Source of the DNA: Thiohalospira halophila DSM 15071
Lineage (GTDB): Bacteria > Pseudomonadota > Gammaproteobacteria > Thiohalospirales > Thiohalospiraceae
Assembly (NCBI RefSeq): GCF_900112605.1
Contig: NZ_FOMJ01000006.1
Coordinates: 62,001-126,000 of the forward strand
Reading direction: 5' to 3'
Length of the DNA: 64,000 nucleotides
The number at the start of each line of letters is the position of its first letter. Position 1 is the first letter of the stretch. Of this stretch, positions 1 to 64,000 are shown piece by piece. Under the pieces are notes generated by a model. The model worked only from the letters and a program-made list of their open reading frames with translations. It made no database searches and was not told where the DNA came from. The translations under genes were made by a program, and so were the position numbers.

Positions 1-45
1 CAACCACTGCAGTTGCCCGCACCGTATACCGCCTTCGTTTCGGCC

Positions 46-330
46 CTACTCGCCCGGCGCGGTGGTCCCCTCGCTCCGGGCGAGCAGGCGCATGCCGCCG
101 GCCAGGCCGTCGATGCGGCGGATGAGGCCGTCGCGGTCGGTCTCCGGCCAATGGAGGCAGCGGACCCCCTCGGGGGCCGGGTCATCGGCCTCCCCCAGCC
201 GGATAACCAGGTCGAAGGGCGGCTCGCCCACCGGCTTCACCCACTCCGGCGCCCGCTCCCGCGCCAGGTCGGCGGCGACCTCGGCCGACTGGCCGAGAAA
301 GAGCAGGCGGGCGCGGCGCTTGTAGCCCAT
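46..330 (-). CDS. Small degenerate LMW-phosphatase/arsenate-reductase-like protein
   Basis: A 94-residue protein beginning MGYKRRARLLFLGQ. The start is set by a strong ribosome site (GGGAGGAAGT directly before ATG). The N-terminal hydrophobic strand RLLFL and the later segments PFDLVIRLGEAD and LHWPETD recall the low-molecular-weight tyrosine phosphatase/ArsC fold, whose first strand normally runs into a CxxxxxR phosphate loop. Here the loop cysteine is absent (FLGQSAEV) and the protein is much shorter than the usual 135-150 residues, so catalysis is unlikely. Nothing else is known about it. It diverges from the unknown gene at 428. The gene is well supported by its ribosome site and codon pattern; the family call is weak. 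Confidence 0.55.
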   Translation of the reverse strand: MGYKRRARLLFLGQSAEVAADLARERAPEWVKPVGEPPFDLVIRLGEADDPAPEGVRCLHWPETDRDGLIRRIDGLAGGMRLLARSEGTTAPGE

Positions 331-427
331 ACTTCCTCCCGGGCGGGTTGAAATGCCGCCCCCTCGCTGCCATGCGGAGGGGACGGGCTGGCACGGCCCG
401 CGAATGATACAACGAGGAGGAGCCACC

Positions 428-733
428 ATGAGCATCAGCCAGGCAGACCTCGACGCCCGGGTCCGCGGCCGCGAGGCCGTCGACCGCAAGCTCCAGGAAC
501 TCGGCATGAGCCGCGGCGTGACGATCGGCCGCGTGGACTGGCGGCCCAACCCGGAGCTGGAGACGCCGGAGAAGGCCGCCGACAGTTACTACATGACCGT
601 GGCCTCCGACTCCAAGCAGGCCCACCACACCTTCTCCGCCGAGGAGCTGGCGAACCCCCACATCGACGAGGACAACGCCCTCCACGAGGCCATGGAGCAG
701 ATCATCGCCGGGCTGGTCCCCGACATGACCTGA
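428..733 (+). CDS. Conserved small protein of unknown function
   Basis: A 101-residue acidic protein with no signal peptide, membrane segment or motif I recognise. It starts MSISQADLDARVRG and has a mixed helix/strand look, with SYYMTVASDSKQAHHTFSAEEL in the middle. The start is chosen from a good ribosome site, ACGAGGAGG, 7 nt before ATG. It ends 14 nt before mutH on the same strand, so the two are probably co-transcribed. It is likely a soluble cytoplasmic protein; I assign no function. Confidence 0.7.
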   Translation: MSISQADLDARVRGREAVDRKLQELGMSRGVTIGRVDWRPNPELETPEKAADSYYMTVASDSKQAHHTFSAEELANPHIDEDNALHEAMEQIIAGLVPDMT

Positions 734-746
734 GAGGGGACGCCGG

Positions 747-1430
747 GTGCGGTACCATGACCCCATGGTGACCGCCCCCCGCGACGAGGAAGAGCTCCAC
801 CACCGCGCCACGGCGCTGGCCGGGTCCACCCTGGGCGCCGTGGCGGGGCGGTGCGGGCTCGCCGTTCCGACGGACCTGCGCCGTTCCAAGGGCTGGGCGG
901 GGCGGGTAATGGAGACCGCCCTGGGGGCCGACGGCGGCTCCCGGGCGGTTCACGACTTCGCCCACCTCGGGGTGGAGCTCAAGACCCTCCCCCTCCAGGG
1001 GCCCACCGAGCCCCGGGAGACCACCTACGTCTGCACCGCCGACCTGACCTCGCTGGGGGAGTCCTGGGAGGCCTCCTGGGTCGGCCGGAAGCTCGCCCGC
1101 GTGCTCTGGGTCCCGGTGGAGGGCGACCCGGCCATCCCGCCGGGGGAACGACGGGTGGGCACACCCTGGCTCTGGTCCCCCACGGCGGAGCAGACGGCCA
1201 CCCTGCGCTCGGACTGGGAGGCCTTCCGGGAGCGGCTGACCCTGGAGGGAGCGGCCGGGCTCACCGCCCACGCCGGGACCTGGCTCCAGGTCCGGCCCAA
1301 GGCCGCCCACGGCCGGGCGCGTACCGCCGCCTTCGACGCCGAGGGCCGCCGGATCACCGTCAACCCGCGCGGCTTCTACCTGCGGACCGCCTTCACCCGC
1401 GCCCTGCTCGCCGAGGCCTTCGGCGAGTAG
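747..1430 (+). CDS. mutH: DNA mismatch repair endonuclease MutH
   Basis: MutH nicks the unmethylated strand at hemimethylated GATC sites after activation by MutS-MutL. The full-length protein (227 residues; E. coli has 229) aligns throughout, with conserved LGVELKTLP, RVLWVPVEG, RRVGTPWLWSP and ITVNPRGFYLRTAFT blocks. The catalytic D-x6-E-x-K triad is visible (HDF..GVELK) and falls at D70, E77 and K79 when the GTG start at 747 is used, matching E. coli numbering. That GTG is also preceded by AGGGG about 7 nt upstream. An ATG at 765 is an alternative start but lacks a ribosome site. The gene faces hemE tail to tail. MutH restricts the lineage to gammaproteobacteria with Dam-type methylation; no dam gene is in the window. 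Confidence 0.95.
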   Translation: MRYHDPMVTAPRDEEELHHRATALAGSTLGAVAGRCGLAVPTDLRRSKGWAGRVMETALGADGGSRAVHDFAHLGVELKTLPLQGPTEPRETTYVCTADLTSLGESWEASWVGRKLARVLWVPVEGDPAIPPGERRVGTPWLWSPTAEQTATLRSDWEAFRERLTLEGAAGLTAHAGTWLQVRPKAAHGRARTAAFDAEGRRITVNPRGFYLRTAFTRALLAEAFGE

Positions 1431-1437
1431 GGCCCGC

Positions 1438-2502
1438 TCAGGTGTGGTAGGCCGGGGAGAGCTCGTGGACGGCGTCGATGAAGGCGCGGGCGTGCTCGGG
1501 GTCGACGTCGGGGGTGATCCCGTGGCCGAGGTTGAAGACGTGGCCGGAGCCACGACCGTAGCTCTCCAGGATGGTGGCCACCTCCTCGCGGATCCGCTCC
1601 GGGCGGGCGTGGAGCATCATGGGGTCCATGTTGCCCTGCAGCGCCACCCGGTCGCCCACCCGCGCCCGGGCATCGCCCAGGTCGGTGGTCCAGTCCAGTC
1701 CCAGGCAGTCGCAGCCGGTCTCCGCCATGGACTCCAGCCACTGGCCGCCGTTCTTGGTGAACAGCGTCACCGGCACCCGCCGGCCGTCGGCGTGGCGGTC
1801 CAGGCCGTTGATGATGCGCTGCATGTAGGCCAGCGAGAAGGTCCGGTAGTCCCGGGGGGTAAGCACGCCGCCCCAGGTATCGAAGATCATCACCGCCTGC
1901 GCCCCCGCCGCGATCTGGGCGTTGAGGTAGGCGGTGACGGAATCGGCGGTGACCGCCAGCAGGTGGTGGGCCAGCTCCGGGCGGTCGTAGATGAGGGTCT
2001 TCAGTCGGGCGTAGTCCTTGCTGGAGCCGCCCTCCACCATGTAGGTGGCCAGGGTCCAGGGGCTGCCGGCGAAGCCGATGAGCGGGACCCGGCCGGCCAG
2101 CTCCCGGCGGATGAGGGAGACCGCATCGGGGACGTACTTGAGCTCCGCGTGGGGGTCGACCACCGGCAGGTTGCGGATGGCGGCCTCGTCACGCACCGGG
2201 TTATCGAAGCTCGGCCCCTCGCCGGGGGTGAAGCGCAGGCCCAGGCCCATGGCATCCGGGACGGTGAGGATGTCCGAGAAGAGGATGGCGGCATCCAGGT
2301 CGAACCGCTCCAGGGGCTGGAGGGTGACCTCGCAGGCCATCTCCGGGTTCTGGGCCAGGCCGGTGAAGCTGCCGGCGCGCTCGCGCACGGCGCGATACTC
2401 CGGCAGGTAGCGGCCGGCCTGGCGCATCATCCAGACGGGGGTGGCGTCCACCGGCTCGCCGGCGATGGCGCGCAGGAGGCGGTCGTTGCGCAACTCGGTC
2501 AT
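1438..2502 (-). CDS. hemE: Uroporphyrinogen decarboxylase
   Basis: Decarboxylates the four acetate side chains of uroporphyrinogen III to coproporphyrinogen III in cytoplasmic haem synthesis. At 354 residues it is the normal length. Family signatures are clear: [16 protein letters not shown] near the N-terminus (substrate-binding arginines), [44 protein letters not shown] and FNLGHGITP near the end. The ATG follows GGGAGAGAAC. It is transcribed alone and converges with mutH, with only 7 nt between the stops. The haem supply fits the SoxA cytochrome in this window, although the link is general. Confidence 0.97.
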
Positions 2503-2886
2503 GTTCTCTCCCGGATGGGGCCGGCCTGCCGCCGGCGGTAATCACTGTTCGCCATGGTAGCGCAACGCCCCGGACAAGTGGGCCCTGGCAGCCCGTGCGG
2601 AACGGCCGGCCCGGCCTGGATACGCGGCTCGGATAGACCCTGGAGCGGTCAGTGGCGGCCGGGGCGGGTGACCCTTACCGAACGTGCGGGGGAATGCACC
2701 CTTCGGGTGCCCTGCGCGGCTCGCCCGAAAGGGGGAAGCGCGCAAACTCGCTTCGCTCAGACAAGCGCGCTTCCTTTTCCCTTTCGGGCTGCGCTGCTCG
2801 GTGCATTCCACACGTTCGGTAAGGGTCACCCGCCCCGACCAGTCCACTCGGGCCGCTACCCCCCGGCCCCGAACTAGCTAAACCCC
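2503..2886. other. Gene-free spacer carrying a long inverted repeat
   Basis: This 384-bp stretch lies between the gltD stop and the hemE start. Apart from the hairpin-forming repeat listed separately (2661-2836) and the hemE leader, I see no convincing gene. Short open frames crossing it on both strands have low-complexity Arg/Pro-rich translations, and the frames that cross the repeat are the two arms read twice. No tRNA-like cloverleaf is visible. Confidence 0.6.
2661..2836. repeat. Long nested inverted repeat (potential cruciform)
   Basis: The outer arms 2661-2686 and 2811-2836 are perfect 26-bp inverted copies (each contains GGTGACCCTTACCGAACGTG or its complement). The pairing continues inward with GGAATGCACC (2691-2700) against GGTGCATTCC (2800-2809), then a second stem CCCGAAAGGGGGAAGCGCG (2724-2742) against 2766-2788. 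The loop contains CTCGCTTCGCTCAG. The whole could fold into a single hairpin of about 170 nt. It lies just downstream of gltD and may act as a transcription stop or be a REP/MITE-like mobile hairpin. Confidence 0.8.
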
Positions 2887-8782
<5,896 letters not shown>

Positions 8783-8904
8783 GCTGCGTGCCTCTTGAGG
8801 AAGTCTTCCGCCGGCGGGTCGGGCGGCGCGCGCTCGCCGGCCCGCGGGGTGCAAACCAGGCAACCCGGGGCCGGCGGCGGTGGCTTCGGGCAAAATGGCC
8901 GGAA

Positions 8905-8910
8905 AGTATA
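8905..8910 (-). promoter_or_regulatory. Candidate -10 element upstream of gltB
   Basis: Read on the minus strand this is TATACT, inside the symmetric octamer AGTATACT, about 120 nt before the gltB start. No good -35 hexamer lies 16-18 nt upstream, so an activator may be needed or the site may be chance. The rest of the 247-bp gap to the ATPase-SPOR gene shows nothing further. Confidence 0.3.
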
Positions 8911-9029
8911 CTAATCCTCCCCACCGCATTGCCAGCCTCCGGGCCGCCGCAAGGACCAGCCGGCGCCCAGCGGGCCGCTCTCAGGATAGCGGCCCGCGGC
9001 GGCGAGGCATCAACACGCGGGGCAGGGGA

Positions 9030-11207
9030 TCACTCGGAGCCGGCCCGGGACTCGGCGAGTTCGTCCACGGGGCGGGGCCACGGCCCCAGGTCGCGCACCT
9101 CGGCGGGGAGGTCGTCCACGGCGGCGCGGGCGGTTTCACGATCCGGCCAGGCCCCGGTAACTACCAGGTACCACGGCGTGCCCTCACGCTCCACGGCCAC
9201 CAGGCGGGTCTCGAGGTCGCTCTCCTCGCGGAAGGCCTGGGCGCGCTCCCGTTCCCGGGTGGCGAAGAGCTGGAGGGTCACCTGACCGGCCTGCTCGCGC
9301 AGCCACGCGGCCCCCTCGGCCTCTGCGGTGGACTCGGTGGATTCCTCCGGCACCGGGGCGTTCCCGGGAAGGCGTCCCTGGATGGCGGAGAAGGGCCGCT
9401 GCCAGGGCTCCAGATCGGTGCGCTCCGCCAGCGCCGCGGCGGCCGATTGCGCCGCCTCGGCATCGGCATAGTCGCCGTGGAGGAGCAGGTACCAGCCATC
9501 GGCGGTGAGCACGGTGGCCACGGGATCGGGCCAGTCGCGCCCCTCGGCGGCGCGCTGGACCACCTCCTCGCGGTGGCTGGCCAGCAGCTGCAAGGTGCGA
9601 TGGTCGCCGGGGCGCTGGCGAACCCAGTCGCTGCCGTGGGGGCCGCCGGTCTCCTCGGCCGCCGCGGGCTCGGCCGGCTGAAGGCTCTCCGTCGTCTCTG
9701 GCTCCGGCTCTTCCGGCTCGGGTGCCGCCGGTGCGGTGTCTTCCCGGGCAGACTCGGGCGTCTCGTCGGCCGTGGGCTCGGGCTCCGTGGCGCCGGCCGC
9801 AGCGGAATCCGCTACGCCGGACTCCTCCTGCTCGGGCGGCTCGGCGGTGGGCTCTTCGGGTTCCGGTTCCGATTCCGGTGCCGGCTCGGGTTCGGGGTCG
9901 GGGGCGACCACCCGGAAGCTTGCGGTCCCGGTCCCCTGCCCTTCCGGCGTGGACACGCGGGCGGTCCAGGTGTCGGCGGCCCCCCCAGGGTCGAAGGTCA
10001 CGGCCAGCCGCTGCCCGTCCAGCCGCTCCACGGCGTCGGCCGGGATGTCCCGGGCACCGCCGGTATAACCCAGCCGCACGCGACTCCCCTCGGGGAAGCC
10101 GTCACCGTGGAGGACCAGGCGCTGCTCGCCCTCCCCGGCCGGGACCTCATCGGGCTCCACGCGTTCCAGGGTCGGGCCACCCTCCGCGTCGGCGGGCCAG
10201 CCCTTGAGACGGGGCCGCTCGTCCGCCATGCCTTCCGGGCTCGTGGGGGATCCGCCGGACGACGGCTCCTCCTCCGAGGCCGGCTCGGCCTGCCCTGCCT
10301 CCTCGGGCAGTTCCAGGGCCAGCGGCTCCAGCTCCTTCTCCTCCGAACCGTCGCCGCCCCAGATGGGCAGCAGGGCCACCAGGCCGAGACCGGCGGCGCC
10401 GCCCAGGGCGTAGATCACTCGGCGGTCGGGAGCGAGGGCCAGGCGGGGGCCGCTGCCACGGCCGGCCTTGGCCAGCAGGCTCTTGTGGGCGAGTTCGTTG
10501 ATCCGCGCCGGGTTGCCCCGGGCGGTGCGCTGGATCCGCCGCGCCACCTTGGCCGGGAAGGGGTCCTGCTGGCCGTCAAAGCCGGCCACGCGCAGGCGGT
10601 GGTGGAGATAGGCCGCCGTCTGCGCCGCGGTGAGCCCGGGGATCTGGAGGGTGTGGGTGATCCGCTCGCGCAGGGGGGCGAGTTCGCCGTCGGCCAGGGT
10701 CTCCTCGATGGCCGGCTCGCAGAAGAGGATGACGCGGACCACCGGCCCGCTGTCCTCCTCGCTGTCGGCCAGGTCGAGGATGAGCCGCAGGGCCTCCGCC
10801 CCCAGCCGGTGGGCATCGTCGACGACCAGCAGGGGCGTCCCGCCATGGCCGGCCTGGCGGAGTTGCCGGGTCAGCTCGGCCGGCGTGGAGCCAGGGCCCA
10901 GGCCGAAGGCCTGGCCGATCCGGCCGGCCAGGGAGTCGGCGTCCAGGGCCTCGTCCACCTCCACCTGGCCGATCTGCAGCTCGTTGCGGTTCTCGGCCAC
11001 GAACTGCTGGCGCAGGCTGGTCTTGCCGGCCCCGGCGGGGCCGATGATCATCAGCAGCAGGTCGCCGTAGCGGGCCAGGTGGGCGAGCATGTCCAGCCGC
11101 TGACCCAGCTCGGCGTCCCGATAGAAGAAGTCGGGGTCGGGTTCCGGGGCGAAGGGGGGCCGATCCAGGCCCAGCATCTCCAGGTAGGGGATCTCGCCGG
11201 TGGGCAT
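9030..11207 (-). CDS. DamX-like AAA ATPase with SPOR domains
   Basis: A 725-residue protein in the position of E. coli damX (after aroK-aroB). Residues 1-250 are an ExeA/GspA-type AAA domain: Walker A GPAGAGKTS at about 56-64 and Walker B LLVVDDAH at about 126-133. One membrane segment follows (about 264-284, YALGGAAGLGLVALLPIW). Then come an IPT/TIG-like beta domain (LERVEPDEVPAGEGEQRLVLHGDGFPEG), a long Glu/Pro-rich spacer, and two SPOR-like repeats (HRTLQLLASHREE and QVTLQLFATRERE, each followed by WYLL/WYLV). SPOR domains bind denuded septal peptidoglycan, so a role at the division site is likely. An extended architecture like this is unusual. Its ATG overlaps the stop of the WGR gene. 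Confidence 0.8.
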   Translation of the reverse strand: MPTGEIPYLEMLGLDRPPFAPEPDPDFFYRDAELGQRLDMLAHLARYGDLLLMIIGPAGAGKTSLRQQFVAENRNELQIGQVEVDEALDADSLAGRIGQAFGLGPGSTPAELTRQLRQAGHGGTPLLVVDDAHRLGAEALRLILDLADSEEDSGPVVRVILFCEPAIEETLADGELAPLRERITHTLQIPGLTAAQTAAYLHHRLRVAGFDGQQDPFPAKVARRIQRTARGNPARINELAHKSLLAKAGRGSGPRLALAPDRRVIYALGGAAGLGLVALLPIWGGDGSEEKELEPLALELPEEAGQAEPASEEEPSSGGSPTSPEGMADERPRLKGWPADAEGGPTLERVEPDEVPAGEGEQRLVLHGDGFPEGSRVRLGYTGGARDIPADAVERLDGQRLAVTFDPGGAADTWTARVSTPEGQGTGTASFRVVAPDPEPEPAPESEPEPEEPTAEPPEQEESGVADSAAAGATEPEPTADETPESAREDTAPAAPEPEEPEPETTESLQPAEPAAAEETGGPHGSDWVRQRPGDHRTLQLLASHREEVVQRAAEGRDWPDPVATVLTADGWYLLLHGDYADAEAAQSAAAALAERTDLEPWQRPFSAIQGRLPGNAPVPEESTESTAEAEGAAWLREQAGQVTLQLFATRERERAQAFREESDLETRLVAVEREGTPWYLVVTGAWPDRETARAAVDDLPAEVRDLGPWPRPVDELAESRAGSE

Positions 11208-11458
11208 CAGGGCTGCTCCTCGCCGCGGGTGAAGACGACCCGGTAGCCACGCTTGGCCTGGTCGTCCCGGCGGCGCTGCAGCGCCGCCTCGGCCTCCTCG
11301 CGGGTGTTGAAGTGCTCGCTGCGGACCTGCCCGCGCCCGCCCTGGGGGCCGGACTCCCGGACCAGGTTCCAGCCCCCGAGCAGGTCGGGCTGCAGAAGCA
11401 GCTGGTAGAAACGGGGGTTCTTACCCTCGACGGGCGGCGTCTGCATATAGATCCGCAT
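11207..11458 (-). CDS. WGR domain-containing protein
   Basis: An 83-residue protein consisting of a single WGR domain: MRIYMQTPPVEGKNPRFYQLLLQPDLLGGWNLVRE, then GGRGQVRSEHFNTREEAEAALQRRRDDQAKRGYRVVF. WGR domains, named for a Trp-Gly-Arg motif, occur in PARPs and in stand-alone bacterial proteins and are thought to bind nucleic acid. Here the central motif reads GGRGQVRSEHF. It sits between aroB and the ATPase-SPOR gene and its TGA overlaps that gene's ATG by one base, so translation is coupled. No role in division or aromatic synthesis is known. Confidence 0.85.
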   Translation of the reverse strand: MRIYMQTPPVEGKNPRFYQLLLQPDLLGGWNLVRESGPQGGRGQVRSEHFNTREEAEAALQRRRDDQAKRGYRVVFTRGEEQP

Positions 11459-11585
11459 GGGCTGTCACCGGCTCCCCCGATGGCTCGATCCGATCAATGT
11501 ACCAGCGCCGGGCGTGCGGGGACCACCGCGACGCATTGCCACTGGAGTCCTTGCTTCCGCCGGGACGGGGGTATGGGTACCCTGC

Positions 11586-12698
11586 CTATCCACGCGATAC
11601 GGAGCGGGCCGGCAGGGCGTGGTGTTCGTCCAGGGTGGCGGCCAGGGCCTCCGGATCGTAGTCGGCGGTCACCGTCGCGTTCCCGATGGCGGTGGGCAGG
11701 ACCAGCCGGATCTCGCCGCCCCGGGCCTTCTTGTCCACTCGCATGAGTTCCAGGAAGCGCGCCCGGGAGAGATCCGCCGGGGCCCGGGTGGGCAGGCCGG
11801 CGCGCACGGTGAGCGCCTCGATGCGGTGGACCTCTTCGTCGCTCAGCCAGCCCAGGCGCCGGGCCAGCTCGGCGGCCATCAGGCTGCCCACGGCCACCGC
11901 CTCGCCGTGGAGCCAGCGGCCGTAGCCGATCCCGGTCTCGATGGCGTGGCCGAAGGTGTGGCCGAGATTCAGGAGGGCGCGCTGGCCGCCCTCACGCTCG
12001 TCGGCGGCGACGATGGCCGCCTTGGCCTCGCAGGAGCGGCGGATAGCGGTGGTGAGCGCCGCCGGGTCGCGCTCGGTGAGCGCCCCCATGTGCTCCTCCA
12101 GCCAGGCGAAGAAGTCGGCGTCACCGATGACGCCGTACTTGATGACCTCCGCCAGGCCGGCGGCGAACTGGCGCTCGTCCAGGGTGGCGAGGGTGTCGGT
12201 ATCGATGACCACGGCCCGGGGCTGGTGGAAGGCGCCGATCATGTTCTTGCCCAGACGGTGGTTGACCCCGGTCTTGCCGCCCACCGAGGAGTCCACCTGG
12301 GCGAGCAGGGTGGTGGGCACCTGGACGAAGGGGACGCCGCGCTGGTAGCAGGCGGCGGCAAAGCCGGCCATGTCCCCCACCACGCCGCCCCCCAGGGCGA
12401 CGATGGTGGCACCGCGCTCGAAGCCGCGCTCCAGCAGGCGGGTGAAGACGGGGTCCAGCTGGTCCAAGGTCTTGTAGGCCTCGCCGTCGGGGAGTTCCAC
12501 CCGCTCCACCTCCAGCCCCGCCAGCGCCTGCTCCACCCGTTCGGCATAGAGCGGGCCCACGGTGGTATTGGTCACCACCAGCGCCTGGTGGCCCCGGATC
12601 CCGGCGCGCACCCGCTCCCCGTGCTCCAGCAGGCCGGGGCCGATGTGGATGGGGTAGCTGCGTTCGCCGAGGTCGACTTCCAGTTGTTCCATGGTCAT
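11586..12698 (-). CDS. aroB: 3-dehydroquinate synthase
   Basis: Converts DAHP to 3-dehydroquinate, the second step of the shikimate pathway, using NAD and a divalent metal. About 370 residues, normal length. Clear landmarks are [29 protein letters not shown] (NAD and substrate site), [12 protein letters not shown] and the metal ligands in [11 protein letters not shown] plus E of AEVIKYG. I took ATG 12698; an in-frame ATG at 12692 is equally possible because the ribosome site is weak. The open frame extends into aroK sequence but that part is not homologous. It follows aroK by about 70 nt. Confidence 0.96.
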
Positions 12699-12768
12699 CC
12701 GGGTCCAGGGGTCGGGGTGGGCGCTGGTTCGTCCACTGATTCTACTACCATCCGGGCCCGGCGTGGGC

Positions 12769-13287
12769 TCACTCCTCGCGCCAGGGGCGGATGATCTCGC
12801 GGACCACGGCCCGCGCCGGCCGGTTCCCGGTCTCCACCACGCGATGGGCCGTTTCGCGATAGAGGGGATCGCGCTCGGCCATGAGTGCCTCCAGGCGGGC
12901 GCGGGGGTCCTCGGTCTGGAGCAGGGGGCGGTTGCGGTCGTAACGGGTCCGCTCGTAGAGGTGGCCCGCCGGGGCGTAGAGATAGATGACATAACCCCGC
13001 TCGGCCAGCTTCCGGCGGGTATCGGGATCGAGGACGGCGCCGCCGCCGGTGGCGAGCACCAGCTCGGGCTCCCGGGTCAGCTCGTCGAGGATCCCGCGCT
13101 CGCGGCTGCGAAAGCCCTCCTCGCCCTCGATGTCGAAGATCCAGGGGATACTGGCCCCGGTCCGCTCCTCGATGGCGCGATCGGCATCCTGGAAGGGCCG
13201 ATTCAGGGCGCGGGCGAGCTGCCGCCCCACGGTGGTCTTGCCCACGCCCATGGGGCCCACGAGGATGATTCGATCGGGTGCTTGCAT
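12769..13287 (-). CDS. aroK: Shikimate kinase
   Basis: Phosphorylates shikimate with ATP in the cytoplasmic shikimate pathway. 172 residues, typical. Walker A is [12 protein letters not shown] (about residues 11-22); the shikimate-binding DxD region is [19 protein letters not shown] (Walker B loop) and the lid [11 protein letters not shown] follow. It lies between pilQ and aroB, the classical gammaproteobacterial order. The ATG at 13287 has only a weak GAG upstream. Confidence 0.96.
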
Positions 13288-13346
13288 CCACTCATGTTAC
13301 GGCAGCCCGACGGAGCGCGGTCAAGCAGCGAGGTCCGCGGGGGTTC

Positions 13347-15461
13347 TCAGAGGTCCAGCCGCTGGTCGGCCACCGGCTCCCGGGTGGGCTCCCCCTCCAG
13401 CAGTCTCGGCGTGACGAAGATCAGCAGCTCCGCCTTGGCGTTGACCTCCCGGGTATGGCGAAAGAGGCGGCCCAGCAACGGCAGGTCCCCCAGCAGCGGG
13501 ACCTTCTCCACCTCGCGACTCTGCTCGGTCTCGTAGATCCCGCCGAGAACGACGGTCTCGCCGTTGGTTACTAGGGCCTGGGTGGTAACCTCGCGGGTAT
13601 CCACGCTGGGTACGCCGTTGAAGACCTCGCCCACGCTGTCCTTGCTGATCTCCAGATCCATGATGATACGGCCATCCGGGGTGATCTGCGGCGTCACCCC
13701 GAGGCTCAGAACCGCCTTCTTGAAGGAGACGGAGGTGGCACCGCTGGAGCTCGCCTCCTGGTAGGGGATCTCCACGCCCTGCTCGATGACCGCCTCGTGC
13801 TGGTTGGCCGTGATCACCCGAGGGTTGGAGACGATCTCCCCCTCGTTCTCCGCCTGGAGGGCGGAGAGCTCCAGATCCAGGAGGGTATCGCCGTCGAGTA
13901 CCGAGACGGCGAGCTGGCCGGCGGGATTGCTCACCGGCAGGTCCACGGCCATTCGATCGCCCCCGCCTATACTGGTAACGGCATCATTACCACCGGTATT
14001 GTTCTCACCAATAGCGCTGCCCGTGCCCGAAGCACTCCCGGAAATGGCGGTGGAAACACCACCGTTCGTGTCACTGACATGGCTGGCACCGAAACGGGTT
14101 CCCAGGTCCTCGCTGAAGTCGTCGTTGGCGATGACGATCCGGGTCTCGATCATGACCTGCTGCACCGGCACATCCAGCTCTTCCACCAGCTCCCGGGCGG
14201 AGCGGAGGTTGGCCGGGGTATCCCGGATCAGGATCTTGTTGGTCCGCTCATCCACCCGGACCGAGCCGCGCTCCGAGAGCATGCCGCCCTCCTCGGAGCG
14301 CAGCGTGGAGGCGATATCGGCGGCCTTGGCGTAGTTGACCTGGAGGGTGGTCTTCTCCAGCGGTACCAGCTCGTCCCGCCGCTGCTCCGCTTTCAGACGT
14401 TTGCTCTCGGTATCGAGCAGCTCCTGCTGCGGGGCGATAATCCGGACATCGCCGTCCTGACGCATGCCCAGACCCTTGAGGGTGAGGATGTGGTCCAGTG
14501 CCTGGTCCCAGGGGACATTCTCCAGGTGCATGGTCAACTTGCCCTGCACGGAGTCACTGACCACCATGTTCAGCCCGGTGAACTCGCCGATCCGGAAGAG
14601 CAGGCTGCGGATATCGGCATCCCGGACGTCGAAGGACAGGTGGTCCCCGGTATAGGCCGCCTCCCCGTCTTCCTCCGCCTGCGCTGGCTCCTCGTCGGCC
14701 CGAGGAGAGACCGCCAGGGTCAGCTCCCCGTCCAGGCGATGGAGGCGGTGTTCGGTCTCGCCCTCGGCGTGGACGAGCAGGTGGGCTCCGCCCTGGCGCT
14801 GGCGCACATCCACCCGCTCTACCGGCGTGGCGAAATCGCGTACGTCGTAGCGCCGCCGCTGGCCCTCGGGGACCTCGGCACCGTCGATGAAGAGGCGGTA
14901 GCCGGCCTCGTGACGGCGGATATCGACTTCGCCGCCGGGACCGGAAAGCGCCAGTTTCAACTCCCCCGCCCCTGCCTCGCCACGACGGAAGTCGACCCCC
15001 TCCAGCCGGGCCTCGGCAGTGGACGGTCCCGCCTCGTCGGCATTGGATTCGCCAGCGGCCGATGTCCCGATATCCGTATCCCCGGTTTCGGGTTCCCCGG
15101 GGCCGGGGTCCTGGCCGACCCGGCCCAGGGCGAGCCGGACCCCCTCCTCGGTGGTGCGCAGACGGTGGGCGTGGGGCCCTGGCAGGGTCGCGATGACCCG
15201 GGTCCGCCCGCCGGCCTCGATGACCCGCAGATCGCGGACCGTACCTTCCGCGACCTCCGGATGCCGCTGGACACTGCTGCCGGTCCCCGGCAGGTCCACC
15301 ACCACCCGATGGGGGTCGGCCAGGGTGAAGGAGGTGGGCTCCGCCGACCCGTCGAGAGCGAGATGGAGTCCCTCGTCCGTCGCCCGGACGCCGGTCAGCT
15401 CCGCGGCCTGGCTCGCGCCCGCGCCGAGCAGCGCCAGGGATGTCAGGATGGCTCGCCGCAT
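13347..15461 (-). CDS. pilQ: Type IV pilus secretin PilQ
   Basis: Forms the outer-membrane channel through which type IV pili pass. The 704-residue protein has a signal peptide (MRRAILTSLALLGAGASQAA), two AMIN domains that bind peptidoglycan (about 20-110 and 150-230), a secretin/TonB N-terminal domain (ISFDVRDADIRSLLFRIGEFTGLNMV region, about 270-330), an N1 domain (VNYAKAADIASTLRSEEGG) and the secretin barrel (VSNPRVITANQHEAVIEQG, ending VPLLGDLPLLGRLFRHT). The ATG follows GGAGGAAAAG. It is last in pilMNOPQ. Confidence 0.97.
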   Translation of the reverse strand: MRRAILTSLALLGAGASQAAELTGVRATDEGLHLALDGSAEPTSFTLADPHRVVVDLPGTGSSVQRHPEVAEGTVRDLRVIEAGGRTRVIATLPGPHAHRLRTTEEGVRLALGRVGQDPGPGEPETGDTDIGTSAAGESNADEAGPSTAEARLEGVDFRRGEAGAGELKLALSGPGGEVDIRRHEAGYRLFIDGAEVPEGQRRRYDVRDFATPVERVDVRQRQGGAHLLVHAEGETEHRLHRLDGELTLAVSPRADEEPAQAEEDGEAAYTGDHLSFDVRDADIRSLLFRIGEFTGLNMVVSDSVQGKLTMHLENVPWDQALDHILTLKGLGMRQDGDVRIIAPQQELLDTESKRLKAEQRRDELVPLEKTTLQVNYAKAADIASTLRSEEGGMLSERGSVRVDERTNKILIRDTPANLRSARELVEELDVPVQQVMIETRIVIANDDFSEDLGTRFGASHVSDTNGGVSTAISGSASGTGSAIGENNTGGNDAVTSIGGGDRMAVDLPVSNPAGQLAVSVLDGDTLLDLELSALQAENEGEIVSNPRVITANQHEAVIEQGVEIPYQEASSSGATSVSFKKAVLSLGVTPQITPDGRIIMDLEISKDSVGEVFNGVPSVDTREVTTQALVTNGETVVLGGIYETEQSREVEKVPLLGDLPLLGRLFRHTREVNAKAELLIFVTPRLLEGEPTREPVADQRLDL

Positions 15462-15473
15462 CTTTTCCTCCGC

Positions 15474-16007
15474 TCAGGGTTCCTGACCGTTACGCGCGTG
15501 GTCGCGCGTAACGGTGTTGTTCCGTTGCTGCCAGCCGTCACTGGCCTCTTCCCATTCGCGCAACTCGATGGTGGTGGCGGTGATCCGCTCCACGCGGCCG
15601 TGATTCCGCCCCATGTAATCACCCTCGGCCACCGAGTGGAGCCGGCCCTCGGGGTCCTCCACCAGGGCGACCCGCCGTTCACCGGAACCCATGGTCCCCA
15701 CCATTCGCAGACCCTCCAGGCTGTAGCTCTCCAGGGGATCCGGCTTGCGCCCATCCTCGGGGCCCGGCCCCTCGGCGCCATCGGGAGTAGCCGCCTCGCT
15801 CCCGCCGGGGCGCTCCATGGGATTGCGCCCCTCGGTGGCGAAGGCGGGCGGGTCGGGCTCGTTCAGGGTCGGCAGCGGGGCCACCTCGCCCCGCGCCTCG
15901 CTCTCCATGCTGGCCATGCGGGCCTCCAGCTCCTCGAGATCGGGATCGGCGCAGGCGCCGAGCAACAGGACCACCAGCGCTGCCAGGATCGAACGGTACC
16001 GGGTCAC
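15474..16007 (-). CDS. pilP: Type IV pilus assembly lipoprotein PilP
   Basis: PilP is the inner-membrane lipoprotein linking PilNO to PilQ. 177 residues with a lipobox LLLGAC (Cys about 19), a Pro/Gly/Glu-rich linker, and the PilP beta domain (LESYSLEGLRMVGTMGSGERRVALVEDPEGRLHSVAEGDYMG). It uses a GTG start preceded by GGAGGAAGAG; the GTGA overlaps the pilO stop by 4 nt, indicating translational coupling. Confidence 0.95.
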   Translation of the reverse strand: MTRYRSILAALVVLLLGACADPDLEELEARMASMESEARGEVAPLPTLNEPDPPAFATEGRNPMERPGGSEAATPDGAEGPGPEDGRKPDPLESYSLEGLRMVGTMGSGERRVALVEDPEGRLHSVAEGDYMGRNHGRVERITATTIELREWEEASDGWQQRNNTVTRDHARNGQEP

Positions 16008-16600
16008 GTCTCTTCCTCCCCGCCACGGTAGCGATAGGTTCGCGCGGTCATCTCGATAGTGACCCCTTCCCCCTCCTCGTTGGTCTCGATAGTGACGTCA
16101 CCGATGGTGACCACCCGCGGCAGCTCCACCAGCGCCTGGACGAAATGGCCGAACTCGGTGAAGGTCCCGCTCAGGCGGAGCCGGACCGGCGCCTCGGCGT
16201 AGAACTCGTCCGGCACCTCGGGGAGGGGTTCGAAGCGCTCGAAGCGCAGGCCGGCGGACCGGCCGGCCTCGGAGATCCGGGTGAGGAGGCGGGCCATCTC
16301 GCTGCCCCTGGGGAGGCGCTCGAGGAGATCGCGGTAGAGGTCGCGGATGGCCTCCATGCGCTGCCGGTGGCGCGGCAGATCCGCCGCCAGCGCCCGCCGG
16401 TCGGCGTAGCGCTCCAGCAGCTTTTCCTCCCGGGCCTCGGCGGCGGTGAGATCCGACCAGGCCGGCCGCAACAGGAAGAGGCCGGCGAGCACCAGGACCA
16501 CGGCGGTCCCCATCCCGGCCAGCAGCAGCCGGACACCGCGGGGCCAGCGGTGCGCCGTCGCCAGGTCGATCTCGATATTATTCAGGTCACTCAGGGCCAT
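16004..16600 (-). CDS. pilO: Type IV pilus assembly protein PilO
   Basis: An inner-membrane pilus alignment protein that forms a dimer with PilN. 198 residues: a short cytoplasmic N-terminus (MALSDLNNIEIDLATAHRWP), one membrane helix (LLLAGMGTAVVLVLAGLFLL, about 25-45), a coiled coil (EEKLLERYADRRALAADLPRHR) and a ferredoxin-like periplasmic domain. The ATG at 16600 is chosen because GGGAGGGCACGG precedes it. The reading frame overlaps the end of pilN by 14 nt. Confidence 0.95.
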   Translation of the reverse strand: MALSDLNNIEIDLATAHRWPRGVRLLLAGMGTAVVLVLAGLFLLRPAWSDLTAAEAREEKLLERYADRRALAADLPRHRQRMEAIRDLYRDLLERLPRGSEMARLLTRISEAGRSAGLRFERFEPLPEVPDEFYAEAPVRLRLSGTFTEFGHFVQALVELPRVVTIGDVTIETNEEGEGVTIEMTARTYRYRGGEEET

Positions 16601-17156
16601 CCGTGCCCTCCCCGGTTCCGGTGGTCCCCCTGAGGGGGACATGCAGACGAAAACGGTAGGCGTCCTCCCCGGTCTCCTCGATGAACTCCAGCCTCGGCGC
16701 GCGGAAGGCCGCCGCCCGTTCGAGGCTGTTCATGAAGAGGGAGATGGCGTCGTTGGCACGGGCCTCGCCCACTACCTCCATGGCGCCCTGGTGCACGCGC
16801 AGGGAATCGATGACCACGGCCTCGGGCACCGCATCGACCAGGCCATTGAGCCACCGCAGGGGCTGCGCACGCCGAACCACCAGGCCTTCCAGGACCGCCA
16901 TCCGTTGCTCGATGCGCTCGCGCTCCTCGCGCAGGCGGGTCACCTCGTCCAGACGCTCTTCCACCTCTCCGATGGCGCGCTCCAGGTAGTCATTCCGCTC
17001 GGCCTGGGCGGACTGCCAGGCCGCCAGTTGCAACCAGGCGCCCCCGGCTACAAGCGCCGCCAGCAGTGGGGCCCCGGCGATCAGGAGGAGTACGCGCAGC
17101 CGTTCGCGCCGACGGCGTTCCGCCCGCCAGGGGAGAAGGTTCACCGCGTGCGTCAT
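16587..17156 (-). CDS. pilN: Type IV pilus assembly protein PilN
   Basis: The 189-residue partner of PilO and PilM. The conserved N-terminus, N-L-L-P-W-R (VNLLPWRAERR), is the PilM-binding motif. A membrane helix follows (LLLIAGAPLLAALVAGGAWLQL, about 23-45), then a coiled coil (ERNDYLERAIGEVEERLDEVTRLREERERIEQR) and a periplasmic alpha/beta domain. The start overlaps the pilM stop by 4 nt. Confidence 0.96.
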   Translation of the reverse strand: MTHAVNLLPWRAERRRRERLRVLLLIAGAPLLAALVAGGAWLQLAAWQSAQAERNDYLERAIGEVEERLDEVTRLREERERIEQRMAVLEGLVVRRAQPLRWLNGLVDAVPEAVVIDSLRVHQGAMEVVGEARANDAISLFMNSLERAAAFRAPRLEFIEETGEDAYRFRLHVPLRGTTGTGEGTDGPE

Positions 17157-18163
17157 AGGGGCCTCCGTCGTCCCAGGGCAGCGGCCACGGCCAGGGCCGG
17201 CTCCATCCCGCGCAGGCCGGCGGGGGCCTCGTCCCCCTTCCGGGAGAGGGGCCGCGCCAGGGCCACGGGGAGGTCGAGGGCATCCCGGAGCGCGGCGGCG
17301 ATCCCGGGAGTCAACGCACCGCCGCCGGCGAGGAGCAGGCGATCCGCGCCACGGCCGGCCTGGTCGGCAGCCAGCGGGAGGAGGCGATTGAGCTGGGCGG
17401 CTACCGCCTCGACAAAGGGGGTGACCAAATCGTCTGCGGGCACCTCTCCCTGGCGCAGGGCGTTTTCGGCCTCGACGCGGGTCATGCCGCGGGCACTGGA
17501 CAGGGCCGTCGCCAGAGGAGTCCCGGAAAGGGCCTGGGACCGGCTGAAGTGGTGTCCGCCGCCTCCGGCCAGGGCGAGGGTCATGCTGGTGGCCCCGATG
17601 TCGGCCACCGCCACGGCTTCCCCCTCCCCGGCCATGGCGGCGGCGGACTGCTCCAGGGCGAAGGATTCCAGGTCCACCAGCAAGGGGCGCAAACCGGCCT
17701 CACGGGCGGCGGCGAGGCGGCCGTCTACCTGGTCGGCCCGCGAGGCCGCCAGCAGGACCTGGCACAGGCCGGCATCGTCGGGATCGGGCCCGAGCACCTG
17801 GAAGTCGAGGTAGACGCTGGCCGGGTCGAAGGGGAGGGCACTCGCCGCCTCCTCCCGGACCCGCGCCTCCAGCTCCTCCTCCTCCAGATTGGCGGGGAGG
17901 CGCCATTCGCGAGTCATCACCGCCGCCCCGCCCACGGCCAGGGCGGCCCGGCGAGGGGGGCGGCCGAGTTCGCCCAGCGCGGTCCGCAGCGCAGTGGCGA
18001 CCGCCTCCGGCTGCTGAACCTGTTTCTCGCTGACGACGCCGTCGGGGAGGGGGACGACGGACCAGCGCGGCGAATGACGGCGCGGCAGCGCCACCACCTT
18101 GACCGCACTGGTCCCGATATCGACCCCCAGAAGGGGGGTAGAGCCCATCCCTGTTCTCTTCAT
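17153..18163 (-). CDS. pilM: Type IV pilus ATPase-fold protein PilM
   Basis: An actin/FtsA-like cytoplasmic protein that recruits PilN. 336 residues, with nucleotide-binding motifs LGVDIGTSAVKVV (about 13-25), AVADIGATSMTLAL and LLLAGGGALTPGI. It heads the pilMNOPQ operon, divergent from mrcA. An in-frame ATG at 18148 (MGSTPLL) has a better spaced purine tract and may be the true start. A -35-like TTGACG on the minus strand lies at 18219-18224, but no strong -10 follows. Confidence 0.95.
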   Translation of the reverse strand: MKRTGMGSTPLLGVDIGTSAVKVVALPRRHSPRWSVVPLPDGVVSEKQVQQPEAVATALRTALGELGRPPRRAALAVGGAAVMTREWRLPANLEEEELEARVREEAASALPFDPASVYLDFQVLGPDPDDAGLCQVLLAASRADQVDGRLAAAREAGLRPLLVDLESFALEQSAAAMAGEGEAVAVADIGATSMTLALAGGGGHHFSRSQALSGTPLATALSSARGMTRVEAENALRQGEVPADDLVTPFVEAVAAQLNRLLPLAADQAGRGADRLLLAGGGALTPGIAAALRDALDLPVALARPLSRKGDEAPAGLRGMEPALAVAAALGRRRPL

Positions 18164-18257
18164 TGCGCGAAGTCCGTATCACGCGGGTTTTATTCATCTT
18201 CGCGCCAACAGCCGCCACCGTCAACGGCAAGCATTCCCCTGGCCAGGCCCGGCGCCG

Positions 18258-18263
18258 TATACT
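18258..18263 (+). promoter_or_regulatory. Candidate -10 element for mrcA
   Basis: TATACT, 30 nt before the mrcA start codon, in the only intergenic gap between the divergent pilM and mrcA genes. No clear -35 hexamer accompanies it. Confidence 0.4.
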
Positions 18264-18293
18264 GGACGCCTGTTCCGGCAACATCGCGCCCCC

Positions 18294-20789
18294 ATGTCCT
18301 CTCTGGTCCGCTATTCCCGTCGCCTGGTCCTCGGCCTGGCCCTCCTCTACGTCGCCGCCGTGGCCGCCGGCTTCGCCGCCTATGCGCACCTCGCGCCCGG
18401 GCTGCCCGCCCATGCCGAGCTGCAGGACATCGAGCTCCAGGTGCCCCTGCGCGTCTACAGCCGCGACGGCGTCCTCATGGCGGAGTACGGCAGTCAGCGC
18501 CGGATCCCGCTGGAACGCGACGAGATCCCCCCGCTCATGATCCGGGCGGTCATGGCCGCCGAGGACAACCGCTTCTACGAGCATCCCGGGGTGGACTACC
18601 TGGGCCTGCTCCGGGCGGCGGCCAACCTCGCCGCCACCGGGGAGAAGAGCCAGGGGGGCAGCACCATCACCATGCAGGTGGCGCGCAACTTCTTCCTGAC
18701 GCGGGAGAAGACCTACCTGCGCAAGTTCCGGGAGATCCTGCTCGCCTTCAAGATGGAGCGGGAGCTGGACAAGGGGACCATCCTCGAGCTCTACCTCAAC
18801 AAGATCTACCTGGGTAACCGCGCCTACGGGGTCGGGGCGGCGGCGGAGGTCTACTACGGCCTCGGCGTGGACGAACTCAACCCGGCACAGATGGCGATGA
18901 TCGCCGGACTGCCCAAGGCGCCCTCCCGCTACAACCCGCTCACCGGGAGCGAGCGGGCACTCATCCGGCGCAATTACGTCCTCGACCGCATGCACGCCCT
19001 GGGCTACCTGCCGACCAATCGCTGGCAGGAGGCGCGCGCCTTCCGCGACAACGCCAGGTATCACGGCGCGGAAGCGAGCCTGCACGCCCCCTGGGTGGCC
19101 GAGCTCGCCCGCCGGGAGATGGTGGCGCGCCACGGCGAGGGCGCCTACACCGGCGGCTACCGCGTCTACACCACGGTGGAGAGCCGGCTCCAGGAGGCGG
19201 CCAACCAGGCCCTGTCCAACGGCATCCACGACTATTCCTTCCGCCACGGCTACCGGGGTCCGGTGGAGCGGCGCGAGCTGCAGCTGGATGGTCCGCTACG
19301 GTACTGGCTGGCCACCGCCGACAGCCCCGGCCCGCTGGAGCTGCGCCCGCCGCAGCTCCAGCAGTGGCGCGACTGGCTGGACGAGATCCGCCTGCCCCGG
19401 GATCTCGAACCGGGACTGGTGCTGGCGGTGGAAGAGCGCTCGGCGCGGGTCCTCACCCGGGAAGGCAACCTGGATACCATCCCGTGGCGAGGCCTAGCCT
19501 GGGCGCGCCCCTACCGCGATACCAACAGCACCGGGCCGGCCCCGGACACCGCGGCGGACGTCGTGGCGGTGGGCGATATCGTTCGCCTGCGCCCGCTGGG
19601 TGAGGGCCGCTGGCATCTGGCCAACAGGCCCGAGGTCCAGGGAGCCCTGGTCTCCCTGCACCCGGACGACGGCAGCGTCCTGGCCCTGACCGGCGGCTAC
19701 GACTTCAGCCGCAGCAAGTACAACCGGGTGACCCAGGCGCGCCGGCAGCCGGGCTCCAACTTCAAGCCCTTCATCTACTCCGCGGCGCTGGAGCACGGCT
19801 TCACTCCCGCGAGCATCATCAACGATGCGCCGGTGGTCCTGGAGGACTCGGCCCTGGAGGGGGTCTGGGCGCCGGAGAACTACAGCGGCCGCTTCTTCGG
19901 CCCCACCCGGCTGCGTACCGGTCTGGTCAAATCGCGCAACCTCATCTCCATCCGCCTGCTGCGCGCCATGGGGATCCGCTACGCCATCAACCACGCCACC
20001 CGTTTCGGCTTCGACCGCGAGCGCCTGCCCCGGGACCTGACCCTGGCCCTGGGCAGCGGCGCCATAACCCCGCTCGAACTGGCCACCGGTTTCACGGTCT
20101 TCGCCAACGGCGGCTACCGGGTGGACGCCCACTTCCTCCAGCGTATCGAGGACCGCGACGGGCGCATCCTCTACGAGGCCAACCCGGAGCGGGTCTGCCC
20201 CGACTGCGACGAGGCCGTCCCCGACGGTCTGCGAGGGGCGGAGCACCTGGTCGCCCGGATCGGCCTGCCGGGACTGCCGGTCCCCGAGCCCCGGGCCGAA
20301 CGGCCCGCCGAACGGGTGCTGCCGCCGGGGAACGTCTACCAGATGAATGCCATGCTGCGGGATGTGGTCAAGGAGGGGACCGGCCAAGGGGCGCTGGCCC
20401 TGGGCCGTGACGACCTGGCCGGCAAGACCGGGACCACCAACCAGCAGGTGGACGCCTGGTTCACCGGCTTCAACCACGCCGTGGCGACCACCGCATGGGT
20501 GGGCTTCGACAGCCCCCGCCCGCTGGGTCGGCGCGAGACCGGCGCCCGGGCCGCGCTGCCCATGTGGCGGGACTACATGCGGGTCGCCCTGGCCGGGGTC
20601 CCGGAGAAGGAGCTGGAGCGCCCCTCGGGCATGGTCACGGTGCGCATCGACCCGGAGACCGGTCAGCTGGCCGGTCCGGACAACGAGGAGGCGATCTTCG
20701 AGACCTTCCGCCCGGGCCACGTCCCGGAGCCGAGCAGCGAGGGCAATGGCTCCAATTCTGACGACGACGTCCAGCGTTCGCTCTTCTAG
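18294..20789 (+). CDS. mrcA: Penicillin-binding protein 1A, bifunctional peptidoglycan synthase
   Basis: Polymerises and cross-links peptidoglycan in the periplasm while anchored in the inner membrane. 831 residues: a membrane helix (about 10-32), the glycosyltransferase domain with catalytic Glu90 in AAEDNRFYEHPG and GGSTITMQVARN, an OB-like insert typical of PBP1A, then the transpeptidase domain with the active serine in the SNFK motif (Ser488), SRN about residue 545 and KTGTT beginning at Lys711. The ATG at 18294 (MSSLVRYSRRLVLG) matches family N-termini. Divergent from pilM, as in E. coli and Pseudomonas. Confidence 0.97.
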   Translation: MSSLVRYSRRLVLGLALLYVAAVAAGFAAYAHLAPGLPAHAELQDIELQVPLRVYSRDGVLMAEYGSQRRIPLERDEIPPLMIRAVMAAEDNRFYEHPGVDYLGLLRAAANLAATGEKSQGGSTITMQVARNFFLTREKTYLRKFREILLAFKMERELDKGTILELYLNKIYLGNRAYGVGAAAEVYYGLGVDELNPAQMAMIAGLPKAPSRYNPLTGSERALIRRNYVLDRMHALGYLPTNRWQEARAFRDNARYHGAEASLHAPWVAELARREMVARHGEGAYTGGYRVYTTVESRLQEAANQALSNGIHDYSFRHGYRGPVERRELQLDGPLRYWLATADSPGPLELRPPQLQQWRDWLDEIRLPRDLEPGLVLAVEERSARVLTREGNLDTIPWRGLAWARPYRDTNSTGPAPDTAADVVAVGDIVRLRPLGEGRWHLANRPEVQGALVSLHPDDGSVLALTGGYDFSRSKYNRVTQARRQPGSNFKPFIYSAALEHGFTPASIINDAPVVLEDSALEGVWAPENYSGRFFGPTRLRTGLVKSRNLISIRLLRAMGIRYAINHATRFGFDRERLPRDLTLALGSGAITPLELATGFTVFANGGYRVDAHFLQRIEDRDGRILYEANPERVCPDCDEAVPDGLRGAEHLVARIGLPGLPVPEPRAERPAERVLPPGNVYQMNAMLRDVVKEGTGQGALALGRDDLAGKTGTTNQQVDAWFTGFNHAVATTAWVGFDSPRPLGRRETGARAALPMWRDYMRVALAGVPEKELERPSGMVTVRIDPETGQLAGPDNEEAIFETFRPGHVPEPSSEGNGSNSDDDVQRSLF

Positions 20790-20800
20790 GGGACCCGCCC

Positions 20801-21436
20801 ATGGCATCGACTCCCCGGCGACACGACCAGGCCATGCGCCAGAGCATCGCCACCGAGGCGGCGCGACTCATGAGCGACGGCGCCCTCACCGATTTCCACC
20901 ACGCCAAGCGCAAGGCGGCGGCACGGCTGGGGGCGGCGGACACCCGGAACCTGCCGCGCAACGAGGAGATCGAGGCCGCCCTGCGGGAACATCAGCGGCT
21001 CTTCGAGGCGGACCACCAGCCCCGGGAGCTGGCGCGGCTGCGCCGGGTGGCGCTGGAGGTCATGGCGGCCTTCGAGGACTTCCGGCCGCGCCTGGTGGGG
21101 CCGGTCCTCACGGGGACGGCGGGGAGCTACAGCCGGGTGACGCTGCACCTGTTCAGCGACACCCCGGAGGCCATCGCCTTCCGGCTCATGGACCACCACC
21201 ATCCCTTCGACGAGGGCGAGGTGGAACTACGGATGGGCGAGACCGAGCAGCGACTGCCCAGCTTCCGCTTTCCCTGGGGTGAGGAGGAGAATCCCCCCGA
21301 GGTGGAGGTGGTGGTCTTCCCGGAACGGGGGATCCGACAGGCACCGGCGTCGCCGGTGGACGGCCAGCCCATGGCACGGGCCAGCCGCGAGGCGGTGGCC
21401 GAACTGCTGGCCGGCGAGGGGGAGTCGCCGGCCTGA
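20801..21436 (+). CDS. Conserved hypothetical protein downstream of mrcA
   Basis: A 211-residue soluble protein with no signal peptide. Its N-terminal half is helical and basic (DFHHAKRKAAARLGAADTRNLPRNEEIEAALREHQRLF); the second half is beta-rich (GPVLTGTAGSYSRVTLHLFSDTPEAIAFRLMDHHHPFDEGEVEL). The GTAGSYSRVTLHLFSD stretch is faintly like a nucleotidyltransferase core, but the second acidic pair is not evident, so I do not claim activity. It begins 11 nt after the mrcA stop and is probably co-transcribed. It converges with rpmE. Confidence 0.7.
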   Translation: MASTPRRHDQAMRQSIATEAARLMSDGALTDFHHAKRKAAARLGAADTRNLPRNEEIEAALREHQRLFEADHQPRELARLRRVALEVMAAFEDFRPRLVGPVLTGTAGSYSRVTLHLFSDTPEAIAFRLMDHHHPFDEGEVELRMGETEQRLPSFRFPWGEEENPPEVEVVVFPERGIRQAPASPVDGQPMARASREAVAELLAGEGESPA

Positions 21437-21442
21437 CGGCCC

Positions 21443-21643
21443 TTACATGCCGTACTTCTGGCGGAACTTGTCCACGCGCCCGGCGGTGTCCACCAGCCGC
21501 TGCTTGCCGGTGTAGAAGGGGTGGCACTCGGCGCAGACGTCCACGTGGAGGTCCTCCGAAGCCGTGGAGCGGGTCTTGAAGCTGTTGCCGCAGCTGCAGC
21601 TCACATTGATTTCCTGATACCGGGGATGGATATCCGCTTTCAT
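21443..21643 (-). CDS. rpmE: 50S ribosomal protein L31, zinc form
   Basis: A 66-residue component of the large ribosomal subunit. Four zinc ligands are present (C16, C18, C37, C40 in VSCSCGN and [14 protein letters not shown]), so this is the C+ zinc-binding type rather than the zinc-free paralogue. It lies downstream of rho on the same strand, the usual gammaproteobacterial neighbourhood. Confidence 0.97.
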
Positions 21644-21759
21644 CGCTACCTACCTCGCGTTGGACCCTGAAGCGCCCTCTCCCTCGGGACGCCGCGAACA
21701 AGCCGGCCATCTTACGCCAGCGCGCCGCCCCCCGGCAAGGGGAGCCGGCGCCGTCGCGG

Positions 21760-23016
21760 TCAGCGCTTCATCGAGTCGAAGAACTGGTCGTTGGTCTTGG
21801 TGGCCTTGAGCTTGTCGTGGAGGAATTCCATGGCCGCCACCTCGTCCATGGGATTGAGCAGCTTGCGCAGCACCCACATCTTCTGCAGCTCGTCCGGCTT
21901 GGTGAGCAGCTCCTCGCGCCGGGTGCCGGAGCGGTTGATGTTGATGGCCGGGAAGATCCGCTTCTCGGCGATGCGCCGGTCCAGGTGCAGCTCCAGGTTA
22001 CCGGTGCCCTTGAACTCCTCGAAGATGACCTCGTCCATGCGCGACCCGGTCTCCACCAGGGCGGTGGCGAGGATGCTCAGGCTGCCGCCCTCCTCGATGT
22101 TCCGCGCCGCGCCGAAGAAGCGCTTGGGCCGGTGCAGGGCGTTGGCGTCCACGCCGCCGGTAAGCACCTTGCCCGAGGAGGGGATCGTGGTGTTGTAGGC
22201 CCGCGCCAGACGGGTAATGGAGTCCAGCAGGATGACCACGTCGGTCTTGTGCTCCACCAGCCGCTTGGCCCGCTCGATGACCATCTCCGCCACCTGCACG
22301 TGGCGGGTCGCCGGCTCGTCGAAGGTGGAGGAGACCACCTCGCCGCGCACCGACCGCTCCATCTCCGTGACCTCCTCGGGCCGCTCGTCGATGAGCAGGA
22401 CGATGAGGAATACCTCGGGGTGGTTCTGCGTGATGGACTGGGCGATCTGCTGCAGCATCAGGGTCTTGCCCGCCTTGGGCGGAGAGACCACCAGGCCGCG
22501 CTGGCCCTTGCCGATGGGAGCGATGAGGTCGATGACCCGGGGGGTAATGTCCTCGGTGGAGCCGTTTCCCACCTCCATCTGCATGCGCTCCGTGGCGTGC
22601 AGTGGAGTCAGATTCTCGAACAGGACCTTGTTCTTGGAGTGCTCCGGCCGCTCGAAGTTGATCTCCTCGACCTTGAGCAGGGCGAAGTAGCGCTCCCCCT
22701 CCTTGGGCGGCCGGATCTTGCCGGCGATGTTGTCCCCCGTGCGCAGGTTGAAGCGCCGGATCTGGCTGGGGGAAACGTAGATGTCGTCCGGCCCCGCCAG
22801 GTAGGAGCCGTCCGCCGAGCGGAGGAAGCCGAACCCGTCCTGGAGGATCTCCAGCACCCCGTCGCCGTAGATGTCCTCGCCGCGCTCGGCGTGCGCCTTG
22901 AGCATGGCGACGATGACGTCCTGCTTGCGGGCCCGGGAGAGCCCCTCCAGGTTCATCTCCTCGGCCTGCTTGATGAGCTCGGCCGCGGTGGTGCGCTTGA
23001 GTTCGGTCAGATTCAT
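21760..23016 (-). CDS. rho: Transcription termination factor Rho
   Basis: A hexameric RNA helicase that ends transcription at rut-bearing RNAs. 418 residues, close to E. coli (419). It has the helix-extended-loop N-terminus ([21 protein letters not shown]), the cold-shock RNA-binding fold ([17 protein letters not shown]), Walker [11 protein letters not shown], Walker [17 protein letters not shown], the Q loop and R loop [27 protein letters not shown]. The ATG at 23016 matches family starts; an upstream ATG at 23052 is less likely. The 260-bp gap to trxA holds no gene. Confidence 0.97.
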
Positions 23017-23276
23017 GGTCTTGTCGCTGTTTTGATCGGATGATTCGGGCATGGGGATTCCGGCGGGTACGGGAACGACTCCGCGGAGACTCCACCGATC
23101 GGCGGCCACACGCCAGGAGGGAGGGTCCGTTTCCGGGATCGGGAGTTCGGGGCGAGAGTCCTGAAAAACGAAAAGGTCGCGCCGCAGGGGGCAAGCGCGT
23201 AAGGGAAGCTACCACGAAGGTGGACCGGGGTCCACCCTCGACCGGCGGCCACCCGCGGGCGGCCGCCGGTCAGCGG

Positions 23277-23603
23277 CTACAGGTTGCTGTCGACGAAGGC
23301 CGAGAGCTGCGACTTGGAGACCGCGCCCACCTTGGTGGCCTCCACGTTGCCGTCCTTGAACAGCATCAGCGTCGGGATCCCGCGGATACCGAACTTCGGC
23401 GGAGTCCCCGGATTCTCGTCGATGTTGAGCTTGGCGATCTTGAGCTTGCCGGAGTACTCCTCGGCCAGCTCGTCGAGGATGGGTGCGATCATCTTGCAGG
23501 GCCCGCACCAGTCGGCCCAGTAGTCGACGAGCACGGCCCCGTCGGTGTTCAGGACTTCGTCCTCGAAGGTGCTGTCCGTCACATGGACGATATTATCGCT
23601 CAA
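23277..23603 (-). CDS. trxA: Thioredoxin 1
   Basis: A 108-residue cytoplasmic dithiol oxidoreductase. The active site WCGPC is at residues 32-36, and the cis-proline loop [14 protein letters not shown] is intact. The start is a TTG at 23603 (SDNIVHVTD), preceded by GGAGG with a 7-nt spacer; no ATG or GTG fits the family N-terminus. The trxA-rho order matches other gammaproteobacteria. Confidence 0.95.
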
Positions 23604-23660
23604 TGTCCTGCCTCCGCTTGTCACCGTATTCCGTCCGGTGCCGTCCGGCACCGGTTCTTG

Positions 23661-26012
23661 CTAACCGTTACCACCATTTGAGCCGAAAGCGCCGGTGTTT
23701 TCAAGGCCCGTCAGCCGGCCTATGAGTTCATCCAGCTCGGCGGAACTCACCGGCTTGGTGAGGAATCCGTCCATCCCGGCGTCCGCGCAGGCCGCGCGGT
23801 CCGCCTCGGTGGCGTTGGCCGTCAGCGCCACCAGGGGCACCCAGCCCTCCCCCTCCTCGGCCCGCCAGCGACGGGCCACCTCGATACCATCCAGTCCCGG
23901 CATGCGCAGGTCCAGCAGGGCGATATCCACGGGCACGTTCTCCAGGTGGGCCAGGGCGGCGTCGCCGTCGCCGACCACCGTGACCTGATGGCCGGCCTGC
24001 TCCAGGAAGGTCCGGATCACCCGGGCGTTGATGGCGTTGTCCTCGGCCACCAGTACGCGAATGGCCACTCCCTCGGCCGGAGGACCCTGCGACCGGAGCT
24101 CCCGTTCCTCGCCCACCAGGCATCGGGCCAGCTGCCGCCACAGCACGGGAGCGCGAAGGTGTACCGGGCACCGGTTCCGGGTGGGCCCCTCCCCCAGCGG
24201 GAACAGACAGATGAGTCGGGTCCCTCCGGCAATGGCCGCCAGTTGCTCGTCCCGGGGGGCCTCCTCGCCGGGTGCCCGGCTGATCACGATGATGTCGAAG
24301 GCCTCGGCGGTCACCTCGCTCTCGCTGGCGGGCAGCGCCGGCCACCCCGTCACGACTCCGCCCAGGGCGATGATATAGGCCTCCAGTGTGCGACGCTCGC
24401 TCTCCCGACCGCTGACCACCAGAACCCGCTCCCCGGTGAGGCGCGGCAGGGCCTCCTCCTCGCCCGGCGCCAGCCGCCAGGGGAGCCGGAACCAGAAGAG
24501 CGACCCCTGACCCGGCTCGCTCTCCAGCCCGATCTCGCCCCCCATGAGCTCCACGAACTCCCGGGCGATGGTGGTCCCCAGGCCGGTGCCGGGAACCGGC
24601 TCGCCCTCGTCCACCCGGGCGAAGCTCTCGAAGATGCGGGCCTGGGCATCCGGGGCGATACCCACGCCGGTATCACGCACCCGGAAGCCGAGCCACTGGT
24701 CCGCATCGGCGGACCCGCGTTCCGCGGTGACCTCCAGCACCACCTCGCCCGACTCGGTGTACTTGATGGCGTTGATGGCGAGGTTGGTGAGGATCTGCTT
24801 GAGCTTCTGGGCATCCCCCACGACTTGGGGGTGGATCCCGGGCTCCACGAAGCAGACCAGGTCCAGCCCCTTGGCGTGGGCGCTGGGGGCGAGCATCCGG
24901 GCCACGGACTCCACCGCCTCGCGCAGGTCGAAGGGCCGGTGCTGGAGGCGCACCTTGCCGGCCTCGATCTTCGCCAGGTCCAGGACATCGTCCAGCAGGA
25001 CGTGGAGACTGTCGGCCGCCATCCGCAGGGCGTCGACATAATCCCGCTGGGACGGGTCCAGCGGCGTCCGTCCCAGGAGTTCGGCCATGCCGATGATGCC
25101 GCTCATGGGGGTCCGGATCTCGTGGGACATGTTGGCCAGGAAGCGGGTCTTGGCCTCGTTGGCCGCCTGGGCATTGCGGCGCTGGGTCTCCAGGGCCCGG
25201 TTCTTGCGCTCCAGCTCCTCCAGGACGTTGAGCAGCTCGCCCGTGGCCTCCTCGATCCGTCCCTGCATCTGGTCGTGGGTGGACTTGAGTTCGGCGATCA
25301 TGTGGTTGAAGCCGCTCTGGAGAACCGCCAGCTCGCCCCCCGCCGTCTCCGGCACCTGGCGCTCCAGCTCCCCGCGACCGGCCGCGCGCAGGGCTTCGGC
25401 GAGTTCCCCCAGGGGCTGACCGATGGAGCGCCCCGCCCGTGCGGCCACCAGGCCGCCCAGCAGGAGCACCGCCAGGGTGATCCCGGTGGCCCGCAGGATC
25501 GCGGCGTTGCGCCGCTCGCGCAGCGGCACCACGGACATCTCCACGTAGACCCGGCCCACCACCTCGGGCAGCACCCGGGCCGGACCGCCGAAGTCCTCCA
25601 CCGGCAGCCGGGTCCGCTGGATGGGGGCACAGAAGAGCACCCGCTCGCGACCGCGGGCACACTCCCGGGCGCTCCCGCCCTCCCGATCCATGCGCAGCTC
25701 CGTGGCGTGCTCGAAGTCGCCCTGATGCCAGATGACCTCGCCATCCGAGTCCACGACGGCGATGCCGGCCACCTCGCGGTCGCCCCAGGCGGCGGCCACC
25801 ACCCGCCGCAGCAGGGGGCGATTCTCGGTGACCACGCCGTATTCCGCGGCCGGGGCCAGCTGCTCCGCCAGGGTCCGGCCCTGTTCCTCCAGGGCATCGT
25901 CGAGCAACTGCATCTGCTCGCTGACGAAATAGCCGAACAGCAGGACGGCGGTGACCAGGGCCGGCAGCAGGGCCACCACCAGCAGGGTGCGCCGGATCCC
26001 CGCCGGCATCAT
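23661..26012 (-). CDS. BarA-like hybrid sensor histidine kinase
   Basis: A 783-residue inner-membrane sensor. Two membrane helices (about 8-30 and 177-192) bracket a periplasmic sensor domain; a HAMP linker and coiled coil follow. HisKA has the phospho-accepting His297 ([23 protein letters not shown]), then HATPase with N box [15 protein letters not shown] and DTGVGIAP. A degenerate receiver-like segment links to a C-terminal receiver with Asp701 ([12 protein letters not shown]) and TKPVSS. No Hpt domain is present, so a separate phosphotransfer protein is needed. It overlaps the binding-protein gene by 4 nt and follows a TonB receptor, suggesting these feed its signal. Confidence 0.9.
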
Positions 26013-26971
26013 GGCCGCCCCTCCTGCAGTTGCCGGTACAGCTCTCCCTCCGGTGGCACGGCCAGCCCCAGGGCGCGGGCAACGCCGTAATTGACCACGA
26101 CCCGGAATGCCCGGGGGTGGCGATGGCCGGCGGGTGCCGACCCCGTGAGGGCGGCGTACACGTCGCCGGCGGCCTCGCGCCCCAGCTCGGCGGGATCGGT
26201 ATGCAGGGCCATGAGCGCCCCCGCGCGAACGCTGGAGCGCCCGGGCCCGAGGAGGGGGACGCCGCGCAGATAGGCTCCCTGGATGAGGGGCACGGCGGTG
26301 CGGCGATTGATAACCAGCGGATCGGCGGGGACGATGAGCGCCTGGCTCTCGGTAAAGAGCTCCTCCACCCGCGCCTCCACCCCGGCCTCATCCTCCACCT
26401 GGCGGACTGCCGGCTCCCGGCCGGCCTCCTCGAGGGCCGAGCGCAGCCGACGACCGTAGTGGCGGGAAGAGGGGCCCAGCAGGAGGCCCACGCGGCGCGC
26501 CTCGGGCAGAATGTCGACCAGCAGGGCCACGACCCGTCGAGGGGGCTGTTCCACGACCCGGGCCGCCGCCCGGGGATCCCCCTGCAGCCACTCCCGGGCG
26601 GCCCCCCAGGAGACCAGGCCGTAGAGGCGCCAGTCCCCGCTACGCTGCTCGGCCACGGCGGCCCCGGCCCGCTCGCCCACGGCGATCACCAGGCTCGCGG
26701 GGTCGATCCGGTCCAGCTCCGCCGGTGAACGCCGTTCCAGCGCCGCCCGGCCCTCCCGCCGATCCTCCAACCGATTCTGGAGCCCCTGGATGAAGGCCTG
26801 CTGGTGGGCGCTCTCCGGGTCGGCAACCACCACCACCGGCGGCGGTGCAGCGCCGACCGGCAGCGCCAGCAGGGCGAGGAGGAGGAAGGGGAGCCACCAG
26901 GCCCGGCGGCCACCCGCGAGCGCCGGACCTCTGCTCCTGGCCGCGTCACTCCCTGGCACGGTCGTCTCCAT
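26009..26971 (-). CDS. ABC-type substrate-binding protein, PF04392-like
   Basis: 320 residues: an N-terminal basic region, a signal/anchor helix ([21 protein letters not shown], about 24-44), then a two-lobed periplasmic binding fold ([100 protein letters not shown]). It resembles the uncharacterised ABC_sub_bind family. No permease or ATPase gene is nearby; instead it overlaps a hybrid kinase gene, so it may present a ligand to the kinase rather than to a transporter. Confidence 0.8.
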
Positions 26972-26981
26972 GGCGGGCGGG

Positions 26982-29063
26982 CTAGAAGGTCACCGAGGCG
27001 TGGGCGTAGAGGCGCCGGTCACGCCGATACTCGTCGTGGAAATCGGCGTACTCCCCCGGGGCATCCAGGGCGGCGACGGCCAGGCGGCCGTCGCCGAAGC
27101 CGAGGTCCAGGTCGCGCGCCACCGTCACGTCCAGGGTGGTCCAGCCGTCCAGTTCATCGCTCATGATCCACTGCATGGCGGAGACGTGGTAGGCCGCCGC
27201 GGAAAACCGCCAGGCCCCCAGACGCTGGCTGCCCCAGAGCGCCGCCGTGTGCTCGGGGATGGTGCTGTCAGCGCTCTGCGTACTCTCAAGGAGGGGGTGA
27301 TCCGGGACTGCGGTGTCCAGCTCCCCCTCCGCGGTACCCCAGGCGTAGGCCAGCCCCAGGCGGCTGCCCCGGGCCGGTTGCCAGTCCAGCTGCAGCTCCG
27401 CCCCGCGGGTCCGGATGGTCTCGCTGTTCTGCTGCAGACGGACGTGGCTGGCCAGATAGGCACAGGGACGCCCATACGGGTCCTCCGGGCACTGGCCTCG
27501 ATAGTCGGAATAGGGCTCGCCGGTGGTGGCGGGATAGGTATCGACCCCCACAATGAGATCCCGGAAGGTCCGCTGGAAGAGCTTGAACTCGTAGTTGAAG
27601 GCCTCTCCGCCCCCCACCAGCGCCAGCTCCACGCTGTCCACGCGCTCGGGCTCCAGGTCGCGGTCGCCGCGCATCATCAGATCGACGAGCTCGTTGTTCC
27701 CCGCCTGGCGCAGGCCCCAGTTCCCCTGGGCCTCCAGCAGGGAGGGCGCCCGCCGGGCGCGGGTGGCGCTCAGGCGCACGGCATGGCCGGGATGGTAGTG
27801 CCAGTTGGCGCCCAGCCGGGGGGCTGCATGGGTCCCGGTATAGGGCTCATCCTCCACGCCGACGCCGGCGTGGAGGGTCCAGCGCGCGCCGGGGCGCCAC
27901 TCGGTGTGGAGGAAGGCGCGCCGGGTGTTCAGGACCACCGGCTCCTCGTCACCCACGTAGCCGGGGGCGATGAGCTCATCGTGGCGACCGTGGAGACCCC
28001 ACGCCAGCCGCAGGCCCGGCAGGGGGCGGGAGTGGTGCTCCAGCTCGGCGGCGGTGCGCCGGACGTCGGTGGAGGGGTCGTTGGTCAGGGGGGCATCCCC
28101 GGGAAAATCCTCGATCCCGTCCAGTGCATCGCCGCCGTCCCGTTCGGTATAGGGCGGCACCTCCATGCGGTCGTCGACATCGGCCCGTTCGTGGCTGAGA
28201 TGGACTCGCCAGTCCTCGTGGGAGGAGCGCAGCCACTGCCACTGGACCTGGCCGAAGTAGCGCTCCACCTCCCGGTCGTGGGCCGGTTCGTGGTAGGAGC
28301 CATCGCTGCCGCGGCCGGTATAGCCGGCATTCACGCCCGCATCCACGTCGAGGATGGTATTCACCCCCGGCCGGTGGCGGCTGCGATAGCGGACCCGGTG
28401 GCGCCGCTGGTCGTGGCGAGTGCCGGCCTTCCCGGTGTAGCCGTCGTCCCGGCGGCGCTCCCAGGTCAGCCGCTGGCTGCTGCTGCCATCGCGGGTCCCC
28501 ATCCGGACCAGGCTGCGGCGGTAGCCATCGCCGCCGACCTCGGTGAGGATTCGGGTGCCTTCGGTCTCCTCCGGCGGCCGGGTGCGGATGTGGATGGCGC
28601 CGACGAAGGCGTTGACGCCGTAGCTGGCGCCGTTGGGCCCGCGAGTCACCTCGATGCGGTCGATGTTCTCCAGGGAGACGGGCAGGTCGTACCAGGCCAC
28701 GCCCGAGGTGGCCGGGGTGTAGACCACCCGGCCGTCCACCAGGACCTGCATCTTGCGCGAGAACTCGTCGGCCAGCCCCTGCTGGGTCACGGTAGCCTTG
28801 GCGCCGCTGAAGTGGCCCACCTGGACGCCGGCCACCAGTCGCAGCAGGTCCGGCAGGTCGGTAGCGCCGCTGGCGGTGATGGCCTCTCGGTCGATGACGG
28901 TCACCGAGGCGGGAACCCGCGTGCGCGGCTGCTCCAGGCGGCCGGCGGTGACCACCGTGGGGAGGTCCCCGTAGTAGGCCGCCTCCCCCGACTGCGCCAG
29001 CGCGCCGGGCGCGGTGGCCACCAGCAGCGCAACTCCGGTCATCGATGTCGCCGTGCGCCTCAT
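26982..29063 (-). CDS. TonB-dependent outer-membrane receptor
   Basis: A 693-residue gated outer-membrane porin. It has a signal peptide ending GALAQ, a TonB-box-like PTVVTAGRLEQ, a plug domain (RVPASVTVIDREAITASGATDLPDLLRLVAGVQV, VLVDGRVVYTP, IEVTRGPNGASYGVNAFVGAIHIRTR) and a 22-strand-type barrel ending in an aromatic residue (YAHASVTF). Its substrate is unknown; the plug is closest in feel to cobalamin/colicin-type receptors. Its ATG overlaps the yrfG tail by 4 nt, and it precedes the binding protein and hybrid kinase genes. Confidence 0.9.
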   Translation of the reverse strand: MRRTATSMTGVALLVATAPGALAQSGEAAYYGDLPTVVTAGRLEQPRTRVPASVTVIDREAITASGATDLPDLLRLVAGVQVGHFSGAKATVTQQGLADEFSRKMQVLVDGRVVYTPATSGVAWYDLPVSLENIDRIEVTRGPNGASYGVNAFVGAIHIRTRPPEETEGTRILTEVGGDGYRRSLVRMGTRDGSSSQRLTWERRRDDGYTGKAGTRHDQRRHRVRYRSRHRPGVNTILDVDAGVNAGYTGRGSDGSYHEPAHDREVERYFGQVQWQWLRSSHEDWRVHLSHERADVDDRMEVPPYTERDGGDALDGIEDFPGDAPLTNDPSTDVRRTAAELEHHSRPLPGLRLAWGLHGRHDELIAPGYVGDEEPVVLNTRRAFLHTEWRPGARWTLHAGVGVEDEPYTGTHAAPRLGANWHYHPGHAVRLSATRARRAPSLLEAQGNWGLRQAGNNELVDLMMRGDRDLEPERVDSVELALVGGGEAFNYEFKLFQRTFRDLIVGVDTYPATTGEPYSDYRGQCPEDPYGRPCAYLASHVRLQQNSETIRTRGAELQLDWQPARGSRLGLAYAWGTAEGELDTAVPDHPLLESTQSADSTIPEHTAALWGSQRLGAWRFSAAAYHVSAMQWIMSDELDGWTTLDVTVARDLDLGFGDGRLAVAALDAPGEYADFHDEYRRDRRLYAHASVTF

Positions 29064-29758
29064 GCACTACCTCGCTGTGCCTCTTCCAGGGGGTGCAGCC
29101 CGTCGACGATGGTTGCCAGATCCGGGGCACCGGGACCGACCGCCGGACGCTCCTCCGCGGTAGTATCGGGCCGCCGGATCTGGTGGCAGTGCCGGATCCC
29201 CCAGGCACGCGCGGCGGCGAGGACGTCGGGGTTGTCGTCCACCAGCAGGGTCGTGGCGGGATCCAGGGGCTCGCGCTGGGCGAGGGCCGCCCAGAAGGCC
29301 GCCTCCTCCTTGGCTGCGCCGAACTCGTGGCTGGTATGCACCGCCTCCACCCGGCTCAGCAGGCCGGTCACCTCCTCCTTGAGCGCCAGCCCGGCGCCGT
29401 GGGAGTTGGTCACCACCACCCGCCGCAGGCCCAGCTCGCCGAGCCGCGCCAGGGCCGCCTCGACCCCCGGCAGCCAGGCGATGCGCTCGGCGGCACCGGC
29501 CTTCAGGGCGAGGACGTCCAGCCCCAGTTCCCGGGCCCAGTAGTCCAGGCAGTACCAGTCCAGGGTCCCCTCCACGGCGCGAAAGCGCGGAGCCAGCTCC
29601 GCCCGGGCCGCCGCGGCGTCCAGGCCGCGCTGGGCACCCCAGGTGGCGGGCAGGACCTCGCCCCAGAAGTAGTTGTCGAAGTGGAGGTCCAGCAGGGTCC
29701 CGTCCATGTCCAGCAGGACGGTCTCCACCGGCTCGCCATCCAGGCTGGCCCGATTCAT
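29060..29758 (-). CDS. yrfG: HAD-family purine nucleotidase YrfG-like
   Basis: A 232-residue HAD hydrolase, probably a GMP/IMP 5'-nucleotidase. Motif I is LLDMDGTLLDL (nucleophile Asp near residue 17), motif II VVVTNSHG, motif III lysine in EFGAAKEEAAFW, and motif IV LLVDDNPDVLAAARAWG. It is divergent from nudE; in E. coli yrfG and nudE are also neighbours near mrcA. It heads the operon that continues with the TonB receptor. Confidence 0.88.
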   Translation of the reverse strand: MNRASLDGEPVETVLLDMDGTLLDLHFDNYFWGEVLPATWGAQRGLDAAAARAELAPRFRAVEGTLDWYCLDYWARELGLDVLALKAGAAERIAWLPGVEAALARLGELGLRRVVVTNSHGAGLALKEEVTGLLSRVEAVHTSHEFGAAKEEAAFWAALAQREPLDPATTLLVDDNPDVLAAARAWGIRHCHQIRRPDTTAEERPAVGPGAPDLATIVDGLHPLEEAQRGSA

Positions 29759-29892
29759 GCCCTTCCCCGGGTTGATGTGATTCGGAGATTCGGTGTGAGC
29801 CGGGGATCATGCCGTCTGCCGCCCGGGCACGCCAGCCCCTCGCCGGGACCGGGCCGCCGCAGGTACCATGACGCCACCACACGGAGTCCGCC

Positions 29893-30444
29893 ATGCCCCG
29901 CAAACCGACCATCCGCCAGACCGAGACCGTCGCCCGCAGTCGACTCTTCCGGATCGAGGCGCTGGAGCTGGAATTCACCAACGGCACCGTCACCCACTAC
30001 GAGCGGTTGGCCGGGTCGGGCCGCGGTGCGGTGCTCATCGTGCCGGTGACCGAGGCCGGGGAGGTCCTGCTGGTCCGGGAGTACGCCGCCGGGGTCCACC
30101 GTTACGAGCTGGGCCTGCCCAAGGGGCGCATCGAGGGGGAAGAGCCGCTGCTGGAGGCGGCCAATCGGGAGATCATGGAGGAGGTCGGCTTCGCGGCCAA
30201 CCGGCTGGAGGAGCTGACCAGCCTGACCCTGGCGCCGGGCTATCTGGGGCATACCACGCACGTGGTGATCGCGCGGGACCTCTATCCCCGCCGCGAACCC
30301 GGCGACGAGCCGGAGGAGCTGGAGGTGGTTCCGTGGCCGCTGGCGGATATCGGTGAGCTGGCCGCGCGCCCGGACGTCACCGAGGCGCGCACCATCGCCG
30401 CCCTCTACCTCACCCGGGACCGGCTCGCCACGGAAGAGGGCTGA
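29893..30444 (+). CDS. nudE: ADP compounds hydrolase NudE
   Basis: A 183-residue Nudix hydrolase acting on ADP-ribose, NADH and Ap3A. The Nudix box is GRIEGEEPLLEAANREIMEEVGF, with the expected G-x5-E-x7-R-E-x2-E-E-x-G spacing (about residues 78-100). The N-terminus RLFRIEALELEFTNGTVTHYERL and APGYLGHTTHVVIARDL are typical of NudE. The ATG follows CGGAGTCCGCC. Confidence 0.93.
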   Translation: MPRKPTIRQTETVARSRLFRIEALELEFTNGTVTHYERLAGSGRGAVLIVPVTEAGEVLLVREYAAGVHRYELGLPKGRIEGEEPLLEAANREIMEEVGFAANRLEELTSLTLAPGYLGHTTHVVIARDLYPRREPGDEPEELEVVPWPLADIGELAARPDVTEARTIAALYLTRDRLATEEG

Positions 30445-30504
30445 GGCCGGTGCCCTGCCGGCCGGGGAAGGGCCCCGACCGGCGTTCTCGTACCCGGCCC
30501 GGGC

Positions 30505-30645
30505 TCAGTGGTGGTGTTCCTCGGCGCGGTGGACGTTCTTCACCGCCCACACCCCGAGGAAGATGATCATCCCGATGGCGAAGACCACCGTGAAGACCGA
30601 GAGCAGGCCGATCCAGCTACCGAAGAGCAGTTCCAGCGCGGGCAT
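30505..30645 (-). CDS. Small single-pass membrane protein, DUF3149-like
   Basis: A 46-residue protein: MPALELLFGSWIGLLSVFTV, a membrane helix running to about residue 34, then a short polar tail ending HRAEEHHH. Its length and LLFGSWIGLLS pattern resemble the DUF3149 family. The ribosome site AAGGAGATGACCC before the ATG is among the strongest in the window. It lies between nudE (convergent) and the FNR/ANR gene on the same strand. An FNR-like box and -10 element (30706-30748) sit upstream. The function is unknown; size and control resemble small subunits of respiratory oxidases, but that is only analogy. Confidence 0.8.
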   Translation of the reverse strand: MPALELLFGSWIGLLSVFTVVFAIGMIIFLGVWAVKNVHRAEEHHH

Positions 30646-30705
30646 GGGTCATCTCCTTAATACTTGCAGCCCCGCCGACCCCGTGCCGACGGGCGATCCG
30701 GCCCC

Positions 30706-30748
30706 ACTATTCCGCGAGGGGCCTCCCACAAGCATTGATCAGGATCAG
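30706..30748 (-). promoter_or_regulatory. FNR-type box and -10 for the small membrane protein
   Basis: TTGATCAGGATCAG at 30735-30748 matches the FNR/ANR consensus TTGAT-N4-ATCAA at 9 of 10 positions. On the minus strand the -10-like AATAGT lies at 30706-30711. The inferred start point puts the box centre about 42 nt upstream, the class II activation position. The box overlaps the stop codon of the FNR/ANR gene itself. Confidence 0.6.
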
Positions 30749-31509
30749 TTTCCCGCAAGGGTCGTGGGGTGACCGCCAGCCTCCAGGGCCTCGTTCCCGG
30801 CCGCCCGGGCCAGGGCCGCGGCATCGTGGATGACCACGTGCTTGCGCTCGGCGGTGAGGATGCCCTCCTCCTGGAAGCGGGTGAAGGTCCGGCTCACCGT
30901 CTCCACCGCCAGCCCCAGGTAGTTGCCGATATCCCCCCGGGACATGGAAAGATGGAATTCGGTAGCGGAGAAGCCGCGCCGGCGGAGGCGCTCGGCCAGG
31001 TCCATGAGATAGGCCGCCAGGCGCTCGTCGGCCCCGCGGCGGCCCAGCAGGAGCAGGTGGCTCTCCTCCTGGAGGAGTTCCCGGCTCATGAGCCGGAAGA
31101 TCTGCTGGCGCAGGGCGGGGATGCGCCCGCCCAGGGACTCCAGTAGTTCGTAGGGGATCTCGCAGACGCTGGCGGTCTCCAGGGCGCGGGCGCCGCAGGG
31201 GTGGTCGCCGTTACTGATGGCGTCCAGCCCCAGCAGCTCGCCGGGCAGGTGGAAGCCGGTGATCTGCTCCCGCCCGTCCACCGAGGGCGCGTAGGTCTTC
31301 ACGGAGCCCGAGCGGACGACGTAGAGGGACTCGAACTGGTCCCCCACGCGGAAGAGGTGCTCACCGCGCCGCAGGGGGCGGCGCTGATGGATGATGCGGT
31401 CGAGCTCGGAGAGTTCCTCCGCCTCCACCCCTACCGGCAGGCAGACCTGATAGAGACTGCAGTCCCTGCAGGCCACCCGCGGCTGACTGCCCCTGTTTCC
31501 CTGGGTCAT
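30745..31509 (-). CDS. FNR/ANR-type oxygen-sensing transcription regulator
   Basis: A 254-residue Crp/Fnr regulator that would activate anaerobic genes through an oxygen-labile 4Fe-4S cluster. The four cluster cysteines are present: C14, C17, C23 ([10 protein letters not shown]) and C105 (GDHPCGA). The cyclic-nucleotide-like beta roll and a long dimer helix follow. The HTH contains [18 protein letters not shown], with the E-x2-S-R signature that reads TTGAT half sites. The ATG at 31509 is chosen from GAGGAGAGCG upstream. It diverges from the his operon. Confidence 0.95.
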
Positions 31510-31617
31510 CGAACGCTCTCCTCTATTCCCCCAATTGGCATAATGCCATGGTCCACGCCATGCGCCCAAGCAGGCGAAAGGGAGAGGCCCGACTGCCAAG
31601 GGCCCCGGCCTCATGTG

Positions 31618-31623
31618 TATAAT
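31618..31623 (+). promoter_or_regulatory. Consensus -10 element of the his-tat operon
   Basis: A perfect TATAAT, preceded by TGTG and lying 31 nt before the hisB start. The -35 region is poor. It is the only strong promoter-like sequence ahead of the long plus-strand run hisBHAFIE-tatABC. Confidence 0.5.
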
Positions 31624-31654
31624 ACGGGGCGAAATCCACGAGGTAGCCCGAGCC

Positions 31655-32245
31655 ATGAGCCGACAGGCAGAAGTCCGGCGCCAGACGCTGGAAACCGACA
31701 TCCGCGTGGCCCTGGACCTGGACGGGTCCGGCCGCGCCACTCTGGACACCGGGGTCCCCTTCCTGGACCACATGCTCGAGCAGGTGGCCCGCCACGGCCA
31801 GGTGGACCTGGAGGTGGGTGCGGTGGGCGACCTCGATATCGATGCCCACCACACCGTGGAGGATGTCGGCATCACCCTGGGTCAGGCCCTGGCCCGGGCC
31901 CTGGGCGACAAGGCCGGGATCCAGCGCTACGGCCACGTCTACGTCCCGCTGGACGAGGCGCTCTCCCGCGTGGTGCTGGACTTCTCCGGCCGCCCCGGGC
32001 TGGTCTGGAACGTCGCCTTCCCGCGCCAGTGGGTGGGCGAGTTCGATACCGACCTCTTCCACGAGTTCTTCCAGGGGCTGGTGAACCACGCCTGGATGAC
32101 CCTGCACGTGGACAACCTGCGCGGCGACAACTCGCACCACGTGGCCGAGACCGCCTTCAAGGCCTTCGGCCGGGCCCTGCGCGCCGCCGCGGAGCCCGAC
32201 CCGCGCCTGGGCGGGGCGGCCGCCTCCACCAAGGGCAGCCTCTAG
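31655..32245 (+). CDS. hisB: Imidazoleglycerol-phosphate dehydratase
   Basis: Dehydrates imidazole-glycerol phosphate in histidine synthesis. 196 residues, the monofunctional form lacking the N-terminal phosphatase of enteric HisB. Two metal-binding His/Glu motifs are visible: [11 protein letters not shown] and [18 protein letters not shown]; also [12 protein letters not shown]. The ATG at 31655 ([11 protein letters not shown]) fits the family. First gene of the run. Confidence 0.96.
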
Positions 32246-32248
32246 GCC

Positions 32249-32899
32249 ATGGGGGGCAAGGTCACCGTCGTCGACTACGGCAGCGGCAACCTCCACTCCG
32301 TGGCCAAGGCCCTGGAGCGGGTGGGCGCCAGCCACGTGGAGGTCAGCGCCGATCCGGCCGCCATCCGCTCGGCGGAGCGCATCGTCTTCCCCGGCGTGGG
32401 GGCGCTGGGCGACTGCATGGCGGAGCTGCGCCGCCGCGAGCTGGACACCGCCATCACCGATGCCGTGGCCGCCGGGATCCCGCTGCTGGGGGTCTGCGTC
32501 GGCATGCAGGCGCTGTTCGAGCACGGCGAGGAGAGCGGCGGCACCGCCGGGCTGGGGCTGCTGCCCGGGCAGGTGCGCGCCTTCCCCGAGAACCTCCAGG
32601 ACCTGACCACCGGCCAGCGGCTGAAGGTCCCGCACATGGGGTGGAACGAGGTCCACCAGGTCATCGAGCACCCGCTCTTCGCCGGCATCCCCCAGGATGC
32701 CCGCTTCTACTTCGTGCACAGCTACTACGCGGAGCCGGCCGGTCCGGACCCCATCGCCGCCTTCACCCTCTACCCCTATCCGGTAACGGCGGCGGTGGCG
32801 GCAGAGAATGTCTTCGGGGTGCAGTTCCACCCGGAGAAGAGCCAGGAGCACGGCCTGACGCTGTTCGCCAACTTCCTCACCTGGGATGGCCGCCCCTAG
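32249..32899 (+). CDS. hisH: Imidazole glycerol phosphate synthase, glutaminase subunit
   Basis: The class I glutamine amidotransferase partner of HisF. 216 residues. The nucleophile Cys lies in [11 protein letters not shown], with His and Glu in [11 protein letters not shown]. The N-terminus [19 protein letters not shown] is typical. It starts 3 nt after hisB. Confidence 0.96.
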
Positions 32900-32922
32900 C
32901 GGCCGCCGGTAACGAGAACGCC

Positions 32923-33668
32923 ATGGACATCATACCCGCCATCGACATCCAGGACGGCCGCTGCGTGCGCCTGCGCCAGGGCGACCTGGCCGACGCCACG
33001 GTCTACGGCGACGACCCGGCGGTCATGGCCGACCGCTGGGTGGACGAGGGCGCCCGCCGCCTCCACCTGGTGGACCTGGACGGCGCCGTCGCCGGCACGC
33101 CGCGCAATGCCGACATCATCCGCCGCATCCGCGCCAACCACCCGGAGCTGCCCACCCAGGTGGGCGGCGGGATCCGCGATGCCGAGACCGCCGCCGGCTA
33201 TCTCGAGGCCGGCGTGGGCCGGGTAATCATCGGGACCCGCGCCGTGGCCGATCCCGACTTCGTCGGCGACCTCTGCCGCGACTTCCCCGGCCGGGTCATC
33301 GTCGGCCTGGATGCCCGGGACGGCCTGGTGGCCACCGACGGCTGGGAGCAGACCTCGCAGTGGTCGGTCATCGACCTGGCGCGGCGCTTCGAGGGCGACG
33401 GCGTGGCCGCCATCATCTACACCGACATCGGCCGGGACGGCATGCTCGCCGGCCTCGCCCTGGAAGAGACCGCCGCCCTGGCCCGGGCCACCGAGATCCC
33501 CATCATCGCCTCCGGCGGCGTCTCCTCCCTGGAGGACATCCGCGCCCTGTGCGGCGTGGCGGAGGACGGCATCGTCGGCGCCATCACCGGCCGCGCCATC
33601 TACGAGGGCACCCTGGACCTGGCCGCCGGCCAGCAGCTGGCCGACGAGCTGTGCCCGGAGGGCGCGGC

Positions 33669-33672
<4 letters not shown>
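32923..33672 (+). CDS. hisA: ProFAR isomerase
   Basis: HisA opens the ribose ring of ProFAR in histidine synthesis; it is a TIM barrel of 249 residues. The conserved [17 protein letters not shown] start carries the first catalytic Asp; [21 protein letters not shown] (second catalytic Asp) and ASGGVSS are the phosphate-binding loops. The ATG at 32923 is fixed by homology. The stop overlaps the hisF start (ATGA). Confidence 0.96.
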
Positions 33673-34430
<758 letters not shown>

Positions 34431-34449
34431 CCCCGAACCGGAGTTGACC

Positions 34450-34851
34450 ATGAGCGAAGCCTGGCTGGACGCCATCGCCTTCGACGACCAGGGCCTGGTC
34501 CCGGTCATCGCCCAGGACCGCGACAGCGGCCGGGTGCTGATGTTCGCCTGGGCCGACCGCGAGGCCCTGAGGCGCACCGCCGCCGAGGGCCGCGCTGTCT
34601 ACTACTCCCGCTCCCGGGGCAAGCTCTGGCCCAAGGGGGAGGAGTCCGGCAACGTCCAGGAGGTCCACGACATCCGCCTGGACTGCGACGGCGACGTGGT
34701 CCTGCTCTCCATTACGCAGCACGGCGGCGCCGCCTGCCACACCGGCCGGGAGAGCTGCTTCTTCCACCGCCTGGAGGGCGAGGAGTGGGTGGTCACCGAC
34801 CCGGTGCTCACGGACCCGGAACAACTCTACGGGAGCCACCACCATGAATGA
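34450..34851 (+). CDS. hisI: Phosphoribosyl-AMP cyclohydrolase
   Basis: A 133-residue zinc enzyme that opens the adenine ring of PR-AMP. Signatures: [42 protein letters not shown], and the metal cluster DCDGDVVL with [11 protein letters not shown]. It is separate from HisE, unlike the fused enteric HisIE. The ATG at 34450 follows CCGGAGTTGACC; a TTG two codons upstream is less likely. It overlaps hisE by 8 nt. Confidence 0.95.
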
Positions 34852-35191
34852 CGACACCCTCGCCGAACTCGCCCGGGTCCTGGAGGCGCGCAAGGGCGCC
34901 GACCCGGATAGCTCCTACGTCGCCGGCCTCTACCACAAGGGGGTGGACGGCATCGCCAAGAAGGTGGGCGAGGAGGCCACCGAGACGGTGATGGCGGCCA
35001 AGGACGGCGACCCGGATGCGCTGGTGCACGAGGTCGCGGATCTGTGGTTTCATAGCCTGGTGCTGCTGGCCCAGCAGGGGCTCGGCCCCGAGGCGGTGCT
35101 CGCGGAGCTCCGCGGCCGCTTCGGCCTCTCCGGTCTGGAGGAGAAGGCGCGCCGGGGCGAGGGCCACCAATCCGACTCTTCAGGGGAATGA
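34844..35191 (+). CDS. hisE: Phosphoribosyl-ATP pyrophosphatase
   Basis: A 115-residue MazG-like all-helical enzyme that hydrolyses PR-ATP to PR-AMP. The metal-binding pattern [24 protein letters not shown] and [14 protein letters not shown] is characteristic. It ends 3 nt before tatA, so the histidine and Tat genes form one transcription unit. Confidence 0.95.
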
Positions 35192-35194
35192 CCT

Positions 35195-35467
35195 ATGGGT
35201 ATCAGTGTCTGGCAACTGCTCATCATCCTGGCCATCGTGCTGGTCCTCTTCGGCGCCAAGCGGCTGCGCAACGTCGGCGGTGACCTGGGCGCGGCGGTGA
35301 AGGGCTTCCGCTCCGCCGTCAGCGAGGAGGGGGGCGACAAGGACAAGGAGAAGAACGAGTCCGACGACCCCGAGAAGCTCCAGGCCGAGCAGGACGAGGA
35401 GGGCCACGTGATCAACGGCGAGGCGCGCGAGGAGTCCGAGAAGGCCGACGCCGAAAAGCGTAAGTAG
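35195..35467 (+). CDS. tatA: Twin-arginine translocase subunit TatA
   Basis: A 90-residue pore-forming Tat subunit. The N-terminal helix ([15 protein letters not shown]), hinge with FG, and the amphipathic helix [22 protein letters not shown] are standard. The tail is unusually acidic and charged ([18 protein letters not shown]), which fits a halophilic background. Confidence 0.95.
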
Positions 35468-35476
35468 CCTCGCCCC

Positions 35477-35908
35477 ATGTTCGATCTCGGCTTCTGGGAG
35501 CTGCTGCTCATCGGGACCATCGCCCTGCTGGTGATCGGCCCCGAGCGCCTGCCCGAGGTGGCCCGCACCGTGGGCGGCTGGGTGGGCAAGCTGCGCCGCT
35601 ACGTCAGCTCCGTGCGCTCGGATATCGATCGCGAGCTGCGCACCGAGGAGCTGCGCAAGATGATGGAATCCCAGCAGTCCGAGCTGAACAACCTCCGTCA
35701 ACGCCTGGAGAAGACCCCCGAGGAGCTGGACCAGGATGCCGGCGGGGACGGCTCGCAGTACGCGGTGCGCGCCCGCGACGACGGGGGCTCCGCGGCAGCC
35801 GGCGAGGAGTCCTCGTCGGGCGAGGCCGCCGGCACGGAAGAGGCCCCGCGGGCCGACCGGACGGAACCCGCTGACCGGCCCGCCACCGGGGAGCGCAAGG
35901 GCGAATGA
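35477..35908 (+). CDS. tatB: Twin-arginine translocase subunit TatB
   Basis: A 143-residue TatB that forms the receptor with TatC. It has [41 protein letters not shown], with the conserved Glu in the membrane helix region and the GPERLP hinge, followed by a coiled coil and an acidic disordered tail. It overlaps tatC by 4 nt. Confidence 0.95.
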
Positions 35909-36816
35909 GCGAGCAGGAGCCGCAGGAACAGGGAACCGAGCCGGGGCCCGACGCCCGGGTGGAGGAGGAGCAGCCCTTCCTCACCCACCTGATGGAGCTG
36001 CGCGACCGCCTCATGAAGGTGGTCCTGGCCGTCATCGTCCTCTTCCTGGGGCTCTTCTACTTCGCCAACGACATCTACTCCTTCGTGGCGGCGCCGCTCA
36101 TGGCGCACCTGCCCGAGGGCGCCGGGATGATCGCCACCGAGGTGGCCTCGCCCTTCCTGACCCCCTTCAAGCTGACCCTGGTGCTGGCCATCTTCCTGGC
36201 GGTGCCGGTGATCCTCCATCAGCTCTGGGCCTTCGTCGCCCCGGGGCTGTATCAGCACGAGAAGCGCCTGGCCCTGCCCCTGCTGGCCTCGAGCATCGCC
36301 CTCTTCTACGCCGGCATGGCCTTCGCTTACTACGTGGTCATGCCACTGGTCTTCGGCTTCTTCACCGCCACCGCCCCCGAGGGGGTCTCGGTGATGACCG
36401 ATATCGCCCGGTATCTCGACTTCGTCCTCAAGATGTTCTTCGCCTTCGGACTGGCCTTCGAGGTGCCGGTGGCGACCATCCTGCTGGTCTGGGCAGGGAT
36501 CACCAGCCCGAAGGCGCTGGCCTCCAAGCGGCCCTACGTCATCGTCGGCGCCTTCATCCTGGGCATGCTGCTCACGCCACCGGATGCCATCTCCCAGACC
36601 CTGCTGGCGGTACCGGTATGGCTGCTCTTCGAGCTGGGCCTGGTCCTCTCCCGTTTCTTCGTCCGCCAGCGGGAAGAGACCGACACCGACGCGGCCGAGG
36701 ATGAGTGGCATCCCCTCTCCGAGGAGGAGATGGATGCCGAGCTGGACCGCGCCGAGGCCGACGAGGAGCCGTCCGGTGACCGGCCCGACGACGAACCGCC
36801 GCGCCGCGACGACTGA
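35905..36816 (+). CDS. tatC: Twin-arginine translocase subunit TatC
   Basis: The signal-peptide receptor of the Tat pathway, six membrane helices, 303 residues. The motif [16 protein letters not shown] (residues about 29-44) opens the conserved core, with [15 protein letters not shown] and [13 protein letters not shown]-like elements later ([35 protein letters not shown]). Both ends are extended by acidic sequence. A likely client in this window is SoxY, which has a twin-arginine signal. Confidence 0.96.
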
Positions 36817-37885
36817 CCGGCCACCGGCCTTGGCCACCCGTGTCCGTGCCCTCACCCCGTGCGGAGTCCTGGCCCTGGCACTGTTGCCGGGGCCGCTCCC
36901 CGCCCAGGATGTACCTCCCGCCTCCGAACCCGCCCGTATCGGGCTCCTGGCCGGCCTCCACAGCGGCACCTCCCGGGGCGTCACCGGCACCGCCGAGTGG
37001 CTGGACAGCTTCTTCATCGACGACCGTATCGAGGTGGAGGACAACCGCAGCCACCTCCTCCTGCGCAACGACAATCTCTGGCGCGAGGGCGAGACGGGGG
37101 CGCACACCCTGGACATCCGCGCCCGCCTGCGCCTGCCGGCTCTGGAAGAGCGGCTGGAGCTGGCCATCACCGGGGCCGACGAGGACGAGACCGGCCTACC
37201 CGCCGACGGGACCGCCACCACCGAGAGCGAGGAGGACGAGGCCGGGATCACCGATCTGACCCTGCGCTTCGTCCAGGACGTCTCCAAGCGGATGAATCTG
37301 CGCTACGAGAGTGGCGCCCGCTTCCAGGGGGTGGGTGTGCAGGCGTTCGTGGGCGTTCGCTACCGCCAGAACATCCCCATGCCGGGTGCATGGGCCGGCC
37401 GGTTCATCGAACGGTGGCGCTGGTACACGGACTCCGGCTGGGAATCCAGGGGGAGACTGCAGGTCGACCGACAGCTCGCGCCCGGCTACCTGGGCCGCTT
37501 CCAGGTCACCGCGGACGCCGACCAGCCCCGGGAGGGGTGGTTCTACAGCGCCGGCCCCCGCCTGTTTCAGGAGCTGTCCAGTAACCGGGTGATCCGCTAC
37601 GAGATCCAGGGCTACTGGGCGATGGCCGAGGAGGCCAGCCACCGCCGGACGGTGGCCCGGCTCCACTACCGCCAGCGGTTATGGCAGAACTGGGTCTTCG
37701 CCGAGCTGACCCCGGCGGTATCGTGGCCACAGGAGGAGGGCTTCGAGCCCACGCCGCAGCTATTGCTGCGCCTGGACGCCTACTTCAGCGAGCGCCACGC
37801 CGAACCGCAGGCGCGGCTGCGTCAGTCGCCCTCCAGGACCCCGGAGATGGCGGCGTTCACCGCCTCCCCGGCCCCCGGCCCGTAG
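36776..37885 (+). CDS. Putative outer-membrane beta-barrel protein
   Basis: 369 residues if the GTG at 36776 is used (AGGAG seven nt upstream, overlapping tatC by 41 nt). A TTG at 36830 would be an alternative without a ribosome site. A short signal-like segment ([16 protein letters not shown]) is followed by alternating aromatic/polar strands ([73 protein letters not shown]). I recognise no family. The 3' end overlaps the convergent gene at 37822 by 64 nt, so the last residues are constrained by two genes. Confidence 0.65.
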
Positions 37886-38442
37886 CGGGTCGTGGCCGGG
37901 TCGAAGGTATCCGTGAAGGCGTAGTCGAAGGTAACGTCCTGCAGCCCCAGGGCGCCGAAGAGGCGGGACTCGCTGCTGTCGTCGTCGTCGTGGAGGACCA
38001 GGGTGGGCCAGCCGTCCTCCCCGGGCTCCAGGATGGGGCCGAAGAAGATCGCCCCGGGCTTGTTCTTCAGCCGCAGGGCGCAGCTTCCGGCGGTCCGACC
38101 CGACATGGGCAGGAAGTCGATGGTCCGGGTGAGCTTGACCTTGCTGTTCAGCGGGGTGTCGATGCTGCCGTCGATGGCGGCGACCTCCGGCTCCCAGGCC
38201 AGGGTCTCCAGCCCCTCGCCCCGCCAGGCCTCCACATCCCGCACGCCGAAGCGGCTGGGCAGGAAGAGGTAGGTGGGCTCGGCGGCATCGCGCAGCGTCG
38301 CCGCCAGGGCGGTGGACCAGGTCGGGGCGTTGACCAGGATCCCGCCGGCGTCCTTGTCCGCGATGTAGTAGACCGCCGGGGCCGACTCCGTGGTCACCCG
38401 GTAGATGGTTCGGTCGCGCAGTTCCGCCAGGGTCTCGAGCAT
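37822..38442 (-). CDS. Degenerate metallo-beta-lactamase-fold protein
   Basis: A 206-residue cytoplasmic protein. The order of elements resembles a small MBL-fold hydrolase: TIYRVTTESAPAVYYIADKDAGGILVNAP (first sheet), then TYLFLPSRFGVRDVEAWR where active enzymes have the HxHxDH loop. Here all metal-binding histidines but the structural Asp are missing. Later LVLHDDDDSSESRLFGALG and [17 protein letters not shown] follow the sheet order of the fold. Its start overlaps the upstream methyltransferase stop by one base. The fold call is an inference from pattern only. Confidence 0.55.
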   Translation of the reverse strand: MLETLAELRDRTIYRVTTESAPAVYYIADKDAGGILVNAPTWSTALAATLRDAAEPTYLFLPSRFGVRDVEAWRGEGLETLAWEPEVAAIDGSIDTPLNSKVKLTRTIDFLPMSGRTAGSCALRLKNKPGAIFFGPILEPGEDGWPTLVLHDDDDSSESRLFGALGLQDVTFDYAFTDTFDPATTRYGPGAGEAVNAAISGVLEGD

Positions 38443-39143
38443 CAGGCGGCCCTCCGCGAGGCGATGACCCGGGCGAATCGCCCGCCCTTGAGGGGCTGGC
38501 TCTCCACCACGTCGAAGCCGCAGCGGCCCAGCATGTAGGCCAGGTCCTCGCGGGAGAAGCGGTTGTGCTCGGCGAAGTGCTCGAAGAGGTCCTCCAGGGT
38601 CTCCAGGGAGGTCTCGGCGCCGAAGACGGTGGCCTCGTCGGACTGGGTGGCGACGTAGTCGGCCAGGGGGGCGCGCACCCAGTCCAGGACGAAGAGGCGG
38701 CCCCCGGGCTTGAGGATGCGCGCCGCCTCCTGCAGTGCCCGCACCGGCTGGGTCATCTCGTGGAGGACCACGGAGGCCAGCACCGCATCGGCGCTACCCG
38801 TCTCCAGCGGCAGGGCGGGATTGTGCAGGTCCTGGCAGACCACCTCCGCCCCCTGGGGGAGCGGCTCCATGGCATCGAGCATCCAGGGGGCGCACTCCAC
38901 CCCTACGGCGCGGGCGCCGGGGTAGCGCTCGACGATGCTCTTGAGGAAGAGGCCGGTGGCACTCCCCAGGTCCACGACCACCGGCTCCGCCGGGAGCACC
39001 TCCTCCATGTAGTCGGCCCAGTGTTCCCAGAAGTCGGCATCGAAGCGATCGGCGTGGGAGCGGGTCATGAGGTCGGCGAAGTGCTCGCCGTCCCGGTGGT
39101 GGCGCTGGAGCTGCTCTCGGGTCTGTTCCAGGTTCGCGGGCAT
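38442..39143 (-). CDS. Class I SAM-dependent methyltransferase
   Basis: A 233-residue enzyme of the UbiE/Methyltransf_11 type. Motif I is VVVDLGSATGLFLKSI (about 55-70), acidic end of strand two AVGVECAPWMLDAM, and motif post-I VCQDLHNPALPLETGSADAVLASVVLHEM, with LKPGGRLFVLDWV. The substrate is not predictable. It is translationally coupled to the degenerate MBL-like gene downstream. Confidence 0.85.
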   Translation of the reverse strand: MPANLEQTREQLQRHHRDGEHFADLMTRSHADRFDADFWEHWADYMEEVLPAEPVVVDLGSATGLFLKSIVERYPGARAVGVECAPWMLDAMEPLPQGAEVVCQDLHNPALPLETGSADAVLASVVLHEMTQPVRALQEAARILKPGGRLFVLDWVRAPLADYVATQSDEATVFGAETSLETLEDLFEHFAEHNRFSREDLAYMLGRCGFDVVESQPLKGGRFARVIASRRAA

Positions 39144-39240
39144 GATGGACCTCTCGGGCGATGGGGCGGTTCGGGTGCCCCGGCGGGGCCTCCTCGGGTC
39201 GTTCCCTGACGGCGGAATTCCCTACTTTTCGAGTCGGGTG

Positions 39241-39268
39241 ATTCTACTAGAATCTGGACTGAGTACAA
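39241..39268 (-). promoter_or_regulatory. Candidate promoter of the methyltransferase gene
   Basis: On the minus strand TTGTAC (39263-39268) and TAGAAT (39241-39246) are separated by 16 nt, about 100 nt before the start codon. The -10 lies in a perfect 15-bp palindrome, GATTCTACTAGAATC (39240-39254), so an identical TAGAAT also faces the glutathione transferase gene. Confidence 0.4.
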
Positions 39269-39390
39269 ATCCCGCGAACGGTCCGTCCCGGCCAATGGCC
39301 GGGCCACCGGCCGGCACGAATGGCCCGGGCTGGGCCGCGTCCCGCCCGGCGGGTTACAGTTCCCCCACACCCTGATTGGAGAGAGGCCCC

Positions 39391-40053
39391 TTGGAACTCA
39401 TCAGCTTCCGGCTCTGCCCCTTTGTCCAGCGCTCGGTGATCACCCTTCAGGAGAAGGGCGCCGAGTTCGACATCACCTACATCGATCTGGCCGATCCGCC
39501 CTCCTGGTTCCTGGCCATCTCGCCCTTCGGCAAGGTCCCGGTGCTGCGAGTGGGCGATTCGGTGGTCTTCGAATCGGCGGTCATCAATGAGTACGTGGAC
39601 GAGGTCACCCCGCCCTCGCTGCACCCGTCGGATCCGCTGATCCGGGCGGTGAACCGCGCCTGGATCGAATTCGGCTCCGATCTCATCTTCAAGCAGTACG
39701 GGCTCTACACCGCGGCGGACGAGGAGACCTTCGAGGCGAAGCGCCACGAGGTCCTCACCGGACTGCGCCAACTGGAGGATGTACTGGGAGAGGGGCCCTG
39801 GTTCAACGGCGCCGACTTCGCCCTGGTGGACACGGCCTACGCCCCGCTCTTCCAGCGCTTCGAGCTGCTGGAGCAGTGGCACGCCATGGACTTCTTCGAG
39901 GGGCTGCCGAAGGTCGCCGCCTGGCACCGCGCCCTGGTGGAGCGGCCCACCACGACCACCTCGGTGGCCGAGGACTTCGCCGACGACTTCCGTAACTACA
40001 TCGCCAAGACGGAGGGTTACGCGGCCCGGCTCTACGCCGGCCGGACCGCCTAG
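39391..40053 (+). CDS. Glutathione S-transferase family protein
   Basis: A 220-residue thioredoxin-fold/all-helical transferase. The N-terminal domain begins LELISFRLCPFVQRSVITLQEKGAEFD, with CPFVQR in the catalytic Ser/Cys position as in omega-type or glutathionyl-hydroquinone-like GSTs, and KVPVLRVGD (cis-Pro) and ESAVINEYVDE (glutathione gamma-Glu contact). The start is a TTG at 39391 just after GAGAGG; an in-frame TTG at 39376 is also possible. The substrate is unknown. Confidence 0.85.
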   Translation: MELISFRLCPFVQRSVITLQEKGAEFDITYIDLADPPSWFLAISPFGKVPVLRVGDSVVFESAVINEYVDEVTPPSLHPSDPLIRAVNRAWIEFGSDLIFKQYGLYTAADEETFEAKRHEVLTGLRQLEDVLGEGPWFNGADFALVDTAYAPLFQRFELLEQWHAMDFFEGLPKVAAWHRALVERPTTTTSVAEDFADDFRNYIAKTEGYAARLYAGRTA

Positions 40054-40072
40054 GGAAACCGCCCCGCCGCGT

Positions 40073-40642
40073 CTACGGCATGAGGCCGTGGAGGCGGCGG
40101 ACCACGTGGTGGCGGTACCAGGTCACACCCACGGAGAAGCCGAGGACCACCAGCCCCAGGGCGGCGGCCAGCCAGATCCACCAGGGGGTCTGGCTGCCCA
40201 GCTCGGCACGGGCATCCCGCAGCCGGCGGATCTCGCCTTCCAGCGCCTCGTGGCGCTGGTTCATCTTCTCCAGCTCCTGGGCCAGGGCCGCCTGCTGGTT
40301 ACGGGCATCATCCAGCCGGCCGGTCAGATCCTCCACCTCGGCCGTGAGCTGATCGCGCTCCTCCTTGAGCCGCTCCACCCGGAGCTGCGCCGGGAGCTCG
40401 GTGGTGACATAGCTGGCGTTGACCCAGCCCTCTTCGCCCCCCTCGGTGCGGATGCGCAGATACTCCTCGCCGCGCTCCAGGACCTCCAGCTTCATGCCGC
40501 TGACGACAATGCTCTCGGCCGGGAGACTGCTGTCCGGCTCCTCGCGCACCCCCAGCCGCAGGGTGTCGCTGACATAGACGGTCTCCGCCGCGGCGACGCC
40601 ACAGGCCAGCAGGCCGAGTACCGCAATGAGCAGTCGTTTCAT
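40073..40642 (-). CDS. SH3b domain and coiled-coil membrane protein, YgiM-like
   Basis: A 189-residue exported, C-terminally anchored protein of the TIGR04211 type. A signal peptide (ending GVAAA), a bacterial SH3 domain (ETVYVSDTLRLGVREEPDSS ... GWVNASYVTTEL, about 20-85), a coiled coil (RVERLKEERDQLTAEVEDLTGRL) and a C-terminal membrane helix (WWIWLAAALGLVVLGFSVGVTW) are in order. Relatives are found near inner-membrane stress genes but have no firm role. Confidence 0.88.
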   Translation of the reverse strand: MKRLLIAVLGLLACGVAAAETVYVSDTLRLGVREEPDSSLPAESIVVSGMKLEVLERGEEYLRIRTEGGEEGWVNASYVTTELPAQLRVERLKEERDQLTAEVEDLTGRLDDARNQQAALAQELEKMNQRHEALEGEIRRLRDARAELGSQTPWWIWLAAALGLVVLGFSVGVTWYRHHVVRRLHGLMP

Positions 40643-40730
40643 CTCCCTCTCCTGACTTCATGCCCCCTCCGGGACATCCCGGGATGGTAGCACGGGGCCG
40701 CCGGAGTGTCCGACGCCGTGCCGGCCTGCC

Positions 40731-41654
40731 CTACAACCAGCCGCCCAGGGCGGTGAACCACAGGGGCAGGACCACGGCGGCCACCGCTGTGGACAGGGTC
40801 ACGGCCTCGGCATAGAGGCGGGTATCCAGGCCGTAGCGCTCGGCGATGACCAGGCCGATGACCATGCTCGGCATCGCCGATTCAATCACCGTGGCCCGCC
40901 AGAGTTCGCCCTCCAGCCCCACCACGGCCGCGAACCAGGCCACCCCCAGCGGGATGAGCGCCAGGCGGATGGCCAGGACCGGCGTTACCTGCCCCAGCCG
41001 CTGCTGCCAACCGGCCACGCCCTGCAGGGCCAGACCGGTGCTGATGAGCATCAGGGGGACGACCCCGGCGGCCAGGGTCTCCAGCAGGCCGATGAGCCAG
41101 GCGAAGGTGGGCACGCCGCCGAGGTTCAGCGCCACGCCGGCCGCCGCCGCCCACAGGGCCGGGACCCGGGCCACCGCCGCCAGCGCCCCCTCACGGCGCT
41201 GGCCGTCACCGTGGGCGGCGGCGATGGCGACCCCCAGGGTGAGCAGCAGCGGCGTGGCGGCGAAGAGGTCGAACTGGATGGCCACCTCCCGCCCCCAGGC
41301 GCCGAAGCTCGCCTCCAGCAGCGGCAGGCCCAGGTAGGTGAAATTGCCGAAGCCGGCGGCGAGGATGAGCGCCCCCGCCGCGGCGGGCGGGATCCGGAGC
41401 AGGCGACAGGCGGCCCAGCCCAGGGCCAGCCCGGTCAGGACGCAGGCCGCCGCCACCACCGCCAGGCGGAGGGTATCCAGGCCGAGGTCCGACCCCCAGA
41501 GGACGGAGAGGACCAGGGCGGGCAGGAGGACGATGTAGACCAGACTGGTGAGGGCCGGGCGGAGGGCGTCGGCCTCCAGCCCCATGGGTCGCAGCCGTCG
41601 CCAGGCCACGCCGATGGCGATGAGGGCACCCGCCTGGGCGATGACGCCGTACAC
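40731..41654 (-). CDS. AEC-family transporter
   Basis: A 307-residue permease of the auxin-efflux-carrier family (MleP/MdcF relatives). About ten hydrophobic helices, with two repeats and the conserved GNFTYLGLPLL and AMPSMVIGLVIAERYGLD elements. It uses GTG at 41654. Substrate unknown; family members move small organic acids. It starts directly after the yjbQ stop, so the two form an operon. Confidence 0.85.
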   Translation of the reverse strand: MYGVIAQAGALIAIGVAWRRLRPMGLEADALRPALTSLVYIVLLPALVLSVLWGSDLGLDTLRLAVVAAACVLTGLALGWAACRLLRIPPAAAGALILAAGFGNFTYLGLPLLEASFGAWGREVAIQFDLFAATPLLLTLGVAIAAAHGDGQRREGALAAVARVPALWAAAAGVALNLGGVPTFAWLIGLLETLAAGVVPLMLISTGLALQGVAGWQQRLGQVTPVLAIRLALIPLGVAWFAAVVGLEGELWRATVIESAMPSMVIGLVIAERYGLDTRLYAEAVTLSTAVAAVVLPLWFTALGGWL

Positions 41655-42068
41655 TCAGGCCCCCGTGTGGATGAGGATCTCGCGCCGCCCGGGACGGTGG
41701 CGGTGCTCCCAGAGGTAGAGCCCCTGCCAGGTCCCCAGCCCCGGCCGCCCGCCGACCACCGGGATACTGATGCTGGTGGCGGTGAGGGCGGCGCGGATGT
41801 GGGCCGGCATGTCGTCGGGGCCCTCGTCGGTGTGGGTGTAGAGGGAATCGCCCTCGGGCACTAGCCGGGCCAGCCACGCCTCCAGGTCGCGGCGCGCGGA
41901 GGGGTCGGCGTTCTCCTGGATGACCAGGCTCGCCGAGGTGTGGCGAACGAAGGCGGTGGTCAGCCCCTCGGCCACGCCGCTGTCAGCCACGGCGGCGACC
42001 AGCCGGTCGGTGAGGTCGTGGAGCCCGGGGCCGCCGGGCTGGAGGGTGATGCGCGCTACGCTGCCCAT
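41655..42068 (-). CDS. YjbQ family protein
   Basis: A 137-residue UPF0047 protein. The strictly conserved core is present: TAFVRHTSASLVIQENADPSARRDLEAWLARLVP, YTHTDEGPDDMPAHIRAALTATSISIPV and LGTWQGLYLWEHRH. The conserved His/Asp/Glu cluster suggests metal binding. Some members have weak thiamine-phosphate synthase activity, but the true role is unsettled. Confidence 0.92.
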   Translation of the reverse strand: MGSVARITLQPGGPGLHDLTDRLVAAVADSGVAEGLTTAFVRHTSASLVIQENADPSARRDLEAWLARLVPEGDSLYTHTDEGPDDMPAHIRAALTATSISIPVVGGRPGLGTWQGLYLWEHRHRPGRREILIHTGA

Positions 42069-42112
42069 GGCTATTCCCTGTAAGACGTAAAACCGCGTTG
42101 CGACTGTCCGGG

Positions 42113-42232
42113 GATGCCTTTCGGGCCCGGGGGGCTCCCCTCAGGTACGCCGTACATACGTCCATGTAGGCTCCACGACGGCATCCCTGCCGTCGAGGAC
42201 CTGAGGGGAGCCCCCCGGGCCCGAAAGGCATC
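42113..42232. repeat. Composite palindromic repeat element
   Basis: The arms 42113-42145 and 42200-42232 are perfect 33-bp inverted copies (beginning GATGCCTTTCGGGCCCGG). Between them lies TACATACGTCCATGTAGGCT and a second hairpin, CGACGGCATCCCTGCCGTCG (42176-42195). It sits between the xthA stop and the yjbQ start on the minus strand and may end xthA transcription. The layout resembles dispersed intergenic repeats of halophilic gammaproteobacteria (inference). Confidence 0.8.
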
Positions 42233-42253
42233 AGGCCTGTTCAGCCCCTTCGG

Positions 42254-43054
42254 CTACGTTCCGCCTGCTGCTTCGGTCGATGCCGGCAAGTCGAAATCGG
42301 CCACCGCCGGGGCGTGGTCGGAGGGGCGCTCCCACCCCCGCGGCTCCGGGTCCACGGTGGAGCGGGTGCAGACCTTCGCCAGCGCCGGCGAGGCGAGGAT
42401 GTGGTCGATGCGCAGCCCCATGCCGCGGCGGAAGAGGTTCATGCGGTAGTCCCACCAGCTGTAGACCCCCTCCGGCTGGTCGAAGAGGCGGAAGGTATCC
42501 GCCAGCCCCAGGTCCAGCAGCCGCTGGAAGGCGGCCCGCTCGGTCTCGCTGAAGAGCACCCGGCCCTCCCACGCCTCGGGGTCGTGGACGTCCGCCGCGG
42601 CCGGGGCGATGTTGAAGTCGCCCACCACCACCACCTGCTCGTGGCGGGCCAGCTCCTCGCCCAGGAAGTCGTTGAGCGCCTCCAGCCAGCGCAGCTTGTA
42701 GTCGAACTTCTCCGAGCCCACCTCGCTGCCGTTAGGGACGTAGAGATTGACCAGCCGCAGGTCGCCGTAGGTGGCCGCCAGCACGCGCCGCTGGGGATCC
42801 TCCAGGCCGGGGAGGTCGGTCACGATATCGTGCGCCTCGCCCCGGGCGAGGATGGCCACGCCGTTGTAGGTCTTCTGGCCGGCGTGGACCTCCTGCCAGC
42901 CGGCCTCCGCCAGTCTCTGCGAGGGGAAGCGTTCGTCGGCGAGCTTGGTCTCCTGCAGCGCCAGCAGGTCGGGGCACTGCTGCTCGGCCCACTCCAGCAC
43001 CTGGGGCAGGCGGACGTTCAGGGAATTCACGTTCCAGCTGGCCACGCGCAGCAT
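42254..43054 (-). CDS. xthA: Exodeoxyribonuclease III
   Basis: A 266-residue AP endonuclease/3'-exonuclease of base-excision repair. Signatures: LRVASWNVNSLNVRLPQ, LALQETKLADERFP (metal-binding Glu), YVPNGSEVGSEKFDYKL, VVVGDFNIAPAAADVHDP (Asp/Asn), and FSWWDYR-like YSWWDYRMNLFRRGMGLRIDHIL with SDHAPAV (catalytic His). Confidence 0.95.
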   Translation of the reverse strand: MLRVASWNVNSLNVRLPQVLEWAEQQCPDLLALQETKLADERFPSQRLAEAGWQEVHAGQKTYNGVAILARGEAHDIVTDLPGLEDPQRRVLAATYGDLRLVNLYVPNGSEVGSEKFDYKLRWLEALNDFLGEELARHEQVVVVGDFNIAPAAADVHDPEAWEGRVLFSETERAAFQRLLDLGLADTFRLFDQPEGVYSWWDYRMNLFRRGMGLRIDHILASPALAKVCTRSTVDPEPRGWERPSDHAPAVADFDLPASTEAAGGT

Positions 43055-43090
43055 GGGACCTCCTCCGGGATCGGGATTACGGCATCGGGC

Positions 43091-44335
43091 TCAGGGGATC
43101 AGGTGCTCGCCGCGGTAGAGGTCGGCGATATGCTCACGCTGGCGGACCACGTGGACGGCCTCGCCGTCGACCATGAGCTCCGGCGGCCGCGGGCGGGTGT
43201 TGTAGTTGGAGGCCATGGCGAAGCCGTAGGCCCCGGCGGAGCGCACCGCCAGCAGGTCGCCCTCGGCCAGGGCCAGGGGACGGTCACGGCCGAGGAAGTC
43301 GCCGGTCTCGCAGACGGGGCCGACGATGTCCCAGGTCGCGATCTCCGCTCCGCCGCGGGGTCGCACCGGCTCAATGGCCTGCCAGGCGCCGTAGAGGGCG
43401 GGGCGCAGGAGGTCGTTCATGGCGGCGTCGACGATGGCGAAGTTGCGCCGCCCGGGCTTGAGGTACTCCACCCGGGTGAGCAGGACCCCGGCATTGCCGG
43501 CGATGGCCCGGCCCGGCTCCACCAGTAGCTCCAGGTCGCGGCCGGCTAGGACATCATCCAGGGCGGCGGCGTACTGCGCCGGCTCCGGCGGCGCCTCGTC
43601 GGCGTAGCGGATGCCGAGGCCACCGCCGATATCCAGGTGGTCCACCGTGATGCCGGCGCGCGCCAGCCGGTCCACCAGCGCCAGGACCCGCTCCAGGGCG
43701 GCGACGAAGGGGGCGGTATCGGTGAGCTGGGACCCGATGTGGCAGTCGACCCCGGTGACGGTGATCCCCTCCAGCTCGGCGGCCCGATGGTAGAGGGCCT
43801 CGGCCTCCTCCACCGGGATCCCGAACTTGTTCTCCGCCAGGCCGGTGGCGATGTAGGGGTGGGTCCCGGCATCGACGTCGGGATTGACCCGCAGGGAGAC
43901 CGGCGCATCCACGCCCATCTCCCGGGCGTGGCCGGCGATCCGCTCCAGCTCCCCGGCCGACTCCACGTTGAAGCAGCGTATCCCCACCTCCAGGGCGCGC
44001 CGGATCTCGGCATCGCTCTTGCCAACACCGGAGAAGACCACCCGGTGGGGATCGCCACCGGCCTCCAGCACCCGCTCCAGCTCGCCGCCGGAGACGATGT
44101 CGAAGCCGGAGCCCAGCCGCGCCAGGAGATTCAGGACGCCGAGGTTGGCGTTGGCCTTCACGGCGTAGCAGACCAGGTGGGGCCGCCCGGCCAGCGCCTC
44201 GTCGAAGGCGCGCCAGTGGCGCTCCAGGGTGGCACGGGAGTAGACGTAGGCCGGGGTGCCGTGTTCGTTGGCGAGGGCGGTCAACGACACCTCTTCGGCG
44301 CAGAGTTCGCCGTCGCGATACTGGAAATGGTCCAT
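43091..44335 (-). CDS. lysA: Diaminopimelate decarboxylase
   Basis: Makes lysine from meso-diaminopimelate with PLP. 414 residues. The PLP lysine lies in CYAVKANANLGVLNLLARLGSGFDIVSGGEL, with the HIGSQ and DIGGGLGIRY phosphate loops and CETGDFLGRDR (catalytic Cys from the partner subunit). The ATG at 44335 (MDHFQYRDGELCAEEV) is fixed by homology. It follows lptM by 5 nt, the usual pairing. Confidence 0.96.
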   Translation of the reverse strand: MDHFQYRDGELCAEEVSLTALANEHGTPAYVYSRATLERHWRAFDEALAGRPHLVCYAVKANANLGVLNLLARLGSGFDIVSGGELERVLEAGGDPHRVVFSGVGKSDAEIRRALEVGIRCFNVESAGELERIAGHAREMGVDAPVSLRVNPDVDAGTHPYIATGLAENKFGIPVEEAEALYHRAAELEGITVTGVDCHIGSQLTDTAPFVAALERVLALVDRLARAGITVDHLDIGGGLGIRYADEAPPEPAQYAAALDDVLAGRDLELLVEPGRAIAGNAGVLLTRVEYLKPGRRNFAIVDAAMNDLLRPALYGAWQAIEPVRPRGGAEIATWDIVGPVCETGDFLGRDRPLALAEGDLLAVRSAGAYGFAMASNYNTRPRPPELMVDGEAVHVVRQREHIADLYRGEHLIP

Positions 44336-44340
44336 GGGGA

Positions 44341-44478
44341 TCAGTCCGATGATTCGGCGGGTGGGTTGTCTTCCGGCAGGTAGAGCTCGCCCTTCTGGCC
44401 GCAGCCGCCCAGCAGGGTCATCAGCGCCAGCACGACGACCATGGCGACAAACAGCAGGTACCCGGGGCACAGGCGCAT
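44341..44478 (-). CDS. lptM: LptM-like small lipoprotein
   Basis: A 45-residue lipoprotein: MRLCPGYLLFVAMVVVLALMTLLGGCGQKGELYLPEDNPPAESSD. The lipobox LLGGC and the invariant GCGQKGxLYLPE motif identify the YifL/LptM family, which assists maturation of the LPS-export protein LptD. The ATG at 44478 follows AAGGACCGCCCC. Preceding lysA is the classical location. Confidence 0.9.
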   Translation of the reverse strand: MRLCPGYLLFVAMVVVLALMTLLGGCGQKGELYLPEDNPPAESSD

Positions 44479-44488
44479 GGGGCGGTCC

Positions 44489-44516
44489 TTGGCGTCGACA
44501 AAGGATGCAGTATAAC
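44489..44516 (+). promoter_or_regulatory. Promoter of the sensor kinase operon
   Basis: TTGGCG (44489-44494) and TATAAC (44511-44516) with a 16-nt spacer on the plus strand. The -10 shares its core AGTATAAC with the opposing lptM promoter. It excludes an in-frame ATG at 44505 as the kinase start. Confidence 0.45.
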
Positions 44517-44536
44517 GTGGTCCATCGGCCTGTCCC
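44509..44536 (-). promoter_or_regulatory. Promoter of lptM-lysA
   Basis: On the minus strand GGGACA (44531-44536) and TATACT (44509-44514) with a 16-nt spacer, about 30 nt before the lptM start. The -10 overlaps that of the divergent kinase gene. Confidence 0.45.
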
Positions 44537-44549
44537 ATGGTGGTCCCCG

Positions 44550-46472
44550 GTGCATCTGCGAACGCACATCTTCGTCTGGGTGGTGGTAGCCACCGTCATC
44601 CCCCTCACCGCGCTGGGTCTGGGGGCGACCTGGCTGGGCGAGCGCGCCCAGCGGGAGGAGACCGGCGCGGCCATCATCGACGCCCTGAACAACCTCACCG
44701 CCGAGATCGACCGCCAGCTGGAGGCGGAACGCGCCATGGTCGCCTCCCTGGCCGAGGCCCCCGGCATCCGCGATTTCCGCCCCGTGCTCGCCGCGGCCCG
44801 CGAGGGCCGGCGCCACCCGGAGCAGCCCCGGCGCGCGGCGGCGCTGGCGGACTTCCTCACCGTCTTCCAGCAGACCCTGCCGGGCTCCTACACCATCCGC
44901 CTGCTGGACCATCGCGGGAATACCGTCCTGAAAGTTCGCGACGGCGAGCGCCGCCCCGCCCCCTATGCCGGCCTGGGCCCGCTGCCCCTGGCCGAGCCGG
45001 AGGTCACCGACCCGACCTTCCGGGAGCGGCTGCGGGGGATCCAGGCCGGCGAGGTGCGCCACCTCCTGCTGCCCCAGTCCCGCCAGCGCCGGGACCGGCG
45101 GGTGGAGCCGGCCCTGCTGGACCAGGTCACCCCGCTGGGCGGCGACGGCGACTCGGCACCGGTGGGCTACCTGGCCGTGAGCCCCGATGGCAGCCGCGTC
45201 GAGCGGATCCTCGCCTACAAGACCTCGCTCCCCGCCGGAACCCTGGCGGTGGCCGAGGTCCAGCCCGGCGACCCGCGGCGCAACGGCATGATCCTCCACC
45301 ACTCCGGCGACAACCAGCGCTTCGACCGCCTCCGCCGGACCCCTCGCCACCTGGAGGAGGCCGGCCTGGGGGCGCTGCGCACGGCGGTAATGCAGCGCCC
45401 CTACGGCCACCTGGCCGACCGCCCGCGGCTGCACTTCGTGGAGTACTACCCCTACCCCGGCCGACTGGTGAGCTGGGTGGTGGCCCTGGAGGTGGAGGAG
45501 GCGGTCTTCGCCGAGCCCTTCAAGCGCATCCGCGCGGCCATCGGGGTCTTTACCGGCATCGCCCTGGTGCTGGCGCTGCTGCTCATCCCGCTGGGCTCCC
45601 GGGTCATCGCCCGCCCGGTCTGCCACCTGGCCCGACGGCTGAAGGCCTACGCCGACGGCGACCACAGCGCCCGGGTCCAGCCTGCCGGCCCCACCGAGAT
45701 CCGCGAGCTGGGCGAGGCCTTCAACTACATGGCGGATACCCTGGAGGCGGCCCGCGCCGAGCGCGACGAGGCGCAACAGCGCGCCCTGCAGAGCGCCCGC
45801 CTGGCCTCCATCGGCGAGATGGCCGCCGGCATCGGCCACGAGATCAACAACCCGTTGAACAACATCCTCTCCCTGACCAAGCTCATGAGCCGGGAGACCG
45901 ACCGCCCCGAGCGGCTGGCCCGGGACCTGGAGGCGGTGCGCGAGGAGGCCCTGCGCGCCTCGGAGACGGTGCGCGGGATCCTCAACTTCGCCCGCCAGGT
46001 GCCGCCGGACTTCCATACCGTGGAGGTGGACGCCTGGCTGGCCGAGAGCACCCGCCTGGTGGCCGAGCGCGCCCGCACCGCCGGGGTCGGCATCGGCGTG
46101 GAGGTGCCGGCGGGGCTGCGGGTTCGCGGCGACCGCCACCTGCTGCAGCAGGCCCTGGCCAACCTGGTGGACAATGCGGTGGCCGCCAGCCCCGCCGGCG
46201 GCTCCGTGGAGGTCGCCGCCAGCGGCGAGGGGGAGGACGAGGTGGTGGTCACCGTCACCGACCAGGGGGCCGGTATCGACCCCGAGGGGCTGGACCGGGT
46301 CTTCGACCCCTTCTTCACCACCAAGGCGGTGGGCGAGGGCAGCGGTCTGGGGCTCTCGGTAACCCTGGGCATCGTGGAGCACCACGGCGGCCAGCTGGAC
46401 ATCCGCAACAACGCCGCCGGCGGCGTCACCGCCACCATCCGCCTGCCGCGCGCGGAGAGCGACCATGAGTGA
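44550..46472 (+). CDS. Membrane sensor histidine kinase of the sox-adjacent two-component system
   Basis: A kinase of about 640 residues from the GTG at 44550 (start uncertain, weak ribosome site). One helix near the N-terminus (IFVWVVVATVIPLTALGLGATWL) and one at about 330-350 (FTGIALVLALLLIPLG) enclose a large periplasmic dCache-like sensor domain. HAMP follows (RVIARPVCHLARRLKAYADGDHSARV), then HisKA with His430 (AAGIGHEINNPLNNILSL) and HATPase (NLVDNAVAASPAGG, DQGAGIDPEG, FFTTKAVGEGSGLGLSV). The NtrB-like H box suits an NtrC partner. It overlaps the response regulator by 8 nt. Confidence 0.9.
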   Translation: MHLRTHIFVWVVVATVIPLTALGLGATWLGERAQREETGAAIIDALNNLTAEIDRQLEAERAMVASLAEAPGIRDFRPVLAAAREGRRHPEQPRRAAALADFLTVFQQTLPGSYTIRLLDHRGNTVLKVRDGERRPAPYAGLGPLPLAEPEVTDPTFRERLRGIQAGEVRHLLLPQSRQRRDRRVEPALLDQVTPLGGDGDSAPVGYLAVSPDGSRVERILAYKTSLPAGTLAVAEVQPGDPRRNGMILHHSGDNQRFDRLRRTPRHLEEAGLGALRTAVMQRPYGHLADRPRLHFVEYYPYPGRLVSWVVALEVEEAVFAEPFKRIRAAIGVFTGIALVLALLLIPLGSRVIARPVCHLARRLKAYADGDHSARVQPAGPTEIRELGEAFNYMADTLEAARAERDEAQQRALQSARLASIGEMAAGIGHEINNPLNNILSLTKLMSRETDRPERLARDLEAVREEALRASETVRGILNFARQVPPDFHTVEVDAWLAESTRLVAERARTAGVGIGVEVPAGLRVRGDRHLLQQALANLVDNAVAASPAGGSVEVAASGEGEDEVVVTVTDQGAGIDPEGLDRVFDPFFTTKAVGEGSGLGLSVTLGIVEHHGGQLDIRNNAAGGVTATIRLPRAESDHE

Positions 46473-47820
46473 GGCGACCCCGACCCTCTTCTACATCGAC
46501 GACGACCCGCGGGCCGGGGAGATCATGGCCCGCTTCAGCGAGGATGCGCCCTACCACTGCCGGGTCTTCACCGAGCCGGAACAGGCCCTGGCCGCCGCGG
46601 AGACCGACCCGGTGGACCTGGTCATCACCGACCTGCGCATGCCGGGAATGGACGGCCTGGAGGTCCTGCAGCGGCTGCAGGCCCGGGACCCGGAACTGCC
46701 GGTAATCCTCCTCACCGGTTACTCCAGCGTCGATTCCGCGGTGGAGGCCCTGCGCCTGGGGGCCAGCGACTTCCTCAAGAAGCCCTTCGACATGGACGAG
46801 CTGCGCGCCCAGGTGGAGCGGACCCTGGAGCACCGCCGCCTGGAGCGGGAGAACCAGCAACTGCGCCAGGCCCTGGCCGAGCGCGAACAGCGCCACGGCA
46901 TGGTGGGCCACTCCGAGGCGGTGGCGGCGGTCCACCGGATCATCGACAAGATCGCCGACATCCGCTGCAACGTCCTCATCGAGGGGGAGTCGGGCACCGG
47001 CAAGGAGCTGGCCGCCCGGGCGCTGCACGACCACTCCGACTACGTCGAGACCCCCTTCGTGGTCATCGACTGCGGGGCGCTTACCGACACCCTGCTGGAA
47101 TCGGAGCTCTTCGGCCACGAGAAGGGCGCCTTTACCGGCGCGGTGAGTGCCAAGCAGGGGCTGCTGGAGACGGCCAGCGGCGGGACGGTCTTCCTGGACG
47201 AGATCGGCAACATCTCCGACGCCATGCAGATCAAGCTGCTGCGCGTGGTCCAGGAGCAGCAGCTCACCCCGGTGGGCGGCGTCACCCCGCGCCCCATCGA
47301 CGTCCGCTTCATCGCCGCCAGCAACCAGCCCCTGGAACAGCGGGTGGCCGAGGGCACCTTCCGCGCCGACCTCTACCACCGGCTCAACGTGGTCAACCTG
47401 CGCATGCCGGCCCTGCGCGAGCGGCGCGAGGACATCCCCGCCCTGGTGGAGCACTTCGTGGCCGAGTTCGCTCACCGCTACGGCCGCGAGGTCACCGGCT
47501 TCGACCCCGCTTCCCTGGAGCGGCTCACCGCCGCCGACTGGCCCGGCAACATCCGGGAGCTGCGCAACACCGTGGAGCGCTGCGTGGCACTGGCCGACGG
47601 GCCGACCCTCCACTACGAGCCGGCCCCCGCCGCGCCGACGGGCGCCGGGGAGGCCATCGACGCCGACCGGCCCACCCTGGCGGAACTGGAGCGGCGCTAC
47701 ATCGAGAAGACCCTGGCCCGCTTCGACGGCAATCGCGAACGCACCGCCGCCGCCCTGGGGATCAACAAGACCACCCTCTGGCGGCGGCTGCAGCGCTACG
47801 AGGAGGGGGGAGAGGAATGA
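46465..47820 (+). CDS. NtrC-family sigma-54-dependent response regulator
   Basis: A 451-residue activator. The receiver has phospho-acceptor Asp56 (LVITDLRMPGMDG) and switch Lys in LKKPFD. The AAA+ domain has Walker A GESGTGKE (173-180), the sigma-54-contacting GAFTGA loop (220-225), Walker B TVFLDEIG and R-finger region FRADLYHRLNV. The Fis-type HTH is at the end (NRERTAAALGINKTTLWRRLQRYEE). The paired kinase precedes it; two dyads and a sigma-54-like promoter follow, in front of soxY. It probably controls soxYZA. Confidence 0.93.
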   Translation: MSEATPTLFYIDDDPRAGEIMARFSEDAPYHCRVFTEPEQALAAAETDPVDLVITDLRMPGMDGLEVLQRLQARDPELPVILLTGYSSVDSAVEALRLGASDFLKKPFDMDELRAQVERTLEHRRLERENQQLRQALAEREQRHGMVGHSEAVAAVHRIIDKIADIRCNVLIEGESGTGKELAARALHDHSDYVETPFVVIDCGALTDTLLESELFGHEKGAFTGAVSAKQGLLETASGGTVFLDEIGNISDAMQIKLLRVVQEQQLTPVGGVTPRPIDVRFIAASNQPLEQRVAEGTFRADLYHRLNVVNLRMPALRERREDIPALVEHFVAEFAHRYGREVTGFDPASLERLTAADWPGNIRELRNTVERCVALADGPTLHYEPAPAAPTGAGEAIDADRPTLAELERRYIEKTLARFDGNRERTAAALGINKTTLWRRLQRYEEGGEE

Positions 47821-47826
47821 GCACGA

Positions 47827-47859
47827 TGCAGATTGCACCGACGACCGTTGCAGAATGCA
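47827..47859 (+). promoter_or_regulatory. Paired dyads, candidate activator binding sites
   Basis: TGCAGATTGCA (47827-47837) and TGCAGAATGCA (47849-47859) are two near-identical dyads (TGCA-N3-TGCA), each followed by CCGAC. They are 22 bp apart, two helical turns, so both face the same side of the DNA. They lie about 84 and 106 nt upstream of the inferred start of the sigma-54-like promoter, a normal enhancer distance. Confidence 0.6.
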
Positions 47860-47912
47860 CCGACCGGCCCGCGGGGCGTGTTATAAGTCACTGATTAGTG
47901 GAGCTCCGGGTT

Positions 47913-47929
47913 TGGCACGCAACTTGTAA
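47913..47929 (+). promoter_or_regulatory. Sigma-54-type promoter of soxYZA
   Basis: TGGCACGCAACTTGTAA matches the sigma-54 consensus TGGCAC-N5-TTGCA: GG at -24 and TTG at -12 are at the right distance, with GC replaced by GT at -12. It lies about 43 nt ahead of the soxY start codon. The only GAFTGA activator genes in the window are the one just upstream and the one at 59417. Confidence 0.65.
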
Positions 47930-47971
47930 CTCGATGGGCGAACCTGACCACACCGCAACGGAGAAACGACC

Positions 47972-48436
47972 ATGAACCGTCGCATTTTCCTCAAGGGCAC
48001 CCTGGCCGGCTCGGCCATGGCCGCCGCCGTCGGCGCCGGCCTCGTCACCCCCGGCCGCGTCCTCGCCGCCTGGCCCAAGGAGGCCTTCGAGGCCGAGTCC
48101 GTCGATAACGCCCTCGACAACCTCTTCGGCGATACCTCCATGGAGGCCGCCGACAACATCAACATCAAGGCCCCCGACATCGCCGAGAACGGCGCCGTGG
48201 TCCCGATCACCGTCGATACCGACATGGACGGCGTCGAGTCCATCGCCATCATCTCGGAGAAGAACCCCACACCCCTGACCAGTAACTTCAAGCTGGCCGA
48301 CAACACCCACGGGTTCGTCTCCACCCGCATCAAGATGGGCGAGACCTCCGACGTCATCGCCCTGGTTCGCGCCAACGGCACCAGCTACACCGCCCGCAAG
48401 GAGGTGAAGGTGACCATCGGCGGCTGCGGCGGCTAA
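47972..48436 (+). CDS. soxY: Thiosulfate oxidation carrier protein SoxY
   Basis: SoxY carries sulfur intermediates covalently during periplasmic thiosulfate oxidation. 154 residues. A twin-arginine signal (MNRRIFLKGTLAGS) fits export by TatABC with SoxZ riding along. The hallmark C-terminal GGCGG carrier arm is present, with Cys152 as the sulfur carrier. The mature domain is the usual immunoglobulin-like fold. First gene downstream of the sigma-54-like promoter. Confidence 0.96.
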   Translation: MNRRIFLKGTLAGSAMAAAVGAGLVTPGRVLAAWPKEAFEAESVDNALDNLFGDTSMEAADNINIKAPDIAENGAVVPITVDTDMDGVESIAIISEKNPTPLTSNFKLADNTHGFVSTRIKMGETSDVIALVRANGTSYTARKEVKVTIGGCGG

Positions 48437-48484
48437 ACACACAGCCCGCGCAGACCCACCAGCAACCGAACGAGGTACATGACC

Positions 48485-48802
48485 ATGGCCAGCAACACCA
48501 TCCGTGCCCGCGCCTCCGTCCAGGGCGGCACCGCCAACGTCAAGACGCTGATCTCCCACCCCATGGAGACCGGCCAGCGCACCGACTCCTCCACCGGCGA
48601 GAAGATCCCCGCCCACTACATCGAGGAGGTGACCGTCACCCATAACGGCAACCAGGTCCTGGTCGCCCAGATGGGCTCCGCCGTCTCCAAGAACCCCTAC
48701 CTCTCCTTCCGGTTCGATGGCGCCTCCTCCGGCGACACCATCTCCATCAGCTGGAACGACAACAAGGGCGAATCCGACTCCATGGAAACCTCCATCGGCT
48801 AG
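48485..48802 (+). CDS. soxZ: Thiosulfate oxidation carrier complex protein SoxZ
   Basis: The 105-residue partner of SoxY, lacking its own signal and exported with it. TIRARASVQGGTANVKTLISHPMETGQRTDSSTGEKIPAHYIEEVTVTHNG is diagnostic. I prefer ATG 48485 because GAGG lies 9 nt away; ATG 48479 is only 3 nt from it. Located between soxY and soxA. Confidence 0.95.
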   Translation: MASNTIRARASVQGGTANVKTLISHPMETGQRTDSSTGEKIPAHYIEEVTVTHNGNQVLVAQMGSAVSKNPYLSFRFDGASSGDTISISWNDNKGESDSMETSIG

Positions 48803-48832
48803 TCGTCGCCACGCAAGCGGGAGAACAAGATT

Positions 48833-49681
48833 ATGCGTAAGATCATCGTTGCCGCCGCTGCCGCCGGCCTGCTCGCCGGCCCCTTCGCCGCGGCTACCGC
48901 CAGCCCCCAGGAAGACCTCAAGGACTTCCGGGCCTATTTCCAGCAGAAGTTCCCGGACACGCCCTTCGCGGACTTCAAGAACGGCGTCTACTCCGTGAAC
49001 GAATCCCGGCGCATGGAGTGGCAGTCCATGGAGCAGTTCCCTCCCTACATGGCCGGTGTCGACAAGGGCGAAGAGCTCTACAACCAGCATGCCGACGTCT
49101 ATCGCCAGTGTTTCGGTGAGGATGCCCCGGGCGTGAAGGCCGACTTCCCGCACTGGGACGAGGAGAACGAGCGCGTGCTCACGCTGGAACTCGCCATCAA
49201 CGAATGCCGCGAGGACGCCGGCCTGGAGCCCTACGGCTGGAAGAAGGGCAAGCTCGCCGCGGTTTCCGCCTACATGGGCTACGAGTCCCGCGGTGACACC
49301 ATCGACGTGGAGATCCCCAACGCCGCGGCCGAGGCGGCCTACGAGGACGGCAAGCAGTTCTTCTACGCCAAGCGCGGTCAGCTCAACCTCGCCTGCGCCA
49401 ACTGCCACATGGACTCCGCCGGCCAGCAGATCCGGGCCGACATCCTCAGCCCCGCCCTGGGCCACCCCACCCACTTCCCGGTCTACCGCAAGAAGTGGGA
49501 GGCCCGCGGTGACGGCGACCTCGCCGGCTTCGGTACCATGCACCGCCGGTATGGCGGCTGTAACCGGAACATCCGGGCCAAGCCGTTCGCCGCCCAGAGC
49601 GAGGAGTATCGCAACCTCGAATACTTCCAGAACTACATGAGTAACGGCCTGGAAGTGAACGCGCCCGGCATTCGCCAGTAA
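48833..49681 (+). CDS. soxA: L-cysteine S-thiosulfotransferase subunit SoxA, mono-haem
   Basis: With SoxX, SoxA attaches thiosulfate to the SoxY cysteine. 282 residues with a Sec signal peptide (cleavage near ATAS). One c-type haem motif, C188-x2-C-H192 (LACANCHMDS), and the active-site Cys243 in YGGCNRNIRAKPF, which ligates haem in the mature enzyme as a persulfide. The N-terminal half lacks a second CxxCH, so this is the mono-haem type. No soxX, soxB or soxCD lies next to it. A terminator follows the stop. Confidence 0.95.
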   Translation: MRKIIVAAAAAGLLAGPFAAATASPQEDLKDFRAYFQQKFPDTPFADFKNGVYSVNESRRMEWQSMEQFPPYMAGVDKGEELYNQHADVYRQCFGEDAPGVKADFPHWDEENERVLTLELAINECREDAGLEPYGWKKGKLAAVSAYMGYESRGDTIDVEIPNAAAEAAYEDGKQFFYAKRGQLNLACANCHMDSAGQQIRADILSPALGHPTHFPVYRKKWEARGDGDLAGFGTMHRRYGGCNRNIRAKPFAAQSEEYRNLEYFQNYMSNGLEVNAPGIRQ

Positions 49682-49718
49682 GCGTATCCGGACCGGGCCC
49701 CTGGCCCGGCTCCTGGAG

Positions 49719-49752
49719 GGCCGCTCCCCGCGCTGCGGGGGCGGCCTTTTTT
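49719..49752 (+). terminator. Rho-independent terminator after soxA
   Basis: A GC-rich stem (GGCCGC-T-CCCCGC pairing with GCGGGGGCGGCC, one bulged T) and loop GCT, followed by TTTTTT. It ends the soxYZA transcript about 40 nt after the soxA stop. Confidence 0.85.
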
Positions 49753-49787
49753 GATCCTTCCTGTACCGGGGATCGGCTACTCGGGGT

Positions 49788-51572
49788 TCAGGCGCTGTGA
49801 GCGGGCCGTTCGGACCGAGCCGACTCCGGGTCCGGACCTCCCCGCCGCCGATCGCGAAAGAGGCTGTTCCCGGGTTGTCGCTTGGCCTGGTGCTTGGCCT
49901 CTGAGGCCAGCGCGGCGACGTCGTGATGGGAGTCGCAACGCTCCGGGTCGGGATGGGCCACGCCGATAGAGAGGCTGAGCAGGGGAAAGAAGGTCTCGTT
50001 GCCGGCGCGGTCCTCGCACCGGATCCCGCCCTGCCTTCGATCCTCGTCGGAATAGAGCCGCCCCACCTCCCCCGCGAAGGCGTCGAGAAGCGCGCGACAG
50101 CGCTCCTCCCAGTCGGTGCCCCGCAGGATGATAATGAAGTCGTCGCCACCGATGTGACCCACGAAATCCAGCCGATCGTCCATGTGCTCCACCAGCAGGG
50201 CCGCCACCGTCTTGATGACCTCGTCCCCCTGGCTGTAGCCGTAGACGTCGTTGAAGGGCTTGAAGTGGTCGAGGTCGCAGTAGGCGATATGGAAATCGGC
50301 CCGTCGGCCCAGCAGGTCATCGATGAAGTCGTAGATGGGGACGTTGCCCGGAAGCTGGGTCAGGGGATTGGCATAGCGGGCGTTGCGGATCTGCAGGTCG
50401 GTGATCTTGCGCAGCAGATCCATGACGGCCCCCATGCCGAGATAGGCGCCGTTGCGCGCGATGATGAAGTCGTGCTCGCCCCCGCCGCCGTCGGTGATCT
50501 GCTGGGAGACCGCCTCCACCGGGGTATCGTGCTCCACCACCAGGGCCGGCTCTGCCAGGCTGCGAACCGGCTTCCGTCCATGGAGGTCGCGACCGTAGGG
50601 CGAGAGGAAGACATCCATGAAGCGGGACCGGCGGATGACCCCTGTCGGGGCCCCGACCTGGTCCACCACGGGGATGGTATCCAGCCCGCCGGCGTTGCGG
50701 AACATCTCGCCCACTGCCTCCACCCGGGTCTCCGACCCCACGGCAGGCGCCTCCCGCAGCAGGCTCGTCACCGCGTCGGACAGACGGAAGCGCGGTCCAC
50801 TGGCCCCGTTGGTTCCGCCATGCAGCAGCTCCGGCGGGACATGGCGCGAGGGCGCCGAGGCCGGGGCACCGAAGAGATACCCCTGCCCCACGGCGATATC
50901 CAGGGAGCGGATGGCGCGCATCTCGCCCTCGGTCTCCACCCCCTCGGCGATACTCACGCAGCCCAGGCCGGTGGCGATCTCCTGAATGGAGCGGACGAAC
51001 TCCCGCTTCACCAGGTCCTGTTCGATGCCGCGGATGAAGTGCTTGTCGATCTTCACGTAGTCCGGACGGAGTTCCGACCAGAGGCGCAGGCCGGCGTAGC
51101 CGGCACCGAGGTCATCGATGGCAATGGAGAACCCCATGGACCGGTAGTGGTTCGTGGCGCGGCGCAGCACGTCGTAATCGGGGTTGGGGAAGTGCTCGGT
51201 GAGCTCCACTACCACCCGCTCGGCCGGAACCCCGACACGGCGCATGAGTTCGCGCGTTATTCCCGGTCGGAAATCCTCCTGCAGGAGGGTATCCGGGGTC
51301 ACGTTCACGAACAGCTTGCCGGGAAGGTCCTGGGCCGAGAAGGCCTCGATGGCGCGCCGCCGGCACAGGGTCTCCAGTTCCACCAGCCGGCCCTGCTCGG
51401 TCGCCGCATCGAACAGCACCAGCGGGTTGTGCAGGGGTGAATCGGCCGGCCCCCGGGAGAGCGCCTCGTAGCCGAGGATCCGCCCGGCGCGCAGGTCTAC
51501 CAGGGGTTGCAGGACCGTCTCGACCTGCTCCCGGCGGAGTACGTCATCAATGGTCGGTAGATTGGAGAACAT
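49788..51572 (-). CDS. EAL-CBS-GGDEF cyclic-di-GMP protein
   Basis: 594 residues in the order EAL phosphodiesterase (about 10-250), CBS pair (about 270-390), GGDEF cyclase (about 415-560). EAL signature YEALSRG (Glu36) and DDLGAGYAGL with VKIDKHFIRGI and EGVET are intact; the loop residues for metal binding look present. The cyclase motif reads GGDDF (about 474-478), an acceptable variant of GG[D/E]EF. Whether the net effect is synthesis or hydrolysis cannot be told. CBS domains suggest nucleotide control. It converges with soxA. Confidence 0.9.
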   Translation of the reverse strand: MFSNLPTIDDVLRREQVETVLQPLVDLRAGRILGYEALSRGPADSPLHNPLVLFDAATEQGRLVELETLCRRRAIEAFSAQDLPGKLFVNVTPDTLLQEDFRPGITRELMRRVGVPAERVVVELTEHFPNPDYDVLRRATNHYRSMGFSIAIDDLGAGYAGLRLWSELRPDYVKIDKHFIRGIEQDLVKREFVRSIQEIATGLGCVSIAEGVETEGEMRAIRSLDIAVGQGYLFGAPASAPSRHVPPELLHGGTNGASGPRFRLSDAVTSLLREAPAVGSETRVEAVGEMFRNAGGLDTIPVVDQVGAPTGVIRRSRFMDVFLSPYGRDLHGRKPVRSLAEPALVVEHDTPVEAVSQQITDGGGGEHDFIIARNGAYLGMGAVMDLLRKITDLQIRNARYANPLTQLPGNVPIYDFIDDLLGRRADFHIAYCDLDHFKPFNDVYGYSQGDEVIKTVAALLVEHMDDRLDFVGHIGGDDFIIILRGTDWEERCRALLDAFAGEVGRLYSDEDRRQGGIRCEDRAGNETFFPLLSLSIGVAHPDPERCDSHHDVAALASEAKHQAKRQPGNSLFRDRRRGGPDPESARSERPAHSA

Positions 51573-51661
51573 GCCTCATTCCCTGGGGATCGAATGCACT
51601 GCTCAGTGTTTCACCAGCACATGACGTCTTGGTTACATCGCGGATTACCGCGCTCAGCGTT

Positions 51662-51689
51662 TTGAGACAGGGCCCGCCCGTGGGATAAT
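51662..51689 (+). promoter_or_regulatory. Promoter of the SLC13-type transporter gene
   Basis: TTGAGA (51662-51667) and GATAAT (51684-51689) with a 16-nt spacer, about 45 nt before the ATG; 5 of 6 matches to both hexamers. The -10 sits inside the palindrome GGGATAATCCC. Confidence 0.55.
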
Positions 51690-51733
51690 CCCGGGTTGAT
51701 TTTCCGCCCATTGGCGAGAGGGGAGCGAGGAGA

Positions 51734-53626
51734 ATGACCGAGACACTGACACTGACCCCCGAGATGATGCTTGTCCTCGGGATCCTGGCGGTAACGATCT
51801 TCCTGTTCGTTGCCGAAATCGTCCGCGTCGACGTGGTTGCCATCATCGTCATGGTCTCCCTGCCGCTGCTGGGGCTGGCCATCTTCCCGGACCAGGTGGC
51901 CCGAACCGCGGAGCGAGCGGAGGGGGACCTCTTCATCGCCTTCGACCAGGCCTTCTCGGGCTTCTCGTCCAATGCGGTCATCTCCATCATTGCGGTGATC
52001 ATCATCGGCGCTGCGCTGGACAAGACCGGGGTCATGAACAAGGTCGCCCGGCCGATCATCCGCATCGCCGGTAACAGCGAATCCCGGCTCATTACCGGCA
52101 TCGCCGGCACCGTGGGCGTCATCTCCGGCTTCATGCAGAACATCGGCGCCGCGGCCCTCTTCCTCCCGGCGGTGACCCGGATCGCCAAGCAGACCAACAT
52201 CCCCATCTCGCGACTGCTCATGCCCATGGGCTTCTGCGCCATCCTCGGCGGCACCGTGACCCTGGTCGGTTCCAGCCCCGTCATCCTGCTCAACGACCTC
52301 ATGCATACCAGTGGCGTGGAGCAGTCCTGGAATCTCTTCGACGTCACCCCCATCGGCCTGGCCCTCATCGCCACCGGCATCCTCTACTTCATCATCGCCG
52401 GCCGCTGGGTCCTGCCCTCCAACACCGATACCACCGAGACCCTGGCCACCGACTCCAGCGAGCTGGCCGAGACCTACGGCCTGCCCACCGAGACCTTCGA
52501 GGTGGAGGTCCCGCGGGGCAGCAACCTGGTGGGGATGGACCACGAGTCCGCCGCCTGGCGCACCGAGTACGGCGTCAGTGTCGTCGCCCTGGAACGCAAT
52601 GGCGAGAAGGTCTATGCGCCGAGCCGGCGCACCGTCTTCGGCGCCGGTGACATCCTGGCCATGGTAGGCACTCAGGAAGATGTCCGCCGCGCCGTTGAGG
52701 CCTACGGCCTGCAGCAGCGCGACGACCTCACCGCCTTCGCCGACGACCTGAGCCCCTCCAATGCCGGCCTCGCCGAGGTCGTCATCGCGCCCCGTTCCCG
52801 GCTTATCGGCAAGACCATGCGGGAGCTCCAGTTCCGCGAGAAGTACAACGTCGACATCGTCGGAATTGCCCGGGGCCAGGAGGTCTTCCGCTCCGGCCTC
52901 TCGGACCGGCCCTTCCAGCCCGGCGATGCCCTCCTGGTCCACGGCCTCAACGAGAAGATCGGCTTCCTCCAGAAGGAGAGCCGGGACTTCCTCGTGACGA
53001 CGCCGGTGGAGGTCGAGGAGATGCGCGAGCACAAGGCCCCCTGGGCCATCGGCTTCTTCCTGGTGGCCATCTCCATGATCCTCTTCACCGACATCCAGCT
53101 CTCGGTGGCCCTGATGACCGGGGCACTGGGCGTCATCCTCTCCGGGGTGCTGACCATCGACGAGGCCTACGATGCCGTGGACTGGCGTACCGTCTTCCTC
53201 CTGGCGGGACTGATACCGCTGGGAATCGTCATGGAACAGACCAGCACGGCGGCCTGGGTCGCCCAGGAGACACTGAGCATGCTCGGGGACGTGGAGCCCA
53301 TTGTCCTGATGGCGACCATCGCCGTGCTGGCCACCATCTTCTCCCTGGTGATGTCCAACGTCGGCGCCACGGTGCTGCTGGTCCCCCTGGCCATCGCCAT
53401 GGCGCGGGGGGCCGGCGGCGCCGAGGCCGGGGCCGATCCCATGGTCTTCGCCCTGGTGGTGGCGCTGGCGACCTCCAACTCCTTCATCATCCCCACGCAC
53501 CAGGTCAATGCCCTCATCATGGGTCCGGGTGGCTACCGCAACGCGGACTACATGCGCGCCGGCGGGATCATGACCGTCCTCTTCCTGGTGGTCCTGATCA
53601 CCATGCTCTACTTCTTCTACCAGTAG
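51734..53626 (+). CDS. SLC13-family permease with TrkA-C domains
   Basis: A 630-residue inner-membrane transporter of the divalent anion:Na+ symporter/ArsB superfamily. Two hydrophobic halves (about 10-225 and 435-630) flank two TrkA-C (RCK_C) regulatory domains (about 250-320 and 335-420). Conserved motifs are FMQNIGAAALFLPAVTRIAK and SNVGATVLLVPLAIAMA in the pore hairpins. Families of this kind move sulfate and similar anions; given the nearby sox genes it could export or import sulfate, but this is inference. The reading frame ends just before a strong terminator. Confidence 0.88.
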   Translation: MTETLTLTPEMMLVLGILAVTIFLFVAEIVRVDVVAIIVMVSLPLLGLAIFPDQVARTAERAEGDLFIAFDQAFSGFSSNAVISIIAVIIIGAALDKTGVMNKVARPIIRIAGNSESRLITGIAGTVGVISGFMQNIGAAALFLPAVTRIAKQTNIPISRLLMPMGFCAILGGTVTLVGSSPVILLNDLMHTSGVEQSWNLFDVTPIGLALIATGILYFIIAGRWVLPSNTDTTETLATDSSELAETYGLPTETFEVEVPRGSNLVGMDHESAAWRTEYGVSVVALERNGEKVYAPSRRTVFGAGDILAMVGTQEDVRRAVEAYGLQQRDDLTAFADDLSPSNAGLAEVVIAPRSRLIGKTMRELQFREKYNVDIVGIARGQEVFRSGLSDRPFQPGDALLVHGLNEKIGFLQKESRDFLVTTPVEVEEMREHKAPWAIGFFLVAISMILFTDIQLSVALMTGALGVILSGVLTIDEAYDAVDWRTVFLLAGLIPLGIVMEQTSTAAWVAQETLSMLGDVEPIVLMATIAVLATIFSLVMSNVGATVLLVPLAIAMARGAGGAEAGADPMVFALVVALATSNSFIIPTHQVNALIMGPGGYRNADYMRAGGIMTVLFLVVLITMLYFFYQ

Positions 53627-53660
53627 GGGTGGTCCGGGGTGTTGTGACACCCCGACACAG

Positions 53661-53692
53661 AAAGGGCCGGCCCCCGCGGGGGCCGGCCCTTT
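53661..53692. terminator. Bidirectional terminator between SLC13-type gene and mod operon
   Basis: A perfect 32-bp palindrome, AAAGGGCCGGCCCCCG and its mirror, with A-run and T-run at the two ends. It serves the converging SLC13-type gene (plus) and modABC operon (minus). Confidence 0.85.
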
Positions 53693-53716
53693 CTGATCGG
53701 CTGGACACTCCGGATT

Positions 53717-54850
53717 TCAATCCTTGATGGCTTCCTCGCCTCCTTCCTCCGAGAGTCGCTGGCTCTCCGCCTCCAGGAAGGCCTCCAGCCGTTGCTGGAG
53801 CTCGCGGTAGCTGGCCACGGCCCGCTCCCCGGCGGCGGTGAGCGCCGCACCGCCCCCACCCTTGCCACCGGCCTCGGTGGTCACCAGGGGGTCATCGGCG
53901 AACCGGTTCATGGCCTCTACCAGGTTCCAGGCGCGGCGGTAGGACATGCCCATGTGGCGGGCGGCGGCGCTGATGGAGCCCTTCTCGGCGATGGCCTCAA
54001 GCAATGCCACCCGGCCCTCGCCGAGCTGGACATCGTCGCCGCCGGAAAGCCACAACCGGGCACCGGCACGGACACCGGGGGACTCCTCTTCACTCATGCC
54101 GAGATCCTGCAGGGCTGTTAGGGACGACCCTACTATAGCACCCTCGCCCGCCACTTCGATGGTGGGCGCCTCGCCTGCATCCCCGCTCCAGTCGGCAACC
54201 GGCCGCGGTTCCGCGACCCATCCGCCGTCGACGGCCACCACCCGGTCGGCCAGCCGCTCCACCTCCCCGGCCTGATGGGAGACGAAGAGCATGGGCACGC
54301 CGGTCTCGTCCCGGAGCCGCTCCAGGTACGCGAGGATGGTCTCGCGCGCCGCCTGGTCCAGCGAGGCCAGGGGCTCGTCCAGCAGCAACAGCTCCGGCGC
54401 CGCGAGCAGGGCGCGGCCCAGGGCCACCCGCTGGCGCTGCCCGCCGGAGAGGGTCGTTGGCCAACGGTCGGCCAGGGGCCCGAGGTCGAGGAGTTCCATC
54501 ACGGTCCCGGTATCCGGCGCGGCAACGCCGGTCGGCAGCCGGCGCCGACCGTACTCCAGGTTGGCAAGCACGCGCCGATGGGAGAAGAGCGCCGCCTCCT
54601 GAAAGACATACCCCAGGCGGCGGCGATGGACCGGCACGAAGGTAGCCGTCGCATCGTCCTGCCACACGGTCCCGCCGAGGGCGACCCGACCCCGGGCGCG
54701 TGTCAGCCCGGCGATGGCCCGCAGGAGCGTGGTCTTGCCGGATCCGGAGGGGCCGAACAGCGCCGTCACCCCGCTGGCCGGGAGCCGTAGGTCGGCCGCC
54801 AGCGAGAAGCCGGAGTAGGCCTGCGCCAGCCGTACCTCGAGGGCGGTCAC
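53717..54850 (-). CDS. modC: Molybdate ABC ATPase fused to a ModE-type DNA-binding domain
   Basis: 377 residues. Residues 1-225 are the ABC ATPase of molybdate uptake: Walker A GPSGSGKTT (33-41), Q loop FQEAALF, signature LSGGQRQR and Walker B LLLLDEPLAS. Normal ModC then has a TOBE/Mop regulatory domain; here, after a short linker, residues about 262-370 are instead a ModE N-terminal winged helix (LGEGRVALLEAIAEKGSISAAARHMGMSYRRAWNLVEAMN, then GGKGGGGAALTAAGERAVASYRELQQRLEAF). An internal ATG beginning MSEEESPG, preceded by AGGATCTCGGC, might also give a free regulator. The start overlaps the modB stop by 4 nt. Confidence 0.88.
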   Translation of the reverse strand: MTALEVRLAQAYSGFSLAADLRLPASGVTALFGPSGSGKTTLLRAIAGLTRARGRVALGGTVWQDDATATFVPVHRRRLGYVFQEAALFSHRRVLANLEYGRRRLPTGVAAPDTGTVMELLDLGPLADRWPTTLSGGQRQRVALGRALLAAPELLLLDEPLASLDQAARETILAYLERLRDETGVPMLFVSHQAGEVERLADRVVAVDGGWVAEPRPVADWSGDAGEAPTIEVAGEGAIVGSSLTALQDLGMSEEESPGVRAGARLWLSGGDDVQLGEGRVALLEAIAEKGSISAAARHMGMSYRRAWNLVEAMNRFADDPLVTTEAGGKGGGGAALTAAGERAVASYRELQQRLEAFLEAESQRLSEEGGEEAIKD

Positions 54851-55533
54851 AGAGTGGCCTCCGGGCGACGCCCCCAGCCGTAGACCGCCAGCAGCACCAG
54901 GAAGGAGAAGGCGAGCAGGCCGGCCGAGAGGACATGGGCACTGGCGTAATCCAGTACCTCCACGTGGTCATAGATGGCGATGGAGAGGACCCGGGTCTCG
55001 CCGGGGATGTTGCCGCCGATCATGAGGACCACGCCGAACTCCCCCACGGTATGGGCGAAGGCGAGCGTGGTCGCCACCAGGTAGCCCCGCCGGGAGAGGG
55101 GCAGGATCACACTGAAGAAGCGGTCCAGGGGCCCGGCGCCCAGGGTCTCCGCCGCCTCCAGCGGCCGTCGCGGGAGCTGCTCGAAGGCGTGCATCAGGGG
55201 CTGCACGGCAAAGGGCAGGGAATAGAGGACCGAGCCGATGACCAGACCGGTGAAGGTAAAGGTCAGCCGCTCTCCGCCGGCGCCCTCCCAGAGGGCGCCC
55301 ACCGGCCCGTGGGGCCCCAGCATCACCAGGAGATAGAAGCCCAGCACCGTGGGCGGCAGGACCAGCGGGAGCGCAACAACCGCCTCTACCATCCCGCGCC
55401 AGCGCCGCTGGGTCCGCGCCAGCCACCACGCCAGCGGCGTACCCAGGATCAGCAGGATCACCGTGGTCACCGCCGCCATCTGCAGAGTGATGAAGATGGG
55501 CCCCGTCTCCACGGGGATGCCGAAGACGGTCAT
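54847..55533 (-). CDS. modB: Molybdate ABC transporter permease
   Basis: The 228-residue channel-forming subunit, about five to six membrane helices. The ABC-permease EAA loop is visible as EAAETLGAGPLDRFFSVILPLSRRG (contact with ModC). It follows modA by 3 nt. Confidence 0.95.
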   Translation of the reverse strand: MTVFGIPVETGPIFITLQMAAVTTVILLILGTPLAWWLARTQRRWRGMVEAVVALPLVLPPTVLGFYLLVMLGPHGPVGALWEGAGGERLTFTFTGLVIGSVLYSLPFAVQPLMHAFEQLPRRPLEAAETLGAGPLDRFFSVILPLSRRGYLVATTLAFAHTVGEFGVVLMIGGNIPGETRVLSIAIYDHVEVLDYASAHVLSAGLLAFSFLVLLAVYGWGRRPEATL

Positions 55534-55536
55534 GCG

Positions 55537-56274
55537 CTACTCCGGAACCGAGTAGCCGAAGTCGCGGATGATGGCCGCCCCCTCCTCGCCGCGCAGGAAG
55601 GTCAGGAAGGCAGCCACCGCCTCGTTGTCTTCTCCGGACGGGAGGGTCACCGCCTGTTGCCGGATGGGCTCGTGGAGATCGCCGGGGATGGTCCACTGGC
55701 TGCCTCCGGCCTCGATGACCTGGGACAGGGCCACGACCCCGGCCTCGACATTCCCCGACTGGACGAAGTGCTGGGTCTGGCCGATGTTCTCGCCCCGGAT
55801 GAGCCGGGGCTCCCAGGTGGACCAGACACCCAGGTTGGTCAGCGCCTGCTTCGCCGCCAGGCCGTAGGGGGCCAGCTCCGGGTTGGCGATGGCCAGGCGC
55901 TGGAAGGTGCCGGATTCGAGGGCATTGCGCCCGTCCTCAAAGGCCTCGGGATCGGGGCTGTAGAGGACGACCCGCCCCTGGGCGTAGGTGAAGCGCGAGC
56001 CCGCCACGGCGTGGCCCTTCTCCTCCAGCAGCCGCGGCCGGCGGCTGTCGGCGGCAAAGAAGAGATCGAAGGGAGCGCCGTTGCGGATCTGAGCGTAGTG
56101 CTTCCCGGTGGAGCCAGTACTCACCCGCACCTCGTGGTCACTGCCCGCCTCGAAGGCGGAGGACAGCTCCTCCAGGGTGCCGGCGAAATTCGAGGCCACC
56201 GCCACCCGCACCGTTTCCGCCGCCGCCGGCAGGCTCGCCAGGGCCAGCACCAGGCCCGGAATGATTGCTCGCAT
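55537..56274 (-). CDS. modA: Molybdate-binding periplasmic protein
   Basis: A 245-residue type II binding protein that captures molybdate. Signal peptide ends PAAAE; ligand-loop motifs VAVASNFAGTLEELSSAFEAGSDHEVRVSTGSTGKHYAQIRNGAPFDLFFAADS are typical. The ATG at 56274 follows GGAGGGAG. Preceded by an operator-like dyad that overlaps the promoter. Confidence 0.94.
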   Translation of the reverse strand: MRAIIPGLVLALASLPAAAETVRVAVASNFAGTLEELSSAFEAGSDHEVRVSTGSTGKHYAQIRNGAPFDLFFAADSRRPRLLEEKGHAVAGSRFTYAQGRVVLYSPDPEAFEDGRNALESGTFQRLAIANPELAPYGLAAKQALTNLGVWSTWEPRLIRGENIGQTQHFVQSGNVEAGVVALSQVIEAGGSQWTIPGDLHEPIRQQAVTLPSGEDNEAVAAFLTFLRGEEGAAIIRDFGYSVPE

Positions 56275-56318
56275 TCGAAACTCCCTCCTCCGTGAACGAG
56301 GGCCTACCCTAGCAAGGG

Positions 56319-56350
56319 CCGTCGTTATGCACAACCATGCACAACGACGG
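56319..56350 (-). promoter_or_regulatory. ModE-like operator overlapping the modA promoter
   Basis: An imperfect 32-bp dyad with CCGTCGTT-x-TGCA arms (12 of 13 matched). Its CGTTAT...ATAACG-like ends resemble ModE boxes. On the minus strand TTGTGC inside the dyad and TAGGGT 17 nt later form a promoter-like pair, so a repressor bound here would block transcription. The ModE domain fused to ModC is the obvious candidate. Confidence 0.6.
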
Positions 56351-56359
56351 CAGCCGAGG

Positions 56360-56884
56360 TCACTCCTCGGTCAGGCGGGGGATGAGCTCGGCGAAGTTGC
56401 AGGGGCGGGTGCGATTATCCAGGGCGCGCTCCAGGATCTGGTCCCAGGCGGTGCGGCAGGCGCCGGTGGAGCCGGGCAGGCAGAAGACGAAGGTGCCGTT
56501 GGCCACCCCGCCCAGGGCGCGGGAGGCCAGGGTGGAGGTGCCGATCTCCTGCCAGGAGAGCCAGCGGAAGAGTTCGCCGAAGCCGTCGATGGTCCGGTCC
56601 AGCAGGGGCTCGATGGCCTCCGGGGTCCCGTCCCGACCGGTGACGCCGGTGCCGCCGTCGGTGATGACCACATCCACCGCCGGGTCGGCGATCCAGCGGC
56701 TCACCTCCCGGCGCAGGAGATAGATGTCATCGGCGACGATATCCCGCTCCGCCAGCCGGTGGCCGGCGGCGGTGAGCCGCTCCTCCAGGGCATCGCCGGA
56801 GGTGTCGTTCTCCCGGGTGCGGCTGTCGGAGACTGTGAGCACGGCGATATTCAGGGACTTGAAGGGGGTCTCGTCGGCGGACAT
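56360..56884 (-). CDS. moaB: Molybdenum cofactor biosynthesis protein MoaB
   Basis: A 174-residue MoaB/Mog-type protein that adenylates molybdopterin or prepares it for metal insertion. Conserved: [31 protein letters not shown] and [25 protein letters not shown] (nucleotide site), [22 protein letters not shown]. It lies just upstream of modA on the same strand, matching supply of molybdate to cofactor synthesis. Confidence 0.94.
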
Positions 56885-57020
56885 GGCGGCGCTCCAGTGA
56901 GGGGATCTCCGCCGGATTCTACCTCGTTAGGCACACACGAATATAGCGGAAGCCGGGAAACGGCCCCTTCCGACCATCGCCCCGGCTATCGCTCCTTCAG
57001 GCAGTGTACGACCGGCGCGC

Positions 57021-57054
57021 AAAAAAACAGGGTGTCGGCCGAGCCGGCACCCTG
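57021..57054 (-). terminator. Terminator after the porin-rhodanese operon
   Basis: On the minus strand CAGGGTGCCGGC-TCG-GCCGACACCCTG, one mismatch, followed by TTTTTTT. It closes the operon about 75 nt after the rhodanese stop. Confidence 0.85.
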
Positions 57055-57128
57055 GAAAGGGGAACGGGAGATGGGTGTGTTCCCCGGAGGGACCCCGAAG
57101 GGTCAAAATCGACCGTGACGGCCGAATG

Positions 57129-58067
57129 CTAGAGGTCGAAGGTATCGTCGAAAGGCTCGCCCCCCTCCACCACCGGGAGCGACAGCGCCCGCCCCCAGTG
57201 GGACCAGCCGCCGTCGTAGAGGCGGACATCCTCGAAGCCCAGGGCCTTGAGCTGCATGAAGGCCAGGGTCATGCGGAAGCCATCGTGGCAGTAGACGTAG
57301 ACGGTCTTCTCCCGGGGCAGGTCGTCGTAGAGGGCCTCCAGCTCCTGCAGATCGTGCCAGGTCTGGGTCTGGCCATCGGTACCATCGAGGCTGACGATGT
57401 TCACCGCCCCGGGGATATGCCCACCCCGCGGGGCGCCAGCGACGGTCTCGCCGCTGTAGTGGTCCTCGGGCCGGGCGTCCAGGAGCACGATGTCCTCGTC
57501 CCGGCGGGAGACGACATCGTCGTAGACATCCGTCCACTCCACCACCAGGGACTCGTCCCGGGAATCCAGGGTGACACCCCCCGGCTCCACCTCGGGGGCC
57601 TCCTGGCTCAGGCTGTTGAAGACCGTCCACTCCACCGTCCCGCCCTCGAGCATCTTCACCTGCTCCATGTCGAAACCGTAGAGTTCCAGGAGGTAGTAGA
57701 GCCGCGAGGCCAGGGCCGTCCGCGAGTCGTCGTAGAGGACCACGGTGGAGTCGTCGTCCACGCCCCACTCCCGCAGGCTTGCCTGGAAGGCCGCCCGGGA
57801 GGGGAGATGCATGAGCGGCAGGCCACTGTTGTCCCCCAGGTCCTTGAAGCGCTGGACCTGTACCGCCCCGGGGATGTGGCCCACGGTGTAGTAGCGATGG
57901 GGGTGGTAGCGGACCTCCAGGAGGACCGTATTCGGATCGTCGATATGCTGCTCCAGCCAGCCGGCATCGACGATGAAGTCCGGCTTGGCCGCGAAGGCCG
58001 GGCCGACCAGCCCCAGGCAAAGGGCAGCCGGCAGGACCTTGTTCAACAGATGTCTCCAGGGCGCCAT
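57129..58067 (-). CDS. Periplasmic two-domain sulfurtransferase (rhodanese)
   Basis: 312 residues with a signal peptide (LGLVGPAFAA, cleavage near 27). Two rhodanese domains. The second has the active-site loop VYCHDGFRM with Cys260 and Arg265; the first has LYDDSRTALASR, with Asp in place of Cys, so it is non-catalytic. Such enzymes move the outer sulfur of thiosulfate to a thiol or cyanide. The ATG follows GAGGAGTGCCCC. It is separated from the porin by a hairpin and is likely in one operon with it. Confidence 0.9.
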   Translation of the reverse strand: MAPWRHLLNKVLPAALCLGLVGPAFAAKPDFIVDAGWLEQHIDDPNTVLLEVRYHPHRYYTVGHIPGAVQVQRFKDLGDNSGLPLMHLPSRAAFQASLREWGVDDDSTVVLYDDSRTALASRLYYLLELYGFDMEQVKMLEGGTVEWTVFNSLSQEAPEVEPGGVTLDSRDESLVVEWTDVYDDVVSRRDEDIVLLDARPEDHYSGETVAGAPRGGHIPGAVNIVSLDGTDGQTQTWHDLQELEALYDDLPREKTVYVYCHDGFRMTLAFMQLKALGFEDVRLYDGGWSHWGRALSLPVVEGGEPFDDTFDL

Positions 58068-58093
58068 GGGGCACTCCTCTTCCGCAGGTGACT

Positions 58094-58112
58094 CCCTGCG
58101 GCCCCCGCAGGG
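58094..58112 (-). other. Intercistronic hairpin between porin and rhodanese
   Basis: CCCTGCGG-CCC-CCGCAGGG, a perfect 8-bp stem with a 3-nt loop and no T-run. It may stabilise the porin message end or lower expression of the rhodanese. Confidence 0.5.
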
Positions 58113-58139
58113 ACCGCATTACTCCGACGACAGGACGGA

Positions 58140-59237
58140 CTAGAACTTCACGCGGAAGCCGCCACCGATGCCGGTATAGTCGTCCAGGTCCTTGGAGGTG
58201 GAGCGGATGACGCCGCCATGGAAGCGGGCCTTGCTGGAGAAGTGGTGCTTCCAGGCCAGGGCGGAGTAGGTGCCGCTGGCATCCGTATTGTTGTCATAGG
58301 TGTCGTCGTTGCCGGCGAGGCTGAGGATGACCTCGTTGCGATCGCTGAAGGCCCAGGTGGCGCTGGTATAGACGAAGTCCGCGGCGTTGTCGTAATTGGT
58401 GGCGAAATTCTCGGTGGACTCGTATTGCCCCACGAGGGTCAGGCTGCCGCTCTGGTGGCGCACAGCCACCTTGGCGCTGCTCGCCCCCTCGCCGGCGAAG
58501 TCCATATTGTCCCCCAGGTCCTGGTAGCCGATGGCCAGGTCGGTGCCGTCGGCCAGCGGGATGGTGGTGCCAAAGGAGTAGCCGTGCTCGCCGTTGGCCT
58601 CCCCGGCATTATCCGGATCTTCGCTCTCGTCCATGGTCATGGAGACCTTCACCTTGGCCCCACCAAAATTGTTGCCGTAGGCGATGGTATTGGGCAGGTA
58701 GGAGTTCTGGGCGCGGCTCATGCCGCCCTGCCCGCGGGCCTGCATGAAGGTCCCCTTGAGGGGGTCCCACTTCACGGTGGTGGACTTGTAGGGGGAGGAC
58801 ATGGTGCCGATGGTCACGGAGCCGAACGGGCCCTTGATACCGGCGAAGGCATCACGACCACTGAAGAGGCTGTCGTTGTTGGCGCCGGACGTTTCGGGCG
58901 AGGGCCCCTGGGGATCGCCGGTGTCGGAGAGGTACTTCGAGCCCTTGTTGAAGCCCCAGTTGCCGGGCCGCACCTTGAGCCGCGCCCGGGCAATGGCCGA
59001 GTAGCCGTTCCCGAGGTCGTGGCTCCCCTTGACCCCCAGCCAGGTCTCGTTACCGCCGTACTTGCCATCCCGGCGCATGGCATCGGTGACCATGAGACCT
59101 TCGTTTCCCCCGTAACCGTCGCCACTTACGCTGGCGACCTCGGCGTTGACCACGCCGCCCCAACTGATTTCGGCGGCGGCGGCGGGGGCGGCGGCGAAGG
59201 CCAGGAGGCAACCGGTGGCGATGACGTGTTTCTGCAT
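58140..59237 (-). CDS. Outer-membrane porin, Gram-negative type
   Basis: A 365-residue trimeric-type porin. Signal peptide MQKHVIATGCLLAFAAAPAAAA, then a 16-strand-style barrel with the loop region GRDAFAGIKGPFGSVTIGTMSSPYKS and terminal strand GIGGGFRVKF ending in the expected Phe. The ATG at 59237 follows AGAGGAGTCC. A sigma-54-like promoter lies about 60-75 nt upstream, next to an NtrC-family regulator gene. The transported solute is unknown. Confidence 0.9.
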   Translation of the reverse strand: MQKHVIATGCLLAFAAAPAAAAEISWGGVVNAEVASVSGDGYGGNEGLMVTDAMRRDGKYGGNETWLGVKGSHDLGNGYSAIARARLKVRPGNWGFNKGSKYLSDTGDPQGPSPETSGANNDSLFSGRDAFAGIKGPFGSVTIGTMSSPYKSTTVKWDPLKGTFMQARGQGGMSRAQNSYLPNTIAYGNNFGGAKVKVSMTMDESEDPDNAGEANGEHGYSFGTTIPLADGTDLAIGYQDLGDNMDFAGEGASSAKVAVRHQSGSLTLVGQYESTENFATNYDNAADFVYTSATWAFSDRNEVILSLAGNDDTYDNNTDASGTYSALAWKHHFSSKARFHGGVIRSTSKDLDDYTGIGGGFRVKF

Positions 59238-59297
59238 GTTTGGACTCCTCTCATCCCTTGTATCGTTATCCGCGGAAACCGCGGTCGCCCTTCCCCG

Positions 59298-59313
59298 AGC
59301 GAAGAACATGCCA
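59298..59313 (-). promoter_or_regulatory. Sigma-54-type promoter of the porin gene
   Basis: On the minus strand TGGCATGTTCTTCGCT fits the sigma-54 pattern: GG at -24 and GC at -12 with the required 10-nt interval; TGGCAC and TTGC each have one mismatch. Two copies of TGCAAG (59388 and 59406, 18 bp apart) lie upstream as possible activator sites. Confidence 0.55.
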
Positions 59314-59416
59314 GGATCCGCATACGCGTAACTAGTTGATTCAAGGTCCCCGCCCAACCGACCGGCGGCAGTCCGGGCCTAGCGATCTGCAAGACCCTGG
59401 CAGGATGCAAGGGTTC

Positions 59417-60751
59417 TCAGGTGGGGACCGGGTCGTCGCCGAGGGAGCGGAGCTTGCGATGGAGAGTGGAGGGGTCAATGTCCAGCCGCCGGGCGGCCTC
59501 GCTCTTGTTACCACCGCAGCGCTCCAGGGTCTGGCGGATCCAGAAGGCCTCCACCTCCGCCAGGGTGGCATCCTCGGCGGGGAGAGCCGGAGCAGCCGAT
59601 CGCGGCGCACCTGCCCCCACCGTCTCGGGCAGGGCCCCGACCGCCACGGCACCCTCGCGGGTGAGGACGGCCGCCCGACGGACGGCATTCTCCAGTTCGC
59701 GGACATTCCCCGGCCAGGCGTGGGCCTGAAGCCGCTCCATGGCGTCGGGGGTGAAGCCGATGAAGGCGCGCCCCAACTCCTGGCCGGCGGCGCGGAGGAA
59801 GCCCTCGGCCAGGGGGAGGATATCCTCCCGCCGCTGGCGCAACGGCGGGATGGTGACCGGGAAGACATTGAGCCGGTAATAGAGGTCGGCGCGGAAGGCG
59901 CCGTCGGCGACGACATCGCTGAGGGGGCGATTGGTGGCAGCGACGATGCGGGTGTCCACCTCCACCGCCCGACTGCCGCCCACGCGCCGCACCCGCCGGT
60001 GCTGCAGGAAGTCCAGCAGCCCGGTCTGGACCTCGGCGGCGGCGCTGTTGATCTCGTCCAGCATCAGAGTGCCACCGGCAGCCGCCTCCAACAGGCCGCG
60101 GCGCCCCTCCCCGGCGCCGGTGAAGGCGCCCTTTTCATGGCCGAAGAGCTCGCTGGTCACCAGGCTGTCGGCGATGCCGGCGCAGTTCACCGCCTCGAAG
60201 GGCCCCTGTGCACGGGCGCTGCGCTGGTGGAGCCACTGCGCCGCCACGCCCTTGCCGGTACCGGTCTCCCCTTCCAGGAGAACGGGGATCTCGGTCTCCG
60301 CCGCCTTCTCCAGCAGTTCGCGCACCGGGGCTAGCCCCGGCGTCTCCAGTCCCTCCGGGCGAGCATCGTCGGCGGCCATGCGCTCGTGGTGGCCCAACTC
60401 GGCGGCGAGGTTGGCCAGCCGGGCACGCAGGTCTCCGGCGTCGAAGGGCTTGGTGATGATGTCCCGCACACCACCCCGGAAGGCCTGGATGGCGCTCTCC
60501 GCGGTAGCGTAACCAGTGATCATCATCACCGGGAGGTCGGGTCGGGCGGCCCGGATCCGCTCCAGCAGCCCCATGCCGTCGCCCCCCGGCATGCAGAGGT
60601 CGGTGGCCACCGCATCGGTCTCGGCGAGGTGGGCCCGGGCGGCGGCCCCGTCGGCCACCAGGGTGACTGCAAAGCCGGCCTGCTCGGCCAGCCGGGCCAG
60701 CATCCGCCCCATGTCGGCATCGTCCTCGGCAATGAGCAGGCGCGGTGTCAT
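59417..60751 (-). CDS. NtrC-family sigma-54-dependent response regulator
   Basis: A 444-residue activator. Receiver with Asp51 (AVATDLCMPGGDG) and Lys in ITKPFD; Walker A GETGTGKG (161-168), GAFTGA (208-213), Walker B TLMLDEIN, and a C-terminal Fis-type HTH (NKSEAARRLDIDPSTLHRKLRSL). It stops 104 nt beyond the sigma-54-like site that faces the porin gene. It overlaps the kinase gene by 4 nt. Confidence 0.93.
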   Translation of the reverse strand: MTPRLLIAEDDADMGRMLARLAEQAGFAVTLVADGAAARAHLAETDAVATDLCMPGGDGMGLLERIRAARPDLPVMMITGYATAESAIQAFRGGVRDIITKPFDAGDLRARLANLAAELGHHERMAADDARPEGLETPGLAPVRELLEKAAETEIPVLLEGETGTGKGVAAQWLHQRSARAQGPFEAVNCAGIADSLVTSELFGHEKGAFTGAGEGRRGLLEAAAGGTLMLDEINSAAAEVQTGLLDFLQHRRVRRVGGSRAVEVDTRIVAATNRPLSDVVADGAFRADLYYRLNVFPVTIPPLRQRREDILPLAEGFLRAAGQELGRAFIGFTPDAMERLQAHAWPGNVRELENAVRRAAVLTREGAVAVGALPETVGAGAPRSAAPALPAEDATLAEVEAFWIRQTLERCGGNKSEAARRLDIDPSTLHRKLRSLGDDPVPT

Positions 60752-62130
60752 CTCTCCTCCGGGGTGCAGGCGGTGGTCGGTGCCCCCCGTGGCAGGATCA
60801 GGCGAAACCGGGTCCCCGACGATGAAGTGGCCGCCAGCTCCAGGCGGCCGCCCAGGCTATCGGCAAGATTGCGGCTGACGTAGAGGCCCAGGCCGGTCCC
60901 CTCGCCGGCGCGCTTGGTGGTGGCGAAGGGATCGAAGAGGCGCTCCCGGAGCCCCTCCGGTATCCCCGGACCGTCGTCGATCACGGCGATGGCCACCTCC
61001 GCCTCGTCGGCCTCGTCGACGGCCACGCGCACCCGGCTCGCCCCGGCATCCTCGGCGTTGGAGACCAGGTTGAAGAGGATGTGCTCCAGGGCCGCCGTAT
61101 CCACGGTGATCGCACCGGTGCCCTCGCCCGCGACCTCGACACTGGCCCCGCCCTGGCGACGGGCCACCGGCCCCAGCATGCCGGCCAGCCCCTCCAGCCA
61201 CCCCCCCAGCTCCACTTCCCGGGCCTCACCCTCAGGATGAGCCATGGTCATGAGGTTCTCCACCACGCCGGCACAGAGTCCCGCCTGGCGCTCGATGACA
61301 TCCAGGGCCTCGAGCCGTTCCGCCTCGCCCCCCTCCCGCGCCATCTGGGCATAGCCACGGATATTGCCCAGGGGGGTGTTGAGACCGTGGGCCAGGCCGG
61401 CGGCGAGCTGCCCCACGGCCGCCAGCCGTTGCTCCTGGCAGGCCCGCGCGGTGGCCCGCTCGGTCCGGGCATTGGCCCGGGAGAGGGCCGTGAGCTGGCT
61501 GCGGACCTCGGTGGTCATCTCCGCCAGCCGGTTGCGGATGAGGGCCACCTCCCGTGGCACCCGGCCTTCGGGCAGGGGCGGCGGAGGCGTGGTGGGATTC
61601 ATGTGGCCCACCAGTTCCCCCACCGGCCGGATGAGCCGATGGCGGAAGAGGCGGCGCAGGAGGAGGAACAGCCCCCCCGAGAGCAGTGCCATGCCGCCCA
61701 GGCCGATGAGCAGCGAAGTCAGCAGGACGGGCGTCAGCGCCGGCGGGGCGTGGGCCAACTCCACCTCGCCGTAGTCCCGGCCCAGGAGGCGGATGGGCTC
61801 GGTCACCTCCACCGCCGCCTCCGGCCAATCGCCGGCAGCGGCCAGCTCCCGCCCCGCGGCGTCCCGGATACGGACGGCCGGGATACTCTCCTCGGCGACC
61901 AGGTCCCGGGCCAGGCGCTCCACGGTACCGTAATCGTGGATCATCACGGCATCCAGAGTCACGCTGGCAGTCTGGCGGGCGAGCATGCGCGCATGGTCGC
62001 GCAGGGTCTCCGCCTGGAGACCAGCCACCACCTGAAAGAAGACCAACCCCACCAACAGGACCAGGACCAGCATGCCCCCGCCGGCGTAGACGGTGACCAT
62101 GGAGGAGAGGGTCCGCGGATAGGGGATCAC
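60748..62130 (-). CDS. Membrane sensor histidine kinase paired with NtrC-type regulator
   Basis: 460 residues. Two membrane helices (about 13-36 and 135-158) flank a periplasmic domain of about 95 residues; a HAMP-like linker and coiled coil follow. The H box is AAGLAHGLNTPLGNIRGYAQMA with His248; it has HGLNTPL instead of the usual HEINNPL, so the neighbouring Glu used in catalysis is replaced by Gly. HATPase motifs NLVSNAEDAGA, DDGPGIPEG and TGLGLYV are present. It overlaps the PhnD-like gene by 4 nt. Confidence 0.88.
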   Translation of the reverse strand: MIPYPRTLSSMVTVYAGGGMLVLVLLVGLVFFQVVAGLQAETLRDHARMLARQTASVTLDAVMIHDYGTVERLARDLVAEESIPAVRIRDAAGRELAAAGDWPEAAVEVTEPIRLLGRDYGEVELAHAPPALTPVLLTSLLIGLGGMALLSGGLFLLLRRLFRHRLIRPVGELVGHMNPTTPPPPLPEGRVPREVALIRNRLAEMTTEVRSQLTALSRANARTERATARACQEQRLAAVGQLAAGLAHGLNTPLGNIRGYAQMAREGGEAERLEALDVIERQAGLCAGVVENLMTMAHPEGEAREVELGGWLEGLAGMLGPVARRQGGASVEVAGEGTGAITVDTAALEHILFNLVSNAEDAGASRVRVAVDEADEAEVAIAVIDDGPGIPEGLRERLFDPFATTKRAGEGTGLGLYVSRNLADSLGGRLELAATSSSGTRFRLILPRGAPTTACTPEER

Positions 62131-62993
62131 GGTTCACCCTCCCCCGAACAGGGCCGTTCCACCGCTCGCAGGTGGTCACGCCCCACTTCCATGAGGTCCG
62201 CGTCCGGCGCCCGGAAGTGGGGGACGTAGGCGGGAATCCGGCCGCCGGCCAGAGGCTCCCGCAGGAGGCGGGCCACACGCTCGGCCTGCCCCCGGGACAG
62301 GGCCGGACCGGCCACCACCGCCGGCGGGGGTAGCGGCCCCGACTCCGCCAGGACCCGCAGCTCACCCCCCTCTTCAGTGAAACGCGCCGCCAGGGCCGCG
62401 TTTACGGCGCCAGCGGCGTAGTCACCGTGGATCACTGAGCGAGCCACCCTCCCCTGGCGATGGAGGAACTCGTAATCGGCGAGGTCGGCCAGGTGTACAC
62501 CCGCGTCCGCCAGCAGGCGGCGCGGGGCGTAGTGGCTGGAGAGCGAGCGATAGGCGCCGAAGGCGAAGGTCTCATCCCCGAGGTCGGTGAGTGCCTCGTG
62601 AGGGCTGTCCCGCCGGACCACGACGGCCGCCCGGTAACCGGCCTCGGCCGCCAGTGGGCGGAATCCGCCACCATCCGGATACCGCCGCTCCAGCCGGATG
62701 AGGCCGGTGGCCCCCAGGTAGGCCAGGTCCGCTCGCCCCTCGGCCAGCATGCGCAGGGGCTCGGCGTAGTCGCGGCTGACGTGGAGCTCCACCCGCCGCC
62801 CCAGCCCCGCCTCCAGATAGGCCGCCAGGGGCTGGAAGCGCTGGGCGATGCGGCTCGGCGAGGTGTAGGGCAGGACGGCGAAGGTCAGCGGCGGCTCCGC
62901 CCCCGCGGACTCGGCAACCGGCGCCTCCTCCCCCCGACAACCGACCAGCGCCAGTGTCAGGCACAGCGCCGCGAACCATCCGCGCCGGTCCAT
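62127..62993 (-). CDS. PhnD-like periplasmic binding lipoprotein
   Basis: A 288-residue lipoprotein (lipobox ALVGC, Cys about 19). The PhnD/SsuA-type fold is evident: TFAVLPYTSPSRIAQRFQPLAAYLEAGLGRRVELHVSRDYAEPLRMLAEGRADLAYLGATGLIRLE, FGAYRSLSSHYAPRRLLADAG, VIHGDYAAGAVNAALAARF. No ABC transporter genes accompany it; its stop overlaps the kinase start by 4 nt, so it more likely delivers a ligand to that kinase. The ligand could be an oxyanion, which is unproved. Confidence 0.88.
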   Translation of the reverse strand: MDRRGWFAALCLTLALVGCRGEEAPVAESAGAEPPLTFAVLPYTSPSRIAQRFQPLAAYLEAGLGRRVELHVSRDYAEPLRMLAEGRADLAYLGATGLIRLERRYPDGGGFRPLAAEAGYRAAVVVRRDSPHEALTDLGDETFAFGAYRSLSSHYAPRRLLADAGVHLADLADYEFLHRQGRVARSVIHGDYAAGAVNAALAARFTEEGGELRVLAESGPLPPPAVVAGPALSRGQAERVARLLREPLAGGRIPAYVPHFRAPDADLMEVGRDHLRAVERPCSGEGEP

Positions 62994-62997
62994 GGGG

Positions 62998-63951
62998 TCA
63001 CCCCTCGAACTGGAGATAGGTCCGGTTCATGTTGGTGGGGTGCCAGTCGTCGAAGTGGCGCAGGTGCTCGAAGGCCGGGGCCTCGCGGTAGCGGTCCATG
63101 ACCTCGTTGATGGGGTCCCACGCCCGGGCGTCCGCACCGACGTTCTCCACCAGGAAGTCGAGGTAGTCGCCGGTCTCGGCGCGGACCTTGGCCGGATCGC
63201 TGACGCCGCCGTGGCCGGGGACGATGGTCTTCGGTGCCAGGGTCTCCATGGCCTCGTGATAGGCCTCCTGCCAGGCAGCGACATCGCTCCAGGGGTGGAC
63301 GCCCAGGAGGCGGTCGACGTAAACCATGTCCCCGGTGAAGAGCACCTCCTCCTCCGGCAGCCAGACCACGGCATCGCCGGGGAAGTGGGCATCGCCGAAG
63401 TAGCGCAGCTCCAGGGTGCGCCCACCCAGCTCCACCCGGTGGCGGTCGCCGCTGGCGGGTTCATCGGCGTGGACCGGCTCGATGGCCGCGGCGGCCTCTT
63501 CGCCCAGGACCCGCTCCAGCCGCGGCAGGTGACGGTCGGCGAAGTCCTGCTGGGTCGCCACGGTCTGCTCCAGGGCGATGATCTCGGCCCCGCGCTCGGC
63601 GAAGTAGCCGTTGCCCAGCCAGCGGTGGTCCTGGCTACCGGTATTGATGACCCACTTCACCGGCTCGTCGGTGACCGCCCGCACGGCGCGGTGCAGGGTC
63701 TCGGCGGCCACCGGGGCGGCCCCGCTGTCGATGAGGACGGCACCCGCGTCGGTGACCACCACCCCGTAGTTGGCGTTGAGGGCGAGATTCTCCTCGGTGC
63801 GCGGCTCAGTGGGGCCGATGAGGGCGTAGACGCCGTCACCTGCCGCCTCGATGTTCAGCGGCCCCACCTGCTCGGGCGTGTCGCGTTCGGGGGCGGCACA
63901 GGCGGCCATCGTCAGGGCCACTCCGGCCAGTACCAGGTTTCTCGGGGACAT
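62998..63951 (-). CDS. SoxH-like metallo-beta-lactamase-fold lipoprotein
   Basis: A 317-residue exported protein (signal MSPRNLVLAGVALTMAACA; probable lipobox Cys). It resembles SoxH/quinoprotein-relay hydrolases: NYGVVVTDAGAVLIDSGAAP, VINTGSQDHRWLGNGYFAERGAEIIA, RYFGDAHFPGDAVVWLPEEEVLFTGDMVYVDRLLG and TIVPGHGG. The usual HxHxDH loop is reduced to SQDH, so two ligands of the first metal site are missing while GDMV and GHG remain. It precedes the PhnD-like gene by 4 nt and probably heads that operon. Confidence 0.88.
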   Translation of the reverse strand: MSPRNLVLAGVALTMAACAAPERDTPEQVGPLNIEAAGDGVYALIGPTEPRTEENLALNANYGVVVTDAGAVLIDSGAAPVAAETLHRAVRAVTDEPVKWVINTGSQDHRWLGNGYFAERGAEIIALEQTVATQQDFADRHLPRLERVLGEEAAAAIEPVHADEPASGDRHRVELGGRTLELRYFGDAHFPGDAVVWLPEEEVLFTGDMVYVDRLLGVHPWSDVAAWQEAYHEAMETLAPKTIVPGHGGVSDPAKVRAETGDYLDFLVENVGADARAWDPINEVMDRYREAPAFEHLRHFDDWHPTNMNRTYLQFEG

Positions 63952-63976
63952 ACTGGATACCTCGCGTTATCGGGGT

Positions 63977-64000
63977 TCAGGAGAGCCAGCCGGCCACCGT
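63977..64000 (-). CDS. Possible 3' end of a minus-strand gene
   Basis: Reading the minus strand from the window edge gives TVAGWLS and a TGA stop, 25 nt before the SoxH-like start. It could be the C-terminus of a gene that continues outside the window, but 7 residues cannot prove it. Confidence 0.3.
   Translation of the reverse strand, partial: TVAGWLS

Follow-up and report, generated by a model that had tools for sequence, protein, structure and literature searches.

Genes at the damX position

The window, a 64,000-nucleotide stretch of the Thiohalospira halophila DSM 15071 genome, carries two adjoining genes on its minus strand. The first in reading order (11207..11458) encodes a WGR-fold protein of 83 amino acids, recognized from the list of open reading frames (ORFs), a Pfam match, a structure model and a fold match. 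The second (9030..11207) encodes a protein of 725 amino acids with the architecture AAA-TM-IPT-SPOR-SPOR, here named DamX-type and defined from the ORF list, Pfam and an AlphaFold model. Their junction reads CCCTGATGCCC (TGATG), in which the stop codon of the WGR gene and the start codon of the large gene share one base, at 11207. Both ORFs were originally predicted at these coordinates and on this strand, and the one-base overlap can be read directly. Upstream lie aroB (11586..12698; start inferred by aligning relatives), which is separated from the WGR gene by 127 bp, then aroK (12769..13287) and pilQ (13347..15461; the hofQ position in E. coli), the last two placed by similarity to relatives. 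The downstream flank is gltB (4313..8782; start inferred). All are on the minus strand, and the four names rest on the usual gene order and on how closely the genes resemble those of relatives.

The order in the window is pilQ-aroK-aroB-WGR-AAA/SPOR-gltB and that in E. coli K-12 is hofQ-aroK-aroB-damX-dam. Therefore, the large gene occupies the damX position, with aroB, the last gene of the pilQ/hofQ-aroK-aroB block, ahead of it. Unlike in most relatives, a dgt-like HD phosphohydrolase gene is absent between aroB and the WGR gene (11459-11585), and elsewhere in the source genome only a partial dgt match is found (query residues 10-112 of 382).

The large protein is a non-enteric form of DamX

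The large gene encodes a non-enteric form of DamX, a bitopic protein whose AAA+ domain lies in the cytosol and belongs structurally with MuB, TnsC and Cdc6. In the AlphaFold model, built from 30 aligned relatives, residues 1-250 (10458..11207) adopt an AAA fold with a pLDDT mostly >85. This predicted cytosolic domain contains the P-loop GPAGAGKTS, matches Pfam AAA_22 at residues 48-171 (E 1.5e-15; 58.1 bits against a cut-off of 27) and has residues G61, K62 and D130 invariant in the 30 aligned rows. Its best structural neighbours are 1fnn (Cdc6/ORC, Z 19.0), TnsC 7plh (Z 18.8) and MuB 8xvc (Z 17.6). The model continues with a membrane helix at residues 262-282 (10362..10424), a disordered stretch at 283-341, a β domain and an acidic Pro/Glu-rich linker at 437-525 (9633..9899), mostly disordered (450-520). 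Two SPOR-like folds, set apart by disordered linkers, form the C-terminal part, at residues about 526-610 and 625-715. The SPOR domains themselves are placed at residues 527-610 (9378..9629) and 634-716 (9060..9308), and the second is the copy nearest to that of E. coli DamX. Pfam returns SPOR over two stretches of the chain (E 7.3e-15), and in a search of the source genome both copies separately exceed the PF05036 cut-off of 21 (37.2 and 26.6 bits). The presence of an AAA domain, a membrane helix, a linker and two SPOR domains in a single 725-residue chain, as originally proposed, is thus agreed on by Pfam and AlphaFold.

The proposed IPT-like domain is a weaker call than AAA and SPOR. Residues about 343-436 (9900..10181) form a confident β-sandwich in the model (345-435, pLDDT mostly >90), and TIG (PF01833) is matched over this region by 12 of the 18 relatives in the alignment, with a best E of 2.4e-06. 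No Pfam family is matched by the copy in the window, a profile search of the PDB with the IPT alignment gives weak matches (best E 0.06), and the whole-chain fold search is uninformative here, all listed matches coming from the AAA part. The domain is best described as IPT/TIG-like.

Assignment to DamX relies on domain anatomy, synteny with E. coli and a SPOR domain resembling that of E. coli DamX. E. coli DamX (damX b3388) likewise follows aroB in the hofQ/pilQ-aroK-aroB block, is bitopic and has a Pro-rich periplasmic linker. Its C-terminal SPOR domain is about 30% identical to that of the window over 79 residues, and the alignment of the two proteins covers the SPOR domain and the Pro-rich linker only. 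It differs in its length (428 amino acids), in the lack of AAA and IPT and, as the original prediction had it, in its single SPOR domain and the lack of a WGR neighbour; the K-12 neighbours are aroB and dam, and Pfam finds one SPOR and no AAA domain. The DamX equivalog model NF008153 scores 63.5 bits, over the SPOR region only, against a curated cut-off of 256. The protein is therefore labelled DamX-type by position and SPOR domain, not equivalog. Another parallel is PA5037 of Pseudomonas aeruginosa, a non-enteric SPOR protein that PMC9712689 calls a DamX homologue. It presumably has the AAA-SPOR form.

The AAA part invites comparison with MuB, TnsC and Cdc6-ORC. The likeness is structural; the window protein is membrane-anchored, its sequence match to MuB reaches only E 0.02, and DNA binding by the modelled AAA+ domain is not implied. 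The model of the XrtA/PEP-CTERM-associated ATPase family (TIGR03015) also matches the AAA part, at 91.8 bits, but an equivalog would have to reach 324.5. Among plasmid records, none has one place covering 80% of the large protein, and the five matches listed all fall in the AAA part.

The original prediction regarded the protein as expanded. This holds relative to E. coli; at the locus itself the AAA-TM-SPOR arrangement is common, and the combination of IPT with two SPOR domains recurs. An IPT domain was found in 28 of 102 AAA-type chains scanned (two sets, with some genomes present in both), and 25 chains combine it with two SPOR domains; 66 have one SPOR only, five have two SPORs without IPT and three have neither. 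The AAA-IPT-SPOR-SPOR form is an established variant. It is present in four same-family chains from genomes devoid of the WGR gene, so that the expanded architecture is independent of WGR.

A WGR fold with a mostly lost triad

The WGR fold is best known from DNA-repair enzymes, and in PARPs the W and R of the eponymous triad contact DNA. The small protein of the window, the sole PF05406 match in the source genome, has this fold by Pfam (E 3.2e-09; 37.2 bits against a cut-off of 22) and in a model with a pLDDT of 92. A PARP WGR profile match has an E of 0.0016, and the nearest solved fold by Foldseek is the WGR domain of PARP3 (2eoc; TM 0.76 over the query, probability 1.00, E 2.4e-03). The protein shares its fold with PARP2 and PARP3 but consists of this single domain, and its family has an invariant G29-W30 and a conserved Q39 instead of the triad.

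In the window, the W-G-R triad is replaced by S-G-P. It is intact in just four of 80 gammaproteobacterial members, and in two of 52 in one alignment set. Of the 80, 41 have W at position 36 and 70 keep Q39, while positions invariant in the 52-sequence alignment include G29, W30, G37, A56 and G71. A conserved face comprises W30, E35, G37, Q39, R64, D65 and Q67. Since the triad is mostly lost, PARP-like binding of DNA ends by the gammaproteobacterial proteins is unlikely, and the residue pattern suggests an altered binding face. The original description as a nucleic-acid-type domain is doubtful for this subfamily.

Distribution of the WGR gene and its link to SPOR genes

An initial search of 56 genomes, the source genome among them, gave a WGR match in 13. 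Of the 12 neighbourhoods besides the window, 10 have it directly before an AAA gene, one reads aroB-WGR-hemE and one contains an unrelated WGR. A wider scan of genomes yielded 323 relatives, and the 80 most similar were retained. Among these best 80, 50 read dgt-WGR-AAA, 11 dgt-WGR-gltB, three have after WGR a gene that matches SPOR but not AAA, and four read aroB-WGR-hemE within 1300 bases, with a SPOR gene in between in two of them; in 10 the WGR gene is relocated (in one before gltB) and two are ended by a contig edge. As such a ranking favours close relatives, the class was then sampled evenly. The even sample comprises 369 Gammaproteobacteria genomes, of which 85 match WGR and 80 clearly so; the weak matches left out are those of G032, G141, G200, G232 and G258, and a second stretch of G091 (L229) was also set aside.

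The subfamily is thus present in 80 of 369 genomes sampled, and in 67 of the 80 the next gene is of the SPOR or AAA-SPOR type (63 AAA genes, three membrane SPOR proteins with no AAA match in their N-terminal part and one secreted-looking SPOR protein). SPOR lies in the same frame as AAA in 54 of the first 62 AAA followers; the follower in L218 is an AAA-SPOR form of 934 residues. Many families of the class share the gene order aroB-(dgt)-WGR-AAA/SPOR-gltB. Given this class-wide distribution in the same position, the WGR gene cannot be termed inserted, as it had been: the window contains the ancestral gammaproteobacterial damX locus.

The coupling of WGR with SPOR, considered unexpected in the original prediction, is recurrent but breaks in five families. 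No frame with both AAA and SPOR matches was found in 13 of the 80 WGR genomes (these five families; several assemblies are fragmented). Other followers include rsmD/coaD-like genes and a periplasmic-adaptor-like gene, both named by eye, and hemE. DamX-type SPOR matches occur in 65 of 80 WGR-positive against 155 of 289 WGR-negative genomes, with a profile that may also catch other SPOR proteins; as the genomes are related and not independent, little weight is given to the p-value of this co-occurrence. Linkage in close relatives, on which the prediction depended, comes out divided: two of 11 same-family genomes have the gene, both linked, eight of one sister genus are without it, and one incomplete genome has neither gene. 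The eight keep AAA-SPOR, seven of them reading dgt then AAA-SPOR and the eighth being ended by a contig edge.

Displacements are of two kinds. In family f76, WGR and AAA-SPOR are found together in foreign surroundings, in two contexts (L216; L226/L227). In Sedimenticola-type genomes (L066, L080, L083 and similar), the WGR gene alone has moved to unrelated surroundings. Five genomes with a displaced WGR, from a set picked for unusual WGR positions or as controls and not at random, were searched for AAA and SPOR in one frame elsewhere; four have it, two of them only by stop read-through, and in the fifth it was not found.

The pairing of WGR with SPOR persists even where the AAA domain is gone. 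Three cases are Dokdonella (L127), Tahibacter (L129) and G375 (L215), where the WGR gene overlaps the gene of a SPOR protein that lacks AAA and begins with what resembles a signal peptide, the SPOR scores being 22.1, 18.9 and 19.7 bits, respectively, against the Pfam cut-off of 21. With a secreted SPOR protein, a physical complex between WGR and AAA cannot be the rule, and direct cytosolic contact of WGR with its neighbour is hard to see in these three organisms.

Several smaller observations concern the same junctions. Xanthomonadales-type loci (L215, L127, L129, L108) have a short secreted-looking SPOR-type protein, without AAA and overlapping WGR, between WGR and hemE; that of L108 is incomplete and has no Pfam match. 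In L219, L220 and L222, WGR is followed by a SPOR protein in which the N-terminal region and the membrane helix are retained but no AAA match is seen, which suggests a decayed ATPase. In one family (L221, L223, L225), WGR precedes a gene resembling, by eye, an RND periplasmic adaptor and not a SPOR gene. Fusion of WGR to a neighbour was considered for long frames in L185, L188, L204, L224 and L019 and rejected, the upstream extension being another frame over dgt or aroB, or intergenic.

Possible roles of the WGR protein

According to PMC9712689, SPOR domains bind denuded septal glycan, and PMC7642682 reports that E. coli DamX stimulates PBP1A and PBP1B. The reading favoured here, tentatively, is that the WGR protein serves the DamX-type septal protein as an ancestral, co-translated accessory, a partnership that we infer. 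By analogy with known SPOR biology, the SPOR pair would bind peptide-stripped septal glycan and place the protein in the division ring; the doubling of SPOR would raise avidity, and the IPT-like domain may act as a spacer or a protein contact. The WGR protein, made together with DamX, would act in the cytosol through its rewired face, on the AAA+ domain or on a client and not on DNA ends. This is the least certain step; taken alone for the septal protein of the window, it is a possibility for which the unpartnered neighbour is a close rival. The WGR protein would also be dispensable, having been lost or re-partnered several times.

The alternative of a neighbour without partnership is a serious one, although it too falls short of being probable. 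Here, an independent cytosolic WGR protein would merely sit beside damX, in an aroK-aroB-dgt-damX-gltB block that is slow to rearrange and co-transcribed. Such independence would account for the WGR genomes devoid of any AAA-SPOR frame (13 of 80), for the eight same-family genomes with AAA-SPOR and no WGR, for the solitary relocation in Sedimenticola-like genomes, and for the other followers in other lineages (rsmD/coaD-like, periplasmic-adaptor-like, hemE and MBL hydrolase genes). It fits less well with the intact pair in the foreign surroundings of family f76 and with a pairing that outlives a change of DamX architecture. It also fits the junctions less well. In most genomes carrying it, the WGR gene lies directly before that of a SPOR protein, and its stop codon frequently overlaps the next start. 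Under one start rule (the most upstream ATG at every junction, which leans towards overlaps everywhere), genes overlap by -4 or -1 at 28 of 67 WGR-SPOR, 16 of 61 aroB-dgt, four of 34 aroK-aroB and one of 63 dgt-WGR junctions. WGR-SPOR is the tightest of the four, but aroB-dgt overlaps nearly as frequently (p 0.09), which weakens the contrast. As a candidate for the true partner of WGR, dgt was rejected: it precedes WGR in 63 of 80 genomes, yet that junction overlaps in one of 63, and a dgt-like gene is missing at the window locus.

A more specific form of the accessory reading is unlikely. The triad-less WGR would have become a cofactor in the cytosol, dedicated to a septal AAA+ protein that is membrane-anchored and akin in structure to DNA-coating ATPases (MuB/TnsC/ORC), and the pair would report a cytosolic cue, possibly the state of the nucleoid, to septal peptidoglycan synthesis. 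If so, this would be an input to division in the many Gammaproteobacteria that keep the operon, and one absent from E. coli.

A regulatory role is more improbable still. If WGR bound nucleic acid to regulate its own transcript or operon, it would be tied to any gene that follows, in line with its upstream place, its variable partners downstream and its description, in PMC4275035, as a predicted nucleic-acid-binding domain; against this, the triad of DNA-binding WGRs survives in so few of the 80 gammaproteobacterial members. A recent insertion before damX in the source genome, to which the absence of WGR from E. coli and from the eight same-family genomes could point, is scarcely credible in view of the same position in many families, an identity of 50-61% in the first 11 relatives aligned and a WGR gene in place in the same-family genus g2.

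Whichever role applies, the WGR protein is a small conserved uncharacterized gene product for study alongside DamX. To our knowledge, work on DamX has been confined almost entirely to E. coli, whose protein has no ATPase. The predicted-active AAA+ domain in many DamX-locus proteins outside E. coli suggests an energy-dependent septal input invisible in the model organism. No description of WGR linked to SPOR or DamX was found in the literature searched, mostly without subscription papers; the WGR-SPOR operon and the loss of the triad appear undescribed, while the DamX assignment in non-enterics was already known.

WGR proteins in another class of the phylum

Full-length WGR relatives occur in >40 genomes of the phylum outside Gammaproteobacteria, and the neighbourhoods of 20 of these full-length matches were analysed (L230-L249, e.g. 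L230:3873-4779). In 19 of the 20 loci, WGR precedes, on the same strand, a gene for an MBL-fold hydrolase, one of which gives a Pfam Lactamase_B match with an E of 3.8e-26. The triad is intact in 16 of the 20 and reads W-G-K in three more. Its loss in Gammaproteobacteria and its retention here, beside a different gene, constitute a natural experiment on WGR folds outside PARPs. Several of these loci also have a divergent upstream gene, the start of which resembles, by eye, a JAB/JAMM protein.
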